Position numbers and translations under genes: made by a program. From Pseudoxanthomonas suwonensis (GTDB taxonomy: Bacteria; Pseudomonadota; Gammaproteobacteria; Xanthomonadales; Xanthomonadaceae), in contig NZ_PDWP01000002.1 of the NCBI RefSeq assembly GCF_010093235.1, positions 124,001 through 188,000 on the forward strand: a DNA stretch of 64,000 nucleotides. The letters run 5' to 3'. The first letter of the stretch is position 1, and every line of letters begins with the position of its first letter. The notes below the pieces were generated by a model that did not search any database, was not told the DNA's origin, and worked only from the letters and a program-made list of their open reading frames with translations. Shown in pieces: positions 1 to 64,000 of the stretch.

Positions 1-2
1 TG

Positions 3-1172
3 GAAGTCGATGGTCCGGCCCTGGCTGGCCAGCTGCAGGTTCCGGATGCGAAAGGCGAACCGGGGCAGGGGCGCTTCACGCGCCTGCACTGGCAGCCGGG
101 GCCGGCGCCGGCCGTGCCCGTGGCCGGTCCCGCGCCAGCGGCCACCGCTTCCGTGCCGGCCGACGGGGGCGTGGCCGCCGAGGCGCCGTTGCCTGGCGCG
201 TCCGCGATGCCCGACGGGACAGGCGTGGCCACCCTGCCGGCGCCGCCGTCCGCCGTGGCGGAGGACGGCTTCGATCCGGCCGCGATCCCGCCGCTGTCGC
301 TGGACGTGGACGACCTGCGTTACCGCGGCACCCGCTTCGGCACCGCCCGCCTGCGCACGCGCCCGACCGATGACGGACTGCTGCTGGAAAGCCTGCAGCT
401 GCGCGCGGACTGGCAGCAGGCCGACGTCACCGGCCACTGGACCGGCCGCGGCGAGCTGGCCCGCACGCAGCTGGACATGGACGTGCGCAGCGAGGACATG
501 GGGCGGCTGATGACGGCCCTGGGCTACGCCGACTTCCTGGCCCGCGGCGAGGGCACGCTGCGGTTGCAGGCCGCCTGGCCCGGTTCGCCGGCCGGCTTCC
601 GCCTGGGCGAACTGGAGGGCAGCCTGCGCATCGACGCGCGCAACGGCCAGCTACTGGAAGTCGAGCCGGGCGCCGGCCGCGTGCTGGGCCTGCTCAGCGT
701 GGCCCAGCTCCCGCGCCGGCTGCTGCTGGATTTCCGCGACTTCTTCTCGCGCGGCCTGGCGTTCAACCGGCTCGCCGGCCAGGTCCGGGTGGGCGACGGC
801 GTCGCCGGCACGCCGGACCTGCTGATCGACGGCCCCGCAGCCGAGATCCACATCAGCGGCCGTACCGACCTGGTGGCGCAGCGGTTCGACCAGACCATCG
901 ATGTCCAGCCCAAGTCCGGCAACCTGCTGACCGTGGTCGGCGCGGTGGCCGGCGGCCCCGTGGGCGCGGCGGTGGGCGCGGCCGCCAACGCCGTGCTGGG
1001 CCGTCCGCTGGGCGGCATCGCCGCGCGCACCTACCACGTCAGCGGTCCGTGGAAGGACCCGAAGGTGGAGGTGGTCGAGCGGGAGCCGGCACAGCCTGCG
1101 CCGGTCCCGGCCGGCGCGCCCGCGCGCCCGCGCGAGGCTCCGGAAACCGCCGGGCCGCAGGACGCGCGCTGA
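3..1172 (+). CDS. yhdP: YhdP/AsmA-like envelope protein, C-terminal part
   Basis: The gene enters from the left edge, so only its last 389 codons are present. YhdP proteins are very large AsmA-family envelope proteins linked to phospholipid transport between the inner and outer membranes. The visible part has the family's alternating beta-rich text, then an Ala/Pro-rich linker (about residues 35–95), then the AsmA-like C-terminal region with the glycine/alanine-rich segment (GGPVGAAVGAAANAVLGR) and the closing HVSGPWKDPKVEVV. It ends in a Pro/Ala/Arg-rich tail. The position upstream of tldD on the same strand matches the usual order in Xanthomonadaceae. The start codon is outside the window, and the reading frame is clear from position 3. 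Confidence 0.85.
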   Translation, partial: EVDGPALAGQLQVPDAKGEPGQGRFTRLHWQPGPAPAVPVAGPAPAATASVPADGGVAAEAPLPGASAMPDGTGVATLPAPPSAVAEDGFDPAAIPPLSLDVDDLRYRGTRFGTARLRTRPTDDGLLLESLQLRADWQQADVTGHWTGRGELARTQLDMDVRSEDMGRLMTALGYADFLARGEGTLRLQAAWPGSPAGFRLGELEGSLRIDARNGQLLEVEPGAGRVLGLLSVAQLPRRLLLDFRDFFSRGLAFNRLAGQVRVGDGVAGTPDLLIDGPAAEIHISGRTDLVAQRFDQTIDVQPKSGNLLTVVGAVAGGPVGAAVGAAANAVLGRPLGGIAARTYHVSGPWKDPKVEVVEREPAQPAPVPAGAPARPREAPETAGPQDAR

Positions 1173-1674
1173 GGCCTGCCCAGCCCTTGCGCTGGCGGAA
1201 GCGCGCGACCTTGGCGGTTGCCGCAGGTGGCCATGCCGCACCCGCGGCGCCTGTGGAACTGGTGCGGCAGTCCGGGTGCCCGCACTGCCGCACGAGGGCG
1301 AAGTCGCCCTCCACCCGCAGCCCCGCCACCTCCCAGGCCCCCGGGCCGGGCAGGGCGGTCGCTGGTTCGCCGCATTCGATCCTGTTCGACATCGGGCATT
1401 TCGCCCTGGAAACCATGGTCCGGGGGATCGGCGCGACCATCGTGGACTTCCCGGGGCGCCGCCCCGGCCGCTGGGCAGCGCAGGCGGCGCGTGCGCGGGC
1501 CGGCAGGCGCCACGCCCCGCCACGCGCCACCGTGATGCGGCCGGCGGGGCGCGGCCGCGCCGGTTCCGCCGGGTACCTGCGTCGTGGTGCAGGGCAGGAA
1601 GGCTGCGTGCCGGGTTGCTGTCATCATAGGCGGCCCGGCTTGCCCCGCCCGCCGGCCGCCCCCATCCAGCGAAC
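1173..1674. other. Intergenic region before tldD, no firm gene
   Basis: About 500 bp separate the yhdP stop from tldD. Several frames stay open on both strands because of the high GC. The most protein-like text is on the minus strand around 1225–1400 (a segment reading AWEVAGLRVEGDFALVRQ). It has no recognisable family and degrades into Ala/Arg/Pro-rich sequence on both sides. I see no RNA gene. It may be a decayed gene or just GC-rich spacer. Confidence 0.4.
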
Positions 1675-3120
1675 ATGCCCGACACCTCCCTGACCCTCGC
1701 CCAGTCCCGCCTGCTCCAGCCCGGCGGGCTGGATCCGGCCGCCCTCGACCGCGCCTTCGGCACCCTGCTGGGGCCGGGCATCGACTTCGGCGACCTCTAT
1801 TTCCAGCACAGCCGCCGCGAGAGCTGGACGGTCGAGGACGGCATCGTCAAGGACGGCGCCCACTCGATCGAGCAGGGCGTGGGCGTGCGTGCCATCTCCG
1901 GCGAGAAGACCGGCTTCGCCTACTCGGACGACATCAACGCCGACGCGCTGCGCCTGGCCGCCGGATCGGCCCGTGCCATCGCCCGCGACGGCCGCGCCCA
2001 TGCGCCGCGCCAGCTGGTGCGCAGCGGCGGCCACGCGCTGTACCCGGCGCTGGATCCGGTCGACGGCATGCGCAACGAGGACAAGGTCGAGCTGCTGCGC
2101 TCGCTGGACCGCCTGCTGCGCGCCGCCGACCCGCGCGGGCAGCAGGTCAGCGCCAGCCTCTCGGCCGGCGTGGACACGGTGCTGGTGGCGCGCAGCGACG
2201 GCGTGCTGGCGGCCGACGTACGCCCGCTGGTGCGGCTCAACGTGCAGGTGATCGTCGAGTACGACGGTCGCCGCGAGTCCGGCTACGCCGGCGGCGGCGG
2301 GCGCTATTCGTACGAGGAGCTGTTCTCAGGCGGCCGCCCCGAGCGGCTGGCGCGCGAGGCCCTGCGCCAGGCGCTGGTCAACCTCGACGCCCTCGACGCG
2401 CCCGCCGGCACCATGCCGGTGGTGCTCGGCTCCGGCTGGCCGGGCGTGCTGCTGCACGAGGCCGTCGGCCACGGCCTGGAAGGCGACTTCAACCGCAGGG
2501 GCACCTCGACCTATGCCGGCCGCATCGGCCAGCGCGTGGCCGCGCCCGGCGTGACCATCGTCGACGACGGCACCCTGGCCGGCCGCCGCGGCTCGCTCAA
2601 CATCGACGACGAGGGCGAGCCCACCCGCTGCACCACCCTGATCGAGGATGGCGTGCTGGTCGGCTACATGCAGGACAGCCTCAACGCCCGGCTGATGGGC
2701 ATGGCCCCGACCGGCAACGGGCGCCGCGAGTCGTTCGCGCACCTGGTGATGCCGCGCATGACCAACACCTACATGCTCGCCGGCCAGCACGATCCGCAGG
2801 AAATGATCGCTTCGGTGAAGAAGGGCCTGTACGCGGTCAACTTCGGCGGTGGCCAGGTCGACATCACCAGCGGCAAGTACGTGTTCTCGGCGACCGAGGC
2901 CTACCTGATCGAGGACGGGAAGATCACCGCGCCGGTCAAGGGCGCGACCCTGATCGGCAACGGCCCGGAAACCATGCAGAAGGTGCGCATGGTCGGCCAC
3001 GACCTGGCCCTGGACGACGGCGTGGGCGTGTGCGGCAAGGACGGGCAGAGCGTGCCGGTCGGCGTCGGCCAGCCCTCGCTGCTGATCGACGGCCTGACCG
3101 TGGGCGGGACGCGGGCCTGA
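1675..3120 (+). CDS. tldD: TldD metalloprotease subunit
   Basis: TldD pairs with TldE/PmbA in a cytoplasmic heteromeric zinc protease that degrades unfolded peptides, matures some ribosomally made peptides such as microcin B17, and removes antitoxins such as CcdA. The 481-residue product has the normal family length. The zinc motif HEAVGH is at residues 261–266, in the TldD-type context [16 protein letters not shown]. The N-terminal substrate domain and the C-terminal PmbA/TldD fold continue without interruption. Its partner pmbA lies about 1.8 kb downstream, separated by two minus-strand genes. The ATG at 1675 gives the expected N-terminus. Confidence 0.96.
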
Positions 3121-3158
3121 GCATGGGCCCGGCCGCAGCACCCCGCCGGGGCCTGGCC

Positions 3159-4115
3159 TCAGGCCTGGCCCGTCGCGAGCGCTGCCAGCTCCCGCGCCAC
3201 GCGTTCGCGCAGGGCAGGGCCCTGCAGCCGCGGCAGCTCGGGCAGGGACAGCTCGCGGCCGATCCGGCGCGCGACCTCCAGGCCGACAAGGTAACCCCCA
3301 CGCGCCGGGAATGGCCCGGATTCACCCGCACTGAAGAAGCGTGCCGCGTCGGCTTCGTCGGTCGAATCGAGGGCGTCGAGCATGGCGGACGCCACGGCAC
3401 GGCGCGTGCCGGCATCGGCCCCGGCCAGCGCCGCGTCGTCCAGCAACACGTGCAGCAGGCCGGCGCCGGGATTGAGGCGCTCGCTCGCGTAGGTCGCGGT
3501 GCCTTCGATCCACAGCGCGCCATAGACCGGCGGGGCCGGATCGCCGATAAGGCCCGGCGCCACCTGGAACTGGTAGAGGTGGAAGGACTCGTGGTCCAGG
3601 AACACCGACAGGTCCGGGGAGCTGCCGTGGTAGCGCACCAGGCCATCGGCGCCGATGAACAGCGGGAGTCCTTCGCCGCCGGGCTCCAGGTGTCCGTCGA
3701 AGGCGAACAGCGAGGGCAGCAGGTAGATGCGGGTGCGGGCGTGGTCGAAGTCCGGCAGGGCCCGGGCGAAGCGCCGCACATGCGCGGCATGGACCGCCGG
3801 GAATCCCGCGGCGAGCCGGCGTACGTCGTCGGCCATCGCATCGAACTCCGGCAGCCAGCGTGCGACGCGCTCGATCCCCGGCTTGAGGCCGGCGCTGGCA
3901 TACAGGCTGGCGCGCGGTGCGAAGAAGGCATCGTGCAGCGCCCGGGCGCGATCAGCCGCCCCTTCGGCGCTGGCGTAGGCACGCCAGAACTCCGGCATCA
4001 GGTCGACAAAACCTGCTTCGGGGGCCGCGCCCTCGCGGGCGTGGCCACGGCGCGGGGCGAACTGCATCGCGGCGGCAGCGAGGCCGCCAAGCAGGAACGA
4101 ACGTCGTGTAGGCAT
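3159..4115 (-). CDS. Tat-exported putative zinc metallopeptidase
   Basis: The 318-residue product begins with a twin-arginine signal (RRSFLLGG, then an Ala-rich stretch ending near RGHA), so it is probably exported folded to the periplasm. A gluzincin-like signature is visible: HESFH near residue 177, with a downstream Glu in ALWIEGTATYAS that could be the third zinc ligand. This suggests a peptidase, but no named family can be assigned by eye. It is convergent with tldD (38-bp gap) and lies upstream of yjgA with a 51-bp gap on the opposite side. The function of this TldD/PmbA-neighbouring gene is inferred from the motif only. It could be a DUF2268-like protein or a non-peptidase. Confidence 0.7.
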   Translation of the reverse strand: MPTRRSFLLGGLAAAAMQFAPRRGHAREGAAPEAGFVDLMPEFWRAYASAEGAADRARALHDAFFAPRASLYASAGLKPGIERVARWLPEFDAMADDVRRLAAGFPAVHAAHVRRFARALPDFDHARTRIYLLPSLFAFDGHLEPGGEGLPLFIGADGLVRYHGSSPDLSVFLDHESFHLYQFQVAPGLIGDPAPPVYGALWIEGTATYASERLNPGAGLLHVLLDDAALAGADAGTRRAVASAMLDALDSTDEADAARFFSAGESGPFPARGGYLVGLEVARRIGRELSLPELPRLQGPALRERVARELAALATGQA

Positions 4116-4166
4116 GCCTTGTTCCCGGTCACCCGGGGGAAGGGACGCCGGCCACGGTACCCCGGG

Positions 4167-4775
4167 TCAGTCGAGGCTGTCTTCGGCGCCGAAGTCGAGT
4201 TCCCCGCCGATGGCGTCGGAGTCGCCGTCGGCCGGCGCGGCGGCCGTGCCCGCGGCGCCGGCGGCCAGCAGCGCCTTCAGTTCGCGGAACAGCTCGCGGA
4301 AGGCGCGCGGCGGTTTGTTGCGCTTGCGTTCCTCCAGCGTGCTGCGCACCAGCTGGCGCAGGTGCTGGCGATCGGCGTGCGGGTGTTCGTCCAGCAGCTG
4401 GCCCAGCGCGGCATCGCCTTCCTCGAGCAGGCGCTCGCGCCAGCTTTCGACGCGGTGCATCAGCGCGACCTCGCGGCGCGCGGCCACGCCGTCCTCGTCC
4501 AGCGCGTCGCGGATCGCATCCAGCGCGGCCTCGTCCTCGCGACGCATCTGCTTGGCCAGGTAGGCCAGCTGGCGCTTGCGGGCGATGTGCGCGGTGATCT
4601 TCCGGGTCTGCTCGATGTGCGGCAGCAGGTCCTCGGGGATCGGCAGCCTGGACAGCTGGGTCGGCGTCAGGCTGGCCAGCTTCTCCGCCAGTTCCAGCAC
4701 GCCCAGGGCCTGGCGGCGCTGTTCGCTGCGGCTGGGGGAAAGGTATTCGCCGGTTTCTTCGTCGCGTCCGCGCAT
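4167..4775 (-). CDS. darP: Ribosome-associated protein YjgA/DarP (DUF615)
   Basis: The 202-residue highly charged, helical product matches the DUF615/YjgA family. These proteins bind late 50S precursors and help large-subunit assembly. The N-terminal block ([19 protein letters not shown]) and the Arg/Glu-rich helical core are characteristic, and a Gly/Ala/Asp-rich tail follows. The ATG at 4775 is preferred because it gives the typical N-terminus ([13 protein letters not shown]) with a purine-rich GAAAGAG upstream. The open frame continues to 4886, but that part is low-complexity. It diverges from pmbA, and this placement next to pmbA is common in Xanthomonadaceae. Confidence 0.9.
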
Positions 4776-4906
4776 GGGGTGGGGGCTCTTTCGGATGGGC
4801 GCGATTCTACCCGCATGGCCATGAACTGCCGCGCCGCCCCCGCGTCGCGCGACCCGCGCCCGGCCCAGGCCGGCGCTTCCACGCATCGATTCGACAGGAT
4901 GGAAAA

Positions 4907-6262
4907 GTGAACGACATCGCCCGCAACGACGACAGCCAGCAGCGGCTGGATCGCCTGGCAGACATCTCCCAGCGCCTGCTGGCGCGCGCCCGCGCGCTGG
5001 GCGCGACCCAGGCCGAGGTCAGCTGCAGCGAGGAGCGCGGGCTCAACGTGTCCGTGCGCATGGGCGAGGTGGAGACGGTCGAGTCCTCCAACGACCGCGG
5101 CATCGCCGTGACCGTGTACTTCGGCCAGCGCAAGGGCAGTGCCAGCACCGCCGACCTGCACGAGGCCAGCCTCGCGGCCACGGTCGAGCAGGCCTGCGCG
5201 ATCGCGCGCTACACCGAGGACGACGAGGCCGCCGGCTTGGCCGACGCGGAGCTGATGGCGCGCGAGTTCCCCGACCTGGACACCTGGCATCCCTGGCGGC
5301 TGGACGCCGACGAGGCGGTGGAGCTGGCACTGGCCTGCGAGGCCGCCGGGCGCGAGGCCGATCCGCGCGTGACCAATTCCGACGGCGCCTCCTTCGGCAG
5401 CGGCGAGAGCCTGTCGGTGTACGCCAACAGCCACGGTTTCATCGGCCGCGAGCGCGAGACCCAGCACTCGCTGGGCCTTGCCCTGATCGCGGGCCAGGGC
5501 GAGGAAATGCAGCGCGACGGCTGGTACAGCATCGGCCTGGCCCGCGAGGACCTGGAAACGCCAGTGGCGATCGGCCGTCGCGCCGCCGAGCGCGCGGTGT
5601 CGCGCCTGCAACCGCGCAGCATCGCCACCGGCGAGTACCCGGTGCTGTTCTCGGCCGAGGTCGCCCGTTCCCTGGTCGGCCACCTGCTGGGCGCGGTCTC
5701 CGGCGGCGCGCTGTACCGCAGGGCCAGCTTCCTGCTCGACAGCGTCGGCACCCGCCTGTTCCCGGAATGGCTGTCGATCCTCGAGCACCCGCTGATGCTG
5801 CATGGCCTGCGCTCCTCCGTGTTCGACGCCGACGGCGTGGCCACCCGCGACAACCCGCTGGTGGTCGACGGCATCCTGCAGCGTTACGTGCTGGGCAGCT
5901 ACTCGGCGCGCAAGCTGGGCCTGCAGAGCACCGCCAACGCCGGCGGCGTGCACAACATCGAGGTGACCGCCAACGCCGGCAGCCTGGCCGAGATGGCGCG
6001 CGGCATGGGCCGCGGCCTGCTGGTGACCGAACTGATGGGGCAGGGCATCAACGGCGTGACCGGCGACTATTCGCGCGGCGCGGCCGGTTTCTGGATCGAG
6101 GATGGCCAGGTCGCGTTCCCGGTGGACGAGCTGACCATCGCCGGCAACCTGCGCACGATGTTCCTGGACATCGAGGCGGTGGGCAGCGAGGCCGACCTGC
6201 GCTCGCATGTCCGCACCGGCCCGATCCTCGTGGGCCGGATGACCGTGGCCGGCGCGGATTGA
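4907..6262 (+). CDS. pmbA: TldE/PmbA metalloprotease subunit
   Basis: PmbA (TldE) is the partner of TldD and contributes to the peptide tunnel, while the zinc site is in TldD. The 451-residue product has normal length and lacks a HExxxH motif, as expected for TldE. Typical text includes [12 protein letters not shown] near the N-terminus and AGGVHNIEV near residue 350. Translation starts at GTG 4907, just after a purine-rich AGGATGGAAAA, and the N-terminus matches the family. It is divergent from yjgA, with 131 bp between starts. Confidence 0.95.
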
Positions 6263-6328
6263 TATCCTCTGGGCCGCTACACCGACGCACCGCCCGGTGC
6301 CCATAACTACGATCCAGGGGAAAAAGCA

Positions 6329-6706
6329 ATGAATGACTACAACCACGATGCCGCGGCGGTTACCGCTACGAGTCCGGAAGAGCGCCAGTGGGCGCTGTTC
6401 GCCCACCTGTCCACCTTCATCGGCCTGATCATCCCGTTCGGCACCCTGCTGGGCCCGCTGGTGGTGTGGCTGATCAAGAAGGACACCATGCCCTTCGTCA
6501 ACGACCAGGGCAAGGAAGCGCTGAACTTCAACATCACCGTGCTCATCGCCATCGTGGTGTCGGGCCTGCTGACCATCATCCTGATCGGCTTCCTGCTGCT
6601 GTTCGCGGTGGGCCTGGCCTGGCTGGTGCTGTCGATCATCGCCGCCATCAAGGCCAACGAGGGCGTCGCCTACCGCTATCCCTTCACCCTGCGCCTGGTG
6701 AAGTAA
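6329..6706 (+). CDS. DUF4870 small membrane protein
   Basis: The 125-residue product matches DUF4870/Tic20-like small membrane proteins. About three hydrophobic segments are visible (residues 25–50, 70–95 and 95–112), with the family's conserved motif [12 protein letters not shown] between the first and second. The N-terminus has the typical [14 protein letters not shown]. Its function is unknown. It follows pmbA by 66 bp, has a good AGGGGAAAAA ribosome-binding site 6–7 nt before the ATG, and is followed by a strong terminator. Confidence 0.88.
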
Positions 6707-6728
6707 GCGCTTCCCGCGCGTGGATGCA

Positions 6729-6765
6729 CGAAGGGCCCGGCATCGACCGGGCCCTTCGCTTTTCC
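6729..6765 (+). terminator. Rho-independent terminator after the DUF4870 gene
   Basis: A perfect 12-bp stem (CGAAGGGCCCGG) with a 6-nt loop is followed by CTTTTCC. It lies 22 nt after the stop codon. The reverse strand has no T-run, so it should act only on rightward transcripts, separating them from the convergent ispA. Confidence 0.88.
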
Positions 6766-6788
6766 GGGACTGGATGGCGCGGCGCGCG

Positions 6789-7664
6789 TCAGTGGTTGCG
6801 CACCACCGCCAGTTCGCCCAGCGCCTGGAGCAGGACATGGTCCCCGCCGAGTCCGGCCAGCGCGGCCTGCATCTCGGCCGACAGCTGCTCCAGCTTGGCG
6901 CGCGCGCCGTCCACGCCCAGCAGGGCGGGGTAGGTGGACTTGGCCTGGGCCACGTCCTTGCCCGCGGTCTTGCCCAGGGTCTCGGAGCTGGCCTCGATGT
7001 CCAGCAGGTCGTCGCGCACCTGGAAAGCCAGGCCCAGCGCGTCGGCGAAGCGGTCCAGCCGCTGCAGGGTCGGCTCGTCGGCGCCGGCGCCCAGCGCGCC
7101 CATCCGCACCGCGGCGCGGATCAGCGCGCCGGTCTTGAGCGAATGCATGCGCTGCAGGGCCTCCAGCGGCAGCTGGCTGCCGGTGGCGTCGATGTCCAGC
7201 GCCTGGCCGCCGCACATGCCGCGTGCGCCGGAGGCGCGGGCCAGCGACTGCATCCAGCCGGCGCGCAGCGCGGCCGGGGCATCGGCCTCGGCCAGGGCCT
7301 CGAAGGCCAGGGTCTGCAGCGCGTCGCCGGCCAGGATCGCGGTGGCCTCGTCGAAGGCCACGTGCACGGTCGGGCGGCCGCGGCGCATGTCGTCGTCGTC
7401 CATCGCCGGCAGGTCGTCGTGCACCAGCGAGTACGCATGGACCAGTTCGACCGCGGCGGCCGGGGCGTCGAGGGCGTCCTCGACGGCGCCCAGCGCGGTG
7501 CCGGCGGCGTAGACCAGCAGCGGGCGCATGCGCTTGCCGCCGCCGAGGGTGGCGTGGCGCATGGCCGCGTGCAGGCGCCGCGGCTCGGCGGTGTCGGGCG
7601 GGAGCAGTCGGTCGAGGGTGGCTTCGGTGCGCGCAGCCCAGCGCGAGAACACCTCAGGCGCCAT
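6789..7664 (-). CDS. ispA: Farnesyl diphosphate synthase (polyprenyl synthase)
   Basis: This enzyme condenses IPP with DMAPP/GPP to farnesyl diphosphate for quinone, undecaprenyl phosphate and hopanoid synthesis in the cytoplasm. The 291-residue product carries both aspartate-rich motifs: the first at residues 83–89 (DDLPAMD, followed by DDMRRG) and the second, DDLLD, at 218–222. GGGKRMRP near residue 41 is the IPP-binding region. Its start overlaps the end of xseB by 11 bp, the classic xseB–ispA arrangement. A short-chain geranyl/farnesyl product fits best, but chain length cannot be fixed from the sequence alone. Confidence 0.94.
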
Positions 7665-7911
7665 CGTCGGCGCCGAAGGGCTGGGCGTCTTCCGGACGTT
7701 CGGGGTCGGTCAGCAGGCGCACCCGCAGTTCGGCCTGTTCCAGCGCGCCCTGGCAGCGGCGGTACAGGCCGACGCCGCGCTCGTACGCGGCCAGCGAATC
7801 CTCAAGGCTCATTTCGCCCTGTTCCATCTTCTCGACCAGCTGCTCCAGCTCGTCCAGCGACTGCTCGAACTGGGCGACCGGAGAGGCGTCGAGTGCATCG
7901 TTCTTTGGCAT
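7654..7911 (-). CDS. xseB: Exodeoxyribonuclease VII small subunit
   Basis: The 85-residue acidic helical product matches XseB, the small subunit of exonuclease VII, which degrades single-stranded DNA with XseA. The conserved core ([20 protein letters not shown], then [13 protein letters not shown]) is intact. The ATG at 7911 gives the family length, although the frame stays open much further upstream inside tilS. It overlaps ispA by 11 bp and lies 31 bp after tilS. The large subunit gene xseA is not in the window. Confidence 0.94.
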
Positions 7912-7942
7912 GCGGCAAGTGTGCGCGGTGGGGCGGAAGGGG

Positions 7943-9268
7943 TCAACGCGGCGCGCCGGGCGCCAGCCAGCGCAGGGACAGGCCGCGTTCGCCCAGCCAG
8001 TGTTCCAGGGTGCCCGACAAGGCGATGTCGGCGGCGGCCAGCAGGGTGCCGGCGGCATCGAACAGCAGCGGCAGGTGCGCGCGCCGCCATGGCGGCACCC
8101 CGCGATCCTGCAGCAGGTGCTTGAGCGCGTGGGAATGGCTGCGGCCGGGCAGCCGGATGCGCTCGCCGCCGCGGCGGGCCCGGACCTGCAGCGGGGCGTC
8201 GAACCCGGCCTGCGCGGGCTGGCCGGCGCCGTCGGCCAGCCACAGCCGGCCGCCGTCGGGCAGGTCCAGCGGCGCGCGGCCATCCCAGGCCGCCTGCCAG
8301 TCGTCCGGCAGCGGCGCGCGCTCGAGGCCGGCATGGAGCAGCTCGCGCCAGCGCAGGACGCGGGCGCCGGACCAGGCGAAGCGCGCTTCGGCATCCGGGC
8401 GGGCGGCCAGCAGTGCGTGTTCGATCCGCTCCACGCCGCGGGCCGGCAGCGGCGGCAGCGCCAGCGTGCGGATCCACAGCCGCAGCAGGCGCGCGCGTCG
8501 TGCCGGCGGCAACGACGCCAGCAGGTCGGCCGGAAGGGTGTGGCCGGCTTCGCCGGCGTGCAGGCGCAGCAGGGCTTCCTCGTCCTCCTGCAGCAGGGCG
8601 TCGGCCTCGGCGCTCAGGCGGGCGCTGCGGGCCAGGGCCGTGGCCGCGTGCGGCCAGCGGCGCTGCAGCAGGGGCAGCACCTCCAGGCGCAGGAAATTGC
8701 GGTCGGCATCGGCCACGGCATTGCTGGGATCGTCCACCCAGTGCAGGCCGTGGGCGCGCGCATAGTCCTCCAGCGTGCCGCGCGGCAGGCCCAGCAGTGG
8801 CCGCCAGTGCCAGCCCCCGCCGAAACGGCGCAGCGGACGCATCGCCCCCAGGCCTTCCGGGCCGGAGGCACGCAGTGCACGCAACAGGAAGGTCTCGGCC
8901 TGGTCGTCCAGATGGTGGGCGGTGGCCAGAAGGCCGCCGGGTTCCATCGCCCCGGCGAGGGCCGCGTAGCGTGCCTCGCGCGCGGCCGCCTCCAGGCCGG
9001 TGCCGGCATCGCGCAGCGGGGCCACGCGGCGAACCTCGCAGGGCACGTCCAGGGATGCGGCGAACGCGAGGCAGTGCCCGGCCCAGGCATCGGCCGCCGG
9101 CTGCAGGCCGTGGTGCACATGTAGCGCACGCAGGCCGAGGGCACGGATCGCCGGATCGGTCGCAAGCCGGTGCAGCAGGACCGTGGAATCGAGGCCGCCA
9201 CTGAAGCCCACCAGCAGCGGGCCCGCGCTTTCGCGTGGGAGGTCGGGCAGCGGCAGGGCGGCAGGCAT
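7943..9268 (-). CDS. tilS: tRNA(Ile)-lysidine synthetase
   Basis: TilS attaches lysine to C34 of the CAU-anticodon tRNA-Ile, changing both codon reading and aminoacylation, and is essential. The PP-loop SGGLDS is at residues 23–28, at the start of an N-type ATP pyrophosphatase domain. The adenylation core ([21 protein letters not shown]) follows, then the TilS-specific substrate-binding and C-terminal domains. The 441-residue length is normal. It sits 58 bp downstream of accA, with a GC-rich hairpin but no T-run between them, and is followed by xseB–ispA. The accA–tilS–xseB–ispA set is therefore likely one transcript. Confidence 0.94.
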
Positions 9269-9326
9269 GGCCGCTATCGTACGCAGCGGCGGCCCGGGCG
9301 ATGCCGGGCCACCGCCCGGGGCGGCG

Positions 9327-10286
9327 TCAGGCCGCCTCGTAGGCGCCGTAGCCGTGCAGGCGCTCGTAGCGGCGCTGCACCAGCTGCTCGACCGGCAGCT
9401 GCTCCAGCGCGTCCAGCTCGTTGATCAGCACGGCCTTCAGGCGCCGCGCCATCTGCCGCGGGTTGCGGTGGGCGCCGCCGGTCGGCTCGCGCACGACCTT
9501 GTCGACCAGGCCCAGCTCCTTGAGCCGGCGCGCAGTCAGGCCCAGCTGCTCGGCCGCGTCCTTGGCCTTGCCCGCGTCCTTCCACAGGATCGAGGCGCAG
9601 CCTTCCGGCGAGATCACCGAGTAGGTGCTGTACTCGAGCATGATCGTGGCATCGCCCACGCCGATGGCCAGCGCGCCGCCGGAGCCGCCTTCGCCGATCA
9701 CGGTGCACACGATCGGCACCTTCAGCTCGGCCATCTCCATCAGGTTGCGGGCGATGGCCTCGGACTGGCCGCGCTCTTCGGCGTCGATGCCCGGCCAGGC
9801 GCCGGGGGTGTCGATGAAGGTCAGGATCGGCAGGCCGAAGCGCTCGGCGAGCTTCATCAGGCGCAGGGCCTTGCGGTAGCCCTCAGGCTTGGGCATGCCG
9901 AAGTTTCGGCGCACCTTCTCGCGGGTGTCGCGGCCCTTCTGGTGGCCGATCACGACCACCGGGCGGCCATCGACGCGGGCCAGGCCGCCCACGATCGCCT
10001 TGTCGTCGGCGAAGGCGCGGTCGCCGGCCAGCTCCTGGAATTCGTCGCAGATGACCTGGACGTAGTCGAGGGTGTAGGGACGCTGCGGGTGGCGCGACAT
10101 CTGCGAGACCTGCCACGGGGTCAGGTCGCGGAAGATCTGCGCGGTGCGGATCCGGAGCTTGTCCTGCAGCGCCTTCACCTCCGCATCGACGTTGACCGCC
10201 GGGCCGGTGCTGGCATTGCGCAGTTCCTGGATCTTGGCTTCCAGGTCGGCGATGGGCTGCTCGAAATCGAGGTAGTTCGGATTCAT
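9327..10286 (-). CDS. accA: Acetyl-CoA carboxylase carboxyltransferase alpha subunit
   Basis: AccA with AccD transfers the carboxyl group from carboxybiotin to acetyl-CoA, giving malonyl-CoA for fatty acid synthesis. The 319-residue product begins [19 protein letters not shown], the typical N-terminus, and contains the conserved [19 protein letters not shown] and the oxyanion-forming glycines in [13 protein letters not shown]. The ATG at 10286 is chosen for this N-terminus although the frame remains open upstream. In relatives accA normally follows dnaE directly. Here a LysR gene lies between them. Confidence 0.96.
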
Positions 10287-10453
10287 CCGTTGTCCGGCGT
10301 GCCGGGGAGTACAGGAAGGCGGGGAGTGTAGCCGAACCGACGGGAAGGGACCGGACCGTACGGTACGGAGATCAGGCCGCTCGCGGCAGGCGGTGGTGGC
10401 CATCCAGCCCGTTGTCGCCTCCGTCGGCCGCGCTTTCCTGCTCGTCGCGCAAC

Positions 10454-10472
10454 TGTTTGTAGAATCCAAACA
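10454..10472. promoter_or_regulatory. Inverted repeat, putative LysR operator
   Basis: TGTTTG and CAAACA form a perfect 6-bp inverted repeat around a 7-bp spacer, 22 bp upstream of the LysR start and about 170 bp upstream of the divergent accA start. LysR regulators bind interrupted dyads, often with a T-N11-A core, near their own promoter. This AT-rich island in a GC-rich intergenic region is a good candidate for autoregulation. Binding is inferred. Confidence 0.55.
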
Positions 10473-10494
10473 ATTCAGGCGACCTGGCAGGGCC

Positions 10495-11403
10495 ATGGAC
10501 CGTTTCGACGCGATGCAGGCCTTCGTCCGGGTGGTGGAAAGCGGCAGCTTTACCCGCGCGGCCCAGGACCTCGACCTCGGCCGGGCCACGGTCACCCAGC
10601 TGGTGCAGCAGCTGGAGTCCCGGCTGCGGGTGCGGCTGCTGGACCGGACCACCCGCCGGGTCACGGTGACCGTCGACGGCGCCGCCTTCTACGAGCGCGC
10701 GCTGCGCCTGCTGGCCGATCTCGACGATGCCGAGACGAGCCTGCCCGGCGCCGCGACCACCCCGCGCGGTCGGCTGCGGGTGGACGTGCCCAGCCCGCTG
10801 GCGCGCCTGGTCGTGGTCCCGGCGCTGCCTGGCTTCCAGGAACGCTACCCGGACATCGAGCTGGTGCTGGGGGCCAGCGACCGGGTGGTCGACCTGATGG
10901 GCGCCAACGTCGATTGCGTGGTCCGCGGCGGCGAGCTGGCCGACGCCTCGCTGGTGGCCCGGCGCCTGGCGCGCCTGGCGCTGGGCGTGTACGCCGCACC
11001 GTCCTACCTGCAGCGCCACGGCACGCCACTGCACCCGCGCGAGCTGGAGGGCGACGTGCACCGCATCGTCGGCTTCCTCTGGGCCAGTACCGGGAAACCG
11101 CTGGATTACGCCATGCGCCGCGGCGGCGAGAGCGTGCAGGTCCATGGCCGGCAGCGGCTGGCGGTGGACGACGGCAACGCCTACCTGGCCGCCGCGCTGG
11201 CCGGACTGGGCGTGGCCTGGCTGCCGTGCTACATGGCCGACGCGCACGTAGGCCGCGGCGAGCTGGTGCCGCTGTTCGCCGGGTGGACGATGGCTCCGAT
11301 GCCGCTGTCGCTGGCCTGGCGGCCACGGCCGTACGTCAGCGCGCGGCTGCGCGCCTTCATCGACTGGATGGTGGAACTGATGGCGCCGTACGACGCCGGC
11401 TGA
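10495..11403 (+). CDS. LysR-family transcriptional regulator
   Basis: The 302-residue product has an N-terminal winged helix–turn–helix (residues 1–60; [20 protein letters not shown]) and a C-terminal LysR substrate-binding domain (about 90–295). The CrgA/AaeR-like subgroup is suggested by [15 protein letters not shown]. The ATG at 10495 gives the canonical N-terminus. It is divergent from accA and convergent with dnaE, with only a 3-bp gap between the stops. No obvious target gene is adjacent, so it may regulate itself or distant genes. Confidence 0.92.
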
Positions 11404-11406
11404 GGC

Positions 11407-14400
11407 TCAGTGCACCCAGGGGCGGCCGATCGCGACCTTGACCCCGCGCACCACCGGCAGCCCGCGCAGCGCGTCCAGCAGCGGCGGGGCGACGCGCACC
11501 GAATTGCCGCCGTTGAGGTCCAGCACGCCGGTCGCGGCCTGGCCCTTGCGCCCGACCTGCACGTGCAGGCGCAGCGGGGTCGGTCCCGGGCGGTGGCGGG
11601 CCAGCACGTCCTCGACCCGGTTCCAGGCCTGCGGATCGCGCAGGTCCAGGCGCAGGGCAAGGCGCTGGGCGTTGTTGGCGCACAGCTGCTCGAAATCCCA
11701 GGCCGCCTTCAGGCGCAGGCTCCAGCCGCCGTTGAACTCGTCCTCGCGCAGGCCGCCCTGCACCACCAGCACGCGGTCGCGCACCAGCAGGCTGGACATC
11801 TCCGCGGCGGCCTCGGCGAACACGCCACACTCCAGGCGGCCGCGGCCGTCCTCCAGCTGCACGAACACCTGGCTGTCGCCCTTGCGGCGCAGGCCGACCA
11901 CCAGGCCGGCGACCACCACCTGCACCTCCGGGCGCCAGCTGCGCTTCTCGTTGGCGCCGCTGGTGCCGGCGGCCCACAGCTTGTCCAGGTCGCCCAGGGC
12001 GTTGCCGACCAGGGCGCGCACGTCCTCGCGGTAGGGGTCGAACGGATGGCCGCTGAGGTAGTGGCCCAGGGTCTCGCGCTCGCCGTCGAGCTTCTGCCGC
12101 AGCGGCCATTCGGCGCATTCGGGCAGGTCCAGCTGCAACGCAGGGCCGGTCTCGGCCGAGGGCATGCCGAACAGCGAGGTCTGGCCGGCGGCCGCTTCCT
12201 TGGCCATCTGGTCGGTGGCCTTGAGCACTTCCGGCAGCTGCAGCATCAGCGTCGCGCGGTTGCGTCCCAGCGCGTCCAGCGCGCCGGCGTTGACCATCGC
12301 TTCCAGCGCGCGGCGGTTGAGCTTGGTCGAATCCACCCGGCGGCAGAAATCGAGCAGGTCGCGGTAGTCGCCGCCCGCCTCGCGCTCGGCGACGATGGCC
12401 TCGCACAGGCCGCGGCCCACGCCCTTGATCGCGCCCAGGCCGTAGCGGATGGTGTCGGCGGTCACCGCCTCGAACATGTACGGCGAGTCGTTGACCGTCG
12501 GCGGCAGGATGGTCAGGCCGAGGTTGCGCGCCTCGGCCAGGAAGCCGACCACCTTGTCGGTGTTGTCCATGTCCGAGGACATGGTCGCGGCCATGAACTC
12601 GGCCGGGTAATGGCGCTTGAGCCAGGCGGTCTGGTAGGAGACGAGCGCGTAGGCGGCGGCGTGCGACTTGTTGAAGCCGTAGCCGGCGAACTTCTCCATC
12701 AGGTCGAAGATCTCGTCGGCCTTCTTCTCGTCGACGCCGCCCCTGGCCGCACCCTCGCGGAACATCTCGCGGTGCTTGGCCATCTCCGCGGGGATCTTCT
12801 TGCCCATCGCGCGGCGCAGCAGGTCGGCGCCGCCCAGCGAGTAGCCGCCGACGATCTGCGCCATCTGCATGACCTGCTCCTGGTACACCATGATTCCGTA
12901 GGTGTCGGCCAGGATGGCCTCGGTGCGCGGGTCGGGGTAGACGATCTCCTGCTGGCCGTGCTTTCGCGCGTTGAAGTCCGGGATCAGGTCCATCGGGCCC
13001 GGGCGGTACAGCGACACCAGGGCGATCAGGTCCTCGAAGCGGTCCGGGCGCGCGTCCTTCAGCAGGCGGCGCATGCCCGAGGATTCGAACTGGAACACCG
13101 CGCCGGTGTTGCCGCTGGCGAAGATGTCCTTGTAGGTGGCCGCGTCGTCCAGCGGCAGCGCGGCGATGTCCAGCGGCGGGATGCCCGCGCGCTCGTGGCG
13201 GCGGTTGATGGCCTTCACCGCCCAGTCGATGATCGTCAGCGTGCGCAGGCCCAGGAAGTCGAACTTCACCAGGCCCACTTCCTCCACGTCGTTCTTGTCG
13301 AACTGCGTGACCGGGTTCTTGCCCTGCCCGTCGTGGTCGTGTTCGGCGAACAGCGGGCAGAAGGTGTGCAGCGGGGCCGGCGCGATCACCACGCCGCCGG
13401 CGTGCTTGCCGGCGTTGCGGGTCAGGTCCTCCAGCTGGCGCGCCAGGTCGATCAGGTCGCGGACGTCGTCCTCGCTGCCGTAGCGCTGGATCAGCTCGGC
13501 CGAGGCCATCTCGCTGTCCTTGCCTTCGCCCATCGCGTCCTTGAGCGTGATGCCCAGGATGTTGGGGATCAGCTTGGCCACGCCGTCGACGAAGCCGTAC
13601 GGGAAGCCCAGCACGCGGCCGGCGTCGCGCACCACGGCCTTCGCGGCCATGGTGCCGTAGGTGATGATCTGGCTGACCCGCTCGCGCCCGTACTTGCGGG
13701 CGACGTAGTCGATCACCTCGTCGCGCCGGTCCATGCAGAAGTCGATGTCGAAGTCGGGCATCGACACGCGTTCCGGGTTGAGGAAGCGCTCGAACAGCAG
13801 GTTGTAGGGCAGCGGGTCGAGGTCGGTGATCTTCAGCGCCCAGGCCACCAGCGAGCCGGCGCCCGAACCACGGCCCGGGCCGATCGGGATGCCCTGGTTC
13901 TTGCCCCACTGGATGAAGTCGGCAACGATCAGGAAGTAGCCGGGGAACCCCATCTTGATGATGGTGTCCAGCTCGAAGTCCAGGCGCTTGAAGTAGTCCT
14001 CGCGGGTCTTGCCCGGGGCTAGCGGGTTCTTCGCCAGGCGCTCCTCGAGGCCGGCGTAGGACTCCTTGCGGATCCAGCTGTCCAGGGTCTCGTCCGACGG
14101 CACCGGGTAGTCCGGCAGCGCGTACTTGCCCAGGGTCAGCTCGAGGTTGCAGCGCCGCGCCAGCTCCACGGTGTTGCTGATCGCGTCGGGGATGTCGGCG
14201 AACAGCGCCGCCATCTCCTCCGGCGACTTCAGGTACTGCTCGGGGCTGTACTCGCGCGGGCGCTTGGGATCGTCCAGCACCCGGCCCGAAGCAATGCACA
14301 CGCGCGCCTCGTGCGCGTCGAAGCCGGCGCGGTCGAGGAAGCGCACGTCGTTGGACGCCACCACCGGGATCCCGCGCTCGGCCGCCGCGTGCAGGGCGAA

Positions 14401-14982
14401 GCTGTTGAACGCTTCCTCGCCGTCACGCCGGGTCCGGGTCAGCTCCAGGCACAGGTTGCCGTCGAAGTCGCGCTGCCAGTCGGCCAGCTGCTGCTGGGCC
14501 AGGTCGTGGCGGTTCTCCAGCGCCAGGCGCCCGGCCAGGCTCTCGCGCCCGGCCAGCAGGATCAGGCCGCTGCCGCACTCGCGCACCCATTCCGGGCGCA
14601 CGGCAACGCCGCCCTCGGGGCGGTGGCCTTCCATCCAGGCCCTGGTGAGCAGCTTCGACAGGTTGAGGTAGCCGCCGTGGTCGCGCACCAGCGCGGTCAG
14701 CCGCCACGGCGCCTCGCCGGGGGCACTGGCCACCATCAGGTCGGCGCCGGCCACCGGCTTGATCCCGACCGCCTCGCAGGCCTTGTAGAACTTGATCAGG
14801 GCGAACAGGTTGTTGAGGTCGGTGACGGCCAGGGCGGGCAGCCCCAGTTCCACCGCGCGGCTCAGCAGGTTCGGCCGCTTGGCCTTGGCCGGGTCCGCCT
14901 GGTCCGGTTTCTCGGGCACGCGGATGATCGAGTCCGCAAGCGAGTACTCGGTGTGGACGTGGAGGTGGACGAAGCCGGACAT
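11407..14982 (-). CDS. dnaE: DNA polymerase III alpha subunit
   Basis: DnaE is the replicative polymerase subunit of the holoenzyme. The 1191-residue product has the N-terminal PHP domain (HLHVHTEYSLADS at the start), the palm with catalytic aspartates in PDFDIDF near residue 408, and the fingers and beta-binding regions. The tandem helix–hairpin–helix (GLGAIKGVGRG) lies near residue 845, followed by an OB-fold and C-terminal tau-binding region. Length is normal for Xanthomonadaceae DnaE1. The ATG at 14982 gives MSGFVHLHVHTEYS, the typical start. It diverges from the DUF418 gene over a region of about 150 bp and is convergent with the LysR gene. Confidence 0.97.
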   Translation of the reverse strand: MSGFVHLHVHTEYSLADSIIRVPEKPDQADPAKAKRPNLLSRAVELGLPALAVTDLNNLFALIKFYKACEAVGIKPVAGADLMVASAPGEAPWRLTALVRDHGGYLNLSKLLTRAWMEGHRPEGGVAVRPEWVRECGSGLILLAGRESLAGRLALENRHDLAQQQLADWQRDFDGNLCLELTRTRRDGEEAFNSFALHAAAERGIPVVASNDVRFLDRAGFDAHEARVCIASGRVLDDPKRPREYSPEQYLKSPEEMAALFADIPDAISNTVELARRCNLELTLGKYALPDYPVPSDETLDSWIRKESYAGLEERLAKNPLAPGKTREDYFKRLDFELDTIIKMGFPGYFLIVADFIQWGKNQGIPIGPGRGSGAGSLVAWALKITDLDPLPYNLLFERFLNPERVSMPDFDIDFCMDRRDEVIDYVARKYGRERVSQIITYGTMAAKAVVRDAGRVLGFPYGFVDGVAKLIPNILGITLKDAMGEGKDSEMASAELIQRYGSEDDVRDLIDLARQLEDLTRNAGKHAGGVVIAPAPLHTFCPLFAEHDHDGQGKNPVTQFDKNDVEEVGLVKFDFLGLRTLTIIDWAVKAINRRHERAGIPPLDIAALPLDDAATYKDIFASGNTGAVFQFESSGMRRLLKDARPDRFEDLIALVSLYRPGPMDLIPDFNARKHGQQEIVYPDPRTEAILADTYGIMVYQEQVMQMAQIVGGYSLGGADLLRRAMGKKIPAEMAKHREMFREGAARGGVDEKKADEIFDLMEKFAGYGFNKSHAAAYALVSYQTAWLKRHYPAEFMAATMSSDMDNTDKVVGFLAEARNLGLTILPPTVNDSPYMFEAVTADTIRYGLGAIKGVGRGLCEAIVAEREAGGDYRDLLDFCRRVDSTKLNRRALEAMVNAGALDALGRNRATLMLQLPEVLKATDQMAKEAAAGQTSLFGMPSAETGPALQLDLPECAEWPLRQKLDGERETLGHYLSGHPFDPYREDVRALVGNALGDLDKLWAAGTSGANEKRSWRPEVQVVVAGLVVGLRRKGDSQVFVQLEDGRGRLECGVFAEAAAEMSSLLVRDRVLVVQGGLREDEFNGGWSLRLKAAWDFEQLCANNAQRLALRLDLRDPQAWNRVEDVLARHRPGPTPLRLHVQVGRKGQAATGVLDLNGGNSVRVAPPLLDALRGLPVVRGVKVAIGRPWVH

Positions 14983-15136
14983 GCGGCGGTCAGGGTACCG
15001 GGGGGCAGGGGGGGCAACAAGGCTTGACGCCGGGCCCGCGGCGCGGACCGCAGGTGCGGCGGGCCCCGGCGGGGGCAGACCGGACCGGCGGGATCGGCGA
15101 TCATCGCCGCCTCCGATCCATGGAATGGAGTCCCGC

Positions 15137-16387
15137 GTGACGGCAACCGACCTGCGTCCGCTCGCCCCCGGCGAGCGCAACCCCACCTTGGATGCACTGC
15201 GCGGCACCGCGCTGCTGGGCATCCTGCTGATGAACATGGAGGGTTTCAACGGCCCGGTGCTGGCATCCGGCAGCGGCCTGGACCCGAGCCTGGCCGGCGC
15301 CGACCGGGTGGTGGACGCGCTGGTCTATTTCTTCGTCCAGGGCAAGTTCTTCACCCTGTTCTCGCTGCTGTTCGGCATGGGCTTCATGGTCATGTCGCAG
15401 CGCGCCGAGGAGGCCGGGCGTGGGTTCGCCGGCCTGTACCTGCGGCGCATGGCGGTGCTGCTGTGCATCGGCCTGGCCCACGGCGTGCTGGTCTGGTCCG
15501 GCGACATCCTGCTGGCCTACGCCCTGCTGGGCATGCCGCTGCTGCTGGTGCGCAACGCGCCGCCGCTGTGGCTGGCGCTGCCGGGCGTGCTGCTGTTCCT
15601 GGCCGGCCCGGGCATGGTGCTGCTGTATGCGCTGGCCCTGGCCGTCTCCGGCCCGGCCATGCAGGCCGCCATCGACAAGCAGATGGCGCCGATGGTGGAG
15701 CTGGTCGCCCGCGCCAGCGAGGTCTACGCCCACGGCAGCTGGGGCGAGGCGGTGGCGGTGCGCGCCGCGGAGGTGGCGGTCAACCTGTCCGGCCTGCCCA
15801 TCATCGGTGGGCTGGTGCTGGGCATGTTCCTGGTCGGCGCGGCGCTCGCGCGCAGCGGCGCGCTGGCCGCCCCGGAGCGCTTCCCGCGGCTGTTCGCCCT
15901 GCTGCGCTGGGGGCTGATGCCGCTGGGCGTGGCGGTCATGGCGGGGTCGATGGCGATCACCCCCGGGGCGAGCTTCGGCCAGTTCAACGCGCGCATCGGC
16001 CTGGCCCAGGCCCTGGGCCTGCTGGCTGGCGGACTGATGTGCATGGGCTACGTGGGCTGGCTGGTGGCCCTGTTCCGCAGCCGCGCCGGCGCCGGCCTCG
16101 CGCGCTGGCTGGCCCCGGCCGGGCGCATGGCGCTGACCAACTACCTGCTGCAGTCGGTGGTCTGCACCCTGGTGTTCTACAACTACGGCCTGGGCTACTT
16201 CGGGCAGATGCCGCGCGCCTGGCAGGCGGTGTTCGCGCTGGTGCTGTTCGTGCTGCAGGTGATCTTCAGCCACGCCTGGCTGGCGCGTTTCCGCTTCGGG
16301 CCGATGGAGTGGCTGTGGCGCTCGGCCACCTACCTGCGCCCGCAGCCGATGCGCCTGCGCGCGCAGCCCGCGGCCGGGCGCGCCTGA
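15137..16387 (+). CDS. DUF418 multi-pass membrane protein
   Basis: The 416-residue product is a polytopic inner-membrane protein with roughly ten hydrophobic segments. It ends in the DUF418 domain (LAPAGRMALTNYLLQS near residue 330 through FGPMEWLWR). The family's N-terminal signature LDALRGTALLGILLMN is intact. Members are often annotated as YeiB-like; their role is unknown, and a transport or acyltransferase-like function has been suggested from the fold. GTG 15137 is preferred because GGAG lies 6 nt upstream. An in-frame ATG at 15125 has no ribosome-binding site. Confidence 0.88.
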   Translation: MTATDLRPLAPGERNPTLDALRGTALLGILLMNMEGFNGPVLASGSGLDPSLAGADRVVDALVYFFVQGKFFTLFSLLFGMGFMVMSQRAEEAGRGFAGLYLRRMAVLLCIGLAHGVLVWSGDILLAYALLGMPLLLVRNAPPLWLALPGVLLFLAGPGMVLLYALALAVSGPAMQAAIDKQMAPMVELVARASEVYAHGSWGEAVAVRAAEVAVNLSGLPIIGGLVLGMFLVGAALARSGALAAPERFPRLFALLRWGLMPLGVAVMAGSMAITPGASFGQFNARIGLAQALGLLAGGLMCMGYVGWLVALFRSRAGAGLARWLAPAGRMALTNYLLQSVVCTLVFYNYGLGYFGQMPRAWQAVFALVLFVLQVIFSHAWLARFRFGPMEWLWRSATYLRPQPMRLRAQPAAGRA

Positions 16388-16499
16388 CCCGCCGTCCCCA
16401 TCCTCCGCCGTCGTCCCGGCCCTGGGCCGGCCACGGCGGCATTGCTTCCGCGCGCACGCGCCTGCCGCTAACCTCGCGCCACTCACAAGGAGCGGGTTC

Positions 16500-18791
16500 A
16501 TGGACAAGGTCGCGGCCGCGGGCCGGCGCAAGGGCAGGATCGTCCAACGCGGCGCGGCCGCACGCTGGCTGCTGGCCGCATGCATGGCGCTGGCGGGCAC
16601 CGCGGCCGCCGCCGGCGCGCCCGACCCCGCGGCGCCGGTGGCCACGCCCGGCACCTCCTGCCCGCAACGCGACGGCGACACCTCCCGGCCGCGGATAGGC
16701 CTGGCCCTGGGGGGCGGCGGCGCGCGCGGCGTGGCCCACCTGGGCGTGCTGCGCAAGCTGGAGGAGCTGGGCGTGCCGGTGGACTGCATCGCCGGCACCA
16801 GCATGGGGTCGCTGGTCGGCGGCCTGTACGCGGCCGGCGTGCCGCTGGAGGAGATGGAGCAGCTGGTCCTGGAAGCGGACTGGAAGCAGCTGTTCGACGA
16901 CTCCATTCCCCGCCGCGAGCGCAGCTACCGGCGCAAGCAGGACGACCGCGAGGGCCTGGCCACCATCGGCCTGGGGCTGGGGCCGCGCGGCGTGCGGCTG
17001 GCGCCGGGCGTGCTGCAGGGCGCGCGGATCCTGTCGCTGTTCGAGCGCAAGACCCTGCACGTGGCCGCGGTGAGGGATTTCGACGAGCTGCCGATCCCGT
17101 TCCGCGCGATCGGTACCGACCTCAACACCGGGCAGCCGGTCGAACTGGGGTCCGGCAGCCTGGCCCTGGCGATGCGCGCCTCCATGTCCCTGCCGGGCAT
17201 CTTCCAGCCGGTGCGGATCGACGGTCGGGTGCTGGTCGACGGCGGCATCGCCGAGCAGGTGCCGATCGATACCGTGCGGCGCATGGGCGCGGACGTGGTC
17301 ATCGCGGTGGACGTCGGCACCCCGCTGATGGAGCTCGGCAGCGATGCCAGCGTGCTGCAGGTGGTCTCCCAGCTCACCGGCATGCTCACCGTGGGCAATA
17401 CCCGCGACTCGGTCTCGCGCCTGGGCGGGCGCGACGTGCTGGTGGTGCCCCTGCTCGGGGAGGATGTGGCCACCGGCGATTTCGCCAAGGCCGCCGAGGC
17501 CCTGCGCATCGGCCGCGAGGCCGCCGAGGCCGCAGCCCCGGCGCTGGCGGCGCTGCCGCGCTGGCGCGCCGTGCCGCCGGCCACGCCGCCGGCGGGCGGA
17601 CCCGCCGGGGGCGGGTACGTGCGCCTGGAGAACGAGAGCCGCTACGACGACCAGGTCCTTACCGAGATCGTCGACATCCCCCTGGGCCGGCCGCTGGATG
17701 CCGACCACCTCGAGCGGGCCACCCTGCGCGCCTACAACGAGGGCACCTTCGCCAGCGTCACCTACGAGGTCGAGCGCAACGACGAAGGCCTGACCGGCGT
17801 GGTGGTGCGCGCGCGGGAGAAGCCGCAGGGCCCGAACTACCTGCAGGCCGGCTTCCGCACCGCCACCGACTTCAGCGGCACCAGCGAGAGCAGCCTGCGC
17901 CTGGCCCTGCTGCGTTCCCCGGCCACACCCTATGGCGCCGAGGCGCGCGTGCTGCTGGGCCTGGGCAGCGAGCCGGAACTGCAGGGCGAGTACTACCACC
18001 CGTTCGATCCGCAGGCGCGCTGGTACCTGCAGACGCGCCTGGGCGCGCGCCGCACCACCGTCCCGGTGTTCGACGGCCGCGGCAACCGCGTGGCGACCTA
18101 CGAGGCGCAGGCGGCCAGCGCCCAGCTGGGCCTGGGCCGCACCTTCGGCCGCTACGGCGCCGCCGAGATCGGCCTGGAGCGCAGCACCGGCGAGGCCGAA
18201 GTGGAAGTGGGCGATCCGACCCTGCCGGACGTGGACCTCGATGCGGGCAGCTGGTACGCGCAGGTCGCCGTGGACCGCCTGGACAGCCTGTACTTCCCGC
18301 GCGAAGGCCACTGGTCGCGCCTGGCCTACCGCCGCAGCGCCGGCTGGCTGGGCGGCGACGCGCGCTTCGAGGAGGCCGGGCTGGACGTACTGGCGGCGGC
18401 GCCGTTCGGCCGCCACGCGCTGCAGGCGGGGCTGGCCTGGCACGCCACCCTGTCCGGCGAGCTGCCGCTGCACCTGCGCCACCGCCTGGGCGGACGCGGG
18501 CGCCTGGCCGGGTTCCACTACAACGAACTGGCCGGGCAGCACTACGCGATGCTGATGGCCGGCTACAGCTACCAGCTGGCCGCGCTGTTCCGGCGTTCGG
18601 CCGTGGTCGGCGCCACTGTCGAGTACGGCAATGCCTGGGAGGAGCGCGGCGACATGCGCGCCTCCGATGGCATCTGGAACGGCAGCCTGTACCTGGGCTT
18701 CGATTCGGCGATCGGGCCGATGCTGTTCGGCTACGGCCTGCGCGAGGGCGGCGAGGGCGTGCTGTTCCTGGAGATCGGCAAGCCGCTGTGA
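16500..18791 (+). CDS. Patatin-like phospholipase with C-terminal beta-barrel (type Vd, PlpD-like)
   Basis: The 763-residue product has a signal peptide (about residues 20–38), then a patatin domain with the oxyanion motif GGGGARG at 71–77, nucleophile Ser101 in GTSMG and catalytic Asp247 in DGG. A POTRA-like segment (about 380–440) is followed by a C-terminal barrel of roughly 300 residues that resembles BamA/Omp85 proteins. This is the architecture of type Vd autotransporters such as PlpD, in which the lipase domain is exported through its own barrel and may be released. Substrates are probably phospholipids. AAGGAG precedes the ATG at good spacing. The catalytic residues are all present. 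Confidence 0.92.
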   Translation: MDKVAAAGRRKGRIVQRGAAARWLLAACMALAGTAAAAGAPDPAAPVATPGTSCPQRDGDTSRPRIGLALGGGGARGVAHLGVLRKLEELGVPVDCIAGTSMGSLVGGLYAAGVPLEEMEQLVLEADWKQLFDDSIPRRERSYRRKQDDREGLATIGLGLGPRGVRLAPGVLQGARILSLFERKTLHVAAVRDFDELPIPFRAIGTDLNTGQPVELGSGSLALAMRASMSLPGIFQPVRIDGRVLVDGGIAEQVPIDTVRRMGADVVIAVDVGTPLMELGSDASVLQVVSQLTGMLTVGNTRDSVSRLGGRDVLVVPLLGEDVATGDFAKAAEALRIGREAAEAAAPALAALPRWRAVPPATPPAGGPAGGGYVRLENESRYDDQVLTEIVDIPLGRPLDADHLERATLRAYNEGTFASVTYEVERNDEGLTGVVVRAREKPQGPNYLQAGFRTATDFSGTSESSLRLALLRSPATPYGAEARVLLGLGSEPELQGEYYHPFDPQARWYLQTRLGARRTTVPVFDGRGNRVATYEAQAASAQLGLGRTFGRYGAAEIGLERSTGEAEVEVGDPTLPDVDLDAGSWYAQVAVDRLDSLYFPREGHWSRLAYRRSAGWLGGDARFEEAGLDVLAAAPFGRHALQAGLAWHATLSGELPLHLRHRLGGRGRLAGFHYNELAGQHYAMLMAGYSYQLAALFRRSAVVGATVEYGNAWEERGDMRASDGIWNGSLYLGFDSAIGPMLFGYGLREGGEGVLFLEIGKPL

Positions 18792-18851
18792 CCGTGGTTG
18801 CGGCGGCAACCACGTCCCGCGCCCGCGGGACGGGCGGGTAGACTTGCGCGG

Positions 18852-20104
18852 GTGAACCCCCAAGACGACGTCCTCATCCTCGGCGGCGGCGCCATCGGCC
18901 GGGCCACCGCGCTGTCGCTGCTGGAGGCCGGTCGCGGGGTACGGGTGCTGGAGGCCGGCCGGGTCGGCGGCGCCACCTCGCACGGCAACTGCGGCACGGT
19001 CACGCCCAGCCACGCGCCGCCGCTGGCCGCGCCCGGCGTGCCCTGGCGCGCGCTGCGCTGGATGCTGAGCCCGGACGCCCCGCTGTACCTCAAGCCGCGC
19101 GTGGATCCGGAGCTGTGGCGCTGGCTGCTGCGCTTCGCCCGCCGCTGCAACCACCGGGCCGGATGGAAAGCGCGCGCGGCCGCGCCGCGATCCTGCGCGA
19201 ATCGCGCGTGCGCCTGGCGCAGTGGATCGAACGCTACGGCCTGGACTGCCAGTTCACCGCATCCGGCCTGGACTACGTGTTCCGCGCCCGCCGCAACTTC
19301 GACGAGTACGTGGCCGAGTGCGGCCCGCTGGCCGAGCTGGGCATCGCCACCGAGGTCATCGACGGCGCGGAGTACCAGCGCCGCGAGCCCGCGCTGCGCG
19401 AAGGCCTGGTCGGCGCGATCCACTTCCCCGACGACGCCCACCTGCGCCCGGACCGCTACACCGCCGGCCTGGCGCGCGCGATCCGCGATCGCGGCGGAGT
19501 GATCGAGGAGCAGGCCACGGCCATCGCGTTGTTGCCCGATGCAACGGGCGCCACCGTCGAGCTGGCCGACGGCAGCCGTCGCCGCGCGCGCGAGGTGGTG
19601 GTGGCGATGGCGGCGTGGACGCCGCGCCTGTTGCGCCCGCTGGGCGTGCGCCTGCCGATCCAGCCGGGCAAGGGCTATTCGATCACCTATGGCCCGCAGC
19701 CCGGCGCACCGCGGCGCCCGCTGGTGCTGAAGGACCGCCAGGTCTTCGTCACCCCGTGGGAGGACGGTTTCCGCCTCGGCAGCACGATGGAGTTCTCCGG
19801 CCAGGACACCAGCCTCAACCCGGTGCGCCTGGGCGCGCTGGAACGCGCCGCGCGCGAGTACCTGCGCCAGCCACCGCCGGTCGACGCGGCGCTGGAGAAG
19901 TGGTACGGCTGGCGTCCGATGACCTACGACGACCTGCCCGCGCTGGGCCCCGCGCCCGGCCATCCTCACGTGTGGATCGCGGCCGGCCACGGCATGCTGG
20001 GCATCAGCATGAGCGCCGCCAGCGGCCAGCTGCTGGCCGACCTGGTGACCGGCCGCGCACCGGCCATCGATCCGCATCCCTACCGGGTCGAGCGCTTCCG
20101 TTAG
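18852..20104 (+). pseudogene. Frameshifted FAD-dependent D-amino-acid dehydrogenase-like gene
   Basis: The 5' part (GTG 18852 to about 19160) encodes the FAD-binding Rossmann motif GGGAIG and text up to RFARRCNHR. The rest of the protein continues in another frame from MESARGRAAILRES at about 19164 to the stop at 20102–20104. The frames differ by one missing base in the run CCGGGCCGG near 19160. If joined, the product would be about 417 residues, a normal DadA/DAO-family length, ending with the FAD-contacting GHGMLGISMS region. The gene ends 18 bp before the glutathione reductase start. Either it is a recent pseudogene or the assembly lost one base. Confidence 0.85.
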
Positions 20105-20122
20105 ACGCAAAGGAGCTTCCGC

Positions 20123-21508
20123 ATGAGCCAGACCGCTACCCGTCCGCAGGCCGATTTCGACCTGGTGGTGATCGGCGGAGGCTCGGGCGGGCTGGCCGGC
20201 GCGTTCGCCGCGGCCGCACGCGGTGCGCGGGTGGCGTTGCTGGAGCCGCGCGAGCTTGGCGGCACCTGCGTCAACGCCGGCTGCGTGCCGAAGAAGGCGA
20301 TGTGGCTGGCAGCCGGGCTGGCCGAGCGCATGGCCCTGGCGGCCGACCTGGGCTTCCGCCTGCCGGAGGCGCCGCCGGCGCTGGACTGGCAGGTGTTCAT
20401 CGCCCACCGCCAGCGCTACATCGCCAACATCCACGCCAGCTACCGGCGGCGCCTGGACGAGGCCGGCATCGCGCTGATGCCCTGCCGTGGCACGCTGCGC
20501 GACGCGCACACGGTGGACACCGACACCGGCGTGCGCCTGCGCACCGGACGCGTGCTGCTGGCCACCGGCGGGCATCCGCTGCGCCCGGACATCCCCGGCG
20601 CCGGGCTGGCCGGCGTATCCGACGACTTCTTCGAACTGACCCGGGCGCCGGCGCGCGTCGCGCTGGTGGGCGGCGGCTACATCGCGGTGGAACTGGCCGG
20701 CGTGCTGCAGGCGCTGGGCAGCCGGGTGGAGCTGTTCGCGCGCGGCCCGCGCCTGCTGTCGGGCATGGACGCGGAGATCGTCACCATGCTCCAGGCCAAC
20801 ATGCAGGCCCGCGGCGTGCGCCTGCACCTGGAGTCGCCGGTCGCCGCGCTGAAGGCCGGCGATGGGGGGGGCGTGCGCGTGGTGCACAAGGGCCAGGCGC
20901 AGGGCGTGGTGCCGGAGCCGTTCGACTGCGTGCTGTTCGCCACCGGGCGCCGGCCCAATACCGCCGGCATGGGGCTGGAGGAGGCCGGGGTGGAGCTGGG
21001 CGAGCGCGGCGAAGTGGTGGTCGACGCGTGGCAGGACACCTCGCTCGAAGGCGTGCACGCGGTGGGCGACGTCACCGGCAGGCTGGCGCTGACCCCGGTG
21101 GCGATCGCCGCCGCGCGGCGGCTGATGGCGCGGCTGTTCGGCGGACAGGCCGATGCGAAGCTTGATTACGACAACGTGCCCACCGTGGTGTTCTCGCATC
21201 CGCCGCTGGCCACCGTGGGCCTGACCGAGGAGCAGGCGCGGGAGAAACACGGCGCGGCGGTGAAGGTGTTCACCAGCAACTTCCGGCCGATGATGACCGC
21301 CCTGGCCGACTCGCCGCAGCGCAGCCTGTTCAAGATCGTCTGCGTGGGCGAAGAGGAGCGGGTCGTGGGCATCCACCTGCTGGGCGAGGCGGTGGACGAG
21401 ATCCTGCAGGGTTTCGCGGTGGCGCTGAAGCTCGGCGTGACCCGCGCGCAGCTGCACCAGGTCGTGGCCATCCACCCGACCTCGGCCGAGGAACTGGTGC
21501 TGCTCTGA
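20123..21508 (+). CDS. gor: Glutathione-disulfide reductase
   Basis: This enzyme reduces oxidised glutathione with NADPH, keeping the cytosolic thiol pool reduced. The 461-residue flavoprotein has the FAD motif GGGSGG at residues 18–23, the redox-active disulfide Cys49/Cys54 in GGTCVNAGCVPKK, an NAD(P)H domain (GGGYIAVELAG), and the C-terminal dimerisation domain with catalytic His in HPTSAEE. AAGGAG precedes the ATG. It is close behind the frameshifted oxidoreductase gene and ahead of an N-formylglutamate amidohydrolase-like gene. Trypanothione-like or mercuric reductases are less likely from the active-site text. Confidence 0.93.
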   Translation: MSQTATRPQADFDLVVIGGGSGGLAGAFAAAARGARVALLEPRELGGTCVNAGCVPKKAMWLAAGLAERMALAADLGFRLPEAPPALDWQVFIAHRQRYIANIHASYRRRLDEAGIALMPCRGTLRDAHTVDTDTGVRLRTGRVLLATGGHPLRPDIPGAGLAGVSDDFFELTRAPARVALVGGGYIAVELAGVLQALGSRVELFARGPRLLSGMDAEIVTMLQANMQARGVRLHLESPVAALKAGDGGGVRVVHKGQAQGVVPEPFDCVLFATGRRPNTAGMGLEEAGVELGERGEVVVDAWQDTSLEGVHAVGDVTGRLALTPVAIAAARRLMARLFGGQADAKLDYDNVPTVVFSHPPLATVGLTEEQAREKHGAAVKVFTSNFRPMMTALADSPQRSLFKIVCVGEEERVVGIHLLGEAVDEILQGFAVALKLGVTRAQLHQVVAIHPTSAEELVLL

Positions 21509-21539
21509 GCTCCACCGCGGCCGGACTACAATCGGCCGC

Positions 21540-22319
21540 ATGGACGACATCTTCCACCTGCACCAGGGCGACGCGCCGCTGCTCGTGAGCCTGCCGCACG
21601 ACGGCACCGAGGTGCCCGCCGACATCGCCGCGCGCCTGACCGACAGCGCCCGCCGCGTGCCGGACACCGATTGGCACGTCTCGCGCCTGTACGCCTTCGC
21701 CCGCGAACTCGGGGCGTCGATCATCCGCCCCCGCTATTCGCGCTACGTGGTCGACCTCAACCGGCCGCCGGACGACACCTCGCTCTATCCGGGCCAGAAC
21801 ACCACAGGCCTGTGCCCGGTGACCCAGTTCAGCGGCGAACCGGTGTACCTGCCCGGCGCCGAGCCGGACGAGGCGGAGATCGCGCGTCGGGTGGAGCTCT
21901 ACTGGCGTCCCTACCACGACAACCTCGACGCCGAGCTGCAGCGCATCCGCGGCCGGCACGGGCGCGCGGTGCTGTGGGAAGGCCATTCGATCCGCGGCAC
22001 CCTGCCGTACCTGTTCGAGGGCGCGCTGCCGGACCTCAACCTCGGCACCGCCGCCGGCCACAGCTGCTCGCCCCGGCTGCAGCAGCGCCTGGCCGAAGTG
22101 CTGGCCGCGCATCCGCAGTACACCCACGTGGTCGACGGCCGCTTCAAGGGCGGCTACATCACCCGCCACTACGGCGCACCGGAGACCGGCGTGGAAGCCG
22201 TGCAGCTGGAGCTGGCCCAGCGCACCTACATGGACGAGGAAAGCTTCACCTACGACCCGCAACGCGCCGAAGCGCTTCAGCAGGTGCTGCGCGCGCTGCT
22301 GCAGGCAGCGATGGAATGA
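21540..22319 (+). CDS. hutG: N-formylglutamate amidohydrolase (HutG-like)
   Basis: The 259-residue product matches the N-formylglutamate amidohydrolase family, zinc enzymes that release formate and glutamate at the end of one histidine degradation pathway. Diagnostic text includes LLVSLPHDGTEVP at residues 14–26, DLNRPPDDTSLYPGQ near 75 and WEGHSIR near 148, which supply the His/Asp/Glu ligands. Other hut genes are not adjacent, so the role in histidine use is inferred from the family. It follows gor by 31 bp. Confidence 0.87.
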   Translation: MDDIFHLHQGDAPLLVSLPHDGTEVPADIAARLTDSARRVPDTDWHVSRLYAFARELGASIIRPRYSRYVVDLNRPPDDTSLYPGQNTTGLCPVTQFSGEPVYLPGAEPDEAEIARRVELYWRPYHDNLDAELQRIRGRHGRAVLWEGHSIRGTLPYLFEGALPDLNLGTAAGHSCSPRLQQRLAEVLAAHPQYTHVVDGRFKGGYITRHYGAPETGVEAVQLELAQRTYMDEESFTYDPQRAEALQQVLRALLQAAME

Positions 22320-22354
22320 CTCCCCCTCTCCCTCCTGGAGAGGGGAAAGCTCGA

Positions 22355-22682
22355 GTAGCCCGGGTAAGCGAAGCGCACCCGGGTCCCCCTTTCGCTTCAA
22401 GGCAAGCGGCGCCGTTTGTGCGCCGTACCGTCGCCAAGGCCTCGCCACCCTGGGCGTGAGGCTCCTGCGTAGCCCGGATAAGCGAAGCGCATCCGGGTCC
22501 CCTCGGCCGTTGGAGGTAAGGCGGCATCGCTTGCGCGCCATGGCGCGCAAGCCGCCGAACGCCCGCGTCTCCCGGACGCGGGCCGGGGCGCGGAGCGGAG
22601 TAGGGGATCGGGAACCGGCCTGTGTTTCGGATCGCGGCGCTGCCATGCGCCCTCCCGGATGCGCTTCGCTTATCCGGGCTAC
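22355..22682. repeat. Three GTAG-headed REP palindromes in the hutG–EF-G intergenic region
   Basis: The 398-bp gap between convergent genes contains forward copies at 22355–22383 and 22469–22497 and a reverse copy at 22654–22682. Each is a GTAG-headed palindrome with CCCGGAT/ATCCGGG-type arms and a GCGAAGCGC loop. The spacer between copies carries no convincing gene. A CCTCTCC/GGAGAGG hairpin lies at 22323–22345, just after the hutG stop, and may help end transcription. Confidence 0.88.
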
Positions 22683-22717
22683 GCAAAGCGGAGCGGGCGC
22701 CGTGGCGACGCCCTGCG

Positions 22718-24790
22718 TCAATCCTCCTCCGGCTTCGGCTTCCACGCCGCCACCAGCTTCTGCTGCACGTTGGGCGGCACCGGTTCGTAATGGCTGAAAT
22801 CCAGCGCATAGCGGCCCTTGCCCGCGGTCAGCGATTTGAGCTCGGCGGCGAAGCCCTCCAGCTCGGCCTGCGGCACCTGCGCGCGCACCACCGATTCACT
22901 GCGCGCGTTGTTGCCCGATCCGTCGGTACCGGCGATGCGCGCGCGACGCGTGGCCAAGGCGCCGGTGACGTCGCCCAGCTGCGCTTCCGGCGCCCACACC
23001 TCCAGCGCCACCACCGGCTCGAGCACCAGCGGCCTGGCCTTGGAAACCGCATCGAGGAAGGCCTTGCGCCCGGCGGTGGCGAACGCGACCTCCTTGCTGT
23101 CCACCGGATGGTGGCGACCGTCATGGACCACCACGCGCACGTCCTGGATCGGATGGCCGCTGATCGCGCCACCCTGCAGCGCCTGGCGCACGCCTTTCTC
23201 CACCGCGGGGATGAACTGCCCGGGGATGGTGCCGCCCTTGACCTCGTCCACGAACTCGAACCCCGCGCCGCGCTCCAGCGGTTCCACCCGCAGGAAGACC
23301 TCGGCGAACTGGCCGGCGCCGCCGGTCTGCTTCTTGTGGCGGTGATGGCCCTCGGCCGGCACCGAGATGGTCTCGCGGTAGGCGATGCGCGGCGGCCGTG
23401 CCGTCACCTCCAGGCCGAAGCGGTCCTTCAGCCGTTCCAGCATCACCCGCAGGTGCAGCTCGGACAGGCCGCGGATCACCGTCTCGTTGACCTCGACGTT
23501 GTGCTCGACGACGAACGCCGGATCCTCCTCGGCCAGCTTGCGCAGCGCCTGCGACAGCTTCTGCTCCTGGCCGCGGCTGGCGGCCTGCACCGCCAGGCCG
23601 AACATCGGCCTGGGGAACGACACCGGCGCCAGGTGCACGCCGTCCTCCTCGTGGCTGTCGTGCAGCACCGCGTCGAAGTGCACCTCCTCGATCTTGCCGA
23701 CCGCGGCGATGTCGCCGGGGATGGCCTGCTCGATCTCCACGTGCTCGCGCCCGCGCAGGGCGAACAGGTGGCCCACGCGGAACGGCTTGCGGCCGTCGTC
23801 CACGAACAGCTGGGTGTCGCGCCGCACCGTGCCCTGGTAGACGCGGAACACGCCCAGCTTGCCCACGAAAGGGTCGTTGACCACCTTGAACACGTCCGCG
23901 ATCACATGCCCGTCCGCATCGGGCTTGACCACCATCGGTCGCTCGCCGCCGTTGCCGTCGCCGGCCAGCAGCTGCGGCGGGTTGGCCTCGGTAGGATCGG
24001 GGAACAGGCGCGAGACCAGCTGCAGCAGCTCGCGCACGCCCACGCCGCTGCGCGCGGACACGAAGCACACCGGGATCAGGTGGCCCTCGCGCAGCGACTT
24101 CTCGAAGGCGTCATGCAGCTCCTGCGGCGTGAGCCCGTCCTCGCCGTTCTCCAGGTAGCGATCCATCGCCTCCGGGTCGACCTCCACCACCTGGTCGAGG
24201 ATGCGCTGGTGCCATTCGGACACGGGGCCGAGGTCGGAGTCGCCGGCCTGGGCGTCGAAGCAGTCGATCACGCGCCGGCCCCAGTCCGCCGGCAGGTTCA
24301 GCGGCAGCACTTCCGGGCCGAAGGTCTCGCGCAGCTGCATCAGCACGCCGCTGCAGTCGGCGTGCTCGTGGTCGATCTTGTTGACCACGATCGCCCGGCA
24401 GAGCCCGCGTTCGCGCGCGCGCTCCATCAGGCGCAGGGTGCCGTGCTCGACGCCGGTGTCCGCGTCGACCACGACCAGCGCCGTTTCCACGGCCGACAGC
24501 GCCGACAGCGCCGGCCCGCGGAAATCCGGGTAGCCCGGCGTGTCGATGAAGTTGAGGTGGGTGCGGCCTTCGCCGTTGGCCAGGTCGATGCTGGCGATGG
24601 CGATATCCAGCGAGTGGCCGCGCTGCTTTTCCAGTGGATCGGAGTCGGACACGGTATTGCCGCGTTCGACGCTGCCTGCCGTAGCGAGGACGCCGCCGGC
24701 ATGCAGCAGGGCTTCGAAAAGGGTTGTTTTGCCGGCGCCGGGGTGGCCTGCGAGGGCCACGTTGCGGATGTCGCGTGTGGTGTAGGGCAC
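22718..24790 (-). CDS. EF-G-like translational GTPase (second EF-G type)
   Basis: The 690-residue product has all GTPase motifs: G1 GHPGAGKTT near residue 15, G3 DTPGYPDF near 83 and G4 NKID near 137. EF-G domains II–V follow (for example HKKQTGGAGQFAEV). It is clearly divergent from the housekeeping FusA; such EF-G-like proteins (sometimes called FusA2) occur in many proteobacteria and their role is uncertain. Start GTG 24790 is favoured by GGGAGG 8 nt upstream and gives VPYTTRDIRNVALAGH. The frame remains open to 24964. It is divergent from osmC across about 240 bp. Confidence 0.9.
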   Translation of the reverse strand: MPYTTRDIRNVALAGHPGAGKTTLFEALLHAGGVLATAGSVERGNTVSDSDPLEKQRGHSLDIAIASIDLANGEGRTHLNFIDTPGYPDFRGPALSALSAVETALVVVDADTGVEHGTLRLMERARERGLCRAIVVNKIDHEHADCSGVLMQLRETFGPEVLPLNLPADWGRRVIDCFDAQAGDSDLGPVSEWHQRILDQVVEVDPEAMDRYLENGEDGLTPQELHDAFEKSLREGHLIPVCFVSARSGVGVRELLQLVSRLFPDPTEANPPQLLAGDGNGGERPMVVKPDADGHVIADVFKVVNDPFVGKLGVFRVYQGTVRRDTQLFVDDGRKPFRVGHLFALRGREHVEIEQAIPGDIAAVGKIEEVHFDAVLHDSHEEDGVHLAPVSFPRPMFGLAVQAASRGQEQKLSQALRKLAEEDPAFVVEHNVEVNETVIRGLSELHLRVMLERLKDRFGLEVTARPPRIAYRETISVPAEGHHRHKKQTGGAGQFAEVFLRVEPLERGAGFEFVDEVKGGTIPGQFIPAVEKGVRQALQGGAISGHPIQDVRVVVHDGRHHPVDSKEVAFATAGRKAFLDAVSKARPLVLEPVVALEVWAPEAQLGDVTGALATRRARIAGTDGSGNNARSESVVRAQVPQAELEGFAAELKSLTAGKGRYALDFSHYEPVPPNVQQKLVAAWKPKPEED

Positions 24791-25027
24791 GTGCCATTCC
24801 TCCCATCTTGGGTGGCTGGCCGTCATGGCTGTGCGGCACGTGCCGATCCATGGAAGGGCGGCCCGGGCGCGTGCCAGCGGGCGGTCATGGCGGAGACCAC
24901 ACCATCGCGCCTTGCGCGTCCGCGGGCACGTTGCGTCGCACAAGCACGCGCCCGTCACGCGCACGGACCGCTAACAGCCCGGCCGCTAGGCTGCGCCTTC
25001 CCCTCCACGGAATGTAAGGACCACGCC

Positions 25028-25462
25028 ATGGGCATCTCGCGTCACGCCACCGCGCACTGGGAAGGCGACCTCAAGGCCGGCAAGGGCACGCTGGACACGC
25101 CGCAGAGCGGCCTGCTTTCAGGCACCCGCTACGGCTTCAACAGCCGCTTCGGCGAGGAGAAGGGCACCAATCCCGAGGAACTGATCGCCGCCGCGCACGC
25201 CGGCTGCTTCACCATGGCGCTGTCGGCCAAGCTGGGCGAGGCCGGCTTCACCCCCACCGCGCTGGATACCCGCGCCGAGGTCGACCTCTCGCTGGAAGGC
25301 GGCCCGGCGCTGTCGCAGATCCGCCTCAGGCTCAAGGCGCAGATCCCCGGCATCGACGAGAAGCAGTTCCGCGCCATCGCCGACGACGCCAAGCAGAACT
25401 GCCCGGTCTCCAAGGCGCTGTCGGCGGTGCCGATCAGCCTGGAAGCCGAACTGGTCGGTTGA
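25028..25462 (+). CDS. osmC: OsmC-family peroxiredoxin
   Basis: OsmC reduces organic hydroperoxides using two cysteines. The 144-residue product has both: Cys60 in AAAHAGCF and Cys125 in QNCPVSKAL. The N-terminal Arg/Gly-rich sheet (HWEGDLKAGKGTLDTPQ) is typical of OsmC rather than Ohr. The ATG follows AAGGACC at good spacing. It stands alone, divergent from the EF-G-like gene and just ahead of a large palindromic repeat array that may shield its mRNA 3' end. Confidence 0.94.
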   Translation: MGISRHATAHWEGDLKAGKGTLDTPQSGLLSGTRYGFNSRFGEEKGTNPEELIAAAHAGCFTMALSAKLGEAGFTPTALDTRAEVDLSLEGGPALSQIRLRLKAQIPGIDEKQFRAIADDAKQNCPVSKALSAVPISLEAELVG

Positions 25463-25497
25463 GTCGCGCCGCGCGCGCGCACTCCCTCAGGTTCTGC

Positions 25498-26536
25498 GTA
25501 GCCCGGATAAGGCCGCAGGCCGCATCCGGGGCCGCTGCGACGCCAGACGGCGCTTAGCCATTCCCGGATGCGCTTCGCTTATCCGGGCTACGTATACGCG
25601 GTCAGGTGCCAATCCCACAGGTTCTCCGTAGCCCGGATAAGGCAGCAGGCCGCATCCGGGGCCGCCGCGACACCAGACGGCGCTGAGGCTCCATTCCCGG
25701 ATGCGCTTCGCTTATCCGGGCTACGTATACGCGGTCAGGCGCCAATCCCACAGGTTCTCCGTAGCCCGGATAAGGCCGCAGGCCGCATCCGGGGCCGCTG
25801 CGACATCAGACGGCGCTGAGCCGTTCCCCGGATGCGCTTCGCTTATCCGGGCTACGTATATGCAGTCAGGCGCCAATCCCACAGGTTCTGCGTAGCCCGG
25901 ATAAGGCCGCAGGCCGCATCCGGGGCCGCTGCGACACCAGACGGCGCTGAGGCTCCATTCCCGGATGCGCTTCGCTTATCCGGGCTACGTATACGCGGTC
26001 AGGCGCCCACTCCCGCAGGTTCTGCGTAGCCCGGATAAGGCCGCAGGCCGCATCCGGGGCCGCTGCGGCACCAGATGGCGCTGAGCCTCCATTCCCGGAT
26101 GCGCTTCGCTTATCCGGGCTACGTATACGCACTCAGGCGCCCACTCCCGCAGGTTCTGCGTAGCCCGGATAAGGCCGCAGGCCGCATCCGGGGCCGCTGC
26201 GGCACCAGATGGCGCTGAGCCTCCATTCCCGGATGCGCTTCGCTTATCCGGGCTACGTATACGCACTCAGGCGCCCACTCCCGCAGGTTCTGCGTAGCCC
26301 GGATAAGGCCGCAGGCCGCATCCGGGGCCGCCGTGGCACCAGATGGCGCTGAGCCTCCATTCCCGGATGCGCTTCGCTTATCCGGGCTACGTAATATGCG
26401 GCACTGAAGCGATCCAGCAGCCTGGCGAGGCGGCAGTGCGTAGCCCGGATAAGGCCGCAGGCCGCATCCGGGGCCACCGTGGCACCAGATGGCGCTGAGG
26501 CTCCATTCCCGGATGCGCTTCGCTTATCCGGGCTAC
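25498..26536. repeat. Eight-unit array of paired GTAG-REP palindromes (BIME-like)
   Basis: Units start at 25498, 25628, 25761, 25892, 26026, 26160, 26294 and 26440, so the period is 130–134 bp (146 bp for the last step). Each unit has a forward palindrome (GTAGCCCGGATAAGG…ATCCGGG with a GGCCGCAGGCC core), a linker of about 35 bp, then an inverted second palindrome (CCCGGATGCGCTTCGC…ATCCGGGCTAC). The outer arms of the two are also complementary, so a unit can fold as one long cruciform. Linkers differ by small substitutions and indels. The final linker, before unit 8, is unrelated. No transposase gene is adjacent. GTAG heads are typical of REPs mobilised by RAYT transposases. The array contains no gene. 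Confidence 0.96.
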
Positions 26537-26606
26537 GCGCAGGACGTTTGCCCCCATCGCCGGCCCCCGGCATAGTCGGGCGCACCCCCAATCGCTGGAC
26601 GACGCC

Positions 26607-29919
<3,313 letters not shown>

Positions 29920-29969
29920 CCGGCTGCGGCGTCCTTGCTCGCGACCGTCTCAAGCAGGCGAAGCGACCT

Positions 29970-30058
29970 CAGCGAAGACGTCCCGGTGAAGACGTCAGCG
30001 ACGGCGTTAGCGAAGGCGTCACAGCGAAGGCGTCACAGCGAAGGCGTCACAGCGAAGA
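29970..30058 (+). repeat. 14-bp tandem repeat after purA
   Basis: Three perfect copies of AGCGAAGGCGTCAC run from 30009 to 30050, followed by a partial copy. Degenerate versions (AGCGAAGACGTC, GGTGAAGACGTC, AGCGACGGCGTT) extend to about 29970. The tract is intergenic and too short and divergent to be a CRISPR. Slippage amplification is the likely origin. Confidence 0.85.
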
Positions 30059-30087
30059 GAAGTCTCCTCCGACGTTGCGCTCCGCCT

Positions 30088-30111
30088 CCCTCCCCCGCAA
30101 GCGGGGGAGGG
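30088..30111. repeat. CCCTCCCCCGC hairpin
   Basis: An 11-bp perfect stem (CCCTCCCCCGC / GCGGGGGAGGG) with a 2-nt loop. The same element recurs at 30810–30833 and 30932–30955, bracketing the pseudogene, so it is a short dispersed palindrome. Confidence 0.8.
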
Positions 30112-30175
30112 CCGGGGTGGCGGCCACCGGAGCCCTGATCCCAAGTCCCCAGGCAATCTCCGAAGGCCCTCCCAC

Positions 30176-30783
30176 ATGAGCCGCCTCCGCCACTCGCAAA
30201 CGCTCTGCGTCGCCATTGCCGCGCTGGTCCTCGCCGGCTGTGCCACTTCGCGCGCACAGACCGACGCGACCGCCGCCGCCAGCGCTGAAGCGCCCGCGAC
30301 CGATGCACTCTCCCGCTTCAACAAGCCGGCGCAAGGCATCCTCACCGGTGGCCGCATCACCGCCGACGACCTGCCTGCCCTGCGCGCCGCCGGCATCCGC
30401 CACGTCATCGCCTGACGCCCGACGCCGAAACCCCCGACTTCGACGAAGCTTCCGCCGTCCGCGCCGCAGGCCTCGCCTACGACAACCTGCCCATCGCAGG
30501 CGCCTCCGATCTCGACCGTGCCTCCGTCGACGCCTTCGATCAGCTGCTCCTCGGCATTGAAGGGCCTGCGCTCGTCCACTGCGCCAGCGGCAACCGCGTC
30601 GGCGCCTTGGCGGCACTGCGCGCCGCCTGGTTGAACGGCGCCGAAGAAGAAGCCGCCATCGCCGAAGGCCGCCGCTGGGGCCTGCGCAGTCTCGAAACCG
30701 AGGTGCGGAAACGCCTTGCGCTGGAACGCTGCCTCGCTTCGGCCGAAGGCCCGGACCGGACCGAACTCTGCAAGGGCATCTGA
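30176..30783 (+). pseudogene. Frameshifted DUF442-like phosphatase lipoprotein
   Basis: The open frame begins as a lipoprotein (signal ending LVLAGC) and matches the intact paralogue at 57107–57772 through GGRITADDLPALRAAGI. It stops at 30413–30415 (TGA). The homology resumes immediately in the next frame (LTPDAETPDFDEA …) and runs to a stop at 30781–30783, including the phosphatase-type loop HCASGNR. One base is missing near 30410, where ATCGCC would need to be ATCGACC. Restored, the protein would be about 202 residues. It is the second copy of this gene in the window, and no other damage is visible. Confidence 0.9.
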
Positions 30784-30809
30784 CCGTCTCACCTGCACGC
30801 GACTCTTCT

Positions 30810-30955
30810 CCTTCCCCCGCGCGCGGGGGAAGGGGCAAGGCGCGGCGAGGCTTGGCCGTGCCTCGCTGCCGCTGGACCGAGTGCTTTCGCAGTCGCGCTC
30901 CTTGGCATTGTTTGCCGCATCCCGCCTGACTCCTTCCCCCGCCTGCGGGGGAGGG
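30810..30955. repeat. Two further CCCTCCCCCGC-type hairpins
   Basis: Stems at 30810–30833 (CCTTCCCCCGC / GCGGGGGAAGG) and 30932–30955 (CCTTCCCCCGC with GCGGGGGAGGG) match the hairpin at 30088. The DNA between them has no identifiable gene. Confidence 0.75.
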
Positions 30956-31012
30956 TTGGGGTGGGGGCAAGCAGGTCGCCGCGTCAGACGCCCGCCTTCG
31001 GCGCGCGCCCCC

Positions 31013-31278
31013 ATGCAGCGCGCGCGCCCGGTCATCATGACCACCATGGCGATGGGCGCGGGCATGCTGCCGATCGCGCTGGGCTTCAGCGCCGACGCGA
31101 GCTTCCGCATGCCGATGGCGGTGGCGGTGATCGGTGGCCTGATCCCTCCACCGTGCTGGGCCTGGTGGTGGTGCCGGCGGCGTACACGCTGGTGGACGAT
31201 GTGGAGGAGTGGGTGTTGGGGAGGTGGCGGCGGAAGCGTGCAACCGTGGATGCGAGCATTTCCAGCGATCCGGTCTGA
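31013..31278 (+). pseudogene. C-terminal relic of an RND efflux permease
   Basis: A fragment reads RARPVIMTTMAMGAGMLPIA then LGFSADASFRMPMAVAVIGGLI, the conserved region before the last transmembrane helices of AcrB/CusA-type pumps. After a one-base gap near 31142 it continues in another frame as STVLGLVVVPAAYTLVDDVEEW and ends at 31278. Nothing upstream resembles the other ~950 residues. It is therefore a truncated and frameshifted remnant, not a functional gene. Its position 137 bp before a TolC gene suggests that an RND pump once stood here. Confidence 0.85.
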
Positions 31279-31414
31279 TCCATCCGCAGCGGCTTCGGGT
31301 TCACGCCTGGGCGCGCGCGGGCCCTCCGCAGTCGGTGAAGTCGACGGTCGGTCAAGTTGCGTCACCACTACGACTGGCCTCAGGATAACGACGGCCCGTG
31401 CAATGGGGTGACAG

Positions 31415-32848
31415 GTGTCGACAGGCAATGCTGGCAGGCTGGGCGGGGTACGTCGTCGGCGATCCCGCGCCGCATACCGACGGGCATTCGGGCTGGCGTT
31501 CGCTCTGGTCCTGCTTCTGCCGGCGACCTCGTCACTGGCGCAGGGTGCGACGGCACTGAGCTTCGATCAGGCGCGCGAGCGGATGGAGCGGGTCTCCGAC
31601 GCACTGGCTGCCGCCGACGCCAACCTGCGCGCCCGGCAGGACCTGTCCGATGCGACCGCGCGCCTGCGGCTGCCGGAGATTTCGCTCGAAGCGCGCTACC
31701 TGGAGTTCCAGAAGACGCTGAGCTTGCCGCTGGGTTCGCTGGCGCCAGTGGGCGAGGCGTTCGGCATCGAAAGCCCGTTGCGGTTCCAGGAGCGCGACCG
31801 GCGATTGCGTCCGGTGTTGACCACGGTGCTGCCCCTGTACACGGGCGGGCAGATCCCGGCCGCGCAGGCGGCGGCCGCGGCCGCCCTGCGTGGGGCGGAC
31901 GCGGAACGGGCGCAGCAGTCCCAGAAGCTGACGTCGCAACTGGTCCAGGCCTACTTCGGGCAGGGCCTGGCCGAGCAGGCGCTGAGTGTGCGCCGCGAGG
32001 TGCGCGACGGCATGCGGCAGCACCTGGCCCATGCCGAATCGCTTGAACGCGAAGGCTTCGCCACGCGCGCGCAGGTGTTGCAGGCGGTCGTCGCGCGTGA
32101 TGCCAGCGAGCGCGAGTACCAGAAGGCGCTCAACGACCGCGACGCCGCCGCCCAGGCCCTGGCGCTGCTGCTGCGCAGCGATGGGCCGGTGACGCCGATC
32201 ACGCCGCTGTTCGTGGTCGGCACATCGCCGGGCACGCTGGAGGCGTTCACCCGGGCGGCGCTTGAGCGGCACCCGCAGCTGGCGCAGCTGCGGGCGCTTG
32301 ACGAACAGGCGGGCGCAGGCGTGCGTGTGCAGGAGGCGTCACTGAAACCGCAGGTGTACCTGTTCGGCCAGTACGACCTGTACCGCGAGGATGCGCTGCT
32401 GACCGACACCGATTGGGCCATCGGCATTGGCCTGAAGTACACCTTCCTGTCCGGGCGGGATCGCCCGCGCCAGATCAGTGCTGCGCGCGCGCAGCAGGAG
32501 CAGGCGCAGGCCGCACTGCGCGAGGCGCAGAACCAGATCAGGATCGGCGTGGCACAGGCCTGGAATGCGCTGGAAACGGCACGCCAGCAGTTCCTGCTGC
32601 TCGACAGCAGCATCGAGCAGGCGCGTGAGAACCTGCGCCTGCAGGAACTGGCGTTCCGCGAGGGACAGTCGACCTCGCTCGATGTCATGGACGCCAGGCT
32701 CGGCCTTGGCGCCGCACGGGTCGAACACGCGCACGCCGCCTACGACTATTGCGTGGCATTGGCGCACCTGCTCGAGCTGGGTGGCCAGTCGGCGCGCTTT
32801 GGCGAGTACATCCGCAAGGCAGACCACAGGGTATTTCCCCATGAATGA
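31415..32848 (+). CDS. TolC-family outer membrane efflux protein
   Basis: The 477-residue product has a basic N-terminus and signal peptide (about residues 20–43, ending SSLAQG), then the two TolC repeats: long coiled-coil helical regions (about 90–250 and 280–450) separated by barrel strands. TolC proteins form trimeric outer membrane ducts for exporters. It starts at GTG 31415; the ribosome-binding site is weak. Its stop overlaps the HlyD start by 8 bp, so it is translationally coupled with the adaptor and the two permeases and likely serves that system. Confidence 0.9.
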   Translation: MSTGNAGRLGGVRRRRSRAAYRRAFGLAFALVLLLPATSSLAQGATALSFDQARERMERVSDALAAADANLRARQDLSDATARLRLPEISLEARYLEFQKTLSLPLGSLAPVGEAFGIESPLRFQERDRRLRPVLTTVLPLYTGGQIPAAQAAAAAALRGADAERAQQSQKLTSQLVQAYFGQGLAEQALSVRREVRDGMRQHLAHAESLEREGFATRAQVLQAVVARDASEREYQKALNDRDAAAQALALLLRSDGPVTPITPLFVVGTSPGTLEAFTRAALERHPQLAQLRALDEQAGAGVRVQEASLKPQVYLFGQYDLYREDALLTDTDWAIGIGLKYTFLSGRDRPRQISAARAQQEQAQAALREAQNQIRIGVAQAWNALETARQQFLLLDSSIEQARENLRLQELAFREGQSTSLDVMDARLGLGAARVEHAHAAYDYCVALAHLLELGGQSARFGEYIRKADHRVFPHE

Positions 32849-33875
32849 ACCCGCTCCGTCGCCGCCGCCGCCACCCGTGGCTGCGGATGCACCGTCCGGC
32901 CGCCGTCGCCTGCGCCTTGTCGCCCTGGGCGTGATTGCCGTGATCCTGGTCGGCGGCCTGTGGCTGGCGTTCCGCAGCCCGGCGGACCTGGTGCAGGGCA
33001 TGGCCGATGCCGACAGCATCAACGTGTCGGCCAAGGTGACCGCGCGGGTGTCGGCGCTGCTGGTGGCCGAGGGGGAGCGGGTCGAGGCGGGGCAGGGACT
33101 GTTCGAGCTGGACAGCCCCGAGATCGCCGCGAAGCAGCGACAGGCCGAAGCCGCGCTCGCGGCCGCGCAGGCGCTGGCGGACAAGGCCGAGGAAGGCGCG
33201 CGCGTGGAGGACATCCGCGCAGCGGAGGCCAACTGGCGGCGCGCCCAGGCCGGACACGAGCTGGCGCGCTCCACCTTCCAGCGCCTGGAGCGGCTGCATG
33301 CCGAGGGCGTGGTCCCCCGGCAGCAGCGCGACGAGGCCCGTGCGAAGGCGATCGATGCCGAGCAGCAGGCGCGCGCAGCGCAGGCGCTGTACGAACAGGC
33401 GCAGGCCGGCGCCCGCGAACAGGACAGGAGCGCCGCGCAGGCGCAGGTGCGGCAGGCCGAAGGCGCCGTGGCCGAAGTGCAGGCGGCCGAAAGCGAAGTG
33501 CGCGGCCGCGCGCCGACGGCCGGCGAGGTGTCCAAGCGCCTGGTCGAAACCGGCGAGCTGGTGGCGGCCGGCTATCCGGTCTTCACCCTGGTCGACCTCG
33601 ACCACATGTGGGTGGCGTTCCACCTGCGCGAGGACCAGTTCGCGGGCCTGGAGGTGGGCCGCCGCCTGCGCGGTTCGATCCCGGCGCTGGAGCGCGAGGA
33701 CGTCGAGTTCGAGGTCTACCACATCAGCCCGGCCGGCGATTTCGCGACCTGGCGCGCGACCCGGCAGTCGGCCGGCTACGACGTGAGGAGTTTCGAAGTG
33801 CGCGCGAGGCCGGTCGCGGAAGTCGCAGGCTTCCGGCCGGGCATGAGCGTGCTGTTCGCATGGCCGCAACGCTGA
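32841..33875 (+). CDS. HlyD-family periplasmic adaptor
   Basis: The 344-residue product has one transmembrane segment (about residues 22–43), a lipoyl/barrel-sandwich half (VSAKVTARVSALLVAEGERV), a long Ala/Glu/Gln-rich coiled coil (about 85–215), the second lipoyl half (KRLVETGELVAAGYPVF) and a beta-barrel domain. Such adaptors link an inner-membrane exporter to TolC. The start overlaps the upstream stop, and its own end overlaps the first permease by 16 bp. It resembles YhiI/YbhG-type adaptors of ABC-2 exporters. Confidence 0.9.
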   Translation: MNEPAPSPPPPPVAADAPSGRRRLRLVALGVIAVILVGGLWLAFRSPADLVQGMADADSINVSAKVTARVSALLVAEGERVEAGQGLFELDSPEIAAKQRQAEAALAAAQALADKAEEGARVEDIRAAEANWRRAQAGHELARSTFQRLERLHAEGVVPRQQRDEARAKAIDAEQQARAAQALYEQAQAGAREQDRSAAQAQVRQAEGAVAEVQAAESEVRGRAPTAGEVSKRLVETGELVAAGYPVFTLVDLDHMWVAFHLREDQFAGLEVGRRLRGSIPALEREDVEFEVYHISPAGDFATWRATRQSAGYDVRSFEVRARPVAEVAGFRPGMSVLFAWPQR

Positions 33876-35047
33876 CGCGGCCCACGGTACGCGAGGCGTT
33901 CGTCCGTTCGGCGTTGCGCGAGTGCGCACGGCTGCGCGCCGATCCCTGGGATCTGGCGTTGGCCACGTGGGTCCCGCTGCTGGCGCTGGCGCTGCTGGCC
34001 TGGATGTTCTCGGCCGGCGTGCCGCGCGAACTGCCGGTGGCGGTGGTCGATCATGACAACAGCGCGGCCAGCCGCGAACTGGTGCGCAGGCTCGATGCCG
34101 TGCCGGGCCTGCGGGTGGCCGCGCGGCCGGCGGACCTGACGCAGGCCTGGTCGGAGGTGCGCGCGGTCCGGGCGTTCGCGGTGGTGCACGTGCCTGCGGG
34201 TGCCGAGCGCCAGGTCCTGCGTGGCGGCAGCGCCGTTGTTTTCGCCTACTACAACGCCAGCCACCAGACGGCAGGGCAGGCGGTGCTGCGGGGGATCGGA
34301 GAGGCGGCGCAGGCGACCAGTGCGCATCTCGTACGCCGTGGGGGGGCGCGGGTCGGCGGGGGGCAGGCGGGCCGCCCGCCGCCGCTGCGGGTGCAGGCCA
34401 CCGTGCTGGCCAACGCCGCGCGCAGCTACGAGCACTTCCTGCTCGGCCTGCTGTTCCCGGCACTGCTGCACCTCGCCGCCTGCCTGGCGATGGTGGGCGC
34501 GCTCGGGCGCGAACTGCGTGACGGCAGCGCGGGCACATGGCTGGCCGAGTGCGGCGATCGCCTGCTGCCGGCGGTGGCCGGCAAGCTGGCGCCGTACCTG
34601 CTGCTGTTCACCGCCTACGGCACGCTGTCGCTGGTCTGGCTGGCCGCGATCCGCGGCGGGGTGGCCGGCAGCGCGGTCCTGCTGATCGCCGCGCAGGCGG
34701 CGATGTACCTGGCCTACGGCGGCATCGCGCTGCTGCTGGTCGGGGCCACCCGCAACATGGGCACGTCGCTGTCGCTGACCGGACTGTACGCGGGCACGTC
34801 GCTGGCGTTCTCGGGCGCGACGTTCCCGGTGCAGGGAGCGCCGCTGTTCGCACAGGCCTGGAGCCAGCTGCTTCCATTTACCGCCTACCTCAAGCTGCAG
34901 GCGCAGCAGCTCGACCTGGATGCGGCATGGACGGCCTCGCTGTCGTTGCTGGGGACCTTGCTGCTGTTCGTGCTGGTGGCCGGCGGCGCGGGGCTGCGCC
35001 TGTATGCGCGCGGAGCGCGCGATCCGGCCTTCTGGGGGCAGCGATGA
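33860..35047 (+). CDS. ABC-2 family permease, first
   Basis: The 395-residue product has the YhhJ/YbhR-type layout: one N-terminal transmembrane helix (about residues 33–52), a large periplasmic domain (about 55–190; LPVAVVDHDNSAASRELVRR is typical), then about five C-terminal helices. It starts inside the hlyD 3' end and overlaps the next gene by 4 bp (ATGA). ABC-2 permeases normally work with an ATP-binding subunit; none is encoded in this operon. Confidence 0.9.
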   Translation: MAATLTRPTVREAFVRSALRECARLRADPWDLALATWVPLLALALLAWMFSAGVPRELPVAVVDHDNSAASRELVRRLDAVPGLRVAARPADLTQAWSEVRAVRAFAVVHVPAGAERQVLRGGSAVVFAYYNASHQTAGQAVLRGIGEAAQATSAHLVRRGGARVGGGQAGRPPPLRVQATVLANAARSYEHFLLGLLFPALLHLAACLAMVGALGRELRDGSAGTWLAECGDRLLPAVAGKLAPYLLLFTAYGTLSLVWLAAIRGGVAGSAVLLIAAQAAMYLAYGGIALLLVGATRNMGTSLSLTGLYAGTSLAFSGATFPVQGAPLFAQAWSQLLPFTAYLKLQAQQLDLDAAWTASLSLLGTLLLFVLVAGGAGLRLYARGARDPAFWGQR

Positions 35048-36156
35048 ACCAGGTCAGGGCCGCCTTCCTGGAGACTCTGCGCGCCGTGTTCTCGGACCGC
35101 TACGCGGTGGTGACGCTGATCGGCGCCGTGGTGCTGTACTCGTTCTTCTACCCGGTCGCCTACCGGCACCAGGTGGCTTCGCAGTATCCGGTGCTGGTGG
35201 TCGACCTCGACCATAGCGCCATGAGCCGCGCCCTGGTGCGCAAGGCGGGCGCGGTGCGCGCGGTGAGGATCGTCGGCGATGCGACCTCGGTGGAGGAGGC
35301 CCGGCCAAGGATCGCCCGCGGTGAAGCGCAGGGCCTGCTGGTGGTGCCCGCGGGGTTCGAACGCGGGATCCTGCGCGGCGGGCAGGGGCAACTGGCGCTG
35401 TACGGCAGTGGTGCGTTCCTCGGTCGCGGCGGCGTGGTGCTGGAGGGCCTGGGCGAGGCCGCCGCCGCGTTCGCGCGCGAGGCCGCCGTGGTGCAGGCAG
35501 GTTTCGCAGGTGCGCCCGGCGCAGCGTCGCTGCAGGTGGTGGCGCGGCCGCTGTTCAACACCCGCGAGGGTTACGGCAGCGCCGTGGTGCCGGGCGTGGC
35601 ACAGCTGATCGTGCAGCAGACACTGCTGATCGGCATGCTGGTCATGGCCGGCACGCGTCGCGAACGCCTGGGTCGGCTGGCGTTCTCGCGCCGCGGCCTG
35701 CTCGGCATCGCCGCCGCGTTCGCGCTGATCGGCATGTGCAGCATGCTGTACTACAACGGCCTGGTGATGTGGCTCCAGGACTATCCGCGTGGCGGCAATC
35801 CGCCCGGTACGCTGGTGGGCGGAGCGCTGTACGTGGCCGCGGTGGTGGCGTTCGCGCTGTTCGCGGGCAGTTTCTTCCGCACCCGCGAACGGCCCTTCCA
35901 GCTGATGCTGGTCACCGCGCTGCCACTGTTCTTCCTGTCCGGGCTGTCATGGCCGGCCGTGGCGATGCCACAGCCCCTGGCGTGGCTGGCGAGGCTGGTT
36001 CCCTCCACGCCCGGCATCAACCTGATGGTGAAGTTCAACCAGATGGGCGCAAGCTTCGCCGAGGCGCTTCCCGAGTTGTGCAACCTCGCTTTTTTGACAC
36101 TGCTGTATGGCGCGCTGGCGGTATGGCGCTACGCCCCGGGGCGGGACGGCGCCTGA
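35044..36156 (+). CDS. ABC-2 family permease, second
   Basis: The 370-residue product is a second ABC-2 permease of the same architecture, with VLVVDLDHSAMSRALVRK in the periplasmic domain matching the equivalent segment of the first. Six transmembrane segments are predicted (one N-terminal, five after residue 190). It probably forms a heterodimer with the first permease. The operon ends here: 550 bp of repeat-bearing intergenic DNA follow. No ATPase gene is found on either side. Confidence 0.9.
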   Translation: MNQVRAAFLETLRAVFSDRYAVVTLIGAVVLYSFFYPVAYRHQVASQYPVLVVDLDHSAMSRALVRKAGAVRAVRIVGDATSVEEARPRIARGEAQGLLVVPAGFERGILRGGQGQLALYGSGAFLGRGGVVLEGLGEAAAAFAREAAVVQAGFAGAPGAASLQVVARPLFNTREGYGSAVVPGVAQLIVQQTLLIGMLVMAGTRRERLGRLAFSRRGLLGIAAAFALIGMCSMLYYNGLVMWLQDYPRGGNPPGTLVGGALYVAAVVAFALFAGSFFRTRERPFQLMLVTALPLFFLSGLSWPAVAMPQPLAWLARLVPSTPGINLMVKFNQMGASFAEALPELCNLAFLTLLYGALAVWRYAPGRDGA

Positions 36157-36337
36157 CGGGCCGGTCACGGAGCACGGGGCGGGGGCGGCTTCTGCGCGGG
36201 TATCGGAGATCGTCTGCGCGCTGGATGTGCTGGCCGACAGTATTCCACGACGGCACAGGAGGCCGATGCCATGGATGCGCCTGGATCACGCCCCGCGGAG
36301 ACGCTGACCTATTCCCCCCGAAGAGATCGGGCAGCGC

Positions 36338-36491
36338 GTAGCCCGGATAAGGCCGAAGGCCGCATCCGGGAACCTGCCACGCTGGACTGCCCCATTGCGC
36401 AGCCCGGCGGTGACGCCGCAGCGCGTGGCGGCGCCCTTGGCGTCGCCAGCGCTCCGGCATTGCAGCGGTGCGCTTCGCTTACCCAGGCTAC
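36338..36491. repeat. Degenerate REP pair in a 550-bp intergenic region
   Basis: A forward GTAG-REP (36338–36370) and a decayed inverted partner (TGCGCTTCGCTTACCCAGGCTAC, in two parts, ending 36491) form a unit like those at 25498–26536. The surrounding 36157–36706 has no supported gene. A strong AGGAGG at 36257–36262 precedes ATG 36271, but its 74-codon frame runs into the repeat. Confidence 0.75.
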
Positions 36492-36706
36492 ATAGCGCGT
36501 GGCCCGGATAGCTCGCAGGCCGCATCGCGCCCCGGCGCCCCTGGGGTACGACGTCTCCACGGCCCCGCGCCCCTGAAGCACAACGCCTTTGCTCCCCTCT
36601 CCTCATGGAGAGGGACTGGGGGAGAGGATCGGTTTCCCCGTGCCGCGCGCTCCGCGCCACCCCAAGGCTCACGCCACAACCACCCCGCCGCTGGTCCACT
36701 TCGACC

Positions 36707-37684
36707 ATGTCGACGCCAGATCCCCTGCACGCCATGCCGCTGTCCCTCGAAGACCGCGCCCGCGCGCGCCTGCACGGGCCGGCGCTGCCGCTGCCCGGTC
36801 GCGGCGACACACTGGCCCGCTGGCGTGCGCTTGCAGGCATCGGCGCCGAAGACCTTGCCCTGGCCAAGGTCCTCGAAGCCCACCACGACGCCCTCGCCAT
36901 CCTTGCCGAGCTCGGCGCGCCTCGGCCCGCACCCGGCACCCTGCTCGCGGTCTGGGCCGCCGAAGGCCCCGAGTCCACCCTGGTGGTGCGCGATGGTCCC
37001 GGCAGTGCGCGCCTGCATGGGCGCAAGCCGTGGTGCTCGGGCGCCAGCTTCGTCGATGCCGCGCTGGTCACCGCCACCTCCGGCGACGCGCGCCAGCTGG
37101 TCCTGGTCGACCTGCGCCAGCCGGGCGTGCGCGTGCCCGCTCCGCAGTGGGAAGCCATCGGCATGGCTGCCATCCCCAGCGGTCCGGTGGAGTTCGATGC
37201 CGTGCCCTGCCAGCGCATCGGTGCGCCCGGCGCCTATCTCGATCGCCCCGGCTTCTGGCATGGCGGCGCCGGCGTGGCCGCGTGCTGGCTGGGTGCTGCC
37301 GTCGCCATCGCCCAGCGCATGGCCGATCCGGCGCGCGTCGCCCGCGATCCGCACCTGGCCGCCACCCTGGGCCGGGTCGACATGGCCCTCGGTGCCGCCA
37401 CCGCGCTGATGCGCGAGCTGGCCGCGCGCATCGATGCCGCGCCCACGCTCCACCACCGGCGCGAAGTGGTGCGCCTGCGCTCGTTCATCGAACGCACCTG
37501 TACCGACGTGCTTGACGCCGCCGCGCGCGCCATGGGCCCCGGCCCGCTGTGCCGCGATGGCGAGCACGCCCGCCGCTGCGCCGACCTGCCCGTGTTCGTG
37601 CGCCAGAGCCATGCCGAGCGCGACTGGGCCGGCCTTGGCGCCGACGTCGCCAACCTCGATCCAGGATCCCGATGGCCGCTATGA
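36707..37684 (+). CDS. Acyl-CoA dehydrogenase-like protein
   Basis: The 325-residue product resembles acyl-CoA dehydrogenases in its middle and C-terminal parts (LHGRKPWCSGASFVDAALV near residue 105, and the helical C-terminal domain from about 190). It is shorter than the usual ~380 residues, mainly at the N-terminus. The closing DLPVFVRQSHAERDWAGLG replaces the typical C-terminal motif, and I cannot identify the catalytic glutamate. It may oxidise an acyl or amino-acyl precursor for the adjacent cassette. It is translationally linked to the PIG-L gene by overlap. Confidence 0.8.
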   Translation: MSTPDPLHAMPLSLEDRARARLHGPALPLPGRGDTLARWRALAGIGAEDLALAKVLEAHHDALAILAELGAPRPAPGTLLAVWAAEGPESTLVVRDGPGSARLHGRKPWCSGASFVDAALVTATSGDARQLVLVDLRQPGVRVPAPQWEAIGMAAIPSGPVEFDAVPCQRIGAPGAYLDRPGFWHGGAGVAACWLGAAVAIAQRMADPARVARDPHLAATLGRVDMALGAATALMRELAARIDAAPTLHHRREVVRLRSFIERTCTDVLDAAARAMGPGPLCRDGEHARRCADLPVFVRQSHAERDWAGLGADVANLDPGSRWPL

Positions 37685-38430
37685 ACAACGACACCCCGCG
37701 CATCCACGGCGAAGGCGCATACGAATCCGCCTGGCGCGCCTCGGCCTGGCTGGCCCACCTGCCCGAGCGCAGCGCCACGCAGCTGCTGGAAGGCGCCCGC
37801 CGCCTGGTCCTGCTGTCGCCGCATCCGGACGACGAGACCCTGGCCTGCGCCGGCCTGCTGCACGCCGCGGGCGTCGCCGGTTTGCCTGTGCACCTGCTGT
37901 CGGTGACCGATGGCGAGGCCTGCTATCCCGGCCACGACTACTGGACCCCCAAGCGCCTGCGCGAGCAGCGCCCGCTGGAGCTGGAGCAGTCGCTGGCCGA
38001 GCTGGGCGTGCATCCCACCGTGCAGCGCCTGGGCCTGCCCGATGGCGGCGTGGCTGATCACGCCGACGATCTCGAACTGGCCTTGCACGCCGTGCTGCAA
38101 CCCGGCGACCTGGTACTCGCACCCTGGGAAGCCGACGGCCATCCCGACCACGACGCCACCGGTCGCGCCGCGCTCGCCACCGTGGGCGAGGAACAGCGCC
38201 TGCTGCGCTATCCGGTCTGGGGCTGGCACTGGCTCGAGCCCGGGGCAGGGCAGCCGCCGTTCGATGCGGTGCGCATGCCGCTGGTGCCGGAAGCGGTGGC
38301 CCGCAAGCAGCGCGCCATCGCCTGCTTCCGCTCGCAGCTGGGCACCGGCGCGGCCGCCGTGCATGCGCCGATCCTGCCGCCGCACGTGGTGGAACGCTTC
38401 CACCGCCCGTTCGAGGTCTACCTGCCATGA
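37672..38430 (+). CDS. PIG-L/LmbE-family deacetylase
   Basis: The 252-residue product has the zinc site HPDDE at residues 51–55 and a later HPDHDATG near 165. These are typical of PIG-L/LmbE deacetylases that remove acetyl groups from N-acetylglucosamine conjugates. ATG 37672 has AGGA 5 nt upstream; ATG 37681 is an alternative. It overlaps the acyl-CoA dehydrogenase gene by 13 bp and the methyltransferase by 4 bp. Its substrate is probably a sugar-linked intermediate of the cassette; this is inference. Confidence 0.88.
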   Translation: MAAMNNDTPRIHGEGAYESAWRASAWLAHLPERSATQLLEGARRLVLLSPHPDDETLACAGLLHAAGVAGLPVHLLSVTDGEACYPGHDYWTPKRLREQRPLELEQSLAELGVHPTVQRLGLPDGGVADHADDLELALHAVLQPGDLVLAPWEADGHPDHDATGRAALATVGEEQRLLRYPVWGWHWLEPGAGQPPFDAVRMPLVPEAVARKQRAIACFRSQLGTGAAAVHAPILPPHVVERFHRPFEVYLP

Positions 38431-39023
38431 GCCTGGCGGGTTACTTCGACCAGGTCTGGCAGGAAGGCGAGGATCCGTTCGGCTACCGCAGCCGCTGGTA
38501 CGAGGCGCGCAAGCGCGCGCTGCTGCTGGCCGCGCTGCCACAGCCCAGGTTCGCCCGCGGCTGGGAGATCGGCTGCGCCAACGGCGAGCTCACCGCCGAC
38601 CTGGCCGGCCGCTGCGACGATCTGCTCGGCACCGACCTGCACCCGCGCGCGGTTGCCGTGGCGCGCCAGCGCTGCGCCGAGCTGGCGCACGTGCGCATCG
38701 AGCGCATGGAGCATCCGCGGCAATGGCCGCAGGACCGCTTCGACCTGGTGGTGGTCGGCGAGATGGGCTACTACCTCGACGCCGACGCGCTGGACGTGTT
38801 CGCGCGCCAGCTGGCCACCAGCCTGCAGCCCGGCGCGGTCCTGGTCGCCTGCCACTGGCGTGCGGATTTCAACGGCCGCCGCACCAGCACCGACGAAGTG
38901 CACGCGCGCCTGGCCGTGATCGAAGGCCTGCGCTCCTGCGGTCACTACCACGACGAGGACTTCGTGCTGGACTGCTGGAGCAGCGATCCGGTCACCGTCG
39001 CCCAGCGCGAGGGCCTGCGGTGA
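38427..39023 (+). CDS. SAM-dependent methyltransferase (NodS-like)
   Basis: The 198-residue product has the class I motif I text WEIGCANGELTADLA near residues 46–60, an acidic end of strand 2 (LGTDLHPRA) and motif-IV-like DLVVVGEMGYYL. It resembles NodS-type N-methyltransferases of lipochitooligosaccharide synthesis. The NodS-like assignment is by pattern and context, and the true substrate is unknown. ATGA overlaps link it to both neighbours. Confidence 0.85.
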   Translation: MSLAGYFDQVWQEGEDPFGYRSRWYEARKRALLLAALPQPRFARGWEIGCANGELTADLAGRCDDLLGTDLHPRAVAVARQRCAELAHVRIERMEHPRQWPQDRFDLVVVGEMGYYLDADALDVFARQLATSLQPGAVLVACHWRADFNGRRTSTDEVHARLAVIEGLRSCGHYHDEDFVLDCWSSDPVTVAQREGLR

Positions 39024-39706
39024 TCGGCGTCCTGGTGCCGGCGCACAACGAGCAGGCACTGATCGGCGACTGCCTGCGCTCGATCCAGCACGCAGCCGGC
39101 CATCCAGCGCTGCAAGGCGAGCCGGTGGAGATCGTGGTGGCCCTGGACAGCTGCAGCGACGACACCGCCGCCATCTGCGCCAGCCTGGGCGTGCGCACCA
39201 TCGCCCTGGACGCGCGCTGCGTCGGCCAGGCCCGCCGCGCCGCCGCCGACACCCTGCTGCAGGCCGGCGGGCGCTGGCTGGCCTCCACCGACGCCGACAG
39301 CAAGGTCCCGCAGGACTGGCTGTCCGCCCAGCTGCAATGCGGCGCCGATGCCTTCTGCGGCACCGTGCGCGTGGCCGACTGGCTGGACTTCGCCGAGCGC
39401 GTCCGCGCCGCCTTCCTGGCCGACGAGCACTACGAGGACGACCACCCCCACGTCCACGGCGCCAACTTCGGCCTCAGCGCCGCCGCCTACCAGGCCGTAG
39501 GCGGGTTCCCCGCACTGGCGGCCCACGAGGACCGCGGGCTGCTCGATGCGCTGGAGCGGGCGGGGTACACCATCGCCCGCAAGGCCAATCCAGCGGTCAC
39601 CACCAGCGCCCGGCGGGATGCGCGGGCGCGGCAGGGGTTTGGGGATTACCTGTTGGCTATCGAGACGGCTGTGGCGCGGGCGGCGCAGGGGCTAGCGGGC
39701 TCATAG
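39020..39706 (+). CDS. Family 2 glycosyltransferase
   Basis: The 228-residue product starts VIGVLVPAHNEQ, the GT-A nucleotide-sugar-binding strand, and has the acidic metal motif STDADSKVP near residue 95. A conserved acceptor region (GANFGLSAAAYQAVGGFP, then AHEDRGLL) lies near 155. The GTG start at 39020 overlaps the methyltransferase stop (GTGA). It lacks transmembrane helices, so it is a cytosolic GT2. It completes the four-gene cassette, and 341 bp of empty intergenic DNA follow. Confidence 0.87.
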   Translation: MIGVLVPAHNEQALIGDCLRSIQHAAGHPALQGEPVEIVVALDSCSDDTAAICASLGVRTIALDARCVGQARRAAADTLLQAGGRWLASTDADSKVPQDWLSAQLQCGADAFCGTVRVADWLDFAERVRAAFLADEHYEDDHPHVHGANFGLSAAAYQAVGGFPALAAHEDRGLLDALERAGYTIARKANPAVTTSARRDARARQGFGDYLLAIETAVARAAQGLAGS

Positions 39707-40047
39707 CTGCCTCGCCTAAAGAATCGGATAGGGCGTGCCGACCTATTGATCATTGAAGCGTGGCCGGTGATCGAGATTCCAACCAGCAAGCTCACGGCCA
39801 GTTCGAGCGGTTCATCAGTCACCAGCTCGCGCGAAAGTCGAACGCCAGTCTTCATCCCGAGAACCGGGAATGGCTGGCTGCGGCGTGGGGTAGTCCCAGG
39901 GGTACATGAGGCGGGTCCCCGTGAGTCGCGCGGCGTAGCCGCGGACAGCATGGATACCAGCGCGCCAGAGAGCCGTGGTGCCTCTATCATTCTCACCTCT
40001 GGATCCCGGGCCGGGCGGCCCGACTCATTGTTGAACCGGGAAATCCC
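39707..40047. other. Intergenic region before the restriction-modification island
   Basis: These 341 bp have short open frames on both strands but none with a ribosome-binding site or a recognisable product. The base composition drops locally (TTGATCATTGAAG near 39743), so the hsdM promoter may lie here. No attachment-site repeat or tRNA remnant was seen. Confidence 0.5.
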
Positions 40048-41904
40048 TTGAACCAGCAAGCTCTTTCTGCCTTCATCTGGTCCGTCGCGGACCTGCTCCG
40101 CGGCGATTACAGGCAATCAGACTACGGCAAGGTCATCCTGCCGTTCACCGTACTGCGCCGCCTGGACTGCGTACTGGCGCCGACCAAGGCCAAGGTGCTG
40201 GCCGAGTACAAGAAGAGGACCGAGGCCGGAGTCAACCCGGACCCGTTCCTGAAGCGCATCGTCGGCAGTGCTGGCTTCTACAACACCAGTCCGCTGGACC
40301 TGCCCACGCTGGTCGGCGACCAGGACCACATCCGCGAAAACCTGTACCAGTACGTGCAGGGCTTCTCGCCCGAGGCGCGCGACATTTTCGAGCGCTTCGA
40401 GTTCCACACCCAGGTCGAGCGCCTGGCTAAGGCCAACCTGCTTTACCTGGTCACCGAGAAGTTTGCCGGCATCGACCTGCACCCCGACCGGGTGGACAAC
40501 GCGCAGATGGGGCACGTGTTCGAGGAGCTGATCCGCCGGTTCTCGGAACTGTCCAACGAGACCGCGGGTGAGCACTTCACGCCCCGTGAGGTGATCAAGC
40601 TGATGGTCAACCTCATCTTCATCGAGGACGCCGACGTGCTCACCCCGGGGAATGCCGTGGTGCGCACCGTGTACGACCCGACCGCAGGCACGGGCGGGAT
40701 GCTCTCGGTGGCCGCCGAGCACCTGCTGGGACACAACCCGTCCGCGCGTCTCACCCTGTACGGACAGGAGCTCAATCCCGAGTCCTACGCGATCTGCAAG
40801 GCCGACATGCTGATCCGCGGCCAGGACGTGGCCAATATCGCCTTCGGCAACACATTGAGTGAGGACGGCTTTCCGACCCGCAAGTTCGACTACATGCTCT
40901 CCAATCCACCATTCGGCGTGGAGTGGAAGAAGGTCGAGAAGGCGATCCGTGCCGAGCACGAACAGCAGGGCTTCGCCGGCCGTTTCGGCCCTGGCCTGCC
41001 GCGCGTGTCTGACGGTTCCATGCTGTTCCTGCTGCACCTGGTGTCGAAGATGGCGCCGGTGGTGGACGGGCAGGGCGGCAGCCGCTTTGGCATCGTGCTC
41101 AATGGCTCGCCGCTGTTCACCGGCGGCGCCGGCAGCGGCGAGAGCGAGATCCGCCGCTACCTGCTGGAGAACGACCTGGTGGAGGCCATCATCGGCCTGC
41201 CCACCGACATGTTCTACAACACTGGCATCGCTACCTATGTCTGGATCGTCTCCAACAAGAAGGACGACGACCGCCGCGGCCATGTGCAGCTGATCGACGC
41301 CAGCGGCTTCTGGCGCAAGATGCGCAAGAGCCTGGGCTCCAAGCGCAAGGAGATGGGCGAGGAGCACATCGCCACCGTCACCCGCCTGTTCGGCGAGTTC
41401 ACCGAGGCCGAGCTGGTCACCGCGCTGGATGCCAAGGGCCAGCCGCTGGGCGAGCCGGTGCTGGTCACCGCCACTGGTGCCGAATCACCGCCGGTAGCGC
41501 CCGAAGGCGGTCGCCTCAAGCGCGTGCCGATCAGCCGTGTGTTCGCCAACGAGGAGTTCGGCTACACCACCATCACCGTCGAGCGCCCGCTGCGCGACGA
41601 GGCCGGCAACATCGTGCTGGGCCAGAAGGGTAAGCAGAAGGGCAAACCGCAGCCGGACAGCGCCCTGCGCGATACCGAGAACGTGCCGCTGGGACAGGAC
41701 ATCCAGGCCTATTTCGAGCGTGAGGTGCTGCCGCATGCGCCAGACGCCTGGATCGACGAGGCGAAGACAAAGGTGGGCTACGAGATCCCGTTCAGCCGGC
41801 ACTTCTACGTATTCGAGCCGCCGCGCCCGCTGGAAGTGATCGATGCGGAGCTGAAGGAGGTCGCCGCCAACATCATGCGGATGCTGGGGGAGATGGCGGA
41901 ATGA
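40048..41904 (+). CDS. hsdM: Type I restriction-modification DNA methyltransferase
   Basis: HsdM methylates adenine in the half-sites recognised by HsdS and joins HsdR in the restriction complex. The 618-residue product has the SAM motif DPTAGTGGM near residue 210 and catalytic NPPFG near 288, with the HsdM N-terminal domain (SAFIWSVADLLRGDYRQSD). The start appears to be TTG 40048, giving the usual N-terminus; there is only a weak purine stretch upstream. It overlaps hsdS by 4 bp. Confidence 0.95.
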   Translation: MNQQALSAFIWSVADLLRGDYRQSDYGKVILPFTVLRRLDCVLAPTKAKVLAEYKKRTEAGVNPDPFLKRIVGSAGFYNTSPLDLPTLVGDQDHIRENLYQYVQGFSPEARDIFERFEFHTQVERLAKANLLYLVTEKFAGIDLHPDRVDNAQMGHVFEELIRRFSELSNETAGEHFTPREVIKLMVNLIFIEDADVLTPGNAVVRTVYDPTAGTGGMLSVAAEHLLGHNPSARLTLYGQELNPESYAICKADMLIRGQDVANIAFGNTLSEDGFPTRKFDYMLSNPPFGVEWKKVEKAIRAEHEQQGFAGRFGPGLPRVSDGSMLFLLHLVSKMAPVVDGQGGSRFGIVLNGSPLFTGGAGSGESEIRRYLLENDLVEAIIGLPTDMFYNTGIATYVWIVSNKKDDDRRGHVQLIDASGFWRKMRKSLGSKRKEMGEEHIATVTRLFGEFTEAELVTALDAKGQPLGEPVLVTATGAESPPVAPEGGRLKRVPISRVFANEEFGYTTITVERPLRDEAGNIVLGQKGKQKGKPQPDSALRDTENVPLGQDIQAYFEREVLPHAPDAWIDEAKTKVGYEIPFSRHFYVFEPPRPLEVIDAELKEVAANIMRMLGEMAE

Positions 41905-43166
41905 GTCTGCCGAGGTATCCGGATTACAAGGACAGTGGGGTGGCGTGGCTGGGTAAGATGCCGGCTCACTGGGATGTAGCGCCGCTGAAACGCTTTCTCG
42001 ACATTGAGAATGGTGCTGACTACAAAGCCATAGAGGCGGACGAGGGGTATCCGGTACTTGGTTCCGGTGGACGCTTCGCGTCCGCGACCGACTACATCTA
42101 CGACGGTGAGTCCGTGCTTCTTGGTCGAAAAGGCACCATTGATAAACCTTTGTATGTCACCGGGAGATTCTGGACCGTCGATACGATGTACTGGTCACGG
42201 ATCCGTTCAACCGCCTGTGGTCGGTACTGCTACTACGCGGCGACCACCATTCCGTTCGGCATGTACTCGACTAACACTGCATTGCCGAGCATGACAAAAG
42301 GCGCGCTTGATGCTCACCGAATGTCGTGCCCGCCTCTTGGCGAACAGCGTGCGATATCTAGATTCCTCGATCGCGAAACCGCCAAGGTCGACGCGCTGAT
42401 CGCCGAGCAGGAAAAGTTGCTGGCGCTGCTGGCCGAGAAGCGCCAGGCCACCATCTCCCACGCCGTCACCCGCGGCCTGGATCCCAACGTCCCGATGAAG
42501 GACTCCGGCATCGCCTGGCTGGGCGAGGTGCCTGTGCATTGGAATACTAGTCGGTTGAAGTATTTGACCGACGCTATCTTCGACTGCCCTCACTCAACCC
42601 CGATCTACGATGCTGACGGAGCCTACCTGGTCATCCGCACGGCGGACCTTGATCGTGGTGTCCTGATCAAGGAGGACCTGTATCGGGTCTCTCAGTCTGA
42701 GTACGAGGAGCGGATCCGTCGCTCAAGGCTGGAAGAGGGTGACATCGTCTATGGCCGGGAAGGTGAAAGATGGGGTCACGCCGCGCTCGTTCCCGAGTCG
42801 GATCGCTATTGCCTGGGGCAGAGAATGATGCAGTTTCGCCCATCTGCAGAGGTCTGTCCGCGATTCTTGATGTGGCAGCTCAATAGTGTCGGAATCTATC
42901 GGCAGGGAGAACTGGACACAGTTGGCGCGACGTCGCCTCATGTCAATGTAAGTACGATCAGAAACTTCCAGTTGACCGTTCCACCGCTGGTTGAGCAAAA
43001 GGCGATTGCCGCTTTCCTCGAAAGGGTGGCTTCAAGCTTTGATTCCCTGGACGCAGAAGCTAGAAGAGCGATTGATCTGCTGAGGGAGCGTCGAAGCGTT
43101 CTCATCGCTGCTGCGGTTACGGGGCAGATAGACGTGCGCGGACTTGGTGAAGCGGAGGCTGCCTAA
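41901..43166 (+). CDS. hsdS: Type I restriction-modification specificity subunit
   Basis: HsdS sets the DNA target through two recognition domains. The 421-residue product has TRD1 (about residues 1–145), a central conserved helix (EQRAISRFLDRETAKVDALI), TRD2 (about 205–355) starting with the same DSGIAWLGEVPVHW text as TRD1, and a second helix (VEQKAIAAFLERVASSFDSL). Local GC drops within both TRDs, as expected for rapidly exchanged sequence. It is linked by ATGA overlap to hsdM, and its TAA overlaps the next ATG (TAATG). Confidence 0.95.
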   Translation: MSLPRYPDYKDSGVAWLGKMPAHWDVAPLKRFLDIENGADYKAIEADEGYPVLGSGGRFASATDYIYDGESVLLGRKGTIDKPLYVTGRFWTVDTMYWSRIRSTACGRYCYYAATTIPFGMYSTNTALPSMTKGALDAHRMSCPPLGEQRAISRFLDRETAKVDALIAEQEKLLALLAEKRQATISHAVTRGLDPNVPMKDSGIAWLGEVPVHWNTSRLKYLTDAIFDCPHSTPIYDADGAYLVIRTADLDRGVLIKEDLYRVSQSEYEERIRRSRLEEGDIVYGREGERWGHAALVPESDRYCLGQRMMQFRPSAEVCPRFLMWQLNSVGIYRQGELDTVGATSPHVNVSTIRNFQLTVPPLVEQKAIAAFLERVASSFDSLDAEARRAIDLLRERRSVLIAAAVTGQIDVRGLGEAEAA

Positions 43167-43927
43167 TGCGAGCCGAGAGCTTCATCGTGGATGGTTGCCT
43201 GCCGGATATCGAGTACCGCACCACCGCGCCGGAGGAGATCGTGTGTCCGCGCGTCACCCGGCGCGATGGCGTGCCCGTGGTCTACCTGCACAACGAGCGC
43301 GCCGCCGCCCATAAGGGGTTCGTCCCCGTCGCCGAGTTCCTGCGCCGGCTGGCAAGGCGTGAGCCGAACCTGGCCTGCACCGGTTACCGCGCCAATGGAA
43401 GACAGACCACGATCTCCTTCAACAAGGACGACCGGGTGACGCTGTCGCCCCGGCTGCAAGCGTGGTTGTCGACGCTGGCAGCGCCACGCGAAGGCAAGAG
43501 CGCAGCCGTGGTCGGGTTTCTCGCCAACCTGATGCCGCTCTACACGCATGAGGACCGAGATGGTGTCTGGTGCGCACGCTCGCTGCAGGACGGCACCCTC
43601 ATCCTCCCGGTAGACGAATCGGACTGGGACGAGGAGCGCGGCACGGTGCGCGTCCACTGGCAGGGTGATGCCGCGCGGCAGTCCCAGGTGGATGGCGACC
43701 AGATCGCCACCCTGGCGCTGGAGCGGTACGTCCGCCTGCATGGCACGGGCGCTTCGGAAGAGGCGATCGCCGCCGAACTCTGGTACATGGCCCGGCATTT
43801 CCATCACAAGACCGGCTGCCACGTGTACCTGCCGCAGCTGCCCGATCCGCCTGACGCGATGGCGCGGCTGCGGCGAAAAGCCGGCGAGATTGGACAGGAC
43901 GTTCTGATCAATCTGCTGACGTCGTGA
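43166..43927 (+). CDS. Hypothetical protein of the restriction island, first
   Basis: I do not recognise this 253-residue soluble protein. It has a mixed alpha/beta composition with no signal or transmembrane segments. A His-rich patch (MARHFHHKTGCHVYLPQ near residues 211–227) and a charged C-terminal helix (MARLRRKAGEIGQDVLINLL) are visible. TAATG at 43164–43168 couples it to hsdS, and GTGA couples it to the next gene. Full coupling inside an hsdMS…hsdR operon implies a role with restriction or another defence, but no function can be assigned. Confidence 0.85.
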   Translation: MRAESFIVDGCLPDIEYRTTAPEEIVCPRVTRRDGVPVVYLHNERAAAHKGFVPVAEFLRRLARREPNLACTGYRANGRQTTISFNKDDRVTLSPRLQAWLSTLAAPREGKSAAVVGFLANLMPLYTHEDRDGVWCARSLQDGTLILPVDESDWDEERGTVRVHWQGDAARQSQVDGDQIATLALERYVRLHGTGASEEAIAAELWYMARHFHHKTGCHVYLPQLPDPPDAMARLRRKAGEIGQDVLINLLTS

Positions 43928-44679
43928 AAGAGCCCTGGCTGCGTCATGTACCCGCCGTGTTCCGGGCATTGGCCGACCCGGAGCTCCGGGCTGGTGTGTC
44001 GCGGCCCGGTAATGCGTCTTTCGAGGACGCCTGTGCGTACTGGGGCGCGCTGCACTACCTGCTGAGCAATGTGCTGGGCTGGAGGGATGTGGGCGGTGGC
44101 CTCGGCTGGTGGTACGCGAGCGGAAAGCCCGTACAGGATTCCCCCGTGCTGGCGCTCGTCAGCGAGGTCTGGGGCGAAGACGACCTGATCGATTACTACG
44201 CGGCCTGGACATGGCTCCCGGCCGGGGTTGGATACCTGCGCTCCCAGGCGCAGGACCCGTTCAACGGTCCCTCACCGACCTGGCTGGCGCAGCACTCGCG
44301 CTGGCCGGACGAGGACTGGTGGCGGGCCTTCGTCCGTCGTGGCCAGGTGCACCACCACGATCCGTTCTATGGCGGCAGCGATCCCCTGCATCTGGCCGCA
44401 CATGCAGGCCCGTGTCTGGACACACCATCGGCTGATCCGCTGGTGCAGAGGTATGCGGCGCAGCGCAGGGTGGTGCTGGTCACGAGCGGGCTGGCACATT
44501 GGCTGGCCGATCTGGAGCGGCTGCACGGGCAGCTTCCGCCACTTGGGGACCGCTCCTGGAGGATCGAGGTGTTCGATCGCACCGTCGGCTGGCTGGGGGA
44601 GTATCGCCGCAGCCGGGTCACCGGCCGCTGGTTCACCGGCAAGCACAGCATCCATATGCAGGGGAAAGGACAGTCATGA
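43924..44679 (+). CDS. Hypothetical protein of the restriction island, second
   Basis: This 251-residue protein is also unrecognised. It is unusually rich in Trp (about 18, for example WWYASGKP, WTWLPAG and WPDEDWWRAF) and has HHHDPFYGGSDPLHLAAHAG near residue 140. A C-terminal TGRWFTGKHSIH follows. Start GTG 43924 overlaps the previous stop. It ends 4 bp past the ATG of the GmrSD-like gene, so it too is coupled. The His cluster could bind a metal, but no catalytic motif is clear. Confidence 0.83.
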   Translation: MKEPWLRHVPAVFRALADPELRAGVSRPGNASFEDACAYWGALHYLLSNVLGWRDVGGGLGWWYASGKPVQDSPVLALVSEVWGEDDLIDYYAAWTWLPAGVGYLRSQAQDPFNGPSPTWLAQHSRWPDEDWWRAFVRRGQVHHHDPFYGGSDPLHLAAHAGPCLDTPSADPLVQRYAAQRRVVLVTSGLAHWLADLERLHGQLPPLGDRSWRIEVFDRTVGWLGEYRRSRVTGRWFTGKHSIHMQGKGQS

Positions 44680-47207
44680 CGCACACGTTGACGGCCAAGG
44701 AACAACCACTGGCCAAGATTTTCAGCGACGAGTACATGTTCTCGATACCGGCCTACCAGCGGCCGTACTCGTGGGGCGTGGACCAGGCGCAGGAACTGCT
44801 CGACGACCTCCTGGGCTACATGCGCACAGGCGGCACGAAGTTGGAGGACATTCCGCCGTACTTCCTCGGCAGCCTGGTGCTGATCAAGGAGGAGTCCTCG
44901 CCGAAGGCGCAGGTCGTGGATGGCCAGCAGCGGCTGACCACGCTGACCCTGCTGCTGGCCTGCATCCGGGCCGTTGTGTCGGACGAGAACGTGCGCAGGG
45001 GCATCACGCGGCGCATCTACGACCAGGGCGACATCGTCTCGGCCACCGAGAACCACTATCGGCTGACCCTGCGCGAGCGCGACAGGCAGTTCTTCCGCGA
45101 GCGCGTGCAGCACGAAGGCGGCATCGAACAGCTGGTCGCTGGCAACGAGGCGCTGCCCGACAGCCAGCAGCGGCTGCGTGACAATGCGCGGCACTTCATG
45201 GCGGTACTGCGCGATCTGGAGCCTGCCGCGCTGGTGCGGCTGGTCCAGTTCATCGTCACGCGCTGCTACCTGGTGGCTGTCGCGACACCGGACCTGGATT
45301 CGGCGTACCGGATCTTCGGTGTGATGAACAGTCGTGGCCTGGACCTGACGGCCACCGACATCCTCAAGGCGGAGATCATCGGTGCGCTGCAGGACATGGC
45401 GCGAAAGACGTACACCGACAAATGGGAAGCATTGGAGTCAGACCTGGGACGCGATGGTTTCGGCGAACTGTTCAGCCACATCCGCATGGTGTACCGCAAG
45501 GCCAAGCCGAAAGGGACCTTGCTCAAGGAGTTTCGCGACCACGTGGCGCCAGCGGACCCGGCCGCGTTCATCGACAAGGTGCTGGAGCCGATGGCCCAGG
45601 CATATCGCGAGATCAGCGATGCTGACCACGCCAGTACGCGTCATGCCGAGGCGATCAACGATGCGCTGCGCTGGCTCAACCGGTTGGAGTTCAAGGACTG
45701 GATGCCTCCCGCGCTTGCGCACTTCACGCGCCACAAGGGAGATCCGGACGCGCTGCTTGCGTTCGTGACCGGCCTGGAGCGGCTGGCGTACTCGATGCTG
45801 GTGCGCAAGGCGGGCGTCAATGAGCGCATCGAGCGGTTCTCGCGGCTGACGGCGGCGGTCGAAGCCGGTGACGATCTGGCGCAGCCCGGGTCTGCACTGC
45901 AGCTCTCGCCGCTGGAGCAGCACGAGATGTACACGATGCTGGATGGGCCGCTGTACCGGACGCATTCGGCGCGTGCGCTGGGCGTGATCCTGCTGCGACT
46001 GGACGCCTTGGTATCCGATGGCAGCAAGACCATGCAGCACGACCAGGTCACGGTGGAGCACGTGCTGCCGCAGACGCCGCGCCCGGACAGCACCTGGGTG
46101 AAGTGGATGCCAAGCGAGCAGGAACGCCAGGGTTGGGTGCACCGGTTGGGCAATCTGGCGCTGCTCAACCGCAAGAAGAACAGCAGTGCCAGCAACTATG
46201 AATTCGACCGCAAGAAGCAGGCCTATTTCAGCAAAGGGGGCGCGTGTGCGTTTCCGCTGACCACCCAGGTGCTGCAACAGGCCGAGTGGAACGGGTCTGT
46301 GCTGCAGGCGCGACAGGCATCGCTGCTCAAACTTGCCGAGGATCACTGGCAGCTGGTCACGCGTGCTGCGGCTGCGAAATCTCCGGCGGCGACGACCGCG
46401 TCAGAAGCGGAGTCGCCTGTATTCGTACTCGGCGGCTTGAATCACCAGATCCAGGCGACGGGCAGGCAAGTGGATGGCCAGTTTGTGGTGCTTGCTGGGT
46501 CGCGCGCACGGGCGGACTGGGTGGGCGTCGACGGCGGTTACAAGTTCCTGCACCAGGATCTGGTCGACAACGGCACGCTGGCACCGCCAGTGGGTGAAGC
46601 ACGCGAGTTCCTGCGCGATACCTGGTTCAGCAGTCCGAGCGCAGCCGCGGCGGTGGTATGGGGTCGATCAGCGAACGGGCGCATGAGCTGGCGCGTGCAG
46701 GCCACGGGGCAGACTTTCGCCGAGTGGGAGGAGGGCGTTCCTGCAGGCGAGTCGGATGAGGACGAGGGGGAAGACGACGCCAGGGAGGACCTGTACCGCC
46801 GCTTCTGGGACCAGTTCCTGGCCAAGGCCAATGCGCGCGGCGCGTTGTTCCAGCGGCGTACCCGCAGCGCGAACCCTTGGCTCGGGGTCGGACTGGGGCG
46901 CAACGGGTTCCGTCTGAACGTGGCCATGACCCGTGGCGAGGCGCGGGTGACCTGCCTGATCCATCACGAAGATGGCGGTACGGCCCTGTTCGATGCACTG
47001 CACGCCCATCGTGCCGAGATAGAGGAGGCGTTCGGCATGCCGCTGGACTGGGCCGGCTTGGCCGAACAGAAGCGTTCCCGAATCCGTTCCACCACCGAGG
47101 GAGGCTGGCTGGTGCCCGAGTCGGAGTGGCCTGAACTCCATGATCGGCTGGTCGACCTGGCGTATCGGATGGACGCGGCTCTGCGCTCCCGGATCAACGC
47201 GCTATGA
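44676..47207 (+). CDS. GmrSD-like DUF262/DUF1524 protein with DUF4357- and DUF4268-like C-terminus
   Basis: The 843-residue product begins with a DUF262 domain (IPAYQRPYSW at 24–33, VDGQQR at 81–86; a DGQQR-type nucleotide-binding site). A DUF1524 HNH-type nuclease domain follows (VEHVLPQ near 461, LGNLALLNRKKNSSASNYEF near 490). These together form GmrSD-type modification-dependent restriction enzymes. A further ~260 residues resemble DUF4357 (GRQVDGQFVVLAGSRARADW near 590) and DUF4268 (DLYRRFWDQFLAKAN near 705, to the end). The extra modules may recognise DNA or nucleotide signals. It is translationally coupled to the previous gene. Confidence 0.88.
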   Translation: MTHTLTAKEQPLAKIFSDEYMFSIPAYQRPYSWGVDQAQELLDDLLGYMRTGGTKLEDIPPYFLGSLVLIKEESSPKAQVVDGQQRLTTLTLLLACIRAVVSDENVRRGITRRIYDQGDIVSATENHYRLTLRERDRQFFRERVQHEGGIEQLVAGNEALPDSQQRLRDNARHFMAVLRDLEPAALVRLVQFIVTRCYLVAVATPDLDSAYRIFGVMNSRGLDLTATDILKAEIIGALQDMARKTYTDKWEALESDLGRDGFGELFSHIRMVYRKAKPKGTLLKEFRDHVAPADPAAFIDKVLEPMAQAYREISDADHASTRHAEAINDALRWLNRLEFKDWMPPALAHFTRHKGDPDALLAFVTGLERLAYSMLVRKAGVNERIERFSRLTAAVEAGDDLAQPGSALQLSPLEQHEMYTMLDGPLYRTHSARALGVILLRLDALVSDGSKTMQHDQVTVEHVLPQTPRPDSTWVKWMPSEQERQGWVHRLGNLALLNRKKNSSASNYEFDRKKQAYFSKGGACAFPLTTQVLQQAEWNGSVLQARQASLLKLAEDHWQLVTRAAAAKSPAATTASEAESPVFVLGGLNHQIQATGRQVDGQFVVLAGSRARADWVGVDGGYKFLHQDLVDNGTLAPPVGEAREFLRDTWFSSPSAAAAVVWGRSANGRMSWRVQATGQTFAEWEEGVPAGESDEDEGEDDAREDLYRRFWDQFLAKANARGALFQRRTRSANPWLGVGLGRNGFRLNVAMTRGEARVTCLIHHEDGGTALFDALHAHRAEIEEAFGMPLDWAGLAEQKRSRIRSTTEGGWLVPESEWPELHDRLVDLAYRMDAALRSRINAL

Positions 47208-47224
47208 GGCTGGCTTGCATGCTG

Positions 47225-47251
47225 GTTGCCTACAAGGCAACAATCGTTGCC
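47225..47251. promoter_or_regulatory. Palindromic operator before the MNT antitoxin gene
   Basis: GTTGCCT and AGGCAAC form a perfect 7-bp inverted repeat around ACA (47225–47241), followed by a third half-site GTTGCC at 47246–47251 that abuts the ATG at 47254. The region lies in the only gap inside the island's gene run. The adjacent antitoxin has an N-terminal winged-helix domain, so autoregulation through this site is likely. Confidence 0.8.
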
Positions 47252-47253
47252 AC

Positions 47254-47883
47254 ATGAGCAACACATCAGCCTTGATGGACCTTCTTTTCGGCCAGACCCG
47301 TCAGGCGGTTCTGGCCGTGCTGCTGCTGCAGCCGGAGGCCAGCTTCCACCTTCGGGAGCTGGCCAGGCTCACCGGCAGCCACGCCGGCACGCTGGGGCGT
47401 GAGCTGGAGAAGCTGGTCGGTGCCGGGCTGCTGGTCCGGCGCGAGCAGGGCAACCAGGTGCGCTACCAGGCCAACCGGGCGTGCCTGCTGTACGACGAGC
47501 TGGCAGCGATGTTCCGCAAGACCCATGGCGCCGTGCCGGTCCTGCGCGAGGTGCTTGCGCCGCTGGCTTCCGCGATCGAGGCGGCCTGGATTTTCGGCTC
47601 GGTGGCCCGGGGCACGGAAGTGGCCGGCAGCGATGTGGACCTGCTGGTGCTCGGGGACGTGGGGTTTGCCGACATCGTGCGCGCCATCCACCCGGCGCAG
47701 ATCGAACTGGGTCGGGAGATCAATCCTGTGGTGTACTCCGGCCGGGAGTTCCGGCGGAAGCTGGCCGCAGGCGATGCATTTGCCAGACAGCTGCTGGACG
47801 GGCCGAAGTTGATGGTGACAGGGGACAGGGATGACATTGGAGAACCTGCTGGCGATCCGCCAGTTGCAGACGCACGCGGCTGA
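47254..47883 (+). CDS. mntA: HTH–nucleotidyltransferase antitoxin (MntA-like)
   Basis: The 209-residue product has an ArsR-like winged-helix domain (residues 5–75; FHLRELARLTGSHAGTLGRE) fused to a minimal nucleotidyltransferase (IFGSVARG near 113, GSDVDLLVLGD near 124). MNT proteins neutralise HEPN toxins, in known cases by adding AMP residues to the toxin. The GSxxRG and DxD motifs are intact. The toxin gene starts 53 bp before this gene ends. The pair lies between the GmrSD-like gene and hsdR, behind its own operator. Confidence 0.88.
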   Translation: MSNTSALMDLLFGQTRQAVLAVLLLQPEASFHLRELARLTGSHAGTLGRELEKLVGAGLLVRREQGNQVRYQANRACLLYDELAAMFRKTHGAVPVLREVLAPLASAIEAAWIFGSVARGTEVAGSDVDLLVLGDVGFADIVRAIHPAQIELGREINPVVYSGREFRRKLAAGDAFARQLLDGPKLMVTGDRDDIGEPAGDPPVADARG

Positions 47884-48208
47884 GCCGGCTGCGATCCGGA
47901 GGCTGCTGGAAGCGGCACGCCGCAACCTGGCCGATGCGCGGGTGGAGAGCATCAGTGCGGACAGCCGCTTCGACGCGGCCTACAAGTGCGCGATGCAATG
48001 CGCGATGCTGGGGCTATGGGCGCGGGGCTACCGTACCTCCACCAGCCAGCCGGGCCACCACCAGACCGCGATCCAGTGCCTGGGACACACGATGGGCGTG
48101 GCGGCCGAAGACATCATCGTGCTCGATGCCTTGCGCAGGAAGCGAAACCTGAGCGACTACGAAGGCGACCCGGTCTCCGAGGCCACGCTGGCCGAAGCGC
48201 TATCGTAA
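47831..48208 (+). CDS. hepT: HEPN-family toxin, C-terminus apparently truncated
   Basis: The 125-residue helical product matches HEPN proteins partnered with MNT antitoxins. The region RRKRNLSDYEG (about 102–112) occupies the RNase motif position, but with Asn and Tyr instead of the usual His. Translation stops at TAA 48206–48208, yet the same frame continues without interruption to TGA 48278–48280 with plausible helix text (AARLLAHTEAWLRANLPDA). That second stop overlaps the hsdR ATG (ATGA), exactly as other genes of this operon do. The original product was probably 149 residues, so the protein is either truncated or shortened with retained function. Confidence 0.85.
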   Translation: MTLENLLAIRQLQTHAAEPAAIRRLLEAARRNLADARVESISADSRFDAAYKCAMQCAMLGLWARGYRTSTSQPGHHQTAIQCLGHTMGVAAEDIIVLDALRRKRNLSDYEGDPVSEATLAEALS

Positions 48209-48276
48209 GCCGCGCGGCTGCTGGCGCACACCGAGGCGTGGCTGCGCGCCAACCTGCCGGACGCGATGGGGGATGC

Positions 48277-51200
48277 ATGAACCTGCACCAGGAACACCAC
48301 TTCGAGCGCGAGATCTGCGAGCACCTGGCCAGCAGTGGCTGGCTCTACGCCGAGGGCGACGCGGCGCATTACGACCGGCAGCACGCCCTGTACCCGCCGG
48401 ATCTGGTCGCCTGGCTCCAGGCCACCCAGCCGGACAGCTGGCAGGCACTGGCAAAGGCCCACGGCCCGCAGGCCCAGGCTGTGCTGGTGCAGCGCATCCG
48501 CAAGAACCTCGATGAACGCGGCACCCTGGAGGTGCTGCGCCGCGGGGTGGAGATGGTAGGGCTCAAACGCCCGCTGTCACTGGTGCAGTTCCGCCCAGCC
48601 CTCGCGTTGAACCCGGTGATCGAGCAGCACTACGCGACCAACCGGCTGCGCGTGGTGCGTCAGGTCAAGCACTCGGCCAACAAGCCCAATGACTGTGTCG
48701 ACCTGGTGTTGTTCGTCAACGGCATCGCCGTGGCCACGGCCGAGCTGAAATCCGACTTCACCCAGTCCGTGGGGGATGCGGTCGACCAGTACCGGTTCGA
48801 TCGTGACCCGCATCCCAAGGGCGGCTTGGCGGAGCCGCTGCTGGCCTTTCCCGGAGGGGCACTGGTGCACTTCGCCGTAAGCCAGTCCGAAGTGATGATG
48901 ACGACGCGACTCGCGGGCGCTGGGACTACCTTCCTGCCGTTCAATCGCGGCAATGCCGGCGGTGCGGGCAATCCCCCGGATCCCGAGGGTCCAGCCACCC
49001 GTTACCTGTGGGAGGAAGTTTGGGCCCCGGACAGCTGGCTGGAAATCCTGGGGCGCTACCTGATCGGAAAGCGCGACAGCAAGAAGCAGCTGAAGACGAT
49101 CATCTTCCCGCGCTACCACCAGTTGGATGCGACCCGGAAGCTGGTGGCCGACGTGCGCGCCAGTGGCCCGGGACAGCGCTATCTGATCCAGCACTCGGCA
49201 GGTTCTGGAAAAACCAACTCGATCGCCTGGTCTGCACACTTCCTCGCCGACCTGCATGATGCCGGCAATGCGAAGATGTTCGACAGCGTGCTGGTGGTGT
49301 CCGACCGCACGGTGCTGGACTCGCAGTTGCAGGAAGCGATCTTCGACTTCGAGCGCACAACCGGGGTTGTGGCTTCCATTACCGGCGAGCAAGGTAGCAA
49401 GAGCGCCCAGCTGGGCGAGGCGCTCAAGGCTGGCAAGAAGATCATCGTCTGCACCATCCAGACTTTCCCGTTTGCGCTCAAGGCCGTGCAGGAGCTGGCA
49501 GCTACCGAGGGGAAGAGGTTTGCGGTCATCGCCGACGAGGCGCATAGCTCGCAGACCGGGCAGGCGGCAGCGAAGCTCAAGGAGCTGCTGAGCGCGAAGG
49601 AATGGGAAGAACTGCAGGACGGTGGGGAGATCGACACCGAAACGCTGCTTGCTGCGCAAATGGAGGCACGCAGTGCCCAGTCCGGACTGACCTATGTCGC
49701 CTTCACTGCTACCCCAAAGGCCAAGACGCTCGAACTGTTCGGACGCACCGGGCCCGATGGCCTGCCGCAGCCGTTCCATGTGTACTCGATGCGCCAGGCC
49801 ATCGAGGAAGGTTTCATTCTCGATGTCCTGAGGAACTACACGCCCTACAGCCTGGCTTTCCGGCTGGCCCACAACGGCAAGGAGTTCGACAACGCCGAGG
49901 TGGAGCGCAGCACGGCCATGAAGGGGATCATGCAGTGGGTTCGCCTGCACCCCTACAACATCGCGGCCAAGGTCCAGGTCGTGGTGGAGCATTACCGCGA
50001 GAACGTGCAGCCGCTACTGGAAGGCCGGGCAAAGGCCATGGTGGTGGTAGCCTCGCGCCGCGAGGCCGTGCGCTGGCAGAAGGCCATCCGCGAGTACATC
50101 ACCCGTCGTGGCTACCCGTTGGACGTGCTGGTGGCATTCTCCGGCGAGGTGGACGATCCGGAGACGTTCCCCGAGCCGGTGACTGAGGGTAGTGCGCTCC
50201 TCAATCCGGGCTTGAAAGGCCGCGATATCCGGGAGGCGTTCGCTCTCCCCGAGTATCACCTGTTGCTGGTGGCCAACAAGTTCCAGACAGGATTCGACCA
50301 GCCCCTGCTATGTGGCATGTACGTGGACAAGAAGCTGGGGGGCATCCAGGCCGTGCAAACCCTGTCGCGGCTCAATCGTGCTTATCCGGGCAAGGACACC
50401 ACCTACATCCTGGATTTCCAGAACGACACGGACGAGATCCTGCAGGCGTTCCGGACCTACTACGAGACGGCTGAGCTGGAAGCGACAACCGATCCGGATC
50501 TGGTGTTCAGCTTGCGGGCCAAGCTCGACGCTGCCGGCCACTACGACGACTACGAGGTTGAGCGCGTGGTCAAGGTCGAGCTTGACGCTGGTGCAAAGCA
50601 GTCGCAGCTGGTGGCTGCCATCCAGCCCGTCGCGGATCGCCTGCTCAAGCAGTACAAGGCTGCCGCCGAGGATTTGGCCAAGGCGCAGGCGGCAGGGCAG
50701 TCGCAGGCTGCGGACGATGCCAAGGACAAGCTGGATGCCTTGCTGCTGTTCAAGGGCGACATGGGGGCATTCAACAGGATCTACGCGTTCCTGTCGCAGA
50801 TGTTCGATTACGGCAACACCGACATCGAGAAGCGGTTCCTGTTCTATCGCCGTCTTCTGCCGCTGCTGGAGTTCGGGCGCGAGCGTGAAACGGTGGATCT
50901 GTCCAAGGTGGTCCTGACCCACCACACGCTGCGTAACCGCGGTAAGCAGACGCTTTCCCTCTCCAGCGCCGAGCCGTATCCGCTTTCGCCAATGGAGGCG
51001 GTAGGCAGTGGTGGGGTGCGGGAAAAGGAGCACGCCTACCTTGCAGAGATCATTGAACGGGTCAACGGCTTGTTCGAAGGGCAGATCACGGACGACGACC
51101 AGCTGCAGTACGTGAATGGAGCGATCAAGGGCAAGTTGCTGCAGAACGCGACCCTGGCGCAGCAGGCGGCATCCAACTCCAAGGAGCAGTTCGGGAATTC

Positions 51201-51393
51201 TCCGGATCTGTCCCGTGCCCTGGTGGACGCGATCATCGACGCATTCGAGGCCCATGCCACGATGAGCCAGCAGGCGCTGGACTCCAAGCGCGTCCAGGAT
51301 GGATTGAAGGACATCCTCCTGGGGCCGGGACAGCTGTACGAATCTCTCCGGGCGCGTGCCGGTTCCGGACAGAGCGCAGGATTGTCCGGCTAG
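48277..51393 (+). CDS. hsdR: Type I restriction endonuclease, motor and nuclease subunit
   Basis: HsdR translocates DNA in an ATP-dependent way and cuts at a distance in the R2M2S complex. The 1038-residue product has the N-terminal nuclease with a PD-(D/E)xK core (DLVLFVNGIAVATAELKSD near residue 148), Walker A in HSAGSGKT near 306 and DEAH near 419. Later helicase motifs include FTATPKAKTLE and QTLSRLNRAYPGKD. Length is normal. ATG 48277 overlaps the ancestral stop of the HEPN gene. It is separated from hsdMS by five inserted genes. Confidence 0.95.
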   Translation: MNLHQEHHFEREICEHLASSGWLYAEGDAAHYDRQHALYPPDLVAWLQATQPDSWQALAKAHGPQAQAVLVQRIRKNLDERGTLEVLRRGVEMVGLKRPLSLVQFRPALALNPVIEQHYATNRLRVVRQVKHSANKPNDCVDLVLFVNGIAVATAELKSDFTQSVGDAVDQYRFDRDPHPKGGLAEPLLAFPGGALVHFAVSQSEVMMTTRLAGAGTTFLPFNRGNAGGAGNPPDPEGPATRYLWEEVWAPDSWLEILGRYLIGKRDSKKQLKTIIFPRYHQLDATRKLVADVRASGPGQRYLIQHSAGSGKTNSIAWSAHFLADLHDAGNAKMFDSVLVVSDRTVLDSQLQEAIFDFERTTGVVASITGEQGSKSAQLGEALKAGKKIIVCTIQTFPFALKAVQELAATEGKRFAVIADEAHSSQTGQAAAKLKELLSAKEWEELQDGGEIDTETLLAAQMEARSAQSGLTYVAFTATPKAKTLELFGRTGPDGLPQPFHVYSMRQAIEEGFILDVLRNYTPYSLAFRLAHNGKEFDNAEVERSTAMKGIMQWVRLHPYNIAAKVQVVVEHYRENVQPLLEGRAKAMVVVASRREAVRWQKAIREYITRRGYPLDVLVAFSGEVDDPETFPEPVTEGSALLNPGLKGRDIREAFALPEYHLLLVANKFQTGFDQPLLCGMYVDKKLGGIQAVQTLSRLNRAYPGKDTTYILDFQNDTDEILQAFRTYYETAELEATTDPDLVFSLRAKLDAAGHYDDYEVERVVKVELDAGAKQSQLVAAIQPVADRLLKQYKAAAEDLAKAQAAGQSQAADDAKDKLDALLLFKGDMGAFNRIYAFLSQMFDYGNTDIEKRFLFYRRLLPLLEFGRERETVDLSKVVLTHHTLRNRGKQTLSLSSAEPYPLSPMEAVGSGGVREKEHAYLAEIIERVNGLFEGQITDDDQLQYVNGAIKGKLLQNATLAQQAASNSKEQFGNSPDLSRALVDAIIDAFEAHATMSQQALDSKRVQDGLKDILLGPGQLYESLRARAGSGQSAGLSG

Positions 51394-51483
51394 GTCGCTT
51401 TGCATGCTCGCGCCGTGGGCGCTGGTGTATGGGTTTGCCCCTTGGTCGCGTTCCAGCACATCAGTGCATGGCTCGGAGCTTCG

Positions 51484-51875
51484 CCCTCAAGGCTCCGGAG
51501 CCTCGTGATCGAGGTTCTGGGCTTTGGCCACAGGTCTTTGTGCCTTGCGATCAAGGCTCCAAGCCTTACGCACAAGCCTCCGAGCCTCGCCCGCAAGCCA
51601 AAACGCTCCGGACTCCAAGGCTTTTCGGCTTGCGCTCGGGGCTTTGAGCCTTGCGCTTGGGGCTGGTGAGCCTTGCGCGCAAGGCTCCGGGCTTTGCGAT
51701 CGAGGCTCCGAGCCTTGCACCTGGACCTCGGAGCCTTGCGTTTGCAAGGCCTAAAGCCTTGCGCACAAGGCCCCGGGCTCCGGCTGCAAGGCTCTGAGCC
51801 TCGCGTGCAAGGCTCCGGGCTTTGCGCGCAAGGCTGGGGAGCCGGACGGTCGGGGCTCGGAGCCTTGCGGGTAGG
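51484..51875. repeat. Degenerate 21-bp palindromic minisatellite
   Basis: About 18 imperfect units of 20–23 bp run head to tail. The consensus is roughly AAGGCTCCGAGCCTTGCGCGC. Each unit has a short inverted repeat (AAGGCT-3nt-AGCCTT) followed by a GCGCGC-like spacer. Clear examples are at 51553–51567 and 51681–51702. The 21-bp period equals seven codons and two helical turns, so open frames on both strands show seven-residue repeats without a ribosome-binding site. It lies 90 bp after hsdR. The following stretch to 52312 has no supported gene. Confidence 0.88.
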
Positions 51876-52312
51876 GCCCGGGCAGCGGTGTGCGGACTGG
51901 CCCGTGGGGCGCTCCGGGCTGTGGGAGCCGGCAATGAGCAGATGAGCCTCGGCGCCCGGCGTCGCGGTGTCATGTCGACCGGATCCGCGGCGGATGTCGG
52001 GCTTTTCCGACACCACTCGACACGGCGGAAAGGTGCAAGCAGTACTGGCAGGCCGGAAGTCTTTTGTGCGTCAGTAGCTTGCGTTTGTCTGATGCCGCGA
52101 TTGCAGGTTTTCTGGCAAGCCGATGCGCCGGAATCTGACAGGACTTTCGGAGTGGGCTTGGCACGGGGCGCCTGGAGGGTGCCGGAATTTTCCGAGGTGA
52201 CTTCGGCAATTTCCTGCACGAAATTCAGTCGCCCGCTGATGGCGGGAGCGCGGAGAGGCCGCCAGCGTCTGCGGGCCGGCATGAGGGCCGGTATCACTGA
52301 CAAGGAGATGAA
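51876..52312. other. Intergenic region after the minisatellite
   Basis: About 440 bp without a supported gene. It includes lower-GC patches (for example TTTTGTGCGTCAGTAGCTTG near 52064) likely to carry the promoter of the gene at 52313. Open frames here on both strands are low-complexity continuations of the repeat region. Confidence 0.45.
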
Positions 52313-52804
52313 ATGAGCCAGAACCTCATCGACTTCGAGCTGTCCTCCGAGTCCCTGGCCGGGATCGACGAGGCCATCAGCCGGCTGGAGACGCACCTGG
52401 TGATGCTGCGCGACCTGGACCCGACCATGCGTCGCAACCTCACCAAGATGGGCGACAAGTCCGAAGCGTTCTGCCGCCAGGCGCTGGTGGCCTTCGAGCA
52501 GAACCCGGAGGTCCTGCCGCGCAACTTCAACCTCGATGGCTACCGCCGCGACCTGGCGGCGATCGACGCAGTGCGACCGCTGCGTCAGCGCCTGGCGCGC
52601 CTGCTCGAGCGCCTCTCAGACACCGAGATGGCCCTCGGTAGCGACCTGATGACCGCTTCCCTCGAGGGCTACGCGGTGCTGAAGGTCTCCGGCAAGGGCG
52701 AAGGCCTGGACCACCTGCGCCAGGCCCTGTCGGCCCGCTTCGCCCGCCGCCGGCGCAGCAGCAACGATCAGACGTCGGAACCGGCGCCGGAACCGGTGCA
52801 GTGA
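52313..52804 (+). CDS. Conserved hypothetical helical protein
   Basis: The 163-residue product is predicted to be mostly helical and soluble, with no signal or membrane segment. The text KMGDKSEAFCRQAL (about residues 45–58), DTEMALGSDLM (about 103–113) and EGYAVLKVSGKGEGLD looks like a conserved family, but I know no function for it. A strong AAGGAG lies 5 nt before the ATG, so it is well translated. It stands alone between the minisatellite and the GIY-YIG gene. Confidence 0.88.
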   Translation: MSQNLIDFELSSESLAGIDEAISRLETHLVMLRDLDPTMRRNLTKMGDKSEAFCRQALVAFEQNPEVLPRNFNLDGYRRDLAAIDAVRPLRQRLARLLERLSDTEMALGSDLMTASLEGYAVLKVSGKGEGLDHLRQALSARFARRRRSSNDQTSEPAPEPVQ

Positions 52805-52926
52805 CCGGGGAAGGGCCTTGGAAGGCCACCTTCGGGTGGCCTTCTTGGGCTGCTCCAGATACCTGTTGACGACTTGCTGGCTCCCGAAGAATGCTGCCGG
52901 CCAATCGCAGCACACGGGGGCAGGGG

Positions 52927-53823
52927 ATGAGCGTGGAATTGACGGCGACGGGTGGCCTTATCGAGCTCAACGATCTGCTCGGGAAGGCAGGCATCGATCC
53001 GGAAGCCACCCTGGTGATGCGCCATCGTCCTGCCGAAAAGACACTCCGCGAAGTGCTCCCATGGTTGGCCGCCGATCGCCACGACCTCTACAACGCCTAC
53101 CAGAGCCAGCACGGCCCGCGGGTGGAGGCTGCCTTGCAGCGGGCCACTTACCTGGTTTCCCTGATAGGGCACGAGGCCGGCGCTGCGCTTTTCGTGGGGA
53201 TCTACCGCGTGGCTGGGGAGCAGGTCGTCAGCCGGGAGGCCCTGGAGACCACACCGCATATGCAGGAGCTTTTTGCGCTCGGATGCGGTGGGCCGGAGCG
53301 GGAATCGTTGCTGCGCTTTGACTTGCAGCTGGCGCCGGCGCTTGCGGCGTGGAAGGGCCGGCTGGTGCTGACCTGGCCCGGCATCGAGCGGTCCTGGTGG
53401 CGCTGGGCGGATCGCAACGTCATCCCGGTTCGGGCGATCCACGAGGAAAGCATGCTGGTCCGCAAGGTGCCGGACTGGCAGCAGCTGGTGCTGCGCTGGG
53501 AGGAGCTGGCGGTACTGCCGACGAGCTGGAAGGCGGCGCTGTGCCAGTGGCGCGGCATCTACTACATCTTCGACCGTCAATCCGGAAAGGGTTACGTCGG
53601 ATCGGCCTACGGCGCGGACAATATCCTCGGCCGCTGGCAGGGATACGCGAAGGACGGACACGGCGGCAACAAGCTCCTGCGCGGATGCCGCAAGGAGAAC
53701 CTGGAGTTCTCGATCCTGCAGCGCGTCGGACCGGATATGCCTGCGGCCGAGGTGATCGAGATCGAAGGCCACTGGAAGCAGCGCCTGCATACCCGCGCGC
53801 CGTACGGCTTGAACGACAACTGA
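52927..53823 (+). CDS. GIY-YIG-domain protein
   Basis: The 298-residue product has an unassigned N-terminal ~200 residues (two WPG/Trp-rich segments) and a C-terminal GIY-YIG nuclease domain. The domain starts with RGIYYIFDRQSGKGYVGSAY near residue 208, has Arg in ILGRW, Glu in VIEIEGHWK near 280 and Asn in YGLNDN at the end. Catalytic residues seem preserved. Whole-protein homologues are often single genes of unknown role, possibly anti-phage. It lies just past the restriction island. ATG 52927 is chosen; a further ATG at 52891 has no ribosome-binding site. Confidence 0.8.
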   Translation: MSVELTATGGLIELNDLLGKAGIDPEATLVMRHRPAEKTLREVLPWLAADRHDLYNAYQSQHGPRVEAALQRATYLVSLIGHEAGAALFVGIYRVAGEQVVSREALETTPHMQELFALGCGGPERESLLRFDLQLAPALAAWKGRLVLTWPGIERSWWRWADRNVIPVRAIHEESMLVRKVPDWQQLVLRWEELAVLPTSWKAALCQWRGIYYIFDRQSGKGYVGSAYGADNILGRWQGYAKDGHGGNKLLRGCRKENLEFSILQRVGPDMPAAEVIEIEGHWKQRLHTRAPYGLNDN

Positions 53824-53896
53824 TCCTTGCTGCCTGCGGCAGCGCGGCCCCGGGGCGGGTATCCTGATCCGCCTTTCAGAACACGCGGTGCCCGCC

Positions 53897-54454
53897 ATGG
53901 CCAAGGCCATCAACCCCCTCCAGGAACAGCTGCTCAAGGCCGGGCTGGTCAAGAAGTCCAAGGTGGCCGAGGTGGCGCGCGAGCAGGCCAAGGCGCGCAA
54001 TGCCAAGGGCGGGGCGGCCGGTCCCAGCGAGATCGAGCTGGAGGCGCAGCGGGCGCGGGCCGAGAAGGCCGAGCGCGACCGGGCGCTGGAGGCCGAGCGC
54101 AAGGCGCAGGCGCAGCGTCGCGAGCTGCAGGCCCAGGCCAGGCAGATCGTGCGCGACCGCAAGCTGCCGCGCAGTGGCGAGCTGGAGTACCGCTTCACCG
54201 CCGTCGGGGTGATTCGGACCCTGCTGGTGGACGAGGACCAGCGCCGCAAGCTGGCCTCCGGCGCGCTGGTGATCGTCGCGGCGGGCGAAGGCTACGAACT
54301 GCTGCCGCGGGTGGCCGCCGACCAGGTGCGCCAGCGCGACGAGTCCATGATCGTGGTCGACCACGGCCAGGCCTCGACCGAGGCCATCGACCCGGACGAC
54401 GAGGACGCGGCGTACTACGCGCAGTTCAAGGTGCCTGACGACCTGATGTGGTGA
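53897..54454 (+). CDS. DUF2058 protein (YaiL-like)
   Basis: The 185-residue product has the DUF2058 pattern: an N-terminal block (NPLQEQLLKAGLVKKSKV), a charged Ala/Lys/Glu/Arg coiled coil (about 25–85), then a folded C-terminal part (YRFTAVGVIRTLLVDEDQ, VPDDLMW at the end). The family is a nucleoprotein/polynucleotide-associated protein of unknown role. ATG 53897 (MAKAINPLQ) is preferred to the upstream GTG 53888. A palindromic repeat begins 11 bp after its stop. Confidence 0.88.
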   Translation: MAKAINPLQEQLLKAGLVKKSKVAEVAREQAKARNAKGGAAGPSEIELEAQRARAEKAERDRALEAERKAQAQRRELQAQARQIVRDRKLPRSGELEYRFTAVGVIRTLLVDEDQRRKLASGALVIVAAGEGYELLPRVAADQVRQRDESMIVVDHGQASTEAIDPDDEDAAYYAQFKVPDDLMW

Positions 54455-54464
54455 GGGGGGCAAA

Positions 54465-54575
54465 AACCGGGGTCAGAGTCACTTTTCCCGGCTCTCCCGC
54501 CGGACTGCCCGCCCGCGCTGGGGAAAAGTGACTCTGACCCCGGTTGACCCTGGCCCGTTTGACTCTGACCCCGGT
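54465..54575. repeat. GGGGTCAGAGTCACTTTT palindrome with an extra half-copy
   Basis: Arms AACCGGGGTCAGAGTCACTT and its complement face each other at 54465–54545 around a GC-rich centre, and another half-copy (GACTCTGACCCCGGTT) ends at 54575. The same family is at 56052, 56513 and 62004. It overlaps the 3' end of the minus-strand CDF gene and supplies its stop codon. Confidence 0.92.
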
Positions 54576-55510
54576 TCTGGCGAGACGTCCACCTGGTCCA
54601 GCCGCCAGTGCAGGTCGCGGGCGAGCTGGCGGATCTCCTGGGCCTGGGCAGCGCTGAGGCTGGCGTTGTCCAGCAGCACGATGCCGGAGAGGTGGAAGCC
54701 TTCCTCGTGCAGGCGCACGGCGCAGCCTTCGACCCAGGGCAGGGCGGAGATCCGGCGGCGCAGTTCGTCGGGCAGGGGATCGGGATCGCTGCGGTCGAGC
54801 TTCTGCGGACGGGCATCGTGCAGGTCGCGCACCGCGGCGCGCAGGTTGCTGGCACCGTCGTGCAGCACGCTGCCGGCGATGAACAGCGCCGCGGCGGCAT
54901 CGGCCCACCACCAGCCCATGCCGATGCCGGCCACGCCGGCGATGCCCGCCAGGCCGGTCATCCAGTCGGCCTTGCCCACGTCCGCATCGGTGTGCAGCGG
55001 CTTGAGGCTCAGCTGCTCGGCCATCTTCATCTTCTTGCGGCCGAGGATCACCGGCGGTACCACCGAAACCACCATGGCCGCCATCATGATCCAGCCCTGC
55101 CACACCACGTGGCCGCCGAACACCATGGTGCCGACGACGGGGCGGGTGGCGGTCAGCAGGGTGTGCAGGCCGTCGTAGACCAGGGCCAGGCCGACGCCGG
55201 TCAGGGCCACCGACGAGATCAGGAAGTTGACGTCGAACGCCCGCTCGCGGCCGGTGGTGTACTCCTCGTCCACGCCCTTGCGGCGGAAGCGGCTGGCGAC
55301 CAGGAAGGCGGCCGGCGGCACCAGGCTTAGGAGGTCCTCGACCAGGGCGGTCTTCATCGCCTGCGAGCCGCCCATCACGAAGTACATCATCGTCGCCACC
55401 AGGCCCATGACCCCGAGGGTCCACCAGCACAGGTGTTCGGCGCGGCGCAGGGCTTCGCGCTGCTGTTGGGGAAGTTCGCGCGGAGGCGGGCGGCGGCCGT
55501 CGCGGCTCAT
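54479..55510 (-). CDS. CDF-family cation efflux protein with repeat-encoded C-terminus
   Basis: The 343-residue product is a cation diffusion facilitator with about six transmembrane segments (from residue 30 to 215). It has metal-site text DADVGKADW near residue 178 and WWWADAAAALFI near 203, and a C-terminal cytosolic domain with the conserved beta–alpha fold (about 265–310). CDF proteins export divalent metals such as Zn, Co or Fe. The last 30-odd residues (PEPGSESNGPGSTGVRVTF onward) come from the GGGGTCAGAGT palindrome, so the original stop was lost. It overlaps the upstream lipoprotein gene by 4 bp. Confidence 0.87.
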   Translation of the reverse strand: MSRDGRRPPPRELPQQQREALRRAEHLCWWTLGVMGLVATMMYFVMGGSQAMKTALVEDLLSLVPPAAFLVASRFRRKGVDEEYTTGRERAFDVNFLISSVALTGVGLALVYDGLHTLLTATRPVVGTMVFGGHVVWQGWIMMAAMVVSVVPPVILGRKKMKMAEQLSLKPLHTDADVGKADWMTGLAGIAGVAGIGMGWWWADAAAALFIAGSVLHDGASNLRAAVRDLHDARPQKLDRSDPDPLPDELRRRISALPWVEGCAVRLHEEGFHLSGIVLLDNASLSAAQAQEIRQLARDLHWRLDQVDVSPEPGSESNGPGSTGVRVTFPQRGRAVRRESREK

Positions 55511-55983
55511 TGCGCGCCCTCCCGTTCCACCAGGTATTCGTCGAAGGACAGATGCCAGGCCGACTGGCCCGGTGGCAGGGCGATGCGGCGCTCGGGCATG
55601 GGGCCGTCGGGTCCGGCGCGCAGGCCCAGCGGTCGGGACCAGCCGACCTTGGGCTTCCATGGCGAATCCGCATCATGGCCGCCGACAACCGCATGCAGGC
55701 GGGCGCGCTCCAGTTCGCGCATCAGCGCGTCATGCCCGCCGGGCTTCCATTCGACGCGGTAGCCATGCGCATCGGCAAAGCGCTGCACCAGTTCGGCTTC
55801 CGGGCCAGAGACGCGGCCGTCGTCGCCCACCACCACCCAGGGTGGATCGTCGCTGGCGCCCACGCGCATGGCGTGCTGCGCGGCCTGCGTGCTGAGGTCG
55901 TCGGCATCGCGCGGGTAGGGGCCGCAGCCGGCCAGCGTGGCCGAGGCCAACATCACCCACGCCATGGCACGAATGCGATGCAT
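55507..55983 (-). CDS. Small lipoprotein related to periplasmic solute-binding proteins
   Basis: The 158-residue product has a lipoprotein signal (LASATLAGC, so Cys20 would be acylated). One lobe of a bacterial family-3 solute-binding fold follows (MRVGASDDPPWVVVGDDGRV, PEAELVQRFADAHGYRVEW). It is far shorter than full binding proteins (about 230+ residues), so it may bind something with only one lobe or be a remnant. Its stop overlaps the CDF start (ATGA), so the two are co-translated. Metal sensing or delivery for the transporter is possible but inferred. Confidence 0.8.
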   Translation of the reverse strand: MHRIRAMAWVMLASATLAGCGPYPRDADDLSTQAAQHAMRVGASDDPPWVVVGDDGRVSGPEAELVQRFADAHGYRVEWKPGGHDALMRELERARLHAVVGGHDADSPWKPKVGWSRPLGLRAGPDGPMPERRIALPPGQSAWHLSFDEYLVEREGAQ

Positions 55984-56051
55984 GGCCGCCCTTATGGACG
56001 CAGCGGGGTGAACGGGCCGTCAGGCCGGCAGAAACTGGGGTCAGCAGCGAT

Positions 56052-56132
56052 AAACGGGGTCAGAGTCACTTTTCCCGGGTCTTCGGCGGGCAAGCCCGCA
56101 GGACAGCCCGAAAAGTGACTCTGACCCCGTTT
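56052..56132. repeat. GGGGTCAGAGTCACTTTT palindrome
   Basis: An 81-bp inverted repeat. The left arm AAACGGGGTCAGAGTCACTT is answered by the complement ending CCCCGTTT at 56132, around a GC-rich core (56076–56108). It stands between the minus-strand lipoprotein gene and the next plus-strand gene, 69 bp before its start. Confidence 0.9.
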
Positions 56133-56201
56133 AGCGACAGCCGGATCACATGCCGGCAACGCTTGCGGTGGGAACCTGCGGCGAAATCCCGGTCACCGCC
56201 G

Positions 56202-56510
56202 ATGCATCTCATCCAGCTGTTCCTGCCCCTGCGCGACAACGACGGCCAGGCGTTCCCGAAGGCGATGTACGACGAGGTCCGCGCAGACCTGGCCGAGCGA
56301 TTCGGTGGTGTCACCGCGTTCGTGCGTTCCCCGGCCTTGGGCCTGTGGGAGGACGACGACGGCGACGTGCAGCGCGACGACGTGGTCCTGCTGGAAGTGA
56401 TGACCGACCACGTCGACCACGGCTGGTGGGCCGCCTACCGCAAGCGGCTGGAGCAGCGCTTCCGCCAGGACGAGGTGCTGGTCCGCGCCACCCGCGTCGA
56501 ACGCCTCTAG
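56202..56510 (+). CDS. Small conserved hypothetical protein
   Basis: The 102-residue product (MHLIQLFLPLRDNDG … DEVLVRATRVERL) looks like a compact alpha/beta domain with conserved text AFPKAMYDEVRADLAERFGG and GLWEDD. It resembles small proteins found singly in Xanthomonadaceae and Burkholderiales; I know no function. ATG 56202 is chosen because upstream residues are repeat-derived. A GGGGTCAGAGT repeat starts 2 nt after its stop. Confidence 0.8.
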   Translation: MHLIQLFLPLRDNDGQAFPKAMYDEVRADLAERFGGVTAFVRSPALGLWEDDDGDVQRDDVVLLEVMTDHVDHGWWAAYRKRLEQRFRQDEVLVRATRVERL

Positions 56511-56512
56511 AA

Positions 56513-56757
56513 AAACCGGGGTCAGAGTCGAGTTTTGGGGGTATTCCTACCCGCGCCATGGCGACAACTGCCCGGGACGCCGTGGCTGTCTGCAGCGGGA
56601 CACTGCGACTTCGGCATCCAGCCAGTACCCGTTCGTGTCGGTCTTTTCCCAAAAGTGCACTCCGACCCCGGGGGACCCCGGCCGCCTGTCGCCGGATCTC
56701 CTCGCGGCGTAAGCTCGTGTCAGCTTTCTCCTAAAAGTGCACTCTGACCCCGGTTTT
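56513..56757. repeat. Composite GGGGTCAGAGT/AAAAGTGCACTC repeat
   Basis: One left arm (AACCGGGGTCAGAGTC, 56515–56530) is followed by two right-arm copies (AAAAGTGCACTCCGACCCC at 56651–56669 and AAAAGTGCACTCTGACCCC at 56733–56751). The middle ~110 bp has no gene. The last copy's boundary CGGTTTT runs directly into the GGAGG of the next gene. Confidence 0.85.
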
Positions 56758-56767
56758 GGAGGTTTTG

Positions 56768-57097
56768 ATGGCCTATACCAACCACTATCCTGAAACCGAG
56801 CCCTCGCGTGCCGAGGTGGATGCGCGCGGGGAGGTGTTGCTGCTGGAGTTCGGGGCGCCGTGGTGCCCGCACTGCCAGGGCGCGCAGTCGGCGATCGAGG
56901 CTTTCGTGGCCGAGCATCCTCATCTGCAGCACATCAAGGTCGAGGATGGCCGCGGCAAGCCGCTGGGGCGCTCGTTCAAGGTCAAGCTGTGGCCGACCCT
57001 GGTGCTGCTGTATCGGGGCGAGGAACTGGCGCGGGTGGTGCGCCCGGTGGCCGGGGAGGACCTGGAGCCGCTGCGCGGGGCGATGGTCGGGGGCTGA
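56768..57097 (+). CDS. Thioredoxin-family protein
   Basis: The 109-residue product has a thioredoxin fold with the redox motif CPHC in FGAPWCPHCQGAQ near residue 33 and a cis-Pro region LWPTLVLL near residue 75. It lacks a signal peptide, so it is probably cytosolic. The motif CPHC is less common than CGPC and resembles DsbA-like chemistry. ATG 56768 has GGAGG 5 nt upstream; this ribosome-binding site lies directly beside a palindromic repeat. The next gene follows at 57107. Confidence 0.9.
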   Translation: MAYTNHYPETEPSRAEVDARGEVLLLEFGAPWCPHCQGAQSAIEAFVAEHPHLQHIKVEDGRGKPLGRSFKVKLWPTLVLLYRGEELARVVRPVAGEDLEPLRGAMVGG

Positions 57098-57106
57098 GGC
57101 GTGGTG

Positions 57107-57772
57107 ATGAAGTATCCCGGCGTGATGGTGGTGGTGTCGCTCGCGCTCGCGGGTTGCGCGGGTACGGCGGAGCGGAGCGGGCGGGATGCCGCCGTGGGCG
57201 AAGCGGCGGAAGCCGCCGTGGCCGCCTCGCCAGCGGCGTCGTCTGCCTCCACGGCGGCGCCGGCAACGCCAGCGGTCGCCGATCCGCTTGCGCGCTTCGC
57301 CACGCCGGCCGAAGGCATCCGTTCCGGCGGCCGGATCAGTGCCGCGGACCTGCCCGCGCTGCAGGCGGCCGGCATCACCCGGGTGATCGACCTCACCCCC
57401 GATGCCGAGACGCCCGATTTCGACGAAGCGGCCGCCGTGCGCGCCGCCGGCCTGCGCTATGACAACCTGCCCATCGCCGGGCCGGCCGACCTGGACCGCG
57501 TCGCGGTCCAGGCCTTCGATGCGCTGCTGGCCGAAGGCCAGGGCCGGACCCTGGTGCATTGCGCCAGCGGCAACCGCGTCGGCGCACTGGCCGCGTTGCG
57601 CGCGGCCTGGCTGCAGGGCGCCGACGACGACGCGGCCCTCGCCGAGGGCCGGCGCTGGGGTCTTACCGGGCTGGAGCCGGTGGTGCGCCAGCAACTGCTG
57701 CGCGAGCGCTGCCTGGCCGAAGCCGGTAGCGCCGCCCATGCAGGCGATGCCACGCGTTGCGACGCCGGCTGA
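57107..57772 (+). CDS. DUF442-like phosphatase lipoprotein, intact copy
   Basis: The 221-residue product has a lipoprotein signal (VSLALAGC), an Ala-rich linker (about residues 18–60), then a dual-specificity-phosphatase-like domain. Conserved text includes GGRISAADLPALQAAGITRV, DLTPDAETPDFDEAA and the loop VHCASGNRVGALAAL near residue 146 (Cys–4 residues–Arg, as in DUF442 proteins). The substrate is unknown. It is the full-length paralogue of the frameshifted gene at 30176. ATG 57107 has GAGG at proper distance; GTG 57101 is an alternative. It probably forms an operon with the thioredoxin gene. Confidence 0.85.
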   Translation: MKYPGVMVVVSLALAGCAGTAERSGRDAAVGEAAEAAVAASPAASSASTAAPATPAVADPLARFATPAEGIRSGGRISAADLPALQAAGITRVIDLTPDAETPDFDEAAAVRAAGLRYDNLPIAGPADLDRVAVQAFDALLAEGQGRTLVHCASGNRVGALAALRAAWLQGADDDAALAEGRRWGLTGLEPVVRQQLLRERCLAEAGSAAHAGDATRCDAG

Positions 57773-57778
57773 GACGGC

Positions 57779-58540
57779 TCAGGCCTTGCGTGCGCTGAGG
57801 AAGGTCCACAGGTCCTGGTAGGACGGCACCAGCACGTCCTGCTCGCAGCGCTCCACGAAATGCGCGTCCACCGCCTGCCGGATCAGCGGCAGCACCTCGC
57901 GGCGCAGGATGCGGTCGGCTGCATCGTCGCGGCCGTGCCCGCAGCACTGCATGCTCAGCACGCCGCCCGGGCGCAGGGCGCGCGCGATATGGCCGATGAT
58001 GCCGGTGATGAATTCGGCGCGCGACTGGCCCTCGCGCACCGGATCCATGGTCAGGTCGTAGACCACCGCGTCCAGGTCGTGCGCCTGCGCGATCCAGGCG
58101 AAGGCGTCGCCGGTGACGATCCGGGCGTGCGGGCTGTCGAAGGCGTCGCCGCACAGCGCCGACAGGTGCTCGCGGCACAGCGCCATCACCCGCGGGTCGA
58201 TCTCGACCATGGTCAGTTCGGACGGCAGGCCGTCCAGCGGTTCGAGGGTGCGGATGAGCTCGGCGAGCACGCCGCCATCGCCGCCGCCGAGGACGGCGAC
58301 GCGTTCCAGGCGCGGATGGGCCAGCAGCGGGCTGGCCATGGCCACGCCGTAGGCGACGTCGGATTCGGAGATCTGCAGGTCGTCGTCCAGGAACAGCTGG
58401 CCCCCGAAGCGCGGGTGGCGGGTGACGACCGCGTGCTGCATGCCGGTATGTTCGTCGGCGAGCACGGTGTTGGAGGGGGCCGGCGGGACCGGCGGGCGGG
58501 GCAGGCGGAGTCCGGCGCGGGGGCCGTTGGCTATGGTCAA
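57779..58540 (-). CDS. Spermidine synthase-like protein
   Basis: The 253-residue product has the SpeE-type arrangement: an N-terminal strand region (GMQHAVVTRHPRFGGQLFLD), the decarboxy-SAM-binding GGGDGGVLAE near residue 80, an acidic residue in MVEIDPRV and catalytic-site-like DLTMDP near 160. Whether it makes spermidine or is a related aminopropyl- or methyltransferase is not certain. TTG 58540 has GAGGA 7 nt upstream and is preferred; the open frame continues to 58825. It is convergent with the DUF442 gene and divergent from the KaiC-like gene. Confidence 0.82.
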   Translation of the reverse strand: MTIANGPRAGLRLPRPPVPPAPSNTVLADEHTGMQHAVVTRHPRFGGQLFLDDDLQISESDVAYGVAMASPLLAHPRLERVAVLGGGDGGVLAELIRTLEPLDGLPSELTMVEIDPRVMALCREHLSALCGDAFDSPHARIVTGDAFAWIAQAHDLDAVVYDLTMDPVREGQSRAEFITGIIGHIARALRPGGVLSMQCCGHGRDDAADRILRREVLPLIRQAVDAHFVERCEQDVLVPSYQDLWTFLSARKA

Positions 58541-58757
58541 TCCAGGGTCCTCATTCGGGAAAACGGGCCTCCCATGCTGGTCAATCCGCGCGCGAGGTTC
58601 AAGTTCGCGGCCCTGGCGGCGTGCCGCCCGCGGGTACGCGCGGGCGGCAGACGCGCTGAACCGGACAGGCCCCGGCGCCGGCCATGGCGTGGTCTTCACG
58701 TCGGAGGTCCATAGTGCGCGGATCACAGTTCCGCGCCCGGCGCGAGAGGCAGCCCGT

Positions 58758-60269
58758 ATGCAGGACGGCTCCGGCCGAAACAGCCGCACGCGCATTTCCA
58801 CCGGCAATCCCGGGCTGGACGACATCCTTGGCGGCGGATTCGATCCGCACCGCCTCTATCTCTACGAGGGCCGCCCCGGCGCGGGCAAGACCACCCTGGC
58901 CTTGCAGTTCCTGCTGGACGGCGCGCGCAATGGCGAACGGGTGCTCTACATCACCCTGTCCGAAAGCCAGCGCGAGCTGGAGCTGGTGGCCGAGCGCCAT
59001 GGCTGGGATCTGTCGGCCGTGGAAGTGGTCGAGATGGTGCCCTCCGAGGAGATGCTCGAGCAGGAGCAGGAAATGACGCTGCTGCATCCGGCCGAGGTGG
59101 AGCTGGGCCAGACCACGCGCCGGATCCTGGACCGGGTGGAGCAGGTCAATCCCACGCGGGTGGTGGTCGACAGCCTCTCGGAGCTGCGCCTGCTGGCGCA
59201 GGACTCGTTGCGCTACCGGAGGCAGGTGCTGGCGCTCAAGCAGTTCTTCGCCAACCGAAACTGCACGGTGGTGCTGCTGGACGACATGACCTCGCACGAG
59301 GGCGACCTGCAGCTGCACTCCATCTCCCATGGCGTGGTCCTGCTGGAGCAGCTGGTGATCGACTACGGTGCGGAGCGCCGCAGGATGCGGGTGATCAAGA
59401 TGCGCGGTATCGCCTTCCGCGGCGGCTTCCATGACATGAAGATCGTGCACGGCGGGATCGAGGTGTATCCGCGCCTGGTCGCCTCCGAGCACCACACCGA
59501 GTTCATTGGCGAATACACGCCAAGCGGCAGCAATGAGCTGGACCGGATGCTGGGCGGCGGCCTGGAGCGCGGCACGAACGCGCTGCTGATCGGCGCGGCC
59601 GGCGTGGGCAAGTCCTCGCTGACCCTCACCTACGCCATGGCCGCCGCGGACCGCGGCGAGCGGGTGGCGTTGTTCGCCTTCGACGAGGTCCGCGGCACCG
59701 TGGTCGCGCGTTCGCAGGCGTTGGGGCTGGACCTGGAAGCGGCCATGGAGTCCGGTCGCGTGCTGTTCCAGCAGATCGATCCGGCGGAGATGTCGCCGGG
59801 CGAGTTCGCCGCGATCGTACGCCGCCGGGTCGAGGTCGATGGCGCGCGGATGGTGGTGATCGACAGCCTCAACGGCTATCTCAACGCCATGCCGGATGGC
59901 CGCTTCCTGATCCTGCAGATGCACGAGCTGCTGAGCTACCTGGCACAGCAGGGCGTGGTCACCCTGCTGGTGCTGGCCCAGCACGGAATGGTCGGGGTAA
60001 CCGAAGCGCCGGTGGACCTCAGCTACCTCAGCGATGCGGTGCTGATGCTGCGCTACTTCGAACACGCCGGCAGGGTGCGGAGGGCGATATCGGTGATGAA
60101 GAAGCGCAGCGGCTACCACGAGCCGACCGTCCGCGAGTTCCAGCTGGGCCCCGGTGGCCTGCTGCTGGGCCCGCCCCTTTCCGGCTTCAGTGGCGTGCTC
60201 GCGGGCGTGCCGACCTATACCGGCAGCGACGAGCCCCTGCTGCCGGGTGACGGCCGTGCCGGCTCGTAG
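58758..60269 (+). CDS. KaiC-like tandem RecA-fold ATPase
   Basis: The 503-residue product has two KaiC domains. The first has Walker A GRPGAGKTTLAL near residue 39 and Walker B VVVDSLSELRLL near 137. The second has Walker A GAAGVGKSSLTL near 279 and Walker B VVIDSLNGYL near 370. Paired catalytic Glu residues are visible (ESQRELE-type in the first). KaiC-like ATPases occur in signalling proteins outside cyanobacteria; no KaiA or KaiB gene is seen here. The ATG is preceded by GAGAGG. The histidine kinase gene overlaps its end by 23 bp. Confidence 0.9.
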   Translation: MQDGSGRNSRTRISTGNPGLDDILGGGFDPHRLYLYEGRPGAGKTTLALQFLLDGARNGERVLYITLSESQRELELVAERHGWDLSAVEVVEMVPSEEMLEQEQEMTLLHPAEVELGQTTRRILDRVEQVNPTRVVVDSLSELRLLAQDSLRYRRQVLALKQFFANRNCTVVLLDDMTSHEGDLQLHSISHGVVLLEQLVIDYGAERRRMRVIKMRGIAFRGGFHDMKIVHGGIEVYPRLVASEHHTEFIGEYTPSGSNELDRMLGGGLERGTNALLIGAAGVGKSSLTLTYAMAAADRGERVALFAFDEVRGTVVARSQALGLDLEAAMESGRVLFQQIDPAEMSPGEFAAIVRRRVEVDGARMVVIDSLNGYLNAMPDGRFLILQMHELLSYLAQQGVVTLLVLAQHGMVGVTEAPVDLSYLSDAVLMLRYFEHAGRVRRAISVMKKRSGYHEPTVREFQLGPGGLLLGPPLSGFSGVLAGVPTYTGSDEPLLPGDGRAGS

Positions 60270-61923
60270 CGCCCCCGTCCTGGTATACACCCCCACCGGA
60301 CGCGATGCGGCCGTGGCGGTGGAACTGCTGCGGCGCGCCGGGATCAACGCGCATGCCTGTGCCGATTACGCGGAGTTGCTGGCAGGCCTGGACGGTGCCG
60401 GCGTGGTGGTCGTGGCCGAGGAAGGGCTGGTCGGCCAGCCGCAGGAACAGCTGGCGCGCTGGGTCGAGGAACAGCCGCCCTGGTCGGACCTTCCATTCGT
60501 GATGCTTACCAGCCAGGTGGTGCACGAGCGCGTCGCGGCCTGGCGGCAGCGCCAGATCGAGCGCCTCGGCAACGTGTCCCTGGTCGAGCGCCCGCTGCAG
60601 CCGCTGACCCTGGTCAGCGTGGTCAGGTCCGCCCTGCGGGCGCGTGGCCGCCAGCTGGAGGTGCAATCGCTGCTGGAAGCCCGCGAAGCGGCGGCGGCAG
60701 GGCTGGAAGCGAAGGTCGAACAGCGTACCGCGCAGCTGCACCAGGCCAACGACCGCCTGCGCGAGGAGATGGAACGGCGCGAGCACATCGAGGCTTCGCT
60801 GCGCCATGCGCAGAAGATGGAGGCGCTGGGCCAGCTCACCGGCGGCGTGGCGCACGACTTCAACAACCTGTTGATGGTGATCAGCGCCGGCCTGGAGATG
60901 CTCGAGCGCAGCGACGAGCCGGAGCGCCGCAAGCGGTTCATGGGTGCCATGCGCCAGGCCAGCGACCGCGGTGCATCGCTTACACGGCAGCTGCTTACGT
61001 TCTCGCGTCGGCATGCGGTGCATGCAGCGACCGCCTCGTTGCCGGCGCTGCTGGGCAACATGGGCGAGCTGCTGGACCGCAGCCTGCGCGGCGACGTGGA
61101 CGTGGACGTGCGGCTGGCGCCTGACCTGTGGCCGGTGCACGTGGACGCCGGCGAGTTCGAGATCGCCATCCTCAACCTGGCGGTCAACGCGCGCGACGCG
61201 ATGAACGGCAGTGGACGCATCACCATCCGCGCCGACAACGTGGTCGAGCGGGGCGTGGACGGCGAGCAGGAGATGGTGCGGCTGGTGGTGCGCGACACCG
61301 GCTCGGGCATGAGCGAGGAGGTCAAGGCCCGCGTGTTCGAGCCGTTCTTCACCACCAAGGATGTGGGCAAGGGGTCCGGCCTCGGGCTGGCCCAGGTGTA
61401 TGGCTTCGCCCAGCAGTCCGGGGGCAGGGTGGAGATCGATTCGGCACCCGGCCGCGGTACGGCGATCACCCTGCTGCTGCCGCGATCGCCGCATTCGCTG
61501 CCGGATGGGCAGGTGGCGCGGACCGTGGTGGCCGGCCCGGAAGCGCCGCCGAGCCGTTGCGTGCTGCTGGTGGAGGACGACGTGGAAGTGGCCAGCCTGG
61601 TGCAGGAGATGCTGCGCGCGATCGGCTGCGACGTGGTGCACGCGATGAGCGCGCGCGCGGCGCTGGGCGCGCTGGCCAACGGCCGCCACATCGACCTGGT
61701 GTTCTCCGACGTGATGATGCCCGGCGGTACCAGCGGCATCGAACTGGCGCGCGAGGTGCGCCGCCGCCGGCCCGGCCTGCCGATCCTGCTGACCAGCGGC
61801 TTCTCCGACCCGGTCGGCCCGCAGGCGCAGGCGCTGGACATCCCCGTGCTGCGCAAGCCCTACGCCCTGGACGACCTGCGCGAGGCGGTGCACCAGCAAC
61901 TCGGCGCCGCGCCGTCCGCGTAG
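60247..61923 (+). CDS. Hybrid histidine kinase/response regulator
   Basis: The 558-residue product has an N-terminal receiver-like domain (about 10–125) that lacks a clear phosphate-accepting Asp. A coiled coil follows (about 145–190), then a HisKA domain with H in GGVAHDFNNLL near 202, an ATPase domain (NLAVNARDAM, GKGSGLGLAQVYG) and a C-terminal receiver (about 437–555, Asp in LVFSDVMMPGG near 488). It probably autophosphorylates and passes phosphate to its own receiver. GTG 60247 is chosen, and it overlaps the KaiC-like gene by 23 bp, so the two are a coupled signalling pair. Confidence 0.88.
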   Translation: MTAVPARSAPVLVYTPTGRDAAVAVELLRRAGINAHACADYAELLAGLDGAGVVVVAEEGLVGQPQEQLARWVEEQPPWSDLPFVMLTSQVVHERVAAWRQRQIERLGNVSLVERPLQPLTLVSVVRSALRARGRQLEVQSLLEAREAAAAGLEAKVEQRTAQLHQANDRLREEMERREHIEASLRHAQKMEALGQLTGGVAHDFNNLLMVISAGLEMLERSDEPERRKRFMGAMRQASDRGASLTRQLLTFSRRHAVHAATASLPALLGNMGELLDRSLRGDVDVDVRLAPDLWPVHVDAGEFEIAILNLAVNARDAMNGSGRITIRADNVVERGVDGEQEMVRLVVRDTGSGMSEEVKARVFEPFFTTKDVGKGSGLGLAQVYGFAQQSGGRVEIDSAPGRGTAITLLLPRSPHSLPDGQVARTVVAGPEAPPSRCVLLVEDDVEVASLVQEMLRAIGCDVVHAMSARAALGALANGRHIDLVFSDVMMPGGTSGIELAREVRRRRPGLPILLTSGFSDPVGPQAQALDIPVLRKPYALDDLREAVHQQLGAAPSA

Positions 61924-61935
61924 CCGCGTAACCCC

Positions 61936-61964
61936 GTAGCCCGGGTAAGCGAAGCGCACCCGGG
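61936..61964. repeat. GTAG-headed REP palindrome
   Basis: GTAGCCCGGGTAAGCGAAGC followed by GCACCCGGG forms a palindrome with CCCGGGT arms. It lies 12 bp after the kinase stop. Confidence 0.85.
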
Positions 61965-62003
61965 TTCCCCCTCCCTCTGGCGGGGGCCTAACGGGGTGGG
62001 CCT

Positions 62004-62140
62004 AACGGGGTCAGAGTCACTTTTCCCCCTTTTCTTGCTGGGTTGCCTGCCAGCGTGCCCGGGAAAAGTGACTCTGACCCCGTTACCCGTTGCTGGGTTG
62101 CCTGCCAGCGTGCCCGGGAAAAGTGACTCTGACCCCGTTA
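62004..62140. repeat. GGGGTCAGAGTCACTTTT palindrome with a 55-bp tandem duplication
   Basis: The left arm AACGGGGTCAGAGTCACTT opens at 62004. A right half with a TTGCTGGGTTGCCTGCCAGC core occurs twice (62035 and 62090) at a 55-bp period. The last copy ends about 20 bp before the MATE start. The duplication of one half-palindrome is recent, since the copies are identical. Confidence 0.9.
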
Positions 62141-62159
62141 CCCGCGGCATCATTCGCCG

Positions 62160-63509
62160 ATGCCTGTGACTGACGTATCCGGCGCCGCCGCGGCGCCCCT
62201 GACCCGCGCCGCCATCGCCCGCAAGGCCTGGCCGATCATCCTGGCCAATGCCTCGGTCCCGCTGCTGGGGCTGGTCGACACCGCGGTGATCGGCCATTAC
62301 GGCGGCACCGCGGACCTCGGCGCGCTGGCGCTGGGCGCGCTGCTGTTCAACTTCGTCTACTGGAGCTTCGGCTTCCTGCGCATGGCCACTACCGGCTTCG
62401 TCGCCCAGGCCGCCGGCGCCGGCGACGAGGCCGAAGTGCGTGCGGCGCTGCTGCGTCCGTTGCTGCTGGGCGCGGGCCTGGGCCTGGCGATCTGGCTGCT
62501 GCAGTGGCCGCTGGTGGCCGGCTACTTCGCGCTGATGGATGCCAGCGCCGGAGTCGCGGCCACCGGTGCGGACTACTTCGCCGCGCGGGTGTGGGGCGCG
62601 CCGGCGGCGCTGGCGCTGTATGCCTTGTGCGGTGCGCTGGTAGGCCTGGGCCGCAGCCGCACGCTGCTGGTGGTGCAGCTGCTGCTGAATGGACTCAATG
62701 CCGCGCTGGACGTGTACCTGGCCGGCGTGCTCGACCTGGGCGCGCGCGGCATCGGCCTGGGCACGGCGATTGCCGAATGGACCACCTGCCTGGTCGCGGC
62801 TGCGGTGGTGTGGCGCATGTTGCGCGCGCGCCACCGCGACGATGAGCCGTTCCTGCCGTGGCCGCGGATCGGCGACCGCGCGCACCTGCGCCGTACGCTG
62901 GCGGCCAACGGCGACATCATGATCCGTACCCTGTGCCTGCTGGGCGGCTTCGGCTGGTTCGCGCGCCAGGGTGCGGCGATCGGCGATGCCACCCTGGCCG
63001 CCAACCACCTGCTGCTGCAGCTCGTGTCATTCAGCGCGTTCTTCCTCGACGGCTTCGCCTACGTGGCCGAGGCACAGGTGGGCCATGCGGTGGGCGCACG
63101 CGACCGCCAGCGCTTCCGCCTTGCGGTGCGGCTGAGCAGCGAGCTGGCGGTGGGGACGGCGGCGGTGCTCGCGGCGACGCTGTGGCTGGGCGGAGATGTG
63201 CTCGTACGGATACTCACCGCGTTGCCGGAAGTGAGCGCAGTTGCACTGGCGCACCTGCCCTGGGTGGCTTTGTATGTGCTGCTGTCGGTCGCCGCGTTCC
63301 AGCTGGATGGGATCTTCATCGGTGCCACAGGCACGCGGCAGATGCGCAATGCCGGGCTCGCCTCGCTGGCGGTGTTCCTGCCTGTGGCCTGGCTGGCCGT
63401 CGGAACCTGGGGCAACCACGGGCTGTGGGCGGCATTTGTGCTGTTCGTGGTCGCGCGGGCACTGGCACTGCTGCCGTATTACCGCAGGCTGGAGACGGGG
63501 CTGGGGTGA
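62160..63509 (+). CDS. dinF: DinF-type MATE efflux transporter
   Basis: The 449-residue product has about twelve transmembrane segments in two MatE halves (about 25–225 and 240–440). The first helices read WPIILANASVPLLGLVDTAV and the text GHYGGTADLGALALG is characteristic of DinF-type MATE proteins, which export cationic compounds with H+ or Na+. Start at ATG 62160, about 20 bp after a palindromic repeat. Substrate unknown. Confidence 0.92.
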   Translation: MPVTDVSGAAAAPLTRAAIARKAWPIILANASVPLLGLVDTAVIGHYGGTADLGALALGALLFNFVYWSFGFLRMATTGFVAQAAGAGDEAEVRAALLRPLLLGAGLGLAIWLLQWPLVAGYFALMDASAGVAATGADYFAARVWGAPAALALYALCGALVGLGRSRTLLVVQLLLNGLNAALDVYLAGVLDLGARGIGLGTAIAEWTTCLVAAAVVWRMLRARHRDDEPFLPWPRIGDRAHLRRTLAANGDIMIRTLCLLGGFGWFARQGAAIGDATLAANHLLLQLVSFSAFFLDGFAYVAEAQVGHAVGARDRQRFRLAVRLSSELAVGTAAVLAATLWLGGDVLVRILTALPEVSAVALAHLPWVALYVLLSVAAFQLDGIFIGATGTRQMRNAGLASLAVFLPVAWLAVGTWGNHGLWAAFVLFVVARALALLPYYRRLETGLG

Positions 63510-63656
63510 TGCCCGGAGCCCGGATAGGGCCGTGTTCCCGCGCCGTCGAAGTGCGATGACGTCCGGGCCGTCGCCACGGCTATTGCGTTCCTTGAAGCGC
63601 GATGTCCTGCTTTTTGCATCCGGGTTTACGGCAGTTCTCACTGTCCCGCAGGGCGA

Positions 63657-63751
63657 CCCGGGTGCGCTTCGCTTACCCGGGCTACCGGTCTGGACCCTTC
63701 TCCACCGTGAGATGCGTTGTAGCCCGGATAAGGCCGCAGGCCGCATCCGGG
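63657..63751. repeat. REP pair in the final intergenic region
   Basis: An inverted palindrome at 63657–63685 (CCCGGGTGCGCTTCGC … CCCGGGCTAC) and a forward one at 63719–63751 (GTAGCCCGGATAAGG … ATCCGGG) flank a short spacer. They resemble one unit of the 25498 array with order reversed. The rest of 63510–63872 has no supported gene. Confidence 0.9.
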
Positions 63752-63872
63752 TTTGCGCCACCTGGACCGTCGCCGCGGGCGCCTGCGCGATGCTGGTGCT
63801 TCCCCGGCTGGAAGTCTGCGCCCCGCTCACGCGCGTGGACGTAGCCTCGATTGCCACACGCGAGGACACGTC

Positions 63873-64000
63873 ATGACCAGGAACCACGACCAGGACCCGG
63901 CGAAGGATCCGAACCAAAGCCAGGACGGCGCTGAATCCAACCGCACCACGCCGCCGGACGCAGGGCAGGGCGAATCCCCGCCGGAGGCGCCGGCCACCGA
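63873..64000 (+). CDS. Start of an unidentified gene, cut by the window
   Basis: ATG 63873 is preceded by CGAGGACACGTC, with GAGGA as ribosome-binding site. The visible 42 codons (MTRNHDQDPAKDPNQSQ …) are open to the window end, rich in Asp, Pro and Gln, and form a disordered N-terminus. No function can be assigned from this part. Confidence 0.6.
   Translation, partial: MTRNHDQDPAKDPNQSQDGAESNRTTPPDAGQGESPPEAPAT

Follow-up and report, generated by a model that had tools for sequence, protein, structure and literature searches.

Five genes lie between the specificity and restriction genes of a type I restriction-modification operon in Pseudoxanthomonas suwonensis. Do they form one system with the restriction enzyme, or are they separate modules that share an operon? 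We analyzed the locus in a window of 64,000 nucleotides (the whole stretch of DNA under study, to which all positions refer). An operon of eight genes, hsdM-hsdS-U1-U2-GmrSD-MNT-HEPN-hsdR, occupies the + strand at 40048-51393, with all the genes and the single strand named in the original prediction. hsdM (40048..41904, TTG start) encodes the type I N6-adenine methyltransferase subunit (Pfam N6_Mtase, 2e-58, and HsdM_N, 4e-26; PADLOC MTase_I, 1e-270) and is 74-92% identical to four relatives. hsdS (41901..43166) encodes the specificity subunit (Pfam Methylase_S in two stretches; PADLOC Specificity_I, 3e-111). hsdR (48277..51393) encodes the restriction/translocation subunit (Pfam HSDR_N, SWI2_SNF2, and ResIII); its match to the NCBIfam hsdR model (3e-46) falls under that model's own cut-off. 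The defining domains of a type I enzyme are thus all present: N6_Mtase and HsdM_N in HsdM, specificity domains in HsdS, and HSDR_N with an SF2 motor in HsdR.

The genes are tightly packed. The hsdM/hsdS and U2/GmrSD junctions are ATGA overlaps, hsdS/U1 is TAATG, U1/U2 is GTGA, and MNT overlaps HEPN by 53 bp; GmrSD and MNT are separated by 46 bp and HEPN and hsdR by 68 bp. The predicted overlaps are present at five of the seven junctions, and the nesting of defense genes in a one-strand operon layout was borne out. GC content is ∼61-67% over roughly 40-54 kb versus ∼68-76% in the surroundings. Flanks of two relatives (L011/L016 and L111) match stretches of the window (left end 29919, right start 53845 or 54595), showing that the operon sits at the same chromosomal site in three genomes, the window's included. 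L011 (G003) belongs to the window's genus and L111 to another. Compared with L111, dN/dS was 0.08-0.31 in seven genes (hsdS left out), revealing purifying selection. These ratios and the recurrence of all eight genes, identically ordered, in another genus indicate that the operon is more than a chance assembly.

What does the hsdS-hsdR gap hold in related operons? We scanned genome contigs by hsdM alignment and took the best 80 of 582 relatives, a choice that favors close relatives; 69 of the 80 loci showed hsdM and hsdS together with at least the beginning of hsdR. At least one gap ORF was found in 60 of these 69 complete loci and none in 9. Adding the window and three loci found via U1 (L002, L012, and L013) gave 73 of 84 loci. 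In this 73-locus hsdM set the gaps measure 8 to 7210 bp, 9/73 being 94 bp or less, and the window's gap (5113 bp) is the third largest. Gap ORFs were called with our own + strand scoring script, which recovers the window's five genes and miscalls some others, and the cargo tallies cover the 120 gap ORFs of at least 100 aa, with shorter ORFs left out and slot ORFs alone scanned. Among the first 25 of 52 Pfam families were DUF4357 (17), NucS_C (15), DUF4268 (11), DUF5655 (11), GmrSD_N (7), RAMA (6), NTP_transf_2 (5), and Fic (4). The first 25 of 231 PADLOC models included PDC-S14, S11, S18, HEC-06, and M05A; slot relatives matched PDC-S11, S14, S18, S24, M21, and HEC-06. PDC and HEC are described as guilt-by-embedding candidates for phage defense (Payne et al. 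2024 preprint), and the PADLOC tally is partly circular because embedding was also the way in which the PDC models were discovered. The gap is a cargo slot, filled by other, often defense-like genes in related operons, and the host operon is of a type I subfamily found across Proteobacteria.

The cargo-slot idea itself is known. TgvAB lies between hsdS and hsdR of a type I operon in V. cholerae VPI-2 (PMC11411939), and DarTG2 is reported embedded at the same place in an EPEC type I operon (PMC12255303). In Campylobacter, RloF is likewise a DUF262 protein encoded between hsdS and hsdR of type I loci (PMC4619093, PMC11411939), as is GmrSD here, but with another cargo set in the window. What the comparison of loci adds is a distinction between the fixed frame and the swappable parts of a common bacterial immune system. 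The window's slot holds four modules: U1, U2, the GmrSD nuclease, and the MNT-HEPN pair.

GmrSD (44676..47207) is a single-chain member of the type IV restriction family whose tails are DUF4357 and DUF4268. Besides both tails it matched Pfam GmrSD_N (8e-38) and GmrSD_C (3e-25), and so carries the GmrS (DUF262) and GmrD (DUF1524) domains of this type; PADLOC matches were Orf5 (1e-173) and HEC-06 (1e-68). The translation has DGQQR and an H..N..N stretch, which we take to be its motifs, and dN/dS is 0.08. Some match to GmrSD occurs in 50/237 family genomes, and an alignment covering at least 99% of the protein in 3 of 237, all in this slot. Other family genomes, e.g., G021, G049, and G894, have longer frames that contain both GmrSD and DUF4268-like pieces. 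By BLAST labels, DUF4357 occurs in 19/73 loci of the hsdM set (13 without a GmrSD_N label) and DUF4268 in 12/73 (11 without), and in four loci (L064, L071, L072, and L079) the tails are both present but split between two ORFs. That GmrSD proteins can bear both tails, and that GmrSD occurs inside type I loci, was described earlier by Machnicka et al. (PMC4619093). TgvAB resembles the window in that GmrSD-family genes occupy the hsdS-hsdR gap of a single operon; however, it is described as two proteins that form the sole cargo (PMC11411939), whereas the window's single, two-tailed chain shares its slot with U1, U2, and MNT-HEPN.

MNT (47254..47883) consists of a winged-helix-like part and a nucleotidyltransferase. 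It matched PADLOC PDC-M05A (6e-75) and, above cut-off, Pfam NTP_transf_2, and its translation carries GSx10DxD, presumably the motif of the fold. The adjoining HEPN gene (47831..48208) matched PDC-M05B (2e-60), and the two side by side make up PDC-M05. Since MNT scores 26.2 bits against the 60-bit cut-off of the NCBIfam MntA_antitoxin equivalog, we did not file the pair as a type VII MntA/HepT toxin-antitoxin. No HEPN-family match was obtained for the partner in Pfam or NCBIfam, and its label follows from the PDC-M05B match and the published description of PDC-M05. RNxxDYxGDP is present in 8/8 HEPN copies read; we take it to be the region of R-x4-6-H, which we assume is the HEPN ribonuclease motif. 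The window's HEPN stops at residue 125, 24 residues short of seven full-length relatives: in L017, L020, L029, L037, and L067 the protein is 149 residues long and its gene runs into the start of hsdR, and L111 and L112 also have the full-length form. The HEPN-hsdR overlap of the relatives is lost in the window.

The pair closes the cargo on the hsdR side in 9/9 fully read slots (the window, L017, L020, L029, L037, L067, L111, L112, and L127). It also lies directly before hsdR in L133 and L136, which we left uncounted because they were recognized by that very position. MNT occurs in 28/237 family genomes. In 6 of them this hsdR follows it directly; the other 22 carriers show no match to this hsdR within the 1.5 kb fetched on either side. 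One of the 22 (L148) has MNT ∼1.1 kb before an hsdM, and the closest MNT of the 237-genome sample (L131, 87%) has no hsd match within 1.5 kb. M05A is reported to be up-regulated during phage infection (PMC12584637). The window's MNT and HEPN, in matching PDC-M05A/B, resemble the PDC/HEC candidates, unlike U1 and U2, which match no PADLOC model. DarTG2 is similar in being a toxin-antitoxin style pair in the hsdS-hsdR gap but is of another toxin-antitoxin type (PMC12255303). Our literature search found no paper describing a HEPN-nucleotidyltransferase pair nested within type I loci.

U1 (43166..43927) and U2 (43924..44679) had been flagged as unrecognized, and so they proved: U1 has no Pfam match at cut-off (one below threshold, E 0.025) and none in PADLOC, NCBIfam, or PHROGs, and U2 has no family match in any of the four. 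An 18-row alignment places the U1 core at ∼ residues 110-253, with an N-terminal extension (∼1-105) in long-form copies; in the predicted structure, block means of pLDDT are 83-93 over residues 111-220. dN/dS, in three comparisons each, was 0.12-0.20 for U1 and 0.26-0.31 for U2 (8-row alignment). Weak U1-like (G001) and U2-like (G058) matches, both at E 2e-4, were dropped: the U1 profile gave none in G001 and likewise none in L014, and the G058 frame lies inside a larger transporter-looking ORF and was judged a chance match.

U1 leads the cargo on the hsdS side in 13/13 in-slot cases (the window, L002, L012, L013, L017, L036, L037, L040, L045, L053, L111, L112, and L113), and U2 takes the first place, or the second after U1, in 9/9 (the window, L111, L012, L017, where it is cut short, and L125-L129). 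These counts, like the one for MNT-HEPN, show position, not frequency, as several loci were found through the genes counted. A transposase gene sits between hsdS and U1 in L113. The order in the slot is thus U1 then U2 by hsdS, MNT-HEPN by hsdR, and other cargo between. U1 occurs in 11/297 family genomes, and 7 of these carriers have it in the slot (the window's genome, G003, G018, G033, G921, G1041, and G1064). Outside the slot it lies within ∼1 kb of an opposite-strand HNH_2 protein (L114 and L116), directly behind an MrcB_N/NOV_C protein (L115), or follows an AAA_21 ATPase and a DUF4276-like protein that scored slightly below its cut-off (L117). U2 occurs in 8/247 family genomes, behind this hsdS in all 8; hsdR is present in 7 of them, and in L129 the contig ends within U2.

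Judging from sequence, U1 and U2 appear to be undescribed families under purifying selection that keep hsdS-proximal places, and these are what is new here; we recognized no paper on either in our literature search, the families being without a name to search by. Within the slot both hold a constant place next to hsdS. They could be new accessory subunits that bind at HsdS, with a downstream effector sensing the state of the restriction complex; we regard this as unlikely, but if it were true the slot would be a plug-in socket, not a parking place. A tighter link to the restriction enzyme may nevertheless exist, given that both genes keep to the hsdS side and that every U2 copy seen lay behind this hsdS.

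Do the modules depend on one another? Each was found without others. U1 is the sole cargo in L045 and L002, and MNT-HEPN in L067; U2 occurs without U1 in L125 (same genome as L019) and L126-L129, and GmrSD without MNT-HEPN in L126. (The genome samples for U1, U2, GmrSD, and MNT, of 297, 247, 237, and 237, overlap and come from one family.) We then mapped cargo by fewest changes on an hsdM tree of the 73 loci (quick build, single model without mixture) and compared it with 200 label shuffles, a test of low power at 6-12 carriers. U1 required 8 changes for 9 carriers (shuffle mean 8.6; 61/200 as low), MNT 5 for 6 (5.9; 21/200), and GmrSD_N 10 for 11 (10.5; 82/200), so the placement of these three is not clearly better than that of shuffled labels. 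S18-like cargo, with 9 changes for 11 carriers (mean 10.4), and cargo with DUF4268, with 10 changes for 12 (mean 11.3), likewise came close to the shuffled labels. Tree signal was kept by DUF4357 (13 for 19; mean 17.1), empty slots (6 for 9; mean 8.7), and one further cargo family (3 for 6; mean 5.8).

Taken together, these results suggest that the operon probably stacks parallel defense modules that share expression and transfer with no signaling chain between them. On one transcript, HsdMSR would cut unmodified foreign DNA, GmrSD would cut modified DNA that HsdMSR misses, MNT-HEPN would act as a last resort in toxin-antitoxin style, and U1 and U2 would serve as hsdS-proximal accessory proteins. 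Several observations count against this reading. tgvAB alone is reported to be weaker than within its cluster, giving 10- to 100-fold less protection against several phages, for which the authors consider stoichiometry a plausible cause (PMC11411939). The genes in the slot keep a non-random order, and U2 was met nowhere else in the genomes sampled, which fits a functional tie to the restriction enzyme. The whole order in L111 and the order without U2 in L112 also count against it, as do DUF4357, the empty slots, and the one other family that follow the tree.

By analogy with PrrC, which the EcoprrI complex restrains, the inserted block could be a backup freed when restriction fails, making the operon one integrated system. 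The overlapping genes, the identical eight-gene order in another genus, and the restriction of U2 to this hsdS favor such a system. Against it, the modules also occur without one another, and 22/28 MNT carriers show no match to this hsdR within 1.5 kb, although one of them, L148, lies near an hsdM. HsdR cleavage is reportedly not needed for TgvAB protection, which was similar when the HsdR nuclease lysine was mutated (PMC11411939). We therefore think an integrated system very unlikely. The original claim that the block behaves as one system was not supported, given modules that recur apart and a tree placement not clearly unlike shuffled labels with few carriers, and the backup role found no support here. 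It had proposed that a gene order unique to this genome, with the genes scattered elsewhere, would count against it: the genes were indeed found apart from one another, but their order is shared with L111.

Alternatively, MNT-HEPN and other toxin-antitoxin cargo could be mainly addiction modules that prevent loss of the operon while the rest hitchhikes. The constant place of the pair before hsdR and the presence of Fic (4), AbiEii (2), and HipA_C (1) among the 120 gap ORFs fit this idea, yet nuclease-type matches are commoner (NucS_C 15, GmrSD_N 7, HNH 2, and YhcG_C 1 of 120) and the operon has been kept although the window's HEPN is truncated, which makes it quite improbable. Neutral accumulation at a recombination hotspot, without benefit here, is suggested by the same truncation, the L017 U2 cut after ∼106 residues, and a bile-acid-symporter-like ORF in the L017 slot, but is highly improbable with dN/dS of 0.08-0.31 in each gene tested and many cargo ORFs matching defense-candidate models (slot ORFs alone scanned).

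The constant place of U1 and U2 beside hsdS makes cross-talk of embedded genes with the host restriction enzyme a testable question; natural variants exist with the slot empty, U1 only, U2 plus GmrSD, or all five genes. Part of the cargo may move together: the whole eight-gene order recurs in one other genome (L111, same chromosomal site), and L112 carries U1-GmrSD-MNT-HEPN with no U2. Between the window and L111, dS is uneven (HEPN 0.09, GmrSD 0.10, MNT 0.10, hsdM 0.17, U2 0.21, U1 0.30, and hsdR 0.42), the second half of hsdS has diverged, and identity falls within hsdR near 50000. The uneven dS and the drop in hsdR point to mosaic recombination.

The HEPN gene of the window (47831-48208), partner of the MNT gene, encodes a protein whose C-terminal end is 24 residues short compared with all seven relatives examined. 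The overlap of HEPN with hsdR that is present in the relatives is absent in the window, and full-length HEPN copies were found among the relatives.

In some loci the interval between hsdM and hsdS is a second slot, smaller than the one between hsdS and hsdR. The hsdM-hsdS spacing was at least 370 bp in 18 of 73 complete loci (69 from the best 80 of 582 hsdM relatives, plus four others). Additional hsdS fragments lie 3' of hsdS in one fetched stretch (L093:12896-17342), where this surplus possibly serves specificity switching.

In another genome, an IS1595-type transposase gene (L113:10734-11696) separates hsdS from U1, the first undescribed family behind hsdS. U1 relatives also occur close to the ends of two fetched stretches (L109:70-501 and L110:99-533), whose source contigs carry filamentous-phage genes. 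Finally, an ORF 3' of the operon (52891-53823) weakly matched a group I intron endonuclease model (TIGR01453, E 0.007, below the cut-off).
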